Source of the DNA: Brachycybe producta
Lineage: Eukaryota > Arthropoda > Diplopoda > Playtdesmida > Andrognathidae
Assembly: GCA_036925085.1 (NCBI GenBank)
Contig: JAUPFP010000038.1
Coordinates: forward strand, 1,735,671-1,799,670
Direction: 5' to 3'
DNA: 64,000 nt
Shown here: positions 1-64,000 of the stretch, piece after piece
Layout of the letters: the number at the start of each line of letters is the position of its first letter
How positions within the stretch are numbered: the stretch's first letter is position 1
Notes under the pieces: generated by a model
What the model saw: the letters and a program-made list of their open reading frames with translations, nothing else
Database searches by the model: none
What the model was told of the DNA's origin: nothing
Translations under genes and position numbers: made by a program

Positions 1-1396
1 TTACAACTGAAATCTGCATTTCAGATGAAAGGAAGAAGTAATCAATTCAAATAAGAGGAAAAAGCCAGGTATAAAAAGAAAGATTGACATATCAAAAGAG
101 CAGGCAAAAATAAAACAACCAATCAAAACAAAGCTAAAATGAAACTTAAACCACACCTTCTCCCTCCCCCTCCCCACTTTCCTCATATTCTAACTGAAGA
201 TGACGACAAAATCGTTATTTATGGATAGAGATGATGATGAACAGCGGGTCAGCAACACCAAATGACGTCAGTGAACATAAAAATTCAGGCCAAACCCACA
301 TCCACACAATATATATTTATCAACAAGAACAAAAAAAAATACACACAAGAAGCCTAAAAACTCAAACAGGAAAACAGTAAAACATTGTCTATGGATTTTC
401 TCAGCAAGACGTCTTCACGTTTTTGTTACATTTCTTTTTCCTCTTAAATTCACGTTTACTCACATAATAAAACAGAATTGTATCTTCCTTCTTATATGAA
501 TTTTGATTTCATGTTGACAAAAATAAATTTATTTAACAAAAATGAAGAAAAATAAACAACTAAATCTATACTTGATTTACATTTAAAGTAAACCACTTTT
601 CATGATTACAACTAGGTTTTTTTACGGCCCACATTTCCACTTGGTGCTGATTTGTATCATCATCATCAACATAGTTTGGTCATCATCATCATCATAATGA
701 TTCACAAATTAAATCAAACAGACAAACAAAATTTGATAAAGAATAAAAATAGCCTCAAGCCGTGAGAGTTGACCAAAAGTCCAAATGTAAACAAATAAAA
801 TGCAATATTCTTTGAAGTAACCTTTTACGAGTAATTAACCTTTGTTGTTTTTTTTTCTCCCTCCATACATACTTCATGATTTAATCTCGTTTAAACATTC
901 TACTGTGATTAAATTTTTCAAAAAAGAGAAAATATTATTATAAGAACATAAATGTTTTTAAAGAGAAAAAAAAATCATCGTCATATATGTGAGAAGCCGA
1001 ACATGTGCTTGAGATTAATTCATAATAACCGAAAACAACAACAAAAACATAAAACACAGTAGAAAATTCAAACCGACTCTTAAAAAGTTTCTTTGTCATT
1101 CCAACCAACTATAATTAATGAATCATAAAATAAACACACACAAAAAAACCATTGTTATGACAAACTACATAATGTAGACGTCACAATATTGTTACATATT
1201 TGATATTATGGTTTACACAGTACGTTTGAACGTGTAAACAAGAAAGAAAAAATGGGGGGAAAAAATCTAACCATAAAAATACATTCTGTTAATGTTGGTC
1301 AAGAGAAACATTACCATTATGTACAAAGTTTCATCCAAACTTTTGTATAAAAAATATAAACTATCAATCTGTCCACGAATAAATAAAATATTCAAA
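1..1396. other. A+T-rich non-coding DNA, no gene seen
   Basis: No open frame with convincing composition. The stretch holds short CAT/ATC trinucleotide runs near 657-695 and poly-A/poly-T runs. I see no element ends in it. Confidence 0.6.
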
Positions 1397-1530
1397 GGCC
1401 ATATTCTAAAACGTTACTTACAACTAAAGTTAAAACTTAAAAACTCTCCATAGACTTACTAAAAAAGGTTTTGTCTTTCGTCATGGTTTAAGTTTCACTT
1501 TATTTTAAGCAACGTTTTTGAATTCGGGGG
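1397..1530. repeat. Family C short inverted-terminus repeat (degenerate copy)
   Basis: The left end begins GGCCATATTCTAAAACGTTA and the right end has TTTTAAGCAACGTTTTTGAA followed by TTCGGGG. This is the same terminal pattern as the clearer copy at 60001-60422 (GGCCGCATTCTATAAG at one end, AGAATACGGCC at the other). It has no coding capacity and is probably a miniature inverted-repeat transposable element (MITE). The right boundary is approximate. Confidence 0.45.
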
Positions 1531-1914
1531 ATTAGAAGTGCCAAATACCGTTTAACCTGCAAAGCGCTAAACGTGATTTAAATTATAACATAAAATTGTA
1601 TTGTAATGTATGTGAAAAACGTCAAAATCGCACAAATCTTTCAAGTGAAGGTTTGATATTAAATATAATAAAACGAAGAAGAAGAAGAAAAAACCTAAAA
1701 AAGTTATGGCAATCTACCTCAATTGTACATTAAATTCCTAATGAAACACTAGTAAGGATTAAAAGATAAAAAGAACCCCCTAAGGAACAAGTGCGACAGA
1801 GAAAAAAAAAATTTCCTTCCATAAAAGTAATAAACTTCATCCTTTTTATTCCCTCCCCCCCCCTTTATTGCACAAAAAAATTTAAATTAAACGTTAATGA
1901 AAATTTCATTAACT

Positions 1915-2291
1915 CATCATCATCATCATCATTTCCTGTACCTTATCCCGCAAGCAGCAGGGTCGGCCTTGCTGGTTCTAACTCTCCACTCGTTCCGATT
2001 TTGCACCAAGCCCCCAGTGACCCCACATGCCACCATATCCCGTTTTACTACCACATCCCAGGTTTGCTTGGGTCTTCCTCTACCCCGTTTTATTCCCAGG
2101 TCTAAGTTCATTGCCTGTCTCAGTAGCCCATCTTCTCCACTCCTGAGGACATGCCCAAACCACCGCAGCCTATTTTCCTGCATCTTTTCTACTATATTTG
2201 TTACCCCTACACTACCCCTAATAAAATCATTTCTGATCCCATCCCTTCTGGTCACCCCACTCATAAACCTTAGCATTCTCATTCGCATCTC
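1915..2291 (-). mobile_element. 5'-truncated RTE-type non-LTR retrotransposon (LINE) with 12-bp target-site duplication
   Basis: Read on the minus strand, this is the last ~375 bp of a LINE. It encodes the C-terminal end of the pol protein and finishes in a short (ATG/GAT)n tail at 1915-1932. The 12-bp sequence ATTTCATTAACT flanks it exactly at 1903-1914 and 2292-2303, as expected of target-primed reverse transcription. The truncated 5' end sits directly at 2291. A near-absent 3' UTR with a simple-repeat tail is characteristic of the RTE clade, but clade assignment by eye is tentative. The copy cannot be autonomous because reverse transcriptase and endonuclease are missing. Confidence 0.88.
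1929..2288 (-). pseudogene. C-terminal fragment of a LINE reverse-transcriptase polyprotein
   Basis: This is an open frame of 119 codons forming the C-terminal tail of an RTE-like pol protein. Recognisable blocks are GVTRRDGIRNDFIRGS (about residues 11-26), ENRLRWFGHVLRSGED (about 38-53) and a basic RGRGRPKQTWDVVVKRD block (about 69-85). This is the familiar region downstream of the reverse-transcriptase fingers and palm. The stop codon TGA (1929-1931) is supplied by the first unit of the trinucleotide tail, so there is essentially no 3' UTR. The frame is uninterrupted, suggesting a fairly recent insertion. The apparent Met start is only where the truncation falls and is not a true start. All catalytic residues lie in the missing upstream part, so this is a dead fragment. 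Confidence 0.85.
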
Positions 2292-2834
2292 ATTTCATTA
2301 ACTAAAAACTAAAAATTACTAAACTTAAAACTCTTATAAGCAAGACAATCGTATTAATTAACTTGTAATTTAAGTTTTAAATTGATCTAATTTAGAGGGA
2401 GGAAAAGAGATAAAACTTTTGTAGAATATTTAAAAAAAAAAAAAAAAAGACTAAAATCTTTGCTTGCAGTGATTGCCGATCGCAGGGGAGAGAGCAAGTG
2501 CCTATTAAACCAATTGAAGTACGGACCTCAATCAAAAATAACTAAATAACAAAATTTTACTTGGCACCTTGAATTCAATTAAAAGTCAAACAAAACACTT
2601 TCAACGACTAGAACAAAAAAACAAACAATTAGCATAAACAGGATAGAGAGCACAATGTGACCAATGTTGTTTGACAACTTCTAAACCAAAATGGATGTGG
2701 TTACTCACATAGTCGTTAGACGTCTGTGTCGCAATCTCCATATATAAATACATGCATATAATATGTTATTATTATAGGTGTGTATTTTTTCGACTTGACT
2801 CACTGGATTTTTTTTACGGAAACACACGGATAGA

Positions 2835-2835
<1 letters not shown>

Positions 2836-2892
<57 letters not shown>
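2836..2892. repeat. (GA)n microsatellite
   Basis: About 57 bp of almost uninterrupted GA dinucleotides on the plus strand. Confidence 0.95.
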
Positions 2893-3540
2893 AAGGGTTG
2901 TTTAAAGCGGTGACGCGTATCCCGATCGCGTGTTAAAAATGACCGAACTGGACTAACTATTTGGCCGTCTGTTATTAACCCCACTATATCCTCCACCTCC
3001 TCTTATTTCTATAAAAACCTTCGTTTGCACGCAATTCTAATTAGACATAAAGTTCCTGAGATAGAGAGAGAAAAAAATACGGGTGGAGGTGCCCAACCAA
3101 CAATATTTTGAGAAAAAAAAGAAAGGAACAAGAGAAAAGATACAAAGTGGCCCAACCTAAATAAAATACTGAAAGAAAAAAAAGGTTCCCTTAACAAACT
3201 CCAGAGCAAGAGATGTTATAATATGATATATTATATATAATGCACATGTATATTTTCGTAGTCATTCTTCCCCCCCCCCAACCTACACAGTCGACCAATT
3301 ACAAATTTCTTATGAATAATTAATAATGTCTGAATAAAATGTCCAGTTGAGGTCATCAGAAAAAAGTGATATAGAGGGGTGGGGTGCTGAAACAACACTT
3401 ATAAATCCCTACACGATGCTTAATTATTTAAGTTGAATAGATACCATCATTATATTATTACATGGCAAAATGTTTCGTTTTTGGAAGCTTTACATTTCAG
3501 TTCATTTCTGTTGTATGTTTTTTTTTGGTCATCAGGCGTT

Positions 3541-3544
<4 letters not shown>

Positions 3545-3576
<32 letters not shown>
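3545..3576. repeat. (GA)n microsatellite
   Basis: About 32 bp of uninterrupted GA dinucleotides. Confidence 0.95.
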
Positions 3577-3578
<2 letters not shown>

Positions 3579-4305
3579 ATTATTATATCTCATTGAAATA
3601 CATTGAAATACAACAGCAGAAGGTACTTTTTTATTCAAGCTAAATAAATAAAATGCATGCATAATTCAAACTTGTTTTTACAACAGGTGCTTATCAGTAA
3701 AGGTTTGGAAAAAAAAGACCCCTTGGAAATTAAAAAAAAAAACACAAATGAATCACAGAAATGTCTTTTTTTTCAAGCTGTAACCGTCGACACACAGCTA
3801 CCTCATAAATGTTTTTTTGTTTGTTAATAATAATAATTAATATACATGTATAAGGCTGACCATCCATGATAATACCATCTGTGTGTTTTTGGGAGGGGGG
3901 GGGGGGTTTAAATTACCTCAAATCATAAAACTAGCACCATTGCTTTATTCAAATGAGTGTTTATCTAGACATAATTTAGTTAATTAGAAGTTTCAAAGTG
4001 AGACTTTAAGTCCACCCCCTCAACCCAACCCGCCCCCCCCCCCAAAAAAAAATAAGTAAAAAAAGTTTTACCACACCCACCCCATTGAATAAATATCCAA
4101 ACTTTATTTCTATTGTTTGTGTTTTATTTTATAATAAATTACAAGAACAAAAAACATACAATAAGGCCTAACTGTAACTGTAATATTTGTTTTGCATTTT
4201 CTTGAAGAAAAAAGAAACAAGAAAAAGACGATAAAAACTAAATAAGAGAAAACCGTATGCTTGAATGCATTCTTTTTTATAAACACAAAAACTTGGCATT
4301 AGAAG

Positions 4306-4306
<1 letters not shown>

Positions 4307-4334
<28 letters not shown>
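4307..4334. repeat. (CT)n microsatellite
   Basis: About 28 bp of CT dinucleotides. Confidence 0.93.
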
Positions 4335-4339
<5 letters not shown>

Positions 4340-6171
4340 CCTGCTCTTATTTTCATTCATTTCGTTGTCCAAAAAAACCACCATCGAAAAATACAAAGAA
4401 AAAAAGTCATAAATAAATGTGTGTTTCTTGTTAAAAAAAAGTCCTCATAGTATCAGAATAAGAAGAACCCAAAAACACAACATAGTAGATGTTAATGGCC
4501 AACACACACAAAAAACAAAGATTGGTAGTGTCCGAAACGGGTAAAGCACAAAAGCATGTTCTCATGTAAACACAATCTTTTGGTCAGTTAAGGAGTAAAA
4601 GAAAGAAACTTAGAATGATATATCTTATTTGGATGTTCTCTATCTTACTAGCAACTATGAACATTTTCTCAGGAAGTACTAAGACCATATTGGAAGCCAA
4701 AAAAAAGAAGAGAAAACGGGATGGACATTGGACAATGTCTTTTGCTCAGGTTAGAGAAAACCACACACACATAATGGACACAAGCGAGCCATAAGTTGAC
4801 CAACATTATATCCATTCCACACACACACCCCAAAAAAGGAGAAAACTACTCTCATTTTTCCGTCTTAAATATATATCTCTCTAACACTCTCAAGGGAGAC
4901 AACAAAAAATGCACAGAAGAAACTTCTAAAAGACATTAGAAGTACTACTACTCTTTGGAGATGGAGAGATCCTCAGTCTTGTCCAACGACAGGGAACGCA
5001 TGTAAAAATTACAAGTGAATTAAATGTTGCTGTACGTGTACGACTACTACTGCAATACTACAGTTGCCTAACTAGACATAAATACAAGACGAATATGGAC
5101 ACAACACACTCATGAAGACGATGACACGTATTTTATATACAGGAAAGTCAATAAAAAAAGAAAGAGCAATAGTTAGTATTAGTAGTACCACCAGTGCTAG
5201 TGGACGAAGGACAAGAGTGAAATATTTCAAGACCTATAAGATGTAGTTAGCTCTATTCTATCCACATTGACTACAATTTAAGACAGAATAAGTAAGAAGG
5301 GAGGGGGGGGGGGGCAAACTACATTAGCACAAAGAAGTTTCAAAAAAACAGAAATAGAAACTATAGCACACACCCATTACAGCTACTTCAGACCATTAGG
5401 TAAAGTTTTCCACTTCATGAAGAAACATATGGCGCCATTAAGAAAATTTGTTACCCTAGTGTTTCTTGCATCCAAACACAGAAACATCTCAAAAGAAAAG
5501 TGAAGAAGAAAAAAGAAATACAAGGAATTAGGTATATATGGTCCCATGAATAAAAAAAACCATGACGGAAAACTTGCTTAATGAGTCAAATGACTAACTT
5601 ACATTATACACAATGTCAGATATTGAAATTTAAGGTACAAATCTCAATATCTAACAATAGTTTAAAATTTGTATTTTGATTTAAAGCCATTCCTTGAAAA
5701 GGAATGCCTTCACCAAAAGTCGCCACAAGAAAGACTTCAAAGCGTCTGTACCAAGACTGAGGATGAAAATAGTAGGAGAAAGTAATTGTATTCAGGTCAA
5801 TTTAAGGTCAATTAAAACATGTAACATTCTTTAAGTTTAGTTTTGTTTTAATTAATAATACCAGTAATTTCAATTGTTTTTTTTTTCTTTTAATTTATTA
5901 AACAAGCAGGTTTAAGTATTTGTGGCGAATATAGTATTTGAGAGCTTATTATTTACCTCTTATTTTGGAAAAAAAGAGCAACCATAGTGACGTCAGAAAA
6001 AACTTTCAAGATAATTGACAAAGAAAAAATAATAAACATGTTAGTTGCAAATATTTCATACGTGAAAACGAAATTGAAGTAATATCAATACGTATCCCAA
6101 AATAATCAATAGATCCCAAGAATAAAGATTGAAATAATATACAAGTACAAACTGAATAAATATTTGGCTGT

Positions 6172-6520
6172 ATCCAGGCGGCACGACAACAATGGTTGGA
6201 GGTGGAGGCTAGCAGTGACGCGAAGGTAGCGAAAAAAAGTATAAACGGTTGAAATAGAGGGGGGGGGGGAGAGAAAACTTATGCAATTGTAGCAGATTAC
6301 AGAAGCGGAACGGAGCGAAAAAAAAAATTTACAAATGAAGCGGTATCTCAAAGCAATTAAAATAAAATTTAATTTAATCATTTGTACAAAGAAAAATTAC
6401 GCTCCATTCCGCTACAATTTATTTTTATGCTATTTTAACTTCTTTGTTTATTCATTTTTTTATTACAGTCACATCAGTGCTAGCCTCCACCTCCAACCCT
6501 GTGCGTCGTCCCAGGTTAGA
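6172..6520. repeat. Imperfect fold-back (inverted) repeat, about 350 bp
   Basis: The left arm holds GGTTGGAGGTGGAGGCTAGC (6194-6213) and the right arm its reverse complement GCTAGCCTCCACCTCCAACC (6479-6498). Outside these the ends also match imperfectly: CAGGCGGCACGAC on the left against GTGCGTCGTCCCAGG on the right. Closer to the centre, GGAACGGAGCG pairs with CGCTCCATTCC. The centre is near 6345. The arms are non-coding. A MITE or fold-back element is the simplest reading. Confidence 0.75.
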
Positions 6521-6892
6521 ATTGTTCCACAAATAAAATCCTCTTAAGTTGGAACATACGAAATATTTAGCAAAGAACTAACATGTGTAATATATATAAA
6601 TAGAAAAATAAAGAATAACACTTGAGGCTTAATCCTATATTGACCAGTGTGACACAAATAAATATATTCATCAGTAAACTTATCTGAATAGTGAAATGCT
6701 GTTTGTTATGCTACATCAAACATACTTTTTTTATCTAAAATAAACGAAGAATACGAGAGGGTTTATATATATAAATAGAATGGTCAAGTTGAATCCCTTT
6801 TTGTGTATCGATTTCTACGGTGTTTCATTGCCGTCTATCTATTAATCAATTTATAATAAACATGTCTCGGATTTTTGAAATAATAATTAGAT

Positions 6893-6895
6893 TCT

Positions 6896-6940
<45 letters not shown>
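6893..6940. repeat. (CT)n microsatellite
   Basis: About 45 bp of CT dinucleotides just left of the large fold-back at 7030-7494. Confidence 0.95.
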
Positions 6941-6942
<2 letters not shown>

Positions 6943-7029
6943 TGCAACATTTTGTAAACAAAATAGACACATGAAACAACGGTAACCAGTACAATTGAAG
7001 TATATATGTGTGTATAATCTCTTTCTGTA

Positions 7030-7494
7030 TATATGTGGTAGAAATCTGAGCAACCAAGAGTAATCTGCAGCTGCGGCAAGGATGCTACTGCTACTACTAC
7101 TACTACTACTGCAATCTCCTCCGAGTATTCTGCAGCAAATCTCAACTACTTTAACAAGGAAGAAACGAAAAGAAAGAAACGAAAGAAAGTGGGGAGGAAG
7201 TGAGGCGGGAAAACACTTATTTCTATCTGAAAGTAACTTAGGTTAGGTAAACTAACCGAACCGTACCTAATTTACTTTCAAAAAGAAACAAGTGTTTTTC
7301 CTAATCCTCCCCATTTTCTTTCGCTTCTTTCTAACACTTCCTTCAAACGTCACTGATTAAAGACGTGTATTGCCAATGATTAAAATAGGAGAGAGACTGA
7401 CTTGCAGGATACTCGGCGGAGATTGCAGTAGCAGCACCCTCTAGAGGATGCTGCCGCAGCTGCAAATTACTCTGGGCTGCTCAGATTTCTACCA
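7030..7494. repeat. Large fold-back repeat, near-complete palindrome of about 465 bp
   Basis: The left arm begins GGTAGAAATCTGAGCA and includes AGCTGCGGCA and CTGCAATCTCC. The right arm carries the reverse complement of each, ending TGCTCAGATTTCTACC at about 7493. The arms run to the middle, where GAAAGTAACTTAGGT faces ACCTAATTTACTTTC, leaving a loop of only a few to about 20 bases near 7245. Identity is perhaps 80% by eye with small indels. A TAC/CTG trinucleotide run is expanded only in the left arm (about 7084-7111). No protein frame is convincing. It could be a fold-back MITE or a source of a long hairpin RNA. Confidence 0.8.
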
Positions 7495-9881
7495 TATATA
7501 TATATATATATATTACGCACATACACACGTGAAAATAATAATACAAAGCAATCCAGAGATTTTCTATTGTTTAGCTCTAAAGTTGGATATGCTAATTTGA
7601 TTCATAAACAAATCAAAACTGTTTGTCTACTGTCATAATTACGAATGAAAAACGCAGCAAAATCCTCCGTTTACATAACTCAGTGCTCGTAGTAAACACA
7701 AAAATTACAAATAAAATTCGCATAAATTTCAATACAGACAATCTTAATGTATTTTTTATTTCTTCCTAAAAAAATGTTCCAGTATTAAAAAAATGAGTAA
7801 ATAGCTCATTTTTAAAATCAAAAACATTCTTGTCAATACTAAGAATAATCAATTACTATTCATTATAACAAACCTGAATGTAAAATGAGGATAATGCTCG
7901 AATAACATAAAAGAGAAAAATGCTGGAGACATAAATAAACAATCTGCGCTAATTAATAGCCAAGAGAAGATGAAAACAAATGAAATGTTTTCAAAAAAAC
8001 AAACACAAAGAATAATAAGTACACTTATATAATATAAATCACTAACTCACCAACACAAAAACCAATCAACAACACCATCTCAAAAAATCCATCCAAATGT
8101 CAAACAGAAAACTTTTACTCACCTAGAAAAAAAAAAGACAAAAAAAACATTCAATTATTGATTATTAATTTCATTGTTTAAAAAAAAATTGAAATTTATA
8201 TATTAATTTATAACAAAAATTAAAAACAAAAAAAAAGTGAAGAAAAAAAATTACGAAATAAAGAATTTTATTTTGAAAAATATACTTTCAAGTGATTTTA
8301 TATAATCAATAGGTATCGAACTTTCATGTGATAGAAAGCAAAAGTTTCTCAATCAACGGCCCAAGAGCCGAATGAAATAACAATCCCATTTAGTATAAAC
8401 TAACAATTATGGTTTTTTCAATAAAAAAAACACTCGTCACAGGCTAGAAATCCACTTGACAACTGATAGTAACCAGACATTTAGCCTCTGATTAGTCTTT
8501 CTGATTAGAAAAAAGCATAATTGCAATTGCTCTAATGATAATGATTACTTTACAATTGGCACTTGGGGCCACAAAAATTAAGAAATATTTACTTGATATT
8601 GCATACAAATCCGAGTAATAATAATTAATCAACACTCATTTTATATCATTGTTTGAAACAACGGCTTTATTTGAAAACTCCTTTTTGAAGCAGTGGTCGC
8701 AGCAATATATATATATACATTAGATAAGCCTGAAGAGAATCAGTGTCAATAATTACTAACACATCAGTGACATTAATAACAGAATACAAAGACAGTAGAC
8801 ATTTACGAACATTACCTATACTGCAACTTAGTTAACAAAGTATTTCAATTGCAATCACCTCATCAATCGAATGCTACAAATGTCATTTTAGTTGCTTTGA
8901 TTGTTCTACTGTAAGATAGACTAGTAGTGCTTTTAAAACAAACATTTGAACATTTCTAAAAAGCCTATTTATACACAATTTTGTAAAAATATCTTGGTAA
9001 TATAAACGTTCTTGAATTAAGTCTGTACATACTTTTTCTTTATGCTCTTTATGTATATATGGTGTGTACGCACTTTATGTTTTTTGTGTGTTAGAATTAA
9101 TATCACATGAAACCTGATATTCAGATATTTACAACAACAACAAAAAACGTCTATTCTGCTCTCAAAAAAAAAAAACCAACAGAAAAAGATGTTTTCCTAA
9201 TAAAGCTCGTCTAGGTTGTAACATGAACGTGGCTATTAAAATAAAAATGCAAACGCACATTTTCATTGTATAATTTTTCATTACACAATATTTCATACAA
9301 TACACATTTTTTTTACCAAAACAAAATATATAAATTTGAATACTCCTTTAATAAACATCATTTTTTTTAGAGAAAGAGAGAGAAGAATAAGAAAAAAGAA
9401 GAAAAGAAACTGCATCTGATCACACAAATCGTTTTTTTTTTGCCCATGGGTCATATTCCACTCGATTGCACACCCAACTACATATAACACACACACACAT
9501 ACAGTATATATCGAATCAGACGACTGACAAGAAGACCTAATAAATGATGGACCACAAAGGAGGAAATGGGTCGAAGATGGCCAAGAAGAAGAAGAAAAAA
9601 AAAGAGTATCACTCCTTTTTCAAATTCAAATGTTTACTGAATAAATTCAACCTCAAAAAAGAGGAGGAGAACTCTAAAAGAGAGAGAAAGAGAAGAAGTA
9701 TTGAAAAAGTTTGCTCTTTTCATCAATTCCGTTTCCATTTCAAAGTATGAATTGATATGGATTTCTCTGGAGGCAACAAAAAAGGGATTGGAATAGGACG
9801 ACATAAGAAAGAAGAAGAAGAAAAAAAAAACTAGAAGAGGGATGAGGAGATGGATACTTTTTTACTCACTGAAGAGAAACT

Positions 9882-9912
<31 letters not shown>

Positions 9913-10868
9913 CAAATCTTAAAGTAGGAAATAACAGTTTAGAAAAGATAAGAAAAATGCCAAGAGAAGTAGGAATAATATAGGAGAGCGAACTAAAACT
10001 CCAGTGTTATCTGGCAACATGGATATATGAATTCCAATGGTCACCACCTCCCTCTCAATACCCTCAAAAAACAAACTTTCAGACTCAACAAAAGAACTAG
10101 AAGAAGAAAAAAGATACATATGTAAAATGTAAATCAGTGTGTCCACTAGCTGTCCATCAGTGAAACGTTTTTTTTTGTACTCCTTTTTGAGATTAGTTTT
10201 TTTTTTCATCTAAATATAAAAAAAACCGAAATCGACTATATATTTTAATATATGGAGTGAAAAAGTAGTTCAAACGCAATCATCAAAAAGTGAATAATCC
10301 ATCAGTGAGTGAGTGAGTGAGTGCCTCACTATGGTCCACTTCACTGAAAAGTCTTGAGGAACTTAGTGCCAACATCTGATTTATTACGCTGAGTTTCAGT
10401 ACAGAAAAGAGCCAAATGTCATCAGTTCAGTAAGATGACAGCATCTGATATCAAAGTAACACATTGTCACTAAATGTCTTTCTGTTTGAAGAAAAAAAAA
10501 TGGATCCAGAAAAAAAAACACACACAATAGAAACACACCTTTAAAGGCTTAAAATGATTCTTCCTCAGATAGACTCAAAAGATACTTTTAAAGTTCAGAT
10601 TAAAAGTTTCTTCATGAAATGAGCTGACAGATTAAATGAAAGTCACATCAATAACTGAACTCAATTGACCAGAAAAACACAAATATTTAAGGTGGCCTCT
10701 CACAGTAATGACGTTAATAAGCAAAGAATATGCTTAGAATATTCGTAATTAACTTATTATCCTGAACATTTCTCTAAATAAATAATGTTATACATAGAAG
10801 TGATTACGGAAAGGTAATACAACTGTCATAAGACATTAAAATCGTGATACCTACACATTAGCTCTTAG
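7495..10868. other. A+T-rich non-coding DNA
   Basis: No gene seen. It holds (TA)n at about 7495-7513, (GA)n at about 9884-9905, GAGT tetranucleotide repeats at about 10305-10322 and purine-rich GAA tracts at 9570-9900. Confidence 0.6.
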
Positions 10869-10990
10869 TGTCGTATTCTTAATGACTGTTAAGTCAAATC
10901 AAGTGCTAAACTAATCAACTTTTACACAAAACTTTCCATCACAAAGTTCATGAGTTAAGCTCTACCTTTGACTTAGCAATCATAAAGAAG
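10869..10990. repeat. Family B inverted-repeat element (MITE-like)
   Basis: The left end reads GTGTCGTATTCTTAATGACT and the right end TTAGCAATCATAAAGAA. Between them is an internal inverted repeat: AAGTGCTAAACTAATCAACT faces TCATGAGTTAAGCTC. Sister copies lie at 21313-21492, 25037-25571 and 54412-54543. About 120 bp, non-coding. Confidence 0.6.
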
Positions 10991-12329
10991 TCAACTCGTG
11001 GCTCTTGTATAGCAAGTGAAACTCAACAATGTGTTTCAATGTGATTTGTTTATGCCGTTTGTCATGTGCGTCGTGAGGTAGTCCGCTCATTTCAATGCAA
11101 ATTATAAACGCACACAAATTGTTTGTTTTTTACTGTTTTCACCAACTAACTTCTGGGAGTGGGTTCAGGTCGAACCTTTTTGCTCGTACATGTATTATTT
11201 TCTTTAATATGGCTGTCGTATGACACTAAAATGTCAGCTGTAGATCATAACCATGTAAAAGTCACAAAACATATTACGAAATGTTATTATGGCAAATGTA
11301 ATCATATGACTACCATTGACTGGTGTACTGAATACTATCACAGTCATAAAATAATAATGCACAAGCAGTGACATCATATGGTGGAAGTGTCACATTTTTA
11401 TGACTATCTATTCTTTAATGAGGGCCCCCAAATATTAATATTGATACCTTTTTTCAAGCAGTTAAGTGAAGAAAAAGTCCAATATTCTGAATTACACACG
11501 AAGTGAAAAACAAATACTGGCATTTTACAAACTTCCATAAAAAGTTTATTTTCAAAAATATCAACTTGAAAATGCCTTTATCTTGTTCATTCATAATTCA
11601 TATTTCTAACATACTTCCAATTTTGCCTTAAAAGTTGTTTATAAAACGTGAAAATATAACCCAATAACTTCTAAGAAATTAGTGTATATATAAGCATCGA
11701 TAATAGCTTTTCACCAAGTTATATACAAGTCAATTGCAACCATTTCGACTTATGTTTTTCTTTCTTTCGATGGTCGATATTTATAGAATATCATTGCTAT
11801 AGAACAAAAAAAAGTTTCACATACATAATGCATAATAGTACAAATACGTCCATAAAAATATTCGAAACAACCCGTTATTTCAAAAGCAAACAGTATACTT
11901 GCGCTATAATAATAATATAAGAAAATTTAGACACATTTTCCCATCAAAAATAAAGAACTTTTTAAAGTGGAGAGAAAGAGAGAGAATTCTTTAGATCAAG
12001 ACAATGAAAGTCCTTTTATTATACCCTAGACAAATAACGAATGTAAAAATGTACCCTAAACATATAAAAGACAATTTTGAAACAAAAAAAAATTCTCAGA
12101 TTTTTTTTTATTTCATTTTATCTACAAAAAAAAAGCAGTAGACCTTAAAAAAGTCCCTATTTCCGTATGCATACACATATATACAGCGCACACACAGAGA
12201 AAGAGAGCAATGGACATTGACCAGATAAAAAAACACAAAATATTGTATTTCAATCCAACAATTGTACAGTGTGTTTCATTATAATGTTCACATAAATGAA
12301 TTTATGCAGATTTCTCACGTTCACTCGCC
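10991..12329. other. A+T-rich non-coding DNA
   Basis: No gene seen. A diverged family E-like motif (AAAAAGTTTATTTTCAAAAA, then ATATCAACTTGAAAATG) lies near 11538-11575. Confidence 0.55.
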
Positions 12330-12536
12330 AAACTTGTCAACTCAAGATTACTTTTCTGAAATTCACTGACTTTTCCAGGTTTTCCATACCAAAATAGGAT
12401 TCTTTTTCAGATTGAAAATTTTCGAATTCCCTGGACTTCTCCAGATTTTACATAATTTTGGCTAAATTCTCTGACTTTTTTAAAAAAAAAAAAGTTTCTA
12501 ATTCCTTGATATCATCCACGTTGAGTGGCAACCCTG
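12330..12536. repeat. Family D dispersed repeat
   Basis: Contains ACTTTTCCAGGTTTTCCATA and ends with TTGAGTGGCAACCCTG. Further copies with the same phrases or the AAATTCTTGAATC block lie at 16600-16975, 18760-18890, 46130-46600 and 63431-63560. No coding frame; class unknown; boundaries approximate. Confidence 0.55.
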
Positions 12537-15270
12537 CAATATTTAAAACATGTCGTGTTCCTTATTATTGCAAGTGTATTAAAGATGGCTGAACAATTAA
12601 TTGGTTTAAAGATTTGTGGATTCAGGTTCAGGAGAAAATTATTTTCTTACTTCAACGTTTTATGAATAAAATAAAATAACTTCAATTACACAAAAAATTT
12701 AATATTAAAAATAATTTAAAATATTATAAAATAATTTTATCTAAAATACAGAAGATTTTGTAAATTAAAACCTGAAGCAGCAAGTCACAAGAGATAAAAT
12801 GTATCAAAAAATGACTATCTATTTGCAAACACATTGTATTTTTTTCAAGCCAAATACAACGGAAATATCCTCAAAAAAGATGTACCATTTAAGCCTATAC
12901 ACACATATATGTAGCAGTTACATTTTTTTTTATTTTCTCAAACCGTGTCATAAAGACAAAACACACTTTTTTTCAGTAGCAAAATAGTGAAACATCAACC
13001 AATGCATATAGACACAAGAAATGTGAGTTTAGACCCCTGAAAACCCTCTACAACAAAAACACCCTTCCCTCAAATAATATTCCTTCAACATTACTTGTTC
13101 ATCTTTCGATCTCCAACTGCAATTTGACCATTATGGAGATAGGAAAAAAGTGGAAGCTAACGATAAAACTAAATAAAATACAACAAAAAAGACAACACAC
13201 AGCCACATCATCATCATCATCATCATCATGTGTATTCTTTTTCTACTTTCTTCTTTCTGTAAAAATGTGACCGTTTCCTTCCAGGCAAAAAAAACATTTT
13301 CTACTTTTTTTCATCTTCAATATAACGTCAAAATCTCTTTCTCTCAATACCACAGATTTCAAACTTCGTCCCTCTCAAAGTAAAAAAAAAATGCATCTTA
13401 AAAAGTGATGCGCACACGTACAACTTCTTCACAGGCCACAAGTAAATAGAAAAATACTATGGAACTGCTCTTATTTCTTCTAGTTCTACCTCTCCTCAGA
13501 ACTAAACCTATATCTCATCCGTGACAAAAAAAGATACCAAACAATCTTCAAAATTTCCTTTTTCAAACAAAATCACATTGAACTCAAAAAATCATCTCGA
13601 AATCCTTCTTGAAATCCAAAAATTCAACAATGTTCCCAACAGAGATTCAAACCCACTTTACTAATGAAAATATACACAATAACCATTGAAGATAAGAATA
13701 AAGAACATTGAGAAAAACAAATAGTGTGATATATGACATCTAAAGCCACAAGTAGAATACTTAGCAAATCGTCATACTTTCAATTAGTCTACATGTTACG
13801 AGACTACAGTTCTAAATATTTTCTTTAAAAAAAAACTTCGATTTTTTCCAATTTATAGGGTAATTTTTAACTCATTTAACTCATAACAATTCATTTTCCT
13901 ATTTACCATACTGTATTTGCATTCATCCAGTAATATTTGATTTTTTGCTTCAAATTCATCATAAAGGCCAAATTTTTGTACAGACTAAAATTGTTAAATA
14001 ATACTAGGGGGGGGGGGGGTAAAACTATCGGCATTGGCAAATTATTTCTTTTCTGAACAATTTTTTAGAAAAATAATTGACATCGTCATATCGTTAAAAA
14101 AAAAAACATAGGCAATTGCATGCTTTTTCCATACTATCGGGTCGAACTTAAAAGGAATTACAACAAGTACTTTGTTTCTGTTTAAACGAGGCTAAAAAGT
14201 GTATCATTCAGTAGGGCACTCACTCACTACAAAAACAACATAAGTTTTATAAACAAATTATGCCTAAATCTACTTTACTGCTTTTTCCTTATAACCTTGG
14301 AAATAAAAGCTCCTTTTTGAACGAAGAGAAGAAAAAAAAAACATTTCCCTGCTTACTCAAACTAAATAAAAATCCAAAAAAGTATATAAAAAAAAAATTT
14401 GCACCAGAGCTACAAACAACCACACAAAACATGATTGCTGGTCTGAATAGCCAAAATAAAACGACGTAACGAGGTTTTAAAAAAAAACTATATTGCAACC
14501 GAATATAATAGAACGATTTTCGGCCCACCATTTCAAATTAGAATACATCCAATAGCTTAGGGTTAAAATTTCAAAATAAAATTCAGTAGTAGTAATAGTA
14601 GTAAACAAACAAATACAAGAAACGACGACAAAGCATGCTCCCCACAAACACACACGATGATGCATTTTCAGTTACATGAATAGTTGAAAACTAGCGAAGT
14701 TTTTTGTTTTTTTTTTTCCTTCTCCTTCCCTCCCTCCCCTCTCTGATTTCAAGTTTCTTCATATTATGAGTCGTATTTTTTTGGTCCCAAGCAACAAACA
14801 TCATCAAAAATTAAAGGCCCTCAAGTCTCATACCCTCATATAAGAAAAAGAAAGTATACGCATAGACTTAGGACTTTAACGACAACCACTGATGATATAC
14901 AAGGAGAAGAAGAAGAAGAAAAGACAAGCCAAAAAAAAAATAGATGGAGAAATATATAAATGTACTATATAGGCCTCTGTAGAGACATGTGTACAGAAGG
15001 AAATGCCCGTGGTTGTGCAGCAACAACAACATCGAAAAACTTTCTCATAGAAAAAGACAAGAGAGTAAATAGCAAAAAAAAAAAAAAAAAAGAGTAACAA
15101 AAAAAAACGAGAAGATGAAAGAAAATAAAGTATCAATAATTTATTTGTGCAATCAACATTTTGTTCTATCTATATTCATCTCAGCTCCTTGTAGGCTAAA
15201 ATCAGAAGAAACAGAAGAAAGAGTAGAAAAACAAGAAAGGAAGAAAAGTAATGAAAAAATATGGTGACGA

Positions 15271-15276
<6 letters not shown>

Positions 15277-15332
<56 letters not shown>
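15277..15332. repeat. (GA)n microsatellite
   Basis: About 56 bp of pure GA dinucleotides inside a longer purine-rich tract. Confidence 0.95.
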
Positions 15333-15337
<5 letters not shown>

Positions 15338-15954
15338 AGGCCCCCTAAAGTTTTGGAACCAAGATGAAACTTTGTCATAATATAAGAAAAAATACGAAAG
15401 GTAGATTGTGATTGGGTGGGTAAAAGAAAGAAATCTTAGCAGGAGGTGGTGGTAGTTCAGAAAGCATTCATTTGTAAGAATATATGGCTGTATGTGTTTG
15501 TAATGTATGTGAATCACAATCCGTGTGAAATAAGCCCATTCAATGCGACAGGTTAGTACAAAAATGCAACTGTAACAAATATAAAAAAGAAACCTCCGAG
15601 CAGGTATAAACAAATTTGTAGTCAGATGTGACACACATTTGTCACTATTTCTACCATTTATTCGCTACTTTTTAACAGCATTTCTGTGTTTCCACATTGA
15701 ATTGCAGGTATGGGCCTTAATAGAATAAATAGGAAAACGTACACAACATTGGATATAGTTTTTTTTTTCATCCACAACATCTAAATTTTCTAGATGATGG
15801 ATCCACTGAAGAGGAGTTTTTTTTCCTCGGTCTTTTTCTTTAAAGCTTACCATTCTAAGAATGCATTTCAGTTCAAACAAATGTCTCAAGGCACTCTCTC
15901 TTTCTCTCTCAAAGTACTTTCAGGCAAATGATACTTTGAAATAAGACACATTCA

Positions 15955-15983
15955 CACACACCACACACACACACACACACACA
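15955..15983. repeat. (CA)n microsatellite
   Basis: About 29 bp of CA dinucleotides with one interruption near the start. Confidence 0.93.
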
Positions 15984-16599
15984 AAAAGGAAAAGTCTCAT
16001 GATTTATTTTTGAACAGCAAGAGAGGGTCAACATTCAACGGTGAAGTCCAATAGTGTTGACGTAATTATTGGACAGTATCCATCAGGAAATTCAGAATGT
16101 TGAGTGCACTTTTCAAAGGTGGTGGTGATCGTGGTACATAGTGAGGTTGATAATCCTATGAGATTTGGATTTGGTCTTTCTTTCATGATCCCTGAGCTTT
16201 AAGGACACTTTTTTTTATAAACATACCAATTGGAAATAAATCGCAGTTAAATCCAATCTGCGACCAGAGAGAAAGAAATACATTATTAACCAAAAGCAGC
16301 TCTTACATTAGTTATAAGTTTAACAGCCGATTCGATCAACTTCAAGTCCGAGATCAACTGAATTTCACCCATACCTTATTTGTTGTCAACTTGGACTTTA
16401 TTCTGGTTGATAGAATTTGCTTTCAGTTGTTGTGACAGTAATGTTAGGCGCAGGAATATAATGTATATTTAAAAAATAACTAGAATGGTACACCGGTTAT
16501 AGAAAAATAAAATTATAAAAATAAAAATTTACTAAAATTCGCTCAAAATTAATCAGCGTTTTGAAAAAGTTTTAATCTATCGTCATTTCTGAAATACCC

Positions 16600-16975
16600 A
16601 GACTGTTTGAAGTTTTCCATACCAAATGTTATTTACATTTTTTCAGGTTTTCCAGGTTTGACGATTGCGTGTGGCAACCTGCTTTTTTTTCAAATTTTAA
16701 AAATTCTTAAATCTTTGTACATTGAGAATTTTGATTCCTGTTGAGCCATCCTGGCCATCTTTTTAAGTTATTTTTAGAGCATTTCAATTTTCTTTTTCGA
16801 TTTTTGATCATTTTAGAAGATAAATCTCCAGACTTCGCAAGCGTTTCCAGGTTTCCAATTGAACATTTTTTTCTCAATTTTCTTACATCAAAGTAAAAGT
16901 GTGACACCCTGTATCTGAATACTTGTGAAACACCCCGTAGAAATTCCCTCTTGCAAGAATGGCACCCCATTGAGC
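16600..16975. repeat. Family D dispersed repeat, longer copy
   Basis: Contains TTTTCAGGTTTTCCAGGTTT, GTGTGGCAACCTG and the block AAATTTTAAAAATTCTTAAA shared with 18760-18890, 46130-46600 and 63431-63560. An open frame on the minus strand across it is incidental. Confidence 0.55.
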
Positions 16976-17830
16976 ACAGATGTCCAGGCTTGGGTGGCCC
17001 GAATTCTTAGTGAATTCGAGGAACCAAGTAGAACCGTCAGAAATTGGGAAACGAGTCCCAAAATGCCTTTCCTTAAAAGGTAATATTCTCAGACTAGGGC
17101 AATGATTGGCCCAGTTGGCCTGTCATTGAGCCCTCAGGTGACAGTCGCCCCTCCATTGAGACAGAACGAAAGTGCCGTGCCACTTAAGTTTGAGGACAGT
17201 TCGAATATAGTGATTGAACTAGATAGTCCGCATTTGAGTTCGAATAGAGTTCGAAGAGAAAAACAAAGTGTTTTTAATAACTCTGGACTTAGAGTGACTG
17301 TAATATTCCAGTATTTAGTCAATAATTGTATCGTCAATTTAAAGAATATAACTATGTAATCGTACAAAGTTGTTATAGATAAAAGAACCTTTTATACCTC
17401 ATAAAAGTGTTGTGTACGTTATTATCTCCATAGTGAAGATAACAAAGAGAAGAGGAACTTTAGCCAATATCTACAACACCAACAGAGGCACTCAAAAACC
17501 TTCTGAGTCTCTCTGGTTGGCACCTTCAGACCGGGCTAAAGAGGACTTATGCAACTATACAAAATATTCCCGAGTCGAGACTGAGTGTGTTCCTGCTTGA
17601 GAGCGTGAGGAGGGCCACGTTCGGCACCGGCTAAATCAATGAGGTCTTTTTGTGGGCCTTTAAGACGGCCATTTGCGAGAGACTGAATGTCGCGCCCGGT
17701 TAAAACAGGGGTTGGTCCGCAGCCAGCACCACCCCAAAAGGATGGTGCTAAAGGGCCAGCCTCGTCACAAAAGTTACTCTGAAGCTTCCATAAAAAAGAA
17801 TTGTCAAATTGGTACCAAGTTACCAAACCA
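16976..17830. other. GC-richer island of unknown origin
   Basis: Base composition rises noticeably compared with both flanks, most clearly at 16980-17240 and 17500-17770. Several open frames of 60-95 codons occur on both strands (for example 17102-17359 plus and 17536-17826 minus), but none matches a family I recognise. On the minus strand, GGTGCCGAACGTGGCC (17610-17625) faintly resembles the primer-binding region of Gypsy-type LTR retrotransposons, but no LTR pair is visible. An old retroelement fragment or an unrecognised exon are both possible. Confidence 0.35.
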
Positions 17831-18084
17831 CTTTGAAAGTGAAATATTCAACTTAATTTGACTCAATACAAGAAAAGAAATCACTTTGTAAGTAGAAAAT
17901 ATATTTGTACGTTAACACCTACCCACTTATGAACATTTTTAGCGAGACCCAAAAAAAAGCTTTAAATGTAAATTAGATAAAAAAAATATTCCGAATTTGT
18001 GGTAACAAGCAAGTAAAAACTCTGAAACCGATATTGAAGATAAAAAAAAGTTTGAAGCATGCGTACAATTGCACAACTCAACGA

Positions 18085-18143
<59 letters not shown>

Positions 18144-18759
18144 TATGCCTTTTTATATGTACATACATATAAAAGAATTTATGAATCACAGCAAAACAAA
18201 ATCTGTTCCCTTCTTCTCACCCCTCATTTTCTCTTCTTAATATTATTATTATTATTATTACTACACATCCTCTTCCATAGCCTCAGTGTACATCCATACA
18301 TAAATCGGATGATTAATTGCAATGAAAGAATAATTCACCCTCTGTTTGTCGCTCATTGTTTTAATGATAAAAAAGAACAGAAGGGAAGAAAAAGAAGAAG
18401 AAAAAGATGTTTCAAGAAAAAAGTACCTCACTTTTTATTTTATTCTAGTTTTTTACTGAACAACTTTCTGTTCCTCACAGTAAACTATTGAAACGTTGTC
18501 ATATTCTTCATCATAATCGATAAAAAATAAGCATTTTTTAATAATAATAATAAAAACTGATGTTACGCAGAAATTGAATGATAAATATTCTTCAGAAGTG
18601 ATTGGCAAACGAGAAACTATTAATTATGAGTTAGAAACTGTATTAAATATCATGTTTTCCTCCGCTCATCTTTCACTTCTTCAAGGGAACAACAACATCG
18701 ACGAGAAGTTTCAGAAACAAACTTTAAATACCAAATTAACGAGGATATTCTATAGTATA
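17831..18759. other. A+T-rich non-coding DNA with microsatellites
   Basis: No gene seen. It holds an interrupted (CT)n at 18085-18137 and (ATT)n at about 18239-18261. Confidence 0.55.
18085..18137. repeat. (CT)n microsatellite
   Basis: About 53 bp of CT dinucleotides with one TTT interruption. It gives spurious SLSLSL frames on the plus strand and RERERE on the minus. Confidence 0.95.
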
Positions 18760-18890
18760 AGAGCATTTCAATATTTTTCAATATTTTGGCCATTTTTTCG
18801 AATTTTAAAAATTCTTGAATCCTTGTGCAATTTTCCAAGCTTTTTGGGACTTCTAGGGACATTTAAGGAATCCTGAGGCATTCTTAGAGC
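18760..18890. repeat. Family D dispersed repeat (partial copy)
   Basis: Shares the block TTTTTCGAATTTTAAAAATT, CTTGAATCCTTG and AGCTTTTTGGGACTTCT with the copy at 63431-63560. Boundaries approximate. Confidence 0.5.
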
Positions 18891-21007
<2,117 letters not shown>

Positions 21008-21312
21008 GTTCATTTCCTTTTCTTACTGTCTATGGGTGTCTGTCTCTTGCAAAGTATCAAACAAGAAAAAAATACAGTAACATGAAGTGACGTTCTACCA
21101 TCCCAAAGGGGATTTGATCATAGATCATAACGCTTGTGGTGTCAGACCAAAAAATTCTAGTGAAAAACTAAAATGGCATTTCTTAATTATTTCTAAATGT
21201 AAGATAGTTAAAGCTAGTGCTAAACTGACCAATTTTTACGTGAAACCTTTTACAGTATATTCCTATTCAATGTTGAAAAGTTTAACATTAACTTTAACTT
21301 GCAGATCATTAC

Positions 21313-21492
21313 GGGTCGTATTCGTAATGGGTTTTAAGTCAAAGCACATGCTAAACTTATCATGCACATGCTAATGCACATGCACATGCTAAACTTATCA
21401 ACTTTTACATGCAACTACATAAAAAAAATCATGTGTTTAGCACTACCGTTGACTTAGCAATCATTAAGAATTCAACGTTAAGAATACGACCC
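21313..21492. repeat. Family B inverted-repeat element with internal duplication
   Basis: Left terminus GGGTCGTATTCGTAATGG and right terminus TTAAGAATACGACCC (ending 21492) form a good terminal inverted repeat. Inside, ATGCTAAACTTATCA is duplicated, separated by alternating GCACATG motifs (21350-21400). This insertion lengthens it relative to the ~120-bp copies. Confidence 0.7.
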
Positions 21493-24400
21493 TCAAGAGT
21501 AAATATTCATCATAGCGTTGTGTGATTGCCTACTTTCAGGGTGCCACTATTATGCATAACTTTTTTTTTTTACAAAATCGCCGGGTATCTTGACAAAAAA
21601 ATATGCCTTAAGAAAAATATACAATTTTATATAGCTCACTATAGATATCTCACTCACTATCTACACGTAATACAAATACAGTAAGGTCCAAAATGCTCAA
21701 CATCAGCGCATCTTTAGCATCATTCCAGAAAGAAAAAAAGACAAAAAAAGTCGAACTCAAGAATAAAGTCAATTTCTCTTTCTCATTTATATTCATGCTC
21801 TCAAAGATAGTTTTTTCTTGGCAACCCCCTTATCCCTTTTCATTTCACTTTCACTGTATTAGTGAGTTCATTCTTTTCTACAAATCCTAAATAGAAGAAG
21901 AAACATTTAAAACTCAAGACGAGAAAAGAGAAAACAAGAGGAAAAGAAGAGAAAGAAGAAGAAGAAAAAAAAATGGTAGAATTGCAGAGACAACAAGTTT
22001 CAAATGCCGTCTTCGCTTTGTCAGCATCATCAGCAAATATCAGACAAGAAACCAACGACCCCAAACACACACACATACACATTCTAGAAAATAACCCTCC
22101 TCCTCCCCCCACATCCTCCTCCTTTTTTGCAAATGTAATCCTTTCTTAAACCTATCCCTTAACCCCTATATTACCGACCCCCCTCCCCCATTTCTCCTCC
22201 TCCTCCTCCTCTCTGATCCAGTCTACTGAAAGGCATTATTTTCCTTTAGTTCATTAACTACGGACGCAACAACACAAGAGAACAATACACCAAAGTTAAT
22301 GTGTTCCATCTTTGCTGGGCACCAGAAATTGCCTTCATCAACCTTAAGTGGCCCCTAAGCTATTACACTATCTTTCATGATACACAATAACATGGAAAAC
22401 AGCTTGGTATTTTCTATATGTCTCTGTGCGTGCGTACAGATGTACAATTTGAAGGTCTTCTTCTTTAGATCGTCCATCTTTTTTTTAGAATGTTACAAAC
22501 ATTAAACGATAAAAAAAGAAAGGTGGCGGAGGCTGACATCAACATAAGTCTTTCAAAAGAAGAGTCAAATATAGATAAACCCCGATTTTCCTATGCCTCA
22601 TCCACGTTTTAAGTGGCCCTTACTGAACACACACAAAAAAGTCCTAACACAAAAACACTTATACATAACACAAGTGTGCGTCACATACATACAAGTCATC
22701 AATTAATTTGCGATTTAATCAGGCGTCAACCATTTTTCACAGTTTACATAAACATAAAAATTTCAGAGCAAAAACAACAAAACCATGGTAACACTGATGA
22801 TGTATATTACCAAAGAATCTCATTAAACACATTCTCTATAGCACTAATCAGTGTTCTCAATTATACATTTTTTTTTATTAAGTTTCTGAATTCTGTAGTA
22901 AATTATAATATGTGAAAAAATATCACACAAAAAGCAGAAGAATAGAAAAAAGAAAGCAAAATTAACATCATTTTTATATTGTTCATGTCATCAATTTAGA
23001 CACAAGACGAAGAAAAAAATATCTAAGAAATTCTCTTTTAAGTTTTATATAATCTTATTCATTTTTTTATAAGTAAACTTGAATAATTGTATAAACGTGC
23101 TCAACATGCGAAATATATGATAAAAAGCGGCTAAAAAAAGGTACTTGGTTTCTATTTTGTCACCCAAAAAAAATACATTGCAGAAAAATCATTATCATAC
23201 ATAAAGGTTGTATCTCATCATCATATTGTCTATTTGAGGTCCATACCTCAACTCCAACAGATTCACAACCCATTCCTCCCCCTTTATCGTTCACACTCAT
23301 ACTACGAGCAAACTATCCCACCCTTATATCATCCTCCTCCATCCACTTCTATAAAGCCCAATGGCAAGAAAGAGACATGTTATGCCATACAATTATTGAA
23401 AGAGGACACGACACTCCTAATGTCATTAACATTCCAATTAACGGAAAAGTTTCCCCCGTGTCATAGGCGTTCACGTGTGTGTGTGTGTTTCAAAAAAGAC
23501 ATGTTTAGTTGCCTTCCAGATAGCATCAGTCAACCGTGATCTCCCTCTTTTTGGAAAGACAAGGAAAGGGATCGTTACTGTAACAATTAAAATGAAAAGT
23601 AAACCTTTCCTTTTTCCCCTCCTCCCCCACCCCCCTTATCCCCCATTTCTATCCACCCTTCCATAGAAACTCCATAGAGAAAACATGTAGCAGTCACGAG
23701 TAAGAAATGCTAAATACACAAACTCAACGAAATGTACGCATACACTGTATATATACATGTAGTGTACACATGACAATCATTTGAATTTGCTCTTTTTTGT
23801 CTCTCTCTCTCTCTCTCTCTTTCTATTTACTTTTACCATATTACTGTAGTTACTTTTTAGAAAGATGTATCATTATCTTCATTAAAGATAAAGCCTTTAC
23901 AATAAGCAATAATATAATTATAAATAAACCAAAAATGTATGAACATATGTTATGTTTTTTATTCTATAAACTACTATATAAAATATAAAGCGTATTAAGT
24001 TTTAGAGGTTTTTTTCTTCTTGAGAGTTTAATTGTAAAAAAACCCTCTGATGTCTTCAGAAGTTCTCTTTAGACGTCTGTCTGTGTGTAATGTATCGTTT
24101 AAACTTGTTTCGACTGTGAAGAAAACTACAATCATTACAATTTGAACAACCTTTTTTTTTCAATTTCCAAAAAAAAAAACATACTAAAATGATGCTTCTT
24201 AAAATCAAAACAAAAATCAGAGAGACAAACAAAAAGAACAATAACACCGAAAAGAAAAAAAAAGAGAAAATAATAACAGAAATGGATTGATGGGTAGAAA
24301 TTTGTCTGCGGTGAAGTTATAAACAATGTAATCGTCAGTAATTGAAGCCAGTGGTCATCTACGCCAGCTGCTCGCTCACTCACTCACTAGTGTCCAGCCC

Positions 24401-25036
24401 TCTCCTCCTCCACCACTTCTTCCCCTTTCCCTTTCTAACTCTCCCTCTATCTTACCATGGTCTTAAAAACTTGACCAAAAAGATGTTCAACATAACAAAA
24501 CAGACACACACACAGAGAAAAAAAGAAACAGTTTGAAAGCAATTGAGGCGGAGATGCTGACCACAAAAGAAATAAAATCATAACCATAAAGACAATATTG
24601 AACAAATAAATGTGTTCCACTGTTCTACTCCAACAACTACAAATAATAATAACCCACCATTGTACACTACTATTACTGGAATTCACTTGGGTTTGTTTGG
24701 TTTTCTATCTAAAAAAAACAACAACTACAAAACTGTTGTTATTCAGTATTTACACAAACTCTTAAGAAAAACGAATACAGATGGAGAGAGGAGGAGGTTT
24801 CACATGAAAGAATTTTTGTAAATTTTCAGCAGTGAGCCGCCACCACCACTTAAGGAGATATGAAAACCACCACTGAAGCTAGTTTTCACACAAATTCAAC
24901 CCTCAAAACTAGATTTCAGGGTGGATATTTCTTGATTGAAACCTAGCTTATTCAAGAGGATTTGAGTTAACGTTAAACGTTAAAATACCAAGAATCCACG
25001 CGTTACATTTGTAACAAACAGGGTTAAGTGTTTAAG
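21493..25036. other. A+T-rich non-coding DNA
   Basis: No gene seen. It holds (CCT)n at about 22195-22211, (CT)n at about 23799-23820 and pyrimidine-rich tracts. Nothing recognisable as an exon. Confidence 0.55.
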
Positions 25037-25571
25037 AGTGGTATTCTTAATGGGTGTTTAGAAATTAGCATAGGCGCAGCTTAGCTAGGCAAGAAGTGCT
25101 AAGCTCAGAAGTGGCTCAGCTCACATTTTATATTTTGAAAAATATCTACGTAACGTGCCTTTCTTATACCGTGTACACACATGAGTTAAATGAGTTCAAA
25201 TCAAACGTGTTTAGGTGAATTATACGGAATCCAGTTAAGGACATACGAACCAAACAAAAATTGCTTTTATTATTAATATTTTACACTGAAATACTAAATC
25301 AATATTTTGTCAATAGTTTATATAATTATATTTAAGTATTAACTTCAGATATTAATTTCAGATTATTAACTGAATAAATTCAATTCGACATATTGTTTGT
25401 TTGTCCTTCACAGGGCTCTGTAGAACACATTTATAATTTAAATGCATTTAAATTATCAGGTGTGTATACTTCCTCTTACCCTTTGCTCACAGCCCATTAC
25501 GAATATAAAAGTTAATGAGTTTAAAACAAACTAGGCCAATGTCACAGTTAGCAATCATTAAGAATACGACC
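25037..25571. repeat. Family B element interrupted by a family A element
   Basis: The left terminus is GTGGTATTCTTAATGGGTG (from 25037) and the right terminus AGCAATCATTAAGAATACGA followed by CC (to 25571). The 305-bp family A element at 25166-25470 lies between the two halves. Without it the remainder is about 230 bp, somewhat longer than the other family B copies. Confidence 0.6.
25166..25470. repeat. Family A element (MITE-like), about 305 bp
   Basis: Starts TATACCGTGTACACACATGA and ends TATCAGGTGTGTATA. It shares near-identical interior blocks with 43652-43969 and 54104-54411, for example TTAGGTGAATTATACGGAAT, ATCAATATTTTGTCAATAGT and CAGGGCTCTGTAGAACACAT. No coding capacity. Confidence 0.85.
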
Positions 25572-26672
25572 AATAGTGTCTGCTTAAGACCGCGGTCCAG
25601 ACAGAGACTAAAAAAGATTCCAGTTGATGTCTTAAAAGTGTATTTCGACCACCAATTTTAACTTCTCTAAGGAAATACAAATTTTGAAACTTTACATTTA
25701 ATTTTTAAGTATGAACTCCCAATTCTAATATTTGCAAATGTTTGCAAACAAACGTCATTCTAGTTATTAGCGAAGAAGAAGAAGAAAGAAAATCATCTTC
25801 ACAATCTTCTGACTAAATATGAATACAAAGGTAACATACCTTGTATGTATATATATAAGAATAATGAGTCGCGTTTATATTATCTGCTTTTCATTTGTAA
25901 AACTCATAAAAAAAATGACAATGTCGCTACTATACACACAAATAAAAGTACCTACCATGCCTTCGTTATCAACTTATCAACCTAACAAAACACATACAAT
26001 ATTCTATCTGAGGAAAAAAAAACCCTCAAACTACTCTCCCCCCCCCCCTCCTTCAATCCCCTTTATATCAAACGAACCTATTCTCCAATAATGATGACGA
26101 TAATAATGAAACCCTCCAAGAAAATAAAGTAGGGACCTATGTGCAATATGCATACAGTACTCATATGAATCGTAGTAGTACTAGCAAACTCCTCAGTGGT
26201 TAATAAGAATGTCGAGGAGGGTTTTTTTTTACGAAATTCATTAAAAATTCAAAGACGCTTTGGTACAGTCGCGGAGATTTTAATGCGTTCATATTTGAAT
26301 AATTTATATCAACTATATAACATATTCACAATGTCAATGATGACGTTCACAATTGCATAGCAACTCCGAAAAAACACATTCAAGTTATCTCTTCTAATTG
26401 GCTTTTTTTTCTATCCATCTTTCTCTCTCTCTCGCTCTCTCTCTTTCTCTCGCTCTCCCCCACACACAAGAGACAGACCTAGTAAGATAGGAACAATATG
26501 CTCGTTCACCGGTCAAGTGTTCAAGGGTGACGGTCAACATGGTCCATCTGTTTGATAATACATACAGTATATATGTGCAAGCTATATATGCTTGTTGTTG
26601 TTTTGTTTCTTCGTCTCATTCATTTATTCTTGAACCATCACCAAATTTTATGCCATACTTGAATCCATGATA

Positions 26673-26673
<1 letters not shown>

Positions 26674-26717
<44 letters not shown>
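26674..26717. repeat. Compound (CT)n-(CA)n microsatellite
   Basis: About 31 bp of CT followed by about 12 bp of CA. Confidence 0.93.
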
Positions 26718-28056
26718 TCCGCCCCAAAATTGCGCCCCTCCCATTTCTAATTTAGAAAACAGATGAGTTATTTTTGGACAACAATGAAAATCTAGGTCGG
26801 AATCCTGGTTGTCTTTTTTTTTATTCTTCTTTCTGTTTACCTTTGCTTATATATACATTATTACGATGTCAGCTTCAAAATGAACAACATAAAATAGGCT
26901 GCAGCACATTATTACACTGCTTTTGTATCAAAATACATACAATGCATATTGTACAGTGTGTGTGTGTGTGCCTCATTCATTGACATAATTTTGCAAACGT
27001 TATAAAACTCACTTGAAACTGATTTTCTACCAGAAAAAAAATCGTATTTAGGAGTGGACCTGTATGTCAAATAAGCTATTCAATATTGTCATGAAAAATT
27101 GACATTGTTGAAAAGATTCCGTTAAACTGCATGGTTTGAAAACTCAAAAGCAACAAACACACAGATGTACAGTTTTCCATGAAAATTGAAAATTGTAGAT
27201 TTCAATCAGTTTATTGTTGTCCTAACAAACTAAAGTTTATGAAGTTTCTATGTTGTCAAAGTGCTTGCGTGTTAAAATTGTTGTAGGCTTAAAAAATCAA
27301 TATTAAAACTTAGCAAAAAAAATTACTAAAATAACCACGAATAGTGCAAAGTGCTGGTTACGATTATAACCTGGGGTAAGTTAGGATGCTCCTTGGTATG
27401 CATGCTGTTTGAAGATGACATAGTATTAGTTAGTGAATTCAATGCCGCTTTAGAAATGAGGGCAGGAGGAGACCAGAAAGGCCTTAGAATCAAGGGGGCT
27501 GAGCATAGAAAAAGCGAATGAAAGTAGGCAGTCACACAAATGCTAATCTCAATAGCATTGTGTGATTAACCTACTATCAGACGCTTTTTCTATCCTCAGC
27601 ATGATTTCAATGATGAGAAACTGGTTAATCCATTTTAAACTTGTAATAATTTTGTTTTAATACGAGGTTAAGTGTATTTCTAAGTAGTTCAGCGCCCTCT
27701 GCAACTGAAATGCTTTATAATAATTGCATAGAAAGTAGCCAGTACAATTTTGTAGATACAATTTCTTTTATTTTTTCAATCTAACATTAACAGAAAAAGA
27801 GACAGAAAGAAGAAAAAAAAAATGCAAAACGACAGACAGAAAATAGGGTATTACACATTGTAGTCTGACGAAGAATCTCATTGAGCAATTTAGAACAAGT
27901 ATTGCAAGTTGGTGGGCTCCAGTCTCTCAATTAGAAAACAGAAGAGAGAAAGAAGAAGAAAAAAAAAAAACAATAGCCGTTTCAGACAGAGAAACAATGA
28001 AACAAAGTAACCGTCTAATTACGCTCGATAGATTTTCGAAATGGGAATAGTAGGGG

Positions 28057-28058
<2 letters not shown>

Positions 28059-28096
<38 letters not shown>

Positions 28097-28112
28097 AAGA
28101 GAGAGAGAGAGC
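28059..28112. repeat. (GA)n microsatellite, interrupted
   Basis: About 54 bp of GA dinucleotides with one TAGAAA interruption near 28093. Confidence 0.93.
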
Positions 28113-28709
28113 AAGAAATAAAGAGAAAGACAATCGCCAGTTTTGTTTGTCAAAAGACACTATATAACAACACTACTGCTGTGCGCACTGTACTATTTGG
28201 TCATTCTCAGGACTTTTATTCGTCGAACAAAAGGTCTACTTCAAACATAAAACATATTTTTTTTATCCTTTGCTTATCTATTCATTGCCTAACATGAATA
28301 ACAAACGCAAAAAATCTCTTTATTCACACAAGTGCCTTATGTTTAATAAAATAACTCCAACTTAACAAAAAAAAACTCCAAATATTGTGTTTTAAATATG
28401 ACCAAATATGTATGATCGGAATTTTGTTTTTCAGGAGCAACACACTAAGAGAAGAATAACAATAAAATCTCACTGAATTCCACTTTGTAAAGTCTTCAGT
28501 GTATGTGATTCCTTCCCTAAGAAGAAACTGCAAGTGCGTTAGAGACTAGAACGGTAGCTGAGAATCACGTAATATTGGTAACAGTATTTTCATTAGAATA
28601 ATTTTTAAAATAAACTTTTATTGAGGATAAATTATAAAATATCGTCTCTTTAAAATTCAGTTCATTTCATACCTAAATAAAAATCTTATTTTAAAAGTTT
28701 GTACATGAA

Positions 28710-29050
28710 AAAGTACACTTAAGCTAAATACATTCAAGTTAAATGTGTTTCGCTGAATTATACTGAGTTCAGTTAAGAACATGAACAAGATGAAATCGAC
28801 TTTTTTACTGTCGAAAAAGCGCCTGCCGATCCCGGTCGGTTAGGACCCGGCATGGGGATGGGCAACCCCGGGCCCACGTGTGACCTACCGTAGTCAAAAG
28901 TGGTCCGACCATGGTCATAAGTGACTACGGGTGCCATAGGTTGGGCAACGGTAAAAAGAGTTACGCCTCAGGGGAGTAAACCCCCGACAAAATTATGACT
29001 TTATTACTTAATATCTGAAATATTAAAGCATTTTGAAAGCATTTTTAAGA
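28710..29050. repeat. Diverged family A element split by a GC-rich insert
   Basis: The left half (28710-28803) has AATACATTCAAGTTAAATGT and GAGTTCAGTTAAGAACATGA, matching the family A left half. The right half resumes at 28997 with TTATTACTTAATATCTGAA, which matches the copy at 61507-61841 closely. The right end is lost in A+T-rich DNA; its boundary is approximate. Confidence 0.6.
28804..28996. mobile_element. GC-rich 193-bp insertion, SINE-like or LINE 5' fragment
   Basis: The block is far more GC-rich than its surroundings (it contains GCGCCTGCCGATCCCGGTCG and GGGCAACCCCGGGCCCACGT). It interrupts a family A element. A possible 6-bp duplication GACTTT flanks it (28798-28803 and 28997-29002). 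It ends ACAAAATTAT with no clear poly-A. I do not see a convincing pair of RNA polymerase III A and B boxes, so SINE status is unproven; a 5'-UTR fragment of a LINE is an alternative. Confidence 0.55.
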
Positions 29051-29767
29051 TGGTAACTTTTAAAATTAAAATTATTTAGTTTAAAATTTTAAGTTTATTG
29101 TAAAACTTGACTATATATTATTTTTTTAAAAATAACGTCATGACAATACATATTTTTATTATTCTAGTTTCTAAGAAGCTTTCAATATATTTTTCTTCTT
29201 CATTAAAATAAAGTTTCCATCCATACTTTTTCTAAAATATCTCTGCTAGAATTATGTTCAACAAATTTAGTTGTTTAAGACACACACACACACCTACGTT
29301 AAAAGATAGAAGAAAAAAACAAAACACTGCCATTATTAGCACGTACAGAAGAAGAAGAAGAAGAAGAGGGAAAAAAAGCTCATATATGTAAACTACATTT
29401 ACATTTCACACATGATTCTTAATGAAGAACACAACAGAACCACCCACAATACAACATCCTAAAAAAAACGAACCCACCTCCCCCCCCCCCCCCCAAAAAA
29501 AAATAACATTATATATGCAGCACTAATATTATTAAGTAGTTTTTGTATGAGTAGCAGTTATGAAACACAAAAATGATGGACGGAATTGTTATTACACATA
29601 TACAATATGTATACTTTATATGATAAAACTTAAGAATACCAAACCTTCAAACGTCAGTTGCGGGGGGAGAGAGAGAGAGAGAGAGAGAGTTTTCAGGGGA
29701 GAGAGAGTAAGGGGAGATATTTTAAGAAAAGTAACATCATATCACCACCACCACAACGACGATCGTG

Positions 29768-29783
29768 ACGACGATGATGATGC

Positions 29784-29814
<31 letters not shown>
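29768..29814. repeat. (GAT)n trinucleotide microsatellite
   Basis: About 15 GAT units with CTG and ACG interruptions near the left edge. It translates as poly-Asp on one strand and poly-Ser or poly-His on the other. Confidence 0.93.
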
Positions 29815-30362
29815 AATGGTAACATAAGGGAAAATATGGGGAGGAAGTGGGATGGGGGGGGGGAGATGAAAAATTTGGTGATGAGAAAAGGACGAAAAAA
29901 TTCTTTACATCCTCCACCCTCATATACTGTATATAAATATCCTGCCCCCCTTGCAATAAAAAGACATAAAACTTTCTCATCATGCACCAAACTGGCCATT
30001 ATAGAGTTGCATTTTAATAATGCAACAAGCTCAATTTGCATAAGTCAATTTAGTAGATGGACTCCAACAACAACAATAACTAGAGAGAAAAAATCCTTGG
30101 GTTTTCAGAAGAGGAACAAGAAAAAACCCGTCTTTTATTGACTATATGAAAGTTACACATAGTTAAAGTAAAAAAAAAACAGTCATTCAACAGAATCACT
30201 AGTCAATATGTGCAACTCATCAATTTCCTAGTAAATCTAGTGATGAAAATTAATATGCAGAATGTCTAAAATAAAACTATCTACTGTAGATAACACCGGC
30301 TTTATTAAAAACAAGATATACTGCAATATTTCCTGTAATAAATTGTTATTGCAAGTGTCATA

Positions 30363-30413
30363 ATTTTCTTACAAGACGTGCAAAAGGTTTATTACACACG
30401 ACTTGTAAGAAAA
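30363..30413. repeat. Short hairpin, about 17-bp stem with one mismatch
   Basis: ATTTTCTTACAAGACGTG faces CACGACTTGTAAGAAAA across a ~16-base A+T-rich loop. It could be the core of a small MITE or a chance structure. Confidence 0.55.
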
Positions 30414-32547
30414 CAGTTAAATTATTTCTTTTTGCAAAGAAACTGTGCTGATTCACAGCAACATTTGACTAATTTCTTTCAATAAAGATTGAAAATGTGA
30501 TCACAGGCTATAAGAACTCATTTCTCTTTGATTGGGTTATTATTGTTAAAGCCACTTTCTTATTTTGAAAACTGTCTAGTAATTATGTAGAATAAGAGAT
30601 TTTCTACTTTATCGAAAACATACACACAAAAAAAGACACCACCAACATATAGGAAGCTGATTCCTCTTCTGACATCTTCTTTCTAAACCCATTACTAAAA
30701 TTTGACAGTCCAGCAAAACCAAACTCACCTCTCTCCAATTTCTTGGTTTCCAAACATTCCTTTCACTTTCATTTTACTTTCAAACCAAGAAAATTAAAAA
30801 AAAAAACCTGGCAAAAAAAAGTTTCATTTCAAAAGCTCTACTTCAATGTAAAGCATATCTTAATGAAAAAGAAACTAGAAAGGTATTTTTTTTACATTTC
30901 CATTTTTCCAAATATCTATTCATTGAAAACAAAACAGATGCTAAGAAACAGATTTTTACCATACATGTGTATATAATATATACATACACATTTTATATAT
31001 ACACATATCAATGCAAAATTTATTTTATCTTTTCTTCTATATGAATGGAATTTGCATCTGTTGCTTTTCCCAACTTTTGTTTTATGTCAACAAGAAAATA
31101 TTTTCTTTTAAAAAAAAAATAAATTTCAACATCTGCACTCAGGTGTGAGTCCTTACAAAAAAAAACATCACCTGAATGAACTTACAGATAAAATAAAACG
31201 ATTTCGACAAAGAAATAACACAGAAAAAAAAAAAAAACTTCACGTTATAACAAACACCAAACTTTCTTTTTCCAATCTCTCTCTCTCTCTTTTTCAATGT
31301 CTCTCTCTCTCTCACTATTTTTCTATCTATCTATCTTTGTCTAAGAAATTCATCCACCCTCACTAACATACTCAATTATAAACCTACAAATGTCATGTAA
31401 GTTTTTTGTTCACTAAGATTGTAAGACACATAACTATAGGAAAGCTAATACAAAAAAAAAGAAGAAAATCAGTAAACCAACTAAGAAGAAGAAGAAAAAA
31501 CAAACATTTCTCAGGAAGAAGATTCTATTTAAGATAACAAAAAATGTCCATGGATTTTCCATCCAAAACATAAAAAACCCTCCGAAGAAGAAGAGAAAAA
31601 AAAGTCACCCGGATATTGTGTGTGTATTTTTGTGTTAACTAGATATATACACACTTTACTAACTCCCAACCTCATAAAAGGCAAAGATTAGACATTAGGT
31701 AAGGAGATAAGAAGAAGTGTTACTAAGGTAGTAAGAGACAACTTCTTATTTTCAACAAATGTTGGTGTTTTTTTTTTCGTTTTTTTTTTATTTTACATTT
31801 CATAAGGTATAGGATATCTAAACCAAAATGAAATTTAAAGGAGACGAGAGAGGGGGAAAAAAAAAGAAATCAAAAGAAAAATACTAAACCAAAAAAATAA
31901 ACCTAATACCAATATACTCTTAAGTACGTTAGAAACAAACAAACAAACAGAAAATAAAAAACCTAAAGGCGGACTTAAAACGAAACCAAATGCTAATGAT
32001 GTGTACACAGTGTTCAAATAAATAAAAAATAGTATTTAGAGACAGTGTAAACGAATATGTGGGTGCCAGCATGACATAATTCGATTTCTTGTTTTATACG
32101 AGCTTAGCTAATAAACCAAATAAATCTTCCCTTTTAGAAAGTGGGTAACTGAGAGGAACAAGAAGAAGATCCATCATTCTATTTCAATCTCACAATTTCA
32201 GTCATTGTGTTTGTGTAAACATTTGGCAAATTTGAAGTGGGCGTGTTTTTAGAATTTTTTTCTTTCTTTATGGCATTGTAAATTAAAAAAAAAGAAAATT
32301 CATTACAAGCGAACACTGGTAAAGATGCAACAGATTAATGGGTGAAATATGTTCTCAGTGAAGACAGACAGACAACATCCTCTTCATTTCCGGTTAACAT
32401 TCAAGCTTATGCAAAGTTGGGAATTTTAGTTTGAACCTAAAAATCTTACAGAGAAAATGTATTCAAAAGCAAACCCACTTTTGTCTTTGACTTCGCGCTT
32501 TTAAAACTATCTTAAAATCAAATTATGATTAAGATGGTTTATGAATA

Positions 32548-32870
32548 ACTGATTATCGAACTCTTGAGTATTCTGTCAAGAACAAACTTCAAAGAAGGAA
32601 AGAAAGTATTTTAGAAACTAGAAAAGCAGCTCAATCATTTAAAGGTATTTCCCATTTTAATATTTTTCAAAATAAACGTTTCAGAGACAAAAAAATATTG
32701 TCTGCTTAAAGTTGGGTCATTTTCAAGCTGATATAAAAAGCTCATTTTGAAAGATATCAAGCGTGAAAATACAGTTAAGTGATTGAGCTACCCTTCTAGT
32801 CTTTAAAACACATTCACCTTTCTCTTCATTTTGTACCTGGAAGACAAAGAATAGTCGGAGTTCGAGAAGC
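32548..32870. repeat. Family E palindromic element, about 320 bp
   Basis: Left end ATCGAACTCTTGAGTATTCT and right end AATAGTCGGAGTTCGAGAA are inverted. Next inside, TTTTAGAAACTAGAAAAGCA faces TACCCTTCTAGTCTTTAAAA. Near the centre, TTTTCAAAATAAACG faces AGCTCATTTTGAAAGAT. The whole element folds on itself. A close relative lies at 35788-36085 and a partial one at 56024-56230. Confidence 0.7.
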
Positions 32871-34138
32871 ATTTACATTTGAAAATCACCTCATCCTTAT
32901 CATATGAAGTGATTTCTTAAGAAATTGTAGTCACAACTAAACCTTATGAGTTATCTAATACTTAAATGTGCCTTAAGGGTAGAATTTACGCTAGAATACA
33001 CAAAGTAACCCGATTAACAAGCTAAAAAGGCCCAAATTCAAGAACAAAACTTGACATTTGAACTTCAACTTGAATCTTTGGAGAGAAAAAATTCCATATA
33101 AACGAAATAAAACAAGGATATTTATGTTTAAACCCTGTTTTGAGGGGGTTGTAATTTGAAGTTCAAAGCGCAAAATTTACTTTTCCAATTAGGACCAAAA
33201 ACAAACTTAATTTGTCACTCCAAATGTTCGCCTAAAAAACACGTAAAAATGCAATCACGTGACAGGATCAAAGAATTGGGTTATAACTCTTACGTATATA
33301 GGTTAAAACAAAAAAAAAACTATTTTAAAAAGATTTTTTCTCTAAATTTCACTGTCTATAGTCTATTTTTCTCTTTGAAGTTTCTTCTTTCTTTTATACA
33401 CAGTATCAGGAGACACCCCTCCACTTTAAAAAACCCCAAAGGGCTCACCCAATACTAATACAAAACCCAAGAAAGATATGTTTACCGTCAATAGCGTCGC
33501 TATGGTAACAAGAGTTTGAGCTTTTCAAAAGATCCGTATATCTTATGTGTATACCTTAGAGATTAATCTAACTACTTTTGGAATGTTAAAAGTTGGAAAG
33601 AAAAAGAAGAAAAAAAGCCGCAGAAAAGAGAGAAGAATATTGTTAAAAGATTTCATGTGCAAAAAGTATGGAGAGAAGATGCTTCTTCCGTACTAAACTA
33701 ATGTAAAACTAACTTACATTAGTACATCACGCTCACATTGAGCACTAAAAAAAACCTAACGTTAATATAGAGTACTTTTTCTAACAAAAAGTTACATTTG
33801 GCCATAGATTGCATTCAGATACTGTACACACACACACACATTATATTTTGGTGCACTAATTGTTATATTTAACAACCTTCCGAACAAGTAAAAAAAAACT
33901 TAAGACACACACACAGAGACGCAAAGAAGAGACAAACATAAAATTGTCCACTCTGATATTATTAGCAAGGACACGACAAAACATTGGACCCATTTCCTGA
34001 TGCCATTTAGGATGATGATGATGATGACGTGGACCTCAGAATACATTATTAGTACTAACATCATGTATATATGAATTTATCCACATGTAGACCCACATAC
34101 AGTATATTTATAACTGAAAAGTGATAGTAAGAAAAGGC

Positions 34139-34141
<3 letters not shown>
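32871..34141. other. A+T-rich non-coding DNA
   Basis: No gene or clear element end seen. A short (GAT)n run lies at about 34013-34027. Confidence 0.55.

Positions 34142-34176
<35 letters not shown>
34142..34176. repeat. (GA)n microsatellite
   Basis: About 35 bp of GA dinucleotides bordering the coding-like frame at 34177-34413. Confidence 0.95.
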
Positions 34177-34178
<2 letters not shown>

Positions 34179-34413
34179 AAGAGCCTATAGGGCCTACATA
34201 AGATTCTCCCACATGACTACGTAAGACTATTTTGTTGGCGCCAACAAATATACAACCGACTTTCATGCCACATTGTCTTCCGCAATTCGTCCGTATTAAC
34301 TTCCGGTGACCATAAAGCCAAATATCGGGTGCAATCCAGCGTTTCCAAAGGGACAAATTAACCAGCTTCAAATAAAAGTATATACAAGTAATCATTATGA
34401 TAACAGTGGGCAA
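34177..34413 (-). other. Weak coding-like open frame, function unknown
   Basis: A 78-codon open frame on the minus strand lies in a patch with more G+C than its flanks and without microsatellite composition. The N-terminal third is hydrophobic (residues about 3-20, resembling a membrane segment). The remainder is mixed and charged, with Cys residues in NCGRQCGMKVGC. I recognise no family. A (GGA)n run lies just upstream at 34424-34449 and a (GA)n run just downstream. It could be an exon, a degraded transposon frame or chance; chance is quite possible. Confidence 0.2.
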
Positions 34414-34423
34414 TACAAACGAG

Positions 34424-34449
34424 GCGGAGGAGGAGGAGGAGGAGGAGGA
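34424..34449. repeat. (GGA)n trinucleotide microsatellite
   Basis: About 26 bp of GGA units. Confidence 0.93.
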
Positions 34450-35224
34450 ATATGTTAGTTGTTCTATGTTGGGACTATGAAGGGAAGAAGGTGACTGCGT
34501 GGGTCAGTCACTGATGCAAGTCTTTGCAAGCAACAGGACAGAATTCGTTTTTTTTTGTACTTTGTGATGCTCCATTAGGATGCCAGTCAAGCGTCTTAAA
34601 GGAACAGAAACAACAAAATTCCCTCTTCCAAACTAAAAGGCTATACATATGTAGGGAGAAAAAAATGTTGCACTGATGCTACTTCAAGACACGATTCTTT
34701 TACATTGCCATACTTAGCCATTGCAAAATATGCAAAACTGTCATAAGTTCTCATAATAATGGCATACAAATAGTAAGATTCTTCAGAATTTATAACAAAA
34801 AACAACTAATATATTAGAAGAAAATTGAACGTGTGTTTGAAACTAGAATAACAAAAGAATCCCATATGAAGATAAGAAATAAATGAGAGGCTTAAGGCGC
34901 GAACAGACTAAGCTCGCGAACAATTCTAGAACAGGTAACTACGAAATTGCCTATTATTGTTGTTGCTTGAGCAGCAGTAGTAATAAAAGTAGTCTATCAT
35001 TGAAATGACTTAAGATAGGTTTTTATAACATTGTAACCATTTCTTTTAAGAGCCTTTATGTATATAAAAAGCAAAAGCACCAAGAAGAGATGAAAAATTC
35101 ACCTTCTGAATCGTAACACTGAAAACACTTGAGTACAATGCGACCATATGAAAGACCATCGTAATTGCATTAAGCTGGATTTTATGGCTTTTTATTCCAC
35201 AATTAACATGCCAAACACTATATA

Positions 35225-35298
<74 letters not shown>

Positions 35299-35787
35299 GT
35301 ATATATGACAATACAAGTTTGTGCCTATGGGGTACACAACAACAACACAAAGATGAAAACCTATCCACCCACAACAAACATTTTTTTCAAAAAGAGATCA
35401 TGATCGAAAGTGAAAACACTGCGTCCTACACGCATCATCAATGTATTCAAGTTCAACTTAAATCAACCACAAAATTTAAGCCTCCTTTTTTTCTAAAAAA
35501 AACACCATCATTTCTGTGTGAGAGAGCGAGAAAGAAAAAGATTCTAAATAGAAAAATCAGCGAGTAACACGTAATATAAAAATAAATATAAGACAGAACA
35601 CACACACTTTATAAAAGTATCATATATTTATTATACCCAATAACACAAAAAAAGATTAAAGTATTTTCTTAAAGCTAAAAAGCAGAGAAAATATAAACAT
35701 AAAATAAAACAACCTCGTGTGCTTTCAGTGATTGCCATCATACAGGGTTCAACTTAAGGTCTTCTTAAAGTGTAAACGCCTCTAACA
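34450..35787. other. A+T-rich non-coding DNA with a (TA)n tract
   Basis: No gene seen. Contains the (TA)n tract at 35220-35293. Confidence 0.55.
35220..35293. repeat. (TA)n microsatellite
   Basis: About 74 bp of TA dinucleotides with a single C interruption near 35238. Confidence 0.95.
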
Positions 35788-36085
35788 ACTCTTTTGAGTA
35801 TTCTATCTTTCTGATACAAAATAAAGAATGTGTTTTAGAAACTAGAAGGATAACTCATTCACTTAATAATACTTTCATGTTAGTATCTTTCAAAATAAGT
35901 TTGAAAATGTACAATGCGAGATATTTTTTTAAATTTGTTTGCCTATAAAAAGTTTATTTTGAAAGATATATTATCAACATGAAAATACCTTTCAAGTAAT
36001 TGAACGACTTTTTCTAGTTTCTAAAATACTTAAGAGTTTCTCTTAATTTTATTCCTGGAAGACAAAGCAAACATAAGAGTTCGGA
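35788..36085. repeat. Family E palindromic element, about 300 bp
   Basis: Left arm has ACTCTTTTGAGTATTCTAT and GTTTTAGAAACTAGAAGGAT. The right arm has the reverse pattern: CTTTTTCTAGTTTCTAAAAT and AAGAGTTCGG. Inner arms TTTCAAAATAAGTTT and AAAGTTTATTTTGAAAGAT face each other. Confidence 0.7.
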
Positions 36086-36663
36086 TAATAGTTGTCTTAT
36101 AAACTAAACGATTAAACAGAGATCGCCGCCAAGAAAACGCTCCATTTTTAAAGAGCAATTTTATCATTTTATGAATATGAAAAAATGGACATTATCATTT
36201 CAAGAGTTCCACTGAAAATCTGAAATATATACATCTAAGCTGAGAACTATGAAAAGATTTACATCACCCCAACCACTTCAATATTGCCATAATTCCAAAT
36301 TATGATGTCTCTGTACAAGTTACTCTAGTCTTCAAAAGGCATTTTTCTATTAGAGTGGTGGTCTACTTGCATCACATTTGAGTGACCAAGTTCCTTTTTA
36401 GCCATCATCAGTCTACTAACGTACAATTCGCTTGACCATGTCAATTTTCACTGACTTCCTGTTTGTTTGAGTGCTACTCTGGATCCCCACCACCACACTG
36501 ACCACCAGTCTCTTTCCCTATCTTATGATATTATCATACTTATAAAAATATGTTCAAGTAAATCTTGACTTGGACCGCAAATTGTGTTCATTATCATCAC
36601 ATAAAAAGTAGTACCTCTGTTCAGAAGAATTTTTTTTTAAATACATAAATTGTATTGTTATAT
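36086..36663. other. A+T-rich non-coding DNA
   Basis: No gene or recognisable element seen. Confidence 0.5.
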
Positions 36664-37122
36664 ACAGAGCGCCCCAAAAATATATACACACATTTTGGTC
36701 GTTAATAACTGTCATGTTTATTTTCTTAAATTTAATTTAATAATTTTATAATTAAGAGTAATTGTTACAATAAATATTAGATAACATGTTTAACGTTTAA
36801 ACGATGTATTATCTCAAGTGTTCAAAATGTCATCTATTCTCATCAAGGCTTTGCTGACATCGGTAAGAAACTGATTTGCAAACATCAATTAAAGTATCCT
36901 CTGTAATTGTACGGCAATTCTCATAGATTTCTTCCAGTTTATACAAATATTAAAAGTAATCGAAGAGAATTGTCGTACAATTACAAGGAATACATTAATT
37001 GAGCTTTGTCGATCAGTATCTCATTGATGTCAGCAGCGTCTTGATGACGATGGAGGACATTTTGAAAACTTGAGACAATCCATCATTAAATTATAAATTA
37101 TTAACAACCAAAGTGTGTCTAC
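36664..37122. mobile_element. Palindromic mariner/Tc1-superfamily derivative, about 460 bp
   Basis: The left end reads ACAGAGCGCCCCAAAAATAT and ATACACACATTTTGGTCGTT, an end type common in mariner/IS630-Tc1 elements. The right end carries the inverted, more decayed form (TTAACAACCAAAGTGTGTCT). The interior folds on itself around about 36950. Each arm encodes, outward, a relic of the transposase C-terminus: ENCRTITEDTLIDVCKSVSY on the minus strand in the left arm, and ENCRTITRNTLIELCRSVSH on the plus strand in the right arm. So this is not a simple internal deletion. It holds two copies of the same end of the element, head to head. No complete transposase remains. Confidence 0.72.
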
Positions 37123-37667
37123 ATTGTGAAGTAAGATGTCACTTTAACTCATCCAGAAACACACATTCAAGTAGACACAGACCAGCACAAAAAGGAATAC
37201 CAGAAACCTTTTTTCGAGAACAGAACAGAACAGTGAATCCACATTTTCATTAGCTAATTCAGTTCACCTACAACTATCTTTGCCTCTTGTTACAATACTA
37301 AACGTTAAGACACATATATATACATACGACACAGACACACGGGAACAAAGCATGCTCTGAAGTTTTTTATTTTATTTTCAACGATAACGACTGATTTTCT
37401 TTCATGGCTCATTAGGCTCAGAGAGTGAACAAGAACTCAAATGTGTCTTTTTTAAAAGTCTTTATGTTTCAATGCAGAAGAAACGTTGCAAAATAATAAT
37501 ATAACAAGGACATAAGAAATAAAATGCATGTTTTTGATTTTTGTGCATGTCAGAAAGACGAGTGAAAAAGTATGATGATGATGATGATGATGATGGGAGA
37601 GGGCAAAGACGGTAAGAAAGAAAAGCCATCACCTCAAAAGTATAAGAAGGATTATGCCTTATTAAAG
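37123..37667. other. A+T-rich non-coding DNA
   Basis: No gene seen. A (TGA)n run lies at 37571-37595. Confidence 0.5.
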
Positions 37668-37985
37668 TTACGAATGAAAAAAGGGAGGAGGACAATTTCT
37701 AAAATTGGTGACTGACACTATATGTGTATACGACACACACACACAGAAAAAAAGAGAGACACACAAAAAAAAGTACGTGAGATTGCAGCAGCAATCAAAA
37801 ACCACTGACTCTAGGTTACCATTAAGTTTTGTCGGTGTCAGCAAAGAAGTAATCACGATGAACAGTGATGCGTTTATGCGCATGTAAACTTGATCATTAG
37901 CTTCTTGAAACGGGTCGTAAATTTTAATAGCGCTCACATCAACAGAAGGAACTTCTTTACAACTACTACTACTACTACTATACAA
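37668..37985 (-). other. Weak coding-like open frame, function unknown
   Basis: A 105-codon open frame on the minus strand. The first residues are a poly-Ser run from a TAC/AGT trinucleotide repeat. The next ~55 residues have balanced composition (CKEVPSVDVSAIKIYDPFQE, then NDQVYMRINASLFIV). The C-terminal third is low-complexity Phe/Leu/Cys sequence. The block around AIKIYDPFQE looks more protein-like than anything else in the window apart from the transposon fragments. A minus-strand AG lies just before it, so a single exon is conceivable. I do not recognise a family with confidence. Confidence 0.22.
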
Positions 37986-38639
37986 GGTTAGAATTTAGGG
38001 TGTAGAAAACGGTGAATTTTTCAAGGGGGGTTTGTATTAGGTAAAGGGGGAAGGGGTGGGGAAGAAAAGATTGTGACTTTGAACGCATTCTTTAAACAGA
38101 TAAATCCTTCTTTTTTCCCCTCCTCCCCACCCCCTGTTTGAAAACACAATTCAAATGTCAATGCAGCTAGAAAATATCAAAATATCAGCAACAACAACAA
38201 CAAAAATCAAACGAAACTAACATTCCATTCGTTTACAGGAACCAGATTTTTCCACCAAAAGGCCAGATAATAATAATATTATAATATAATAAAATGTATA
38301 AGTGATTTATTGAAAAATATTCAAATCACTTATATTTTTAATGTCATTTTATTGCAGAATATAAACGGCCAATTATAAAATTCTTTTGTTGAATCTAATT
38401 GTAATCAAGGATATAGAGTCAGAATTTCTAACAAATTTCTCGGTGTTTTTTAGTCAGTCATCAGTCCTATTCTTTAGGTAACATTAATTAGTATATTTTA
38501 ATTATGAACTACTTAATATGTTTTACTGGAATTGAATCGATTATTGTTCTGCTACCAAACCTTTTGCAATTAAACGTAGTAATTAATCATAGTGGATTGA
38601 TTTAAATCAGTGATTTAAAGATCGCTATTTTAAATCAAA
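37986..38639. other. A+T-rich non-coding DNA
   Basis: No gene seen. A small hairpin with an 11-bp perfect stem (ATAAGTGATTT facing AAATCACTTAT) lies at about 38298-38331. Confidence 0.5.
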
Positions 38640-38930
38640 TGATTTTTTTTAATAATAAAGCAAATTAAAAAAAATATTTTTGTCTACAGTTATTTTTAAA
38701 ATGCACTAAAAAGTAAAAAAAGAAAAAAACATAAGTTGTTTGGCCAACCCTTTAACATTTGAGAAAATTGCAGTTAATTATATTATTATGCAAAATAAAA
38801 GTGGGGGTTAAAATATTAAAGGGTTAATGCCACCCACTTTGGCCAAATAAAAAAATATTTTTGTTGTTTTAGTGCATTTTAAAAATAAAAATACTTATTA
38901 AAAAATTACTTATTTTATTTAAATTTATAA
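38640..38930. repeat. Inverted-repeat element, about 290 bp (MITE-like)
   Basis: Left arm TTTTTAAAATGCACTAAAAA and TTTGGCCAACCCTTTAACAT face right arm TTAAAGGGTTAATGCC, CACTTTGGCCAAATAAA and TTAGTGCATTTTAAAAATAA. The centre is near 38790. No coding content. Confidence 0.65.
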
Positions 38931-40818
38931 AAGAAATAAATTAAGTTACTTTTGTAACGAAAGCATCAAATATCAATAAATAGAAATGCACTTTTGAGAA
39001 TGTGTGGCATTTTTAAATTACCTTCTTTCTAACAAAATATGCAAATACAACAAAAAAAAACCATTTACTTTAAAGTTGTAAAAAAAATCTCAGTATTTCA
39101 GATAAATATGGAATGTTAACTAGCAAAATTCATTCAAGTTATAAAAAAAATACACATTAACTGATAAAATGTCTCTAAAAAATTCCCATCATTTAAATAT
39201 GGAATTTAAAAAAAAACATACGAAAATAATATACTCGTAACATATCATCATCTGAGAAACACGTTAATCGTCAACTAATATGAATGAGCAAACAAAAAAA
39301 TAAATTCTAAAAGTAACAACAATAACAAGAGAATGTAAAAAAAAAATGTTATCAACGTGTGTAAAATATGCAATTGGTTACATTTTTCGTTGAATGAATC
39401 AAATCATGTGTCAGATGCTATTAAATAGAAAACACATCACTTTTTTTTTCTTCCTTATTCTCTCACATAGAAAATTGCACAGAACAAAAAAAAACTGGTG
39501 TTCATCAAGAAATTCATTCGAAGAAGAATAGTAGGGAAGGTGGGAGGGGGGGGGGGCGAGAACGAGAGAGAAAAAAAAAAGACGAAAATGAGAAAAGAAA
39601 AGCGACAATTGATCTTTGTGTAAAGCAAAGATGAAACGAAACAACAACAACAAAAAAAAAGGATAGAGAGAAAAAAAAACCCAAGTAAAAGCAACAAAAT
39701 GAGGAAAAACAATCGAACGACAATTGTTGGAATAATGTGTTTTGACAGCATCGATCAACACACGATCAATTGGCAACAAATGAAAAAAAAAGAAGAAGAA
39801 ATTGACGGTTAATAAATGACCACCGCCACCAAACCAAGTCTTCCAAGTTTTCTTCTTCTTCTTCTTTTTCCAATATAATGATTTTACTGGAATTCATATA
39901 AATTCCCCCCTTTCTACAAATACACATATTGATTACTTTCACTGCAAATAATGCTTTTTTAAGACTATTTCTTGCAAGTCGCACGGCTTATAAAACATTT
40001 AAAAAATAAAAAACTATGGCTCGATTTACATAGAAACTAATTGGTGAGTGATTACTGTGAGATTGTCAAAGTTAGTGCCTTAAAATCAGCAGTTTTTGAT
40101 AGAAAATTTCATCAAAAAGTTGATACTCCCTCTCTCTAACATTAGCTCAAAAAAATCCATCCGCACTTGAAGCTTGAGATTAGGTGAGAGTTAGTTCTAA
40201 TTTGTGTCATTGTCACAAAAAAGTAGCCCTCGACTTAGCTGGTCAACAAATCACACAACAGTCTTAAATCAAAAACAATCAGTTTCAACTGCTCTACAAG
40301 ACAGTCATTACGTAGCAAGAGGAGCTTAAAGGGTTAAAAGCTGGCTTTCCAAGCCCCGTAGTATTGAGATCATTTCAAGCCGTTTTTACGAGTCGTCTCC
40401 CCACAGATCGTCATAAGAGGCTGAAGTTGATCTTTAAGACAAGCTTCACTCAAGCCACTTTAAAACGATGGTTCATACAAACAAACAGAAAGTTAGCAAT
40501 CATTAAGAATACGAACTAAAATGTAGTTTTGCTCAAACAAATCGCAAAGAGCAATAATTCGCACAAATCGCAATAATTGTATTTTTCGATGTAAACACGA
40601 ATAATTCCTAAAAAAAAATTATTCTATCATACTTTTCCCAAAAAATTCGAGCAAAATGTTTCATCAAAAACTAAAAACTTTTTGCAAAAAGTTGTGGTTT
40701 TTATAAAGACTTTTCAACTTTTGATGCCCTTACAATTTCATAGTTTTCATTCATTTGTTCCATCCAACTTTTTTTTTATTAATTACCAAATGAACTTTTC
40801 TCCCTAAACAAGACTTTA
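38931..40818. other. A+T-rich non-coding DNA
   Basis: No gene seen. A family B-type right terminus (AGCAATCATTAAGAATACGA) lies at about 40496-40515 without a clear left partner. Confidence 0.5.
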
Positions 40819-41010
40819 AAGCGGCGATCACATTGGCAATATTTAAAGCAAAATTCACTGCAATTACCATTGTGATCAATACTCTTGCAAGATTTGCAGC
40901 AGTTTCTCGCACAACGTCCTACAGAAAACGCTATCTTCGTTTTTTCTTGCAAGAAACTGCAAGATTCACTGCAATGTTAGACTTATGTGTAGCCAGTGTG
41001 ATCGTCTTAT
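40819..41010. repeat. Family F short inverted-repeat element (MITE-like), about 190 bp
   Basis: Terminal repeats GCGGCGATCACATTGGC (40821) and GTAGCCAGTGTGATCGTC (ending 41006) are inverted. Sub-terminal blocks (AAAATTCACTGCAA, CTTGCAAGATTTGCAGCAG) face TTTCTTGCAAGAAACTGCAA and TTCACTGCAATG. The 69-codon frame across it is only this hairpin translated. Confidence 0.68.
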
Positions 41011-41013
41011 TAA

Positions 41014-41135
41014 CGGTCGTATTCTTAATTATTGCGCTATGATAAACTCATCAACTTGTGATAAGAAGTTTAATGTAAAAAGTTTATGATTAAAAACACT
41101 GGCTTTGATTTGACAAACATTAAGATCACCACACT
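41014..41135. repeat. Family B element (degenerate), flush against family F
   Basis: Left terminus GGTCGTATTCTTAATTATTG starts three bases after the family F element. An internal ATAAACTCATCAACTTGTGA block and an eroded right end (AACATTAAGATCACC) follow. Confidence 0.5.
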
Positions 41136-41184
41136 CATTATCAAGATTTGTATATAGGACCAGGTTAAATAATTTTATTTCCTG

Positions 41185-41757
41185 ATTATATTATATATAT
41201 ATATAGACCCATCTATCCTTCGTTCCGTCAGAAACGCTGTACAAACAAGGACAAAAACCTTGTAGCACGTCGGAATTTATATAAATTTAAATGAATAAAT
41301 GGGCCACTTTTTTTTCTCCAGGTCAAGATTACTTTGCGCTCTCCCTATTCAAGAACCCATGTGATATTAAATTGGAGGGGGAAAAGGGTGGGGGGAGAGA
41401 GACAGAAACGTGGAGGAGAAAAAAGGGAGAGGGAAAACTGAAATTGAAATGAAAAGAGTAAAAAAATAAACAAACGACGCGCATGCGCACACCAGAGAAA
41501 ATGAAAAGCTCATTTTCTCTTTCAAATATAAAAAGGGGAGGGGATAATAGTAGCAAAATTAAACCAGAATTTATCACAGGCAATTGTGCCCAGCATTAGA
41601 ATTTCTTTTGCTCAGCCTTTTTATGAACGTCATCAATTTCTAATTGGTTTGTTACTTGGTCTGACGTCATAAAAGGGCGGAGGAAAAGAAATTCTAATGA
41701 AGGGCACAATTGCCTGTGAATTTTGCTCCCGTCATTTATGACGGGTTACTCCACTAG
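41185..41757 (+). mobile_element. Non-autonomous Helitron with clear 3' terminus
   Basis: The 3' end shows the canonical Helitron layout. A perfect hairpin CCCGTCATTTATGACGGG (41728-41745) is followed by 8 bases and CTAG (41754-41757), and then a T (41758). Sub-terminal sequence contains an inverted pair (ACAGGCAATTGTGCCCAGCA and GGGCACAATTGCCTGTGAAT). The 5' end (expected A|TC) could not be fixed; similarity to the copies at 51131-51701 extends left to about 41220. No RepHel protein is encoded. A pyrimidine/purine-rich segment at 41375-41455 is shared in inverted orientation with 51190-51330. Confidence 0.78.
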
Positions 41758-41758
41758 T

Positions 41759-43651
41759 GTTTTAAAATTAACCAATACTAATAAATGAAAATGATTAAAA
41801 TATTGTAATGCTCTCATTATGTTTATGCCGCTAATGCACCGCATACCACATTACATAAAATGACGTCATTTTAAAAATCACCCGAAAATCTTTTATTTTT
41901 GCTCCGTGTGTATTTTTTTGTTTGTTGTTGTTTGCATATCCTTCTGCCTTCTGTTTTTATTTTCTCTCAATATCAAATCAGACCAATAAAAACCAAAAAC
42001 AACGTCGTTACTGTCATTCCACAGACGATATATACTCCGTAAAGGGGCAATATGTTTGACTGTTTTTGGCAATAGTTTCAAAAACCTAAACTACCTGTAA
42101 TGTGGCATCATAAAGGCAAGGTGGGACACACCAATGACGTGTTATTTTCACATCCGTTTTCGAAATCTGACGTTGTCAGTTGTCGAATATAGACCCACCA
42201 CCCGATCCCACCTCAATATTTCAACAGGCATCATCTTTAACCTCTCACTTTGGGCGCTCTTTAGAAAAAGAAGAAGAAATCTTCAGAAGAAAAAAAAAGA
42301 ACAAATCTATATAGAAATCTCTCTTTATACCTGAAAATTTACAAATCCTTAAACGCAGCTTTAAAAATTTGTAAACAAGAAGAAGAAAGAAAAAAAACCA
42401 CTAAGCAAATACTTGTTAATGGAAAATGAAATAATTAGTCAAGTTCCATTTCGTTGATCGAATAAACATTTCATTCAATCAAATGGTAAAAAATGGAAGA
42501 TTTCTTTTCAAAATCATAAAATCTATTTTTTTTTTGTCTTTCCTTTTAACATAAGTATTGAAAACCTTCAATGTTTGTAATCCCATAAAAAAACAACTAC
42601 CTTAAAAAACATGAAAAGTAGACATTTTTTTTTAGGAAAAGAAGCAGAAAAAATTGTATGAAATACATGTAGGCCTACCTCTTAAGATATTTGAAATTAA
42701 ATGGCATGTATCACATCTATACAAAATTACGTTAACGGCATTAAAGTTATGCATAGTTGGCATTATACATAAAAAAATTCTACAAAAAAATTCATTGATT
42801 TTCTTTTTTTCTTCTCTTCAAGAAAAAAAAAATATCGACTTTCATGGAGAAAAAAAAAGTGCAATGTACATCATTTAGAAATTACCTTTTTTTCAGTGAT
42901 AGTTTCAATATCTTACATATAGAAGAAGACTAAAAGAAGCCAAAAGAGAGAGAGAGAGAAAAGAGGAAAAAGATGGAATGGAATATCCATAGACAACATG
43001 CCGTAAAAAAGAAATATAAATGGGTATCCTCCTCCTCCTCCGCCTCCTCTTCCTCATATCGTATGATACTACATTTAATAAGTTTTCGAAGAAGAAGAAA
43101 AAACCCTCCAAAAATATAACTCAATAAGTTGGTGGAAAAATGGTTGTTTGAATTAGAAATATTAGATGAAATAACACACACACAAGCGATCGATGAAAAT
43201 AGATCTACATTTTTTTTGTTGGAATACATACATTATATAATATATAAAATGTATAATAAGTTTATCAGAGATTACTGAACTCGACAATTTCAGAACAAGA
43301 TTACAAAAATGAAAAAAATTGTACAACATTAGTGCCATTAATTTCACGCCGCCTTCTTCTTCTTCTTACGTCAAGAATGCCGGCGACATTTTATAATTCA
43401 ACAACCTCACAACAAGGAAAAAAGGAATTTTTAAAGTTGGCCAAGAATGAAAAAAAATTATATTTTAACTTTTTAAAATTAAGCAGAAAATGAAATCATG
43501 TTCAATGTTTCTAACATAGAAAAACAACTATTTTATGATTCATGGAATAACGAGGAATTTGTGGATTGGAATTCAATGCTAAAAGAAACAGATTTGGATC
43601 TTCATTCAGTCCTACATATAAATCTAATATTCACTTTACAGCCCTGTTCTG
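41759..43651. other. A+T-rich non-coding DNA
   Basis: No gene seen. Short (GA)n at 42945-42960 and a CCT/CTC tract at 43028-43054. Confidence 0.55.
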
Positions 43652-43969
43652 CCCTAATACCTTGTACACACACATGAGTTAAATTAATTCAAATTAAATG
43701 TGTTTAGGTGAATTAGACGGAATCCAGTTAAGGACATGAACCCAAATAAAAATTGATTTTATCATTAATATTTTAAATTGAAATACTAAATCAATATTTT
43801 GTCAATAGTTTATCTAATTATATATTTAAGTATTAACTCAATATTTTCAGATTATTAACTGAATAAATTGAATTTGACATATTGCTTGTTTGTCCTTCAC
43901 AGGGCTCTGTAGAACACGTTTATTATTTAAATGCATTTAAATTATCAGGTGTGTACTAGATATTAGGGG
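43652..43969. repeat. Family A element (MITE-like)
   Basis: Starts CCCTAATACCTTGTACACAC and ends GTGTGTACTAGATATTAGGG, giving inverted termini in which CCCTAATA is also inverted. Interior blocks match 25166-25470 and 54104-54411 nearly base for base (for example CACAGGGCTCTGTAGAACAC). Confidence 0.87.
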
Positions 43970-46129
43970 GTCGGAATACACAAACTATTTTCTGGCCACA
44001 TTTCGGCTTCAAAATGGAAGTCGAAAGGTGGTTTGGGTTGTGGTTACAATGTATTTTCTAAGGAAAGACTCAAGGTGGTCAGTTTGGACGACAATCCGAT
44101 TTCATTTTGCAGGCGAAAAGAGTGACCTGTGTGCCAATGAGCTTTTAGTTGAAGTTCAATTGCAGTTTCTTTATTCAGTTCAGATATCAGTTAATAATAC
44201 AGTTTTTCAAATGTTTCAAAATCGGAGCCAAAACAGAATCTTAACCAAAAAATAAATGGTTCAAAATTCTCACTTTTAAAATCAATTTCTAACAACGATG
44301 GCAGTTCGATTTCTGAAAAAAAAATTTTTTCGTCTTTGAAATTTATGACCGATTTTTTTTTAGTAACAAACACTGCCAGCCGCCCCTGTCTGTGTGTAGA
44401 GGAGGACCTCTACACACAGACACTAGAAGACATTGCATTAAAAATGCATAAAAATTGGAACAGGAAAGGGTATTTTTCTCCATAAGAAAAATCAACAGAC
44501 ATACTCCTGACACATCTGCATTGGATATGAGTGAAGTAGTGCTCAGGTGAGTTTGCCAAAAAAAAAATTCCAAAAAAGAGGAGACACACACCACAAGATA
44601 GAAGCAGAAAATATAAAAAAAAAAATCCCCTCGGGTGTAGGCACAGAAGCGGCGTTATTAAATTCTTGCAGCTGGTGACTATTATTAACACAAGACATAT
44701 CTCAGCAAACAAACAGCATTGAAAGATGCTGATGTTTTTTTCGTTATGTGTATGTTATACTGTATGTGACATGTGACTGTGTGTCAGTCTGTTCACCATA
44801 TAATCAACAAACTAACTGATCAGAAGAAGAAAAAATTGCATCAAGAGATTTTGTTTTTTGCTCATCTGATGGGTCACACATACATAATTTTTAACACACA
44901 AAAAAAAAGTTCGGAGACATAAACAGACATGGAAAAACTGTTAGCCTCTAAGCGAAACAAAACCACTAAATCTTATTATAAAAGGCTACATCGACTTTTT
45001 TTTTTTTTGAAAGAAAAAAAAAAGTTATTACGATTTCAACTTAAGATAGTCCCTCTTCTTTATAAAACCTTAATATTGAATTCCGTTCCATTTTTTTTTT
45101 CATCTTCAATAAAATTCTTTTTATTCTTCGAAAGCCGATAGAATAAAATCATCGATAAAAAAATACCTCCAGTAGTTTTCAGTTTTAATTATAAAAAATT
45201 TAATAATAGTTCGGTTTAATTTAAAAAAAAAAACCCTTTTGCTACTTTTGTACTGTAATAACATTTTTCTTTCTAAATATCTACCTCTACCTTCTTTTTA
45301 CACGATCAGATAGATTCTAGTTAAGAACACACGTTCTCCTTTTTTTATATATCTTGAAGATTCTCTCAAACAGAATTGAACAGAAGAAAAAAAAATTTAG
45401 CGCCCATTTAATTCGATTTCGAAGAAGCTTTTCAAGAGAAAAAGAGACAATTCCGTTCTAAAATTACGAGCAAAGAAATACTTTTTTTTTTTCTCTATCT
45501 CTTCTTTTAAACGTTTGAAAAACACTGTAGGGCTTTTTCTAAACTTTATACAATATACACTTCTACTAAAGATAAAAACAAAAAAGGAGTACAGAGAAGG
45601 AAGGTGTGAGGAATATAACCTTCATGCTTAAAGGTAATGTCTATACATGTATAAACTAGAATATACTGTATGTATAAAAAGGCATCGGGGTTCCTAACTT
45701 TTTTTTAGACCCGTATGTCTTAAGAAATAAAATGCTCGCCTGACTTAAGCTTAAATTGAACTCTTGAAACGATACACGTTACAAGAGAAAGAAGGAGGTA
45801 AAAATGGAAAAAAAATCGTTGAAAATTTATGAATAGTAAGTATTTAACCTCGGGTTCACGATCCGCATCCTTTTTTAAATCAATCCAGTTTAAATTTAAC
45901 TGAAGCCAAATTTCAATTTTAGCATGTATATTAAGCTCAAATTATATGGATCCATATGTTCCAGATACTTATCACTGTTACAAGTAACAGTGTTGGAGAA
46001 AAAAAAATCATGATTTATTGAAAAAATATCAAATTATCTGATATTTTTTTATACCTAATAAACGTTTTAACCTGAATTTCCCTATTTAATCCATCTGTGT
46101 GCAATTATGTTATCTTCGAACAGATTGAG
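43970..46129. other. A+T-rich non-coding DNA
   Basis: No gene seen. It includes the perfect hairpin at 44387-44422. Open frames here have chance composition. Confidence 0.5.
44387..44422. repeat. Perfect 16-bp-stem hairpin with 4-base loop
   Basis: TGTCTGTGTGTAGAGG, loop AGGA, then CCTCTACACACAGACA. The stem has no mismatches and sits in otherwise unremarkable DNA. Role unknown; no U-run or polyadenylation context is obvious. Confidence 0.85.
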
Positions 46130-46600
46130 GTTGCCACCAACTTTCAGGTTTTTTCATAAACAACTTCTGTGCACTGTAATAATAATAATAATAATAATAA
46201 TAATGGACATCATTTCCCCCTGCTAGTAGCTAGTTAGTTGTCCAAGGGGTTTTCATCCTGAGATTTTTAGGTTCTCAAGGTTTCCACATTGAGTGGCAAC
46301 CCCGTTTTTCAAATTCTTCCAAAATTTTAGAAATTCTTGAGCCTTTGTCCCTTTATGAAACTTAAGGACTCCGTTGAACCCTTTTTTTGGTGCTTTTAAG
46401 AGCATTCTTTTAGATTTTTGTCTGTTTTCAGAAACTGGCATTTACAGGTTTTACAAAACTTTTTGCTAAATTCCCTGAAATTTTCTAATTTCGTGATATT
46501 TCTAGGTTTTCCAGTAGTAGTAGTAAACTCCAAATTTGAAGTTAAAAACCAGTTTGAAAATTTCTCTAACCTGTCTATATTCTTCATTTTTTCACCGAGA
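46130..46600. repeat. Family D dispersed repeat, longer copy
   Basis: Contains CACATTGAGTGGCAACCCC and the AAATTCTTGAGCC block. The left part has an inverted GAGGTTGCCACCAACTTTCA, so the GGCAAC phrase occurs at both sides of an (AAT)n run at 46176-46204. Boundaries approximate. Confidence 0.5.
46176..46204. repeat. (AAT)n trinucleotide microsatellite
   Basis: About 29 bp of AAT units. Confidence 0.93.
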
Positions 46601-49577
<2,977 letters not shown>

Positions 49578-49979
49578 CCCCAAAAATTGGTTATAACTCG
49601 AGTTATAGTCAATGGATTCACCTGAAATTTTCAGCATAAAGAGATCATCTTATATTCTAAACTTTCTGCTAGGCAGAAATTTTTTTCTTTAAAAGGTAAA
49701 AATTAAAAAAATTAAAAACTGGAAAATGACCGTTTCATAATTATAGACGCACTAATGAACTTTTCACTTTTATTAATTATTGTGACAAAATAATATGCTG
49801 AATCATTAAAAATAGTAAGGTATACGACTGTTATGATGTTTCAAAACTTAAAACATTCTTTTTTACAGAATTAAACAATATTTATAAGCAAATTTACCGA
49901 AATTCTACTGAAAAGGAGCTAAAATGGCAATTTTCAGCTTTGATATTGTATTATCATGATGGCAATCTGCTTAATCATC

Positions 49980-50125
49980 ATGTACAATGATGTCCCAAAC
50001 GTTTTCATCAGGATTTAAGTCCGGGAGACACGCCGGCCATTCGAGAGTGGTGATATTTTGGTTCCGTAACCATTCCTTCGTTAGGTTATTGGAGGAAACT
50101 GGGCCATTTTCTTGCTGGAATACTA
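49980..50125 (-). pseudogene. Tc1-type transposase relic, catalytic C-terminal part (left arm)
   Basis: The minus-strand frame reads VFQQENGPVSSNNLTKEWLR followed by a block containing WPACLPDLNPDENVWDII. These correspond to the QQDNAP...WPxxSPDLNPIENVW region of Tc1 transposases (DDE/D catalytic core). The second catalytic Asp of the family motif is Glu here (QQENGP). The third acidic residue (the E of PDENVW) is kept. The frame is short and no start or DNA-binding domain is continuous with it, so the copy is dead. Confidence 0.85.
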
Positions 50126-50552
50126 AGCAAATGCTATAGAAGCGATGTAATATGGCAGTACATACCCTCGTAACATTGTCTGATAATCACTGATATTTAT
50201 TTGGGTTGAAATAAATGCTAAGCTCGCGTTTCAAAAACTAAGCTGCTCGTTTGAAAGGCACTAAATGTTCCCCATAATATTAGGCTCCCCCACTGCCGAA
50301 ATTTTGTTTAGGAAAATATTGTGCTTTTCTCGTAACATCCTTCCAATATGAAGAAAGAAAAAAAAAACCGTCAGAATCATCGAGATTGAATTTTTTCACG
50401 CACTCAGATATGTCGGTGGTGGTGGCCTAACAATATGCGAAGTATTTAGCGCATTTGAACCAACCAAAACATAATGTTTATTATCAGACAATATTATGAT
50501 AGTGTTTACTGACCTGCCAAAGTCGATTTCCTAGCGTTAGCTTAGCATTCGA

Positions 50553-50690
50553 GCAAGAAAATGCACCAGTTCGCTCCAGTAATCTAAGGAATCAATGGTT
50601 ACGAAACCAGAATATCACCACTCTCGAATGGCCAGGGTGTCCCCGGACTTAAATCTTACAGAGAACTTTCGGGACAACATCATACAATAA
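50553..50690 (+). pseudogene. Tc1-type transposase relic, catalytic C-terminal part (right arm)
   Basis: The plus-strand frame reads QENAPVRSSNLRNQWLRNQ and then ITTLEWPGCP. A frameshift falls inside the PDLNP motif. It covers the same part of the transposase as 49980-50125 in the opposite orientation. The two differ at several residues (for example NLTKEWLR against NLRNQWLR), so they are not fresh duplicates of each other. The family's second catalytic Asp is Glu here too. Confidence 0.82.
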
Positions 50691-51130
50691 TGATTTACAG
50701 ATTGCTATGATTATACTACAATAGCGGAGTTGAAAAGTCCCATTTTAGCTGTTTCGGGGTAGAATTTCTGCAAATTTGCTTATAAATATTGTTTAATTCT
50801 GTAAAAAAGAATGTTTTAAGTTTTGAAACATCATAACAGTTGTATACCTTACTATTTTTAATGATTCAGCATGTTATTTTGTCACAATAATTAATAAAAG
50901 TGAAAAGTTCATTAGTGCGTCTATAATTATGAAACGGTCATTTTCCAGTTTTTAATTTTTTTAATTTTACCTTTTAAAGAAAAAAATTTCTGCCTAGCAG
51001 AAAGTTTAGAATATAAGATGATCTCTTTATGCTGAAAATTTCAGGTGAATCCATTGACTATAACTCGAGTTATAACCAATTTTTGGGGTGCGTCTATATA
51101 TATGAAACGCACTGTATATTATTATATATA

Positions 51131-51440
51131 CTAGTGGGGTAACCCGTCATAAATGACGGGAGCAAAATTCACAGGCAATTGTGCGCATGCGCGTCGTTTT
51201 TTCTTTTTTTTACTCCTTTCATTTCAATTTCAGTCACCCCCTCCCACTTTTTTCTCTCCCCTTCTACACTTTCCAACCTTTTCCCCTCACCCCCTCCCAC
51301 TTTCCTCTCTCTCCCCCCTTCTACACTTTCCAAAGGAAGAGTTCAACATATAGTTGACCTTGAAAAAAAAACGGTTCATTTATTCAAATTTATATAAATT
51401 CCGACGTGCTTCAATGGTTTTGTTACTCCACACACACACA
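51131..51440 (-). mobile_element. Non-autonomous Helitron copy, 3' end at 51131
   Basis: On the minus strand the 3' end reads hairpin CCCGTCATTTATGACGGG (51143-51160), 8 bases, CTAG (51131-51134), then T. Inward it matches the reverse of 41220-41490, including GACGCGCATGCGCAC and TCGGAATTTATATAAATTT. Relative to 41185-41757 the internal ~200-bp block between the GCGCATGCGCAC phrase and the CAATTGCCTGTGAA phrase is missing. The 5' boundary (about 51440) is approximate. Confidence 0.72.
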
Positions 51441-51479
51441 AACACACACCTGGGGTATTATATATAAAATAATATCCCA

Positions 51480-51701
51480 GGTCTTTGATAATAGTAGCAA
51501 TATTAAACTAGAATTTATCACAGGCAACTGTGCCCAGCATTAGAATCTCTTTTCCTCCGCCCTTTTATGAACATCATCAATTTCTAATTGGTTTGTTGCT
51601 TGGTCTGACGTCATAAAAGAGCGGAGGAAAAGAAATTCTAAGGCAGGACACAATTGCCTGTGAATTTGGCTCCCGTCATTTATGACGGGTTACCCCACTA
51701 G
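51480..51701 (+). mobile_element. Non-autonomous Helitron 3' portion, head-to-head with the previous copy
   Basis: Aligns closely with 41550-41757 (GATAATAGTAGCAA to CTAG). The terminal hairpin is at 51672-51689, then 8 bases, CTAG at 51698-51701 and T at 51702. It lies opposite to the 51131-51440 copy, so both CTAG termini face outward. Together they look like an element with ~50-bp terminal inverted repeats. The 5' part is missing or fused. Confidence 0.75.
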
Positions 51702-51702
51702 T

Positions 51703-53680
51703 TATATAATAATATCTTAAAAAATAAACATCTCATAGTAGTTTGAAAATGACCCGTTTTTAGGTTTTTCCATTAACACACAAACTTTTAACATTAACAA
51801 ACAACTATTCTAGTTTCTGAATCACGTCGTTTGAATTTTTTTTGTAATGTTTCTCCTGAAAAAAGCTTAATGTTCTCAAAACCGCGGGTGGGATTCAAGT
51901 ATGGAGCCACCTTAATTGCAAGTTATATAACTATGGGCTGTCCTGATTTTTTGAAACCTTCTGTCAAAAGATCAATGAGTTTAGTAGTTACCTTTAACTT
52001 AAAGCAATCAACAAGAATACGGACCTTGCGCTCCAAATTTCAATTTAGTTATGCTAGAAGAGAAGAGCAATTTTGCCAGAAGAAGAAAAAAAAATACAGC
52101 TCCAGTTTTCAAATTGACACTAATTCAGGAACGCTTTTTTAACCTAGCTCACTTTTTAATCGAAACATCAAAAAGATTAGTTCGCTTGCAAAGGTGACTC
52201 AAATATCACTCAGACAAACTTTTCTTTTTTCCCTACAAATGATACAATTTCCAAAATGCAATTTTCATTTCCAAAAAGAATACAACTTTCATTTCGTTTT
52301 CTGAATAATAATGTAACACATTCATGTATATATAATTTCAATCATTTCATTTTTTTCTTCTGTTCTTTCCATATTTTCTTACTGAAATGTGTATTTATTT
52401 ATTTTTTTCAAAATAAAATGTTATTGTTTTTTTCTGAACGAAACATGAGAATTACATTAAATACAAAAAAAAACCGTTTTATGATAACAAAACTTTTTCT
52501 GATGGTGATGATGATGATGATGATGATGGTGGTGGTAGTAATATGAATTTTATTTCGTACACACAAAGTTTGTGTAATTGAGACACAAGGAGCATCTGAA
52601 AATTTAATTTCAGATGCAATGTGAATTAAATATCTGCAAAAATGCATAAATTCATTCTTTTTCTCTCCCTCTCTCTTTCTTGTTCAGTATATATTTTTTT
52701 AAAAAGAAAAAGTGCCATAAACAGTAATATGAAACTATATTTAAAGATGCGAGATGGGGGGGGGAGACATGCTTATGAATGTAAAACCAGTGAGCTCAAT
52801 TTGGAATACGAACAGTCAATTTTTTTATCGCAACAAATATGATTTTCATGAATTCTCGAACATAGAAGATAAGAACAACCATAAAAATAAAAAAAAATAC
52901 GAAAGAAACTATTATCACATACAAAAAAAACCAAGAAGAAGAAAATAAGTTACATGACGTACATGTAAATGAAGTCGTGAAAATGTAACTAAAAACCATT
53001 GGAAGCCCAAATCACGTCACCATAAACGTTTTCTTAAACTACTACAGAAGAGGAAAAAATGAAAATTCTGATAAAACATTCTCGTTACAACTTGGAACTC
53101 CCAAAAATAATAATAATAATAATTACAAAGCAAAACTTATGTGTATTTCTACAAGGTGTGTCGAATGTATTAATTCATGTGTTGGTTTTCATTTTCTAAG
53201 GTGGTTTACAAAATCAGATAAAAATTACTAACAACGAAGGTAATCTTTATGTAGAAACTACTTTTTAAACATTAAAACTTTGTTAAGAAACTAAAATAAT
53301 ATATGAATATATGCTTCATGACAACAAATACCAATTTTTTATGGCAAAGTTTGAAAAAAAAAATCTGGAGTTTAAATAAAACGTTGATGCAAAAAATAAA
53401 AAGACAAAATAGACTCCTTTCAAAATTAAATAAAAATTTTATTTTTAAAAAATAATGATCATATTTTTAGGACAATTATCTACTAGTTTAGTTTCAAACA
53501 AACTTAGAACTGAGTTGTGTAAATGTCTACTTTCACTATACATGTATACTCCTTTAAATTACTGTTCAGCCATAATTGTAAGAAGAAGAAAAACGACTAA
53601 ACGCTTCTTCTTGTACAAAACGCTTTTGAAATTGGGCATTTTTTGTTTTATATTTCTGCGAGTCTACGACTAGGAGGATA
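51703..53680. other. A+T-rich non-coding DNA
   Basis: No gene seen. A (TGA/ATG)n run lies at about 52503-52527. A 10-bp perfect hairpin (GCATCTGAAA facing TTTCAGATGC) lies at 52592-52617. A family E-like ACTATTCTAGTTTCTGAATC phrase lies near 51805-51824. Confidence 0.5.
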
Positions 53681-54103
53681 CAGGGTGGAGACGAGCTATG
53701 AACAGATTATATATTAAGACTGCAATGCAAAAACTGTGCCAGTGTTTCGGCCTTGAGAACAAATTAGCATCCTCGCCAGAAGCATAATTCAACCTCATTA
53801 GGATGTTCACAAAGAATTTACTGTTGGTGGACAGGATGGACTGCTAAAGTGGTCACCATGTGAGTGAAACCCGACCACTCAAACCAATTCTACGCTCGTA
53901 TATGGCCACTTTTTTGTAGTACCAGGTACACTATAACCACTACCTAACAGCCGGCAGTCGACTTGAGTAGTTCGGTTTCGGTCACACGCCAACCACTTTT
54001 TGCACTACATCTCGACTTCCTTCGTCTCTGAGCGACTTTACACCTAAAATGCATCGTTGGCCTCTACCTCGGCATCTTTTAACATGGAAAACAGCTCAAT
54101 TGA
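53681..54103. other. GC-richer patch of unknown origin
   Basis: Base composition is richer in G+C than the flanks and has no microsatellites, but it holds no long frame. It directly precedes a family A element. It may be an old transposon fragment or a small exon cluster; I see no recognisable motif. Confidence 0.3.
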
Positions 54104-54411
54104 CTAATACCTTGTACACACATGAGTTAAATGAATTCAAATTAAATGTGTTTAGGTGAATTATACGGAATCCAGTTAAGGACATCAACCAAATAAAAAT
54201 TCATTTTATTATTAATATTTTAAATTGAAATACTAAATCAATATTTTGTCAATAGTTTCTATAATTATATTTAAGAATTAACTCAATATTTTCAGATTAT
54301 TAACTGAATAAATTGAATTTGATATATTGTTTGTTTGCCCTTCACGGGGCTCTGTAGAACACATTTACTATTTAAGTGCATTTAAATTATCTGGTGTGTA
54401 CTAGGTACTAG
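54104..54411. repeat. Family A element (MITE-like)
   Basis: Starts CTAATACCTTGTACACACAT and ends TGTGTACTAGGTACTA. The interior matches the other family A copies nearly base for base. It abuts a family B element at 54412. Confidence 0.87.
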
Positions 54412-54543
54412 GGTCGTAATCTTAATCATTTTTAAGTCCAAGCTAGTGCTCTTAACTCATCAACTTTTACATGAAACTTCCTATTAAAAGTTCATTAGTT
54501 TAGCACTATCTTTTGACTTGGCAATCATTAAGAAATACGAACC
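54412..54543. repeat. Family B inverted-repeat element, flush with family A
   Basis: Left terminus GGTCGTAATCTTAATCATTT, right terminus GGCAATCATTAAGAAATACG. Inside, GCTAGTGCTCTTAACTCATC faces TTAGTTTAGCACTATC. Confidence 0.65.
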
Positions 54544-55127
54544 TTAGTAAAAACATATTTATTACATGTGGTATATATCAACTTCAGGGTCCAAAAGTTA
54601 TTAAATAAACAAAAAGCATTCCTCTCGAGCTGATTACAGGTGGAATTAAATTGAATATTTAAGGATTAAAACTTGGTCAAATGTTCGAAGTGTGCGAAAA
54701 AAAATTGAAGAGAGAGCTCTAGGTGTGATCTTGGTAGAAAATTCAAACAAGGAAAATAGAGAAAAGTCTAAATGTTCCTGTCGGTTTTTCCGTCCAAAAA
54801 AAAACCCCAACAAACACACAAAACAAGAAGGAGCAAACAAAAAACGACACCCAATCTCTAAAACTTATTTCCGCAGTAAGAGTAAAAATGTTTTCTAGAC
54901 AAACTATTCCCTGAACGCAATTCCAATTTTTTTTTCTCTCACTCTCTCTCTCTCGCTTTCTCTCTCTCTCTCTCTCTCACTCTTCTCTCATTCTAGTAGA
55001 ATCTCACAAGAGAAGATGGTGAAAGAGAGAGAAAGAAAAGAAGTATTAGTAGAAGTAACCAGTAAGGAACAAAAGAACAGACACAAAAGTGATCGAAAAA
55101 CTGGTAAAGACGATAAGAAAGTTACAA

Positions 55128-55202
<75 letters not shown>

Positions 55203-56023
55203 CATACACATTATATAAACGCCAAACAGTTTTTGTGTGAGTAAAAAAAAATCCTAGTAGTTCGAATTTTTTTAAAGATAAAAATGTTTCTCTTTTTTCA
55301 GAAAAATATCAAAAAAACGAACTTCTGTGTAGAAAGAAGGAAAAGAAACTTGTCTGATGTTTCATTGGCTTCCTTATGTTATATATACATGTATATCTAT
55401 ATTTCTTAACTGCAAAACACTGAAACAAAACCAAGTAAAAACAAGAAGAAGAAGAAAAAACACCCTCAAAACAAAGAAGTAAAAAAAAACTAGCATTTTG
55501 TATCATAAAGATAACGAGTAAAGCAACAGTCGGATTGTGTAAACTAAAAACAAAATGATTAGTTCTATATAATTTTATATGGTAACAAACAAGAAAATTC
55601 CATTACTACTTCCCATCTTAAAAGTCCACTATAAAATATATAACGACCAAGTAAAAAAAACACAAACTTTTAACCCATTTCTTTTTTTTTCTTCTTCTTC
55701 TTCTTCTATTGAAAAAAGTAACTCAAAAAAGAAGAGAAAACGAGAAATAAATTCTCATGATAATAATAATCTAAAATAGAGATTTGTGATAAATGAAAAA
55801 TTTTCACTTGAAACGTCTAGACGAAATCCAAAATTATGATAAAAGGAAAAGTGTCTGATGATGATTGTTGTTGTTGTGGTTGTTGTTACATCTTCCAATA
55901 ACAATCAGTCCAATATCTTATAAAGTCTATTTAAATATATAACCAGAGAGAGAGAGAGAGATAATGTTTTTTTTTACCACATGAGAATTCGCCCATTTAT
56001 TTGGGGTTTTAAAGTGTACAGGT
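54544..56023. other. A+T-rich non-coding DNA with microsatellites
   Basis: No gene seen. It holds a CT-rich tract at 54936-54978, (TA)n at 55137-55200, (CTT)n at about 55690-55706 and (GA)n at about 55945-55961. Confidence 0.55.
55137..55200. repeat. (TA)n microsatellite
   Basis: About 64 bp of uninterrupted TA dinucleotides. Confidence 0.96.
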
Positions 56024-56230
56024 AACTCGAACTTTGGTTATTCTGTCTTTTAGAAGCAAAATTAAGAAAAACTTTGAAAGTGTTTTAGAAACTAGAAGGG
56101 TAACTTTAATATTACTTAAGTGTATTTTCATGCTTGGCATCTTTCAAAATTGATTTTGTCAAAAAAAAAAAGTTTATTTTGATAGATATCAACATAAAAA
56201 TACTATAAAGTCATTTAACAAGTCAATTTC
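56024..56230. repeat. Family E palindromic element (partial)
   Basis: The left arm has AACTCGAACTTTGGTTATTC and GTTTTAGAAACTAGAAGGGT. The centre has TCTTTCAAAATTGATTTTGT facing AAAGTTTATTTTGATAGATA. The right outer arm is missing. Confidence 0.6.
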
Positions 56231-58090
56231 AATTTCAATTTCTCCTTAGTGTTGGATTCGAAAATCAGTGTTTCTTTTAAACAGTTTATCTTACGTTTAT
56301 AAGACAGAGACTGCGAGTTACAATCGCTGTTCAGTGTCATATCGGTGCAGGAAGTACACTGAAAAAACTGTGATCTTTTATAAGTTACTGAGTAATTATA
56401 TATGTGAACTGAAAGTTCAATTTGCATTGTGGGCCGTACTTCTTTGACTTTAATAAAGTCGCAACTTAAAGAAAAATACTAATAAAATGTCAATATTAGT
56501 TTTTTTACTTTCAAGTTAATTTAACTTTCAAATACAAGCTTATTTTAAAAATTACATCATGAAATTCCAGTTTTTAATAAACTTCACTTAAAAAATGTCT
56601 GTTCGACTGAAAAGTCTATTAGAATACAAATACAAGAAACAAACTTCGTACTTGAACTCTGAGCAGGGTTCCACAACATGTTTAGAGCTTTAGTACCCTC
56701 ATTAAGAGGATTCAAGTTTAAAAGTTCCAAAGATTTAAAGTTGTATTCTTGAATTTGGGTTTAACCATCCTCACTGGTGACTGAATGGTGTAAACAGTAA
56801 ACAAAACACAGTACAAGTTCATCAGTTGATTCAAAGTCAATATTTAATCCTTAATTTCGGGGTTCTTATATTCGATTTTCACTAATGCATTAATCCTCAA
56901 AGTGTATATCTTAACCTAATTACACACAACACTAACACTACTTGTAATAAAGTGTAGTAAGTGACAACCAACCACCATCTAGTGTATATACAGCATGCAT
57001 GTAACTTTAGGGTATAAACGCAACAACCAACCCACCCCATCATTTGTACAAGAAGCGTTTAATTAAATTAAGCCCCTGTAGGTATGCAATCACTGCAAAC
57101 AGGGTCAAAATCCTCTCTTTTTTTCACCAGAAAAAAAAACCCTCCGAAATTTCCACTAGAACAGACAAAATCTTTGAAGATTTTTTTTTTCCGCTTACTG
57201 GTTTTACAACGTCCATCTAATTTTTCAGTGAATCAATTCTCACACTTTCGCCTCTCTTCAGAAACAACCAAGCTCAAACATATATATTTTTTTCTACTTC
57301 AGCTTTTTTAAGTCCAGTTTTACTCGCCACTTCCTTTGCAAGTTGCCATCAATTCTTTGAAAAACAAACGAATGAATGACGGAGAAAAGTTTGAAGAAAG
57401 ATGGTTCGCCATTAAGTCTAGCATTTCCTTTTATTTTTGACACAAGGGATTCAAAATAGCCTCTCAAAACAACAACAAATATTGGATGAACACAAGTAAA
57501 AAAAAAAGTATTGGTAAAAATTTGATAAAATGGGTAAAAAAAATGTACCACGAAAGAAAGATATGACCATATTCTAAAAAACATTGCTCAAGACAAGAGT
57601 TCGAAAATCAGTTATGTTAAACCATCTCAAATAAAGCTAAACTTAACAGTCGATATACTGGTACTTACACTATTAGTTTTATATTGAGTCATGATTTAAG
57701 CTTAACTTTATTTTAAGCAGTGTTTTTGAATACGAGGGTAAGTTTTTCTTTTTTGTACTTAAGAAAATATTTAAAGGAAGAAAAAAAAAACTTTCTCGAT
57801 AAATAAAACAGTTTTTACCGTCATTGAACACACTCAAATCAATCACACTGATTTATTTCAACTTCCTGAAGACGAAGAGGAAGAAGAAAAAATCTTAAAT
57901 CTTAAATCATTAACTCTCTCTCATGACATTAGTCTTCAAAAACAAATAAATCATCATTCCTAACTTGGAAACTTTTTAGCAAAATTTTTTTTTAGAAAAA
58001 AAACCCGTCAATAATAAGATAAATTTACATCTTAATAAATACTGACGTTTCTTATTTTTTCTCTCCCCCTTTATAAAAACAACAATTGTT
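56231..58090. other. A+T-rich non-coding DNA
   Basis: No gene seen. A family C-like right terminus (TTAAGCAGTGTTTTTGAATA) lies at about 57714-57733 without a clear left partner. Confidence 0.5.
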
Positions 58091-58573
58091 TTCTAGTGCA
58101 GCAGTCGCCAACCGGTGGTCCGCGAGAAATTCTTGGTGGTCTGCAGAAAAATCTGGACAATATTTTTTATTTTTTCAATTTCAATTCAATTTTCAATTTT
58201 TTATATTCTGATTGACAATTTTCACCTTTATGTTGCACTGAATTTACGAAATGTACTAGAATCTAGTACAGTTCTCGTAAAATATGGCACGCGAGAGCTA
58301 CATTTCGTTCAGTTTCCCCCACCACACGCTTCTCCCCTAATACCTAGTACACACCTGATAATTTAAATGCATTTAAATAATAAACGTGTTCTACAGAGCC
58401 CTGCGAAGGGCAAACAAACAATATGTCGAATTCAATTTATTCAGTTAATAATCTGAAAATATTGACTTAATACTTATATAAATATACTAGCATTACTACC
58501 CGGCTTCGCTCGGGTAAAGTAAACAATTAAAAGAAATAACTTTTATTGACTTTTATCTTCACTGTTAAGAAAT

Positions 58574-59107
58574 TTAAGGGGGATGAACATGGGTTTGAGG
58601 GGAATGAACCCCCTTAAAAACCATGTTCATCCCCTAAAACCATGTTCATCCCCTTAAACCCATGTTCATCCCCTTAAACCCATGTTCATCCCCTTAAACC
58701 CATGTTCATCTCCCTTAAACTCATGTTCATCTCCCTTAAACTCATGTTCATCTCCCTTAAACCCATGTTCATCCCCCTTAAACCATGTTCATCCCCCTTA
58801 AACCATGTTCATCCCCCTTAAACCCATGTTCATCCCCCTTAAACCCATGTTCATCCCCCTTAAACCCATGTTCATCCCCCTTAAACCCATGTTCATCCCC
58901 CTTAAACCCATGTTCATCCCCCTTAAACCCATGTTCATCTCCCTTAAACCCATGTTCATCCCCCTTAAACCCATGTTCATCCCCCTTAAAACCATGTTCA
59001 TCCCCCATAAAACCATGTTCATCCCCCATAAAACCATGTTCATCCCCCATAAAACCATGTTCATCCCCCATAAAACCATGTTCATCCCCCATAAACCATG
59101 TTCATCC
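58574..59107. repeat. Minisatellite of 20-21 bp unit, about 24 copies
   Basis: The unit is TTCATCCCCCTTAAACCCATG and minor variants (one character over 20 is split here: TTCATCCCCC plus TTAAACCCATG). Direct copies run 58609-59107. A single inverted unit stands at the left edge (58574-58596). Variants come in blocks: 20-bp units first, then a block with CTCCC and ACTCATG, then a block with CCCCCTTAAACCC, then five units with CCCCCATAAAACC. Most units are 21 bp, so all frames stay open on both strands (for example a repeating GDEHGFK heptad). These frames are not genes. Confidence 0.95.
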
Positions 59108-59335
59108 TTTTATTTTTCTCTGTTCATCCCATTAATTAAAATAGTGTTCATCTAATTCTATATGCATTCTGTGTCGGGTTTTAGAGTTACCCCAATGTTC
59201 ATCCTGTTCATTTGTTCATCTTTTGGTATGGAATTCCACAGGGGTGCATTGCCTATGTTAAGGCATCGAAACTATTTTCCCGTTTCAAGTTCCTAATCTT
59301 TTTAAAATAAAACGGCTTGCCTATTAGAGATGGGC

Positions 59336-59403
59336 ATCGATAATATCGATGTTGAACCATCGATAGTGACCTCTTTGATATCACTATCGATGTCAATATC
59401 GAT
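59336..59403. promoter_or_regulatory. Cluster of five ATCGAT motifs inside the Helitron
   Basis: ATCGAT occurs at 59336, 59345, 59359, 59386 and 59398, partly as an inverted pair (CCATCGATAGTGA facing TCACTATCGATGT). ATCGAT is the core of the insect DRE/BEAF-type site TATCGATA, but factor binding is pure inference, and the cluster may just be an imperfect palindrome. Confidence 0.35.
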
Positions 59404-60000
59404 ATTTAGCTTGCGAGGTCCCATCCTCATTGCCTATATATGAAGACGCGCACCACATGTAAAACTCGGGAAGGGAATGACGTAGCGAGCTGAAAATAGT
59501 TGCATTAACTCGGAAATTCCGGAAAGAATAACTTGTGAAAATTTCATGACACCACCCCTCACCGTTCAAAAGCCTATGATGTACAAAGAAATATCAACTT
59601 TGTTTTATATATAAGATAAACTATTGACAAATTAAAGTCAATTTTTATTTTGTTCATGTCCTTATCTGGATTCCGTATAATTCACCTAGACACATTTAAT
59701 TTCAATTCATTTAACTCATGTGTGTACAGGTACAAGGTGTCAAAGCTTCAATTATTTTGAAATAATTAAACTACCTTTAATAATTTTGTTACAATTAAAC
59801 AACCTTTAAAGAGTTTATATTAATAAAAGAGAAGTTCTCTTATCATTATTTGATCTCTTTACAAAAAATTCATATTAGTGGTCCGCGGGATTTAAAATTT
59901 TGAATTTAGTGGTCATTGAGGTCCGAAAGGTTGGCAACCGTTGTTCTAGTGGATACTTTCAGGACAAAAGAATATGTATTTTAAGAAGAAAAACATGTAT

Positions 60001-60422
60001 GGCCGCATTCTATAAGGTTACTTACTTCTTAAAATATGACAAGGAAAAAAAATTCTCTATACTGAATCAGGCTATGGCAGAGATTCCCAAAGGGTGTGCT
60101 GTGAGTTTTGCTAGATGTACTGTTATATTGACTGTGTTAATTAATATACATTAATTTAATATTTTCAAATCAATTTTAACTTTATACAAAAGTTTCCTAT
60201 TACATGTACATGTACGTGCACATACTGTAAACCAGTGGTTTTTCTGTGGCACACTTAGCAACTAGTGTGTCGAGAGTTTTGCAAGGTGTGCTGCAATTTC
60301 TTTAGGCACAATAACCGTGCTATGAGTTCATAAAAATTGGGAACAACTTGTTCATGAAAAGGCTTAAAGTTTAACAGTGTTTAAGCTTAGCTTTGTGTTA
60401 AGTAAAGTTTTAGAATACGGCC
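60001..60422. repeat. Family C element containing two hAT-like terminal relics
   Basis: Left terminus GGCCGCATTCTATAAGGTTA and right terminus TTAAGTAAAGTTTTAGAATA then CGGCC are inverted. Inside, two related blocks in the same orientation resemble hAT termini: CAGAGATTCCCAAAGGGTGT with GTGAGTTTTGCTAGATGT at 60078-60118, and CAGTGGTTTTTCTGTGGC with GAGAGTTTTGCAAGGTGT at 60233-60289. No coding capacity; the 84-codon frame at 59900-60154 crosses element boundaries and is incidental. Confidence 0.55.
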
Positions 60423-61506
60423 GCGTCAGAATAAATTCTTATTCGACAAATAATAAAACCGCACACGCATTACATTGATGTTTTTCGATAGTGACCAAAA
60501 AAAAAATAAAGAATGTACTTTTTCTAAGCAAAACAAAAAACATTTCACATGAAAGCGTCAAAAAGATATTACAACAGAAAAAGAGAGAGAAAAATAGAAA
60601 CTTTGAGAAAAAAAAAAGTTCTAAAATATCTCTTTTTTTTATAAACTCTGTCGAGAAAAGAAAAGTAGAAAAAAAAACACACAGAGAAAATAAAAAAAGT
60701 CCATTTGACTGGTCAAGTTAAGTCCATCAAATTTATATATCTGTCTTACATTTTGAGAGGTAATAGTTCGAAGGTGATGGCAGTTTTTATCCATTGATAC
60801 ACTTGACAGACGACGACAACAACAACAACATAAAAGCAAGCAAGAAGAAAAAAAATGGACATCAAAATGGACTATTGAATGTCTTAAACATCACCTCAAA
60901 GACTCTTTGAACAGTTTAAAGTAAGACTTGAGTCTCAAGAAGAAGAAGAAAAAAGATAACCTTTTGTTGAAACTACATAAAAATGTCAACATCAACAAAT
61001 AAGAATTCAGAGACAGAAAAATGTCAAAAAAAATATCTTAAACGAAAGAGAGAAAAAAATGCTCACTAGAATACACGATAAAAACTTTAAAATTGAAATT
61101 ATCGTGAATTGCTTACTTTAAAGAATTTACTAAGTTTAAACTTACATTAATTTTTAATGTAAAAGAATCAACTTTACCCTCGTTTTCTTTTAGGGTGCGT
61201 TAATGTCAGTTAAACATTAAGTTAAACAGTTAAACATAAGAATATTATATGCTAAGAAAATCTTAAAAAATAAAACATTTTACAGCATTTCAATAGATTG
61301 AAATCATCCTTTTTAAAACTGCCATAAAAAAGTTTATTTTGAAAAATTAACATAAAAAACTTTTAGTAATTTTCATCAGCTATTCTAGTTTTTTTTTTTT
61401 TAAACAAGTTGAATTTTCATGTATTCTTCTGAAAAAAAAATGTTGTTCAAGCTCATTAAATTGTCTAAGAACCAGCTGGAGAGAAGAAATTCAACTATCT
61501 ATCCAC
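60423..61506. other. A+T-rich non-coding DNA
   Basis: No gene seen. A degenerate family E-like motif (AAAAAGTTTATTTTGAAAAA) lies near 61327-61346. Confidence 0.5.
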
Positions 61507-61841
61507 CTTATTACCTAGTCTACACTTGAGTTTAATTCATTCAAGTTAATTGAGCTTTAGTTAAATTGAAACGAAGTCCAGTAAAGAACAGAAATAAGAT
61601 AAACTTGACGTTATTACTTAATATCTGAACAAACTGAATTACTAAATCAATATTTTGTTACACAAACCCAATTATATTGAAATACAAATTTAATTTATTT
61701 AAATATTAACTCAATTTATAGAGCTAATTAAATGAATTAATTGCATTCGAAATATTGTTTGTTTGTCCTTAACACGGCTCTGTAGAACATGTTTAACATT
61801 TTAATTCGTTTAACGTTTTAAGTATATAGATAAGTAAGTAC
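61507..61841. repeat. Diverged family A element
   Basis: Starts CTTATTACCTAGTCTACACT and shares CACGGCTCTGTAGAACATGT and ACTAAATCAATATTTTGTTA with the other copies. It is clearly more diverged than those at 25, 43.6 and 54.1 kb and marks an older or different subfamily, closer to 28710-29050. Confidence 0.7.
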
Positions 61842-63430
61842 ACAAGGAAACGCCGGATTTAAATAAACTTTCAAACCAAAATATTTTAAAAAGAAATTAC
61901 TAAAGCAACCATCCAAAAAAGGAACCCCCCCCCCAAAAAAAAAAATCACCGTGAGCAAAAACAGGTCCAAGAACAAGCTATCTACAAAACAAAATGTAGA
62001 AAATATTTCTTAGTTTTAGTCTTTTTAAAGTAAAAACCTCTTTATAGCAACAACAAAAAAAATATTCCATCACGTGAAAGTTATCGGATAGCCATCATCA
62101 GTACATGGATGGTTGTCGTTTTATCGATATTCTATCATCTTCCCTCATTATTCCATCTTCAGATTCACCATAGAGATCTCTCATCTCAACTTCTTTCAGA
62201 TGCCAATAACTTTGTCAGCAACAAAGGCACACAATTCAAGATCAATGTGAACAAAAAAAAAGAAGAGAGAGATCTCCGAAGAAGGAAAAATACCATAAGT
62301 AATAGTTATCATAACAGCAGAAGCAGCAGCACACAAACTGTACACACAGTTAAGTGACAGTAAACGAAAAATGGATCTTCTTCATAAGCTGAATGAGAAG
62401 AAAGAGAGAAAGAAAGAAAAAAACGAGAAAATACACGAAACAGACGTAAAAGATTTGAAAGTATTAGAAAAATTACCTAGCATACACACACCCATTATAC
62501 TTAACAGCCTACAGAATCCAGCGCTGCACGTGCTGCCGTGACAACATAGACGCAATGTTAAGTGAAATGTAAAGTTTCCAAAAACATGGTCTTGATTCTT
62601 ACAACAAATCGTGTTTACAAATTATGTTTTGAACAATAATTGAAGCTGTAATCGCGCTTCTTGAATATTATTGGCCGAGTTTCGAAGGTTTTTTTTTGCC
62701 TGTAATATTTAAAAAGGTTTTTTTTTATTTTACATCGATTTTTAATTATGCAAATTTGTTTGAGCAATGTTAAAGGTCATTGGTCTAAAAAAAAGTCCAT
62801 TTTGCTAACTACTGTACCTTCCGTAGATCAGGAAAATCTTTTAGCTTTAAGAAAAATGCGTGTAATGAAATCAGAAATATTGTGACCTTCATGTTCATGT
62901 AATAAAACATTCCCTAACTGTTTGAAACATTTTTCTAGCATTAAGAATGACGTCACAGTGTAGTGCACGCAATAAACAAGGTGCAAGTGTACTTATGGTG
63001 AAGAAAAAGGTGACAGGGTCAACCATTTAACAAAATGTTTTTATCTAATACTAATACAATCAGACATAAATGTCGTTGAAAACTATTTCAACATTCTTAG
63101 AGATTAAACGAATCATTAAAATAATCCAAGGCTTGTTGTAAAGCATAATCGGGTATTTATTGAAAAGAAGTGGTAAGCATCACACACACACCCATTATTT
63201 CTTTTCATCCTTTCTTCAAATCATCTTCATCATCGTCACTGGCAATTTTTAGTGCAGAAAAAAAAAATGCTGCTTCCTTCGGAGACAACTTTCAACTATT
63301 TAATTTTAATGAACAGTCATTTACACATTAGACAAGTACATTAATTTACAGGGTTTTTAAAGAATTTGAACTTTTTTTGTTTTTTTTGGCCGTTATTTTT
63401 TTTTTTTTTTTTTTTTGATGAAAAAAAAAA
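61842..63430. other. A+T-rich non-coding DNA
   Basis: No gene or element end seen. Long poly-T near 63398-63416. Confidence 0.5.
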
Positions 63431-63560
63431 CCTGAGATATTTTTCAATTTTTTCGAATTTTTAAAATTCTTGCATCTTTGCCTTCATTTTTAAGCTTTTT
63501 GAAACTTCTGGGCCCCGTTGAACCCTCCTCCTTAGCCCGTTTTACCGCTTTTTAGAAAGT
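63431..63560. repeat. Family D dispersed repeat (partial copy)
   Basis: Contains TTTTTCGAATTTTTAAAATT, CTTGCATCTTTG and AGCTTTTTGAAACTTCTGGG, closely matching 18760-18890. Confidence 0.5.
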
Positions 63561-64000
63561 ATTATGATAAATATGTATATTTTAGCATTCTCACAATCAT
63601 GTGCATTTTTTCTGTAATCACACTTCAAATTTTAAGAAATTTCTTATCTGTAAGTTGTAGTAGCTGTGCTAACTAAATAATGACTCAAGTCATGTTATAG
63701 TTAAAAAAACTAATGAATTAACAGCAACTTCAGTCCGAAATGTTCTTAGTAACAATTTAAAACGTTGAGTAACTAACTTCAAACTTAAAATCAAATATGT
63801 AACTACTTGAGGCAATGCAGATGTTTTATCAATAAGTTGTTCATTAGGACGGAAATCAAGTAAAAAAATTTTTTGCCTCATTCTCACCTATAAATGTAGA
63901 TAACTATCAATTTGCAATTGATAACTGATTTTTTTTTCTTCTTCAGTCTGCTAAATTTAAAATTCCACGTATAAAAAAAATTATACTAAATCTAAATTTA
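63561..64000. other. A+T-rich non-coding DNA to window end
   Basis: No gene or element recognised. The 65-codon minus frame at 63690-63887 has chance composition. Confidence 0.45.

Follow-up and report, generated by a model that had tools for sequence, protein, structure and literature searches.

A nest of mobile elements lies at 58091-59951 of the 64-kb stretch of DNA analysed here (hereafter the window), in which a minisatellite is found within a Helitron, the Helitron within a miniature element that we call family A, and family A within a hAT MITE. It raises the question of how many events such a structure records and whether their order can be taken from the nesting. The initial annotation had named the same four levels and read them as four successive events. 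All four levels are present with the boundaries that it gave, and three of the proposed events, the transpositions, stand, whereas the minisatellite turned out to be a trait of the Helitron subfamily and not an event of its own. The nested insertion is real and cleanly readable, and it involves three non-autonomous DNA transposons, all of them from ordinary families that are present in many copies in the genome. It thus illustrates cleanly how far nested insertion serves as a timeline: the three layers very probably represent successive transpositions, in the order hAT, family A and Helitron, and the innermost repeat is inherited cargo that should not be counted.

Boundaries of the nested elements

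The outer layer is a hAT MITE of ~470 bp with short, inverted ends that begin CAG... and are imperfect in the window copy. Alignment with copies lacking family A delimits a left arm at 58099-58340 (plus strand), whose last three bases (58338-58340) are the TAA targeted by family A, and a right arm at 59741-59943 (plus strand; start approximate). The arms are enclosed by the 8-bp sequence TTCTAGTG at 58091-58098 and 59944-59951, where it abuts the hAT-type ends CAGCAGTCGCCAACC... and ...GGTTGGCAACCGTTG; its one further occurrence in the window, at 21155, is unrelated. The perfect 8-bp duplication previously described for this shell is therefore borne out at 8 of 8 positions. Among 32 other hAT copies with both ends located, the flanks agreed at 8/8 positions in 16, at 7/8 in 9, at 6/8 in 3 and at fewer in 4, so that 25 of the 32 showed 7/8 or 8/8. 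This agreement across copies indicates that such a duplication characterizes the hAT family. The target consensus is nTCTAGAG, with T at position 4 in 27/29 copies and A at position 5 in 29/29, excluding L052, L055 and L062, whose ends were misplaced (L062 was also left out of the hAT alignments). Locus L059 is the window itself, and no right end was obtained for L066. L053 and L065 have common flanks and are probably one insertion that was duplicated.

The middle layer, family A, is split into a left half (TACCTAGTACACACC...) at 58341-58486 and a right half at ~59617-59740 (both plus strand; end of the right half approximate). Over the 141 positions compared (58341-58480), the left half is 90.8% identical to a reference A copy taken from L012. 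The two matching halves that the initial annotation had reported inside the hAT element were thus recovered. In the right half the outer end is scrambled and ~36 bp are missing near the start relative to most copies, and owing to the scrambled end the target site duplication (TSD) of this copy is visible on the left side only. The family was characterized from 24 non-composite single-piece copies, which are 249-316 bp long and have inverted ends of the form TACCT(A/T)GTACACAC...GTGTGTACAAGGTA. A TWA flank was found on the left in 22/24 and on the right in 20/24, and was identical on both sides in 14/24; the base before the target was C in 13/24 and the base after it G in 14/24. Judged from its ends and target, family A looks like a PIF/Harbinger-like MITE (PHIS). 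Five further full or partial copies are located in the window (25166-25451, 28722-28807, 43657-43962, 54107-54407 and 61512-61814), so the family is dense there.

The inner layer is a non-autonomous Helitron at 58487-59616 on the minus strand. It measures exactly 1130 bp and runs from TC to CTAG between a flanking A and T, as the A|TC...CTAG|T ends of the initial annotation had it, and the same ends are repeated in other copies. A 3' hairpin, ACCCGAGCGAAGCCGGGT, is visible in the sequence upstream of CTAG (58498-58515, minus strand); with RNA parameters the terminal 36 nt have a folding energy of -11.5 kcal/mol, and the hairpin sequence is similar in other copies. To describe the family, 23 Helitron loci were read, namely 15 loci chosen from 39 other scored places of a 5' query free of the 21-bp array, L002-L008 and the window. 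The Helitrons sit between A and T and show no target duplication: the 5' flank is A in 18/19 readable cases and the 3' flank T in 20/21, window included. Two types of 3' end were distinguished, and the window copy belongs to type 2. The 5' half of the window Helitron contains an ATCGAT-rich palindrome of 65 nt (59342-59406, minus strand; opposite-strand self-match at 1795012-1795076 in contig numbering), which folds at -31.5 kcal/mol and has similar matches in other copies. Some Helitron copies match only to about the edge of this palindrome, which may mark a variable module.

The initial annotation would have been undermined if family A normally held the 1130-bp block, which is not what the fetched loci show. 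These loci, which come from similarity searches rather than random sampling, contain 64 family A matches with a length of 60 nt or more (window locus counted once); 14 of these are partial, and 50 consist of one near-full-length piece. Only two collinear split pairs were observed, in the window (gap 1137) and in L075 (G000:C5:1987110-1988860; gap 597). In L075, family A is split by a type-1 Helitron without the 21-bp array, which inserted A|T at GAGTTAA|TACTTAAAT, ~15 bp from the point corresponding to that of the window and in the opposite orientation relative to A. Differing in Helitron type, point and orientation, L075 represents a separate Helitron-in-A event; it was fetched as a Helitron locus, so its presence carries no frequency for such events.

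It is practically negligible as a possibility that the nest is an assembly artefact joining unrelated repeats, since at every junction an element ends canonically and shows the target signature proper to it, and since the hAT flanks are identical at all 8 bp across 1.9 kb. Rfam gave 0 matches in the 64-kb window. Other elements were seen in the surroundings. A large inverted repeat at 49563-51103, whose arms measure 292 nt (91%) and 155 nt (95%), is probably another element. Another short repeat family flanks the nest (57676-57738 and 60361-60423) and also occurs at 1468-1530, and visual inspection suggests one more element at 60000-60425, which contains hAT-like motifs.

The 21-bp array as part of the Helitron

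The minisatellite occupies 58609-59107 (minus strand) and comprises 24.1 copies of a 21-bp unit (period 21, 96% matches). Near the Helitron 3' end, inverted units of the minisatellite form an inverted repeat at 58573-58609 (minus strand), which was absent from the initial annotation and is common to other copies. The array was present in 12/12 type-2 Helitron copies including the window, 8 of which (window, L002-L008) were the query itself or were found with an array-containing query. Among the 15 loci obtained with the array-free query it was present in 4/4 of type 2 and in 2/9 of type 1, two loci being unclassified. The inverted unit lies 116-119 bp from the Helitron 3' end in 7/12 type-2 copies, window included, and was not detected in the other five.

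As both the array and the position of the inverted unit recur across type-2 copies, the array is a trait of the Helitron subfamily and arrived inside the Helitron. The minisatellite had been counted as a fourth dated event, and growth in place after the Helitron landed would have made it one. Array length does vary among Helitron loci, with 8 to 62 units counted, and some change after insertion is therefore likely. Growth in place at this locus is nevertheless highly improbable in the face of an array in every type-2 copy examined, including the four found without an array query, and of an inverted unit equally far from the 3' end in seven of the twelve. The 21-bp repeat also occurs elsewhere as arrays of several kb (tiled matches at G000:C19:2120638-2127051, C17:2410628-2413947 and C1:6594918-6597781), which suggests that this Helitron subfamily seeds satellite-like arrays.

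Order of insertion and the hAT site of family A

The initial annotation took the order hAT, family A, Helitron directly from the nesting. The order itself is supported by empty sites, divergences and clade tests; nesting alone is insufficient proof, because a hAT element already carrying A could land as one unit. As to empty sites, comparison with other copies in the genome recovered each reconstructed state: hAT without A, hAT with A and without Helitron, and A without Helitron. With a two-arm hAT query lacking A, 39 of 40 scored places continued through the A site without a break, and the remaining place was the window; such a query ranks unbroken copies higher, so the result demonstrates that empty copies exist and does not imply their frequency. 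An empty-site pattern gave 261 matches in the genome compared with 2 for a reversed control, both being counts of pattern matches rather than of individually checked copies. Perfect excision is described as usual for PIF/Harbinger elements (PMC2836001), and an empty hAT copy therefore need not be ancestral.

Divergence from the family consensus, which had been proposed as a way to date the layers, falls inward. It is 0.085 ± 0.014 for the hAT arms (34/398 sites), 0.051 ± 0.014 for family A (13/254) and 0.039 ± 0.010 for the 5' part of the Helitron (14/360), with 0.0125 for its 3' part (1/80); values are uncorrected, exclude CpG sites and refer to consensus rows that are top-scoring matches rather than a random sample. 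The gaps amount to ~2.7 standard errors between hAT and Helitron, ~1.7 between hAT and A and <1 between A and Helitron, and only the first of them is fairly clear.

Family A occupies one and the same CTAAG position, always in one orientation, in at least six hAT copies, namely the window, L009, L010, L012, L014 and L015. The hAT site is CCCCTAAGC, and CTWAG is present in 21/27 A-free copies, in 20 of these once only. L009, L010, L012 and L014 have TSDs of their own (8/8 in three, 7/8 in L009), the right arm of L015 is gone, and the Helitron is absent from A in all five. The right hAT arm of L014 contains a different insert of ~720 bp with inverted ends CTAGTGGGGTAACCCGTCA...TGACGGGTTACCCCACTAG, and similar ends are also found in L095, around 5945 and 6493. 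A search for more filled copies yielded 77 matches to a left-junction pattern and 40 to a right-junction pattern. From the ten left matches with 2 mismatches six were fetched, a seventh being the A copy at window 43657; on the right, all three matches with 2 mismatches and one with 3 were fetched, as was C1:6605600. None of the 11 fetched junction matches had a hAT arm, one of them showing only a chance-like match of 23 nt. As only part of the junction matches was inspected, six filled copies is a lower bound, corresponding to at least 6 of roughly 267 hAT copies (261 empty-site pattern matches plus the 6 filled).

These copies could mean that a hAT element already carrying A spread to six places, so that the nest would record two insertions only. 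Movement of such a composite as a unit looked likely once four more filled copies with their own TSDs had appeared, and it then lost support from two trees, a variant table, a count of A subtypes and clade tests. In its favour, A sits at one site and in one orientation at all six loci, which for independent hits would require a site preference. L012 and L014 agree in their A subtype, and four hAT variants that occur in none of the 27 A-free copies are each common to two filled copies. The variants fall, however, into four different pairings, with none in three or more filled copies, and the subtype of L012 and L014, which has 384 genome-wide pattern matches (<=3 mismatches to its left end), differs at that end from the A copy of the window. 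A single clade was rejected both for the six A copies (AU p 0.0093) and for the five two-armed hAT copies (AU p 0.0168; L015, with one arm, excluded), although monophyly in such tests could be lost through perfect excision or gene conversion. A clade uniting the A copies of the window, L009, L010 and L015 was not rejected (p 0.137), as the composite would allow, and neither was one of L012 and L014 (p 0.506); with neither subgroup rejected, two to six independent A insertions are compatible with the data. The trees are poorly resolved (inner branches open in 15/26, 20/29 and 23/29). Identity of the hAT arms among filled copies is 0.847-0.920, and their means to A-free copies, at 0.881-0.922, are not lower. 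In the window, A is also less diverged than the hAT layer around it, contrary to joint arrival. The same comparison in all six filled copies gives a hAT layer more diverged than A in the window, L009, L010 and L012, and an A layer more diverged than hAT in L014 and L015, with the global A consensus being a poor yardstick for L012 and L014 because of their other subtype. Altogether, we consider the spread of a ready-made composite unlikely.

We therefore return to three successive transpositions as the preferred history. A ~470-bp hAT MITE entered host DNA at TTCTAGTG, with the duplication of 8 bp seen in its flanks. A family A MITE of ~300 bp would then have inserted into the CTAAG site of this copy and duplicated TAA; the insertion itself is evident, and its timing after the hAT landing is suggested by divergence and trees. 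Finally, the 1130-bp Helitron moved in between A and T within family A, with the array and inverted unit aboard, a step established by A copies without the Helitron and by the presence of the array across the subfamily. A window allele without the Helitron would read ...AATATA|TAAACTATT....

The enzymes were presumably supplied by other elements, with a hAT transposase, a DDE_Tnp_4 transposase and a Rep-type Helitron as candidates. The genome contains 149 Dimer_Tnp_hAT, 79 DDE_Tnp_4 and 19 Helitron_like_N matches (lower bounds for large families), and movers of each kind thus exist in it. Of the 19 Helitron_like_N places, 6 were inspected, one over a region of 8 kb and five over 2.5 kb upstream, and at these no convincing family end was found that would point to an autonomous Helitron partner.

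Little about this locus might surprise a specialist except that one hAT site was filled recurrently. We tentatively propose, at somewhat less than even confidence, that the hAT MITE holds a built-in landing site that is used recurrently by the PIF/Harbinger-like MITE. If so, one transposon family would repeatedly dock in another, with at least two A subtypes taking part, and the AT-rich centre of family A would in turn receive Helitrons, as in the window and L075. Repeated filling of the site can also be counted and so offers a natural test for extended target preference in a PIF/Harbinger-like MITE; an extended site preference is already known for PIF/Harbinger elements (PMC2836001).

Comparison with known elements

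Elements of the Buster group of hAT transposons use the target nnnTAnnn. The hAT family of the window likewise has a central TA in its target and may belong to this group. The 8-bp TSD, the CAG...CTG ends and the central TA are the features in which it resembles the hAT MITEs described in PMC3942097.

In the PHIS superfamily, PIF/Harbinger elements target 5'-TWA-3' and NuwaII elements C|TNA|G (PMC4482050). Family A likewise has 3-bp TWA duplications and a tendency to C before and G after the target. Together with the terminal inverted repeat (TIR) TACCTAGTACACAC, the target is the basis of the proposed PHIS likeness.

The Helitron resembles, by description rather than by sequence, the non-autonomous Hel-2 Helitrons of Lepidoptera, for which 5'-TC and 3'-CTAG ends, a 3' stem-loop, A/T flanks and internal tandem arrays are described (PMC4344730). 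Helitrons with internal tandem repeats are thus known (PMC4344730, PMC3833285). Helitron-2 of Drosophila virilis is likewise abundant and contains tandem repeats; it differs in that its unit is 154 bp, as opposed to 21 bp, and in that its repeats are located close to the 5' end of the element, which is 9 kb long (PMC3833285).
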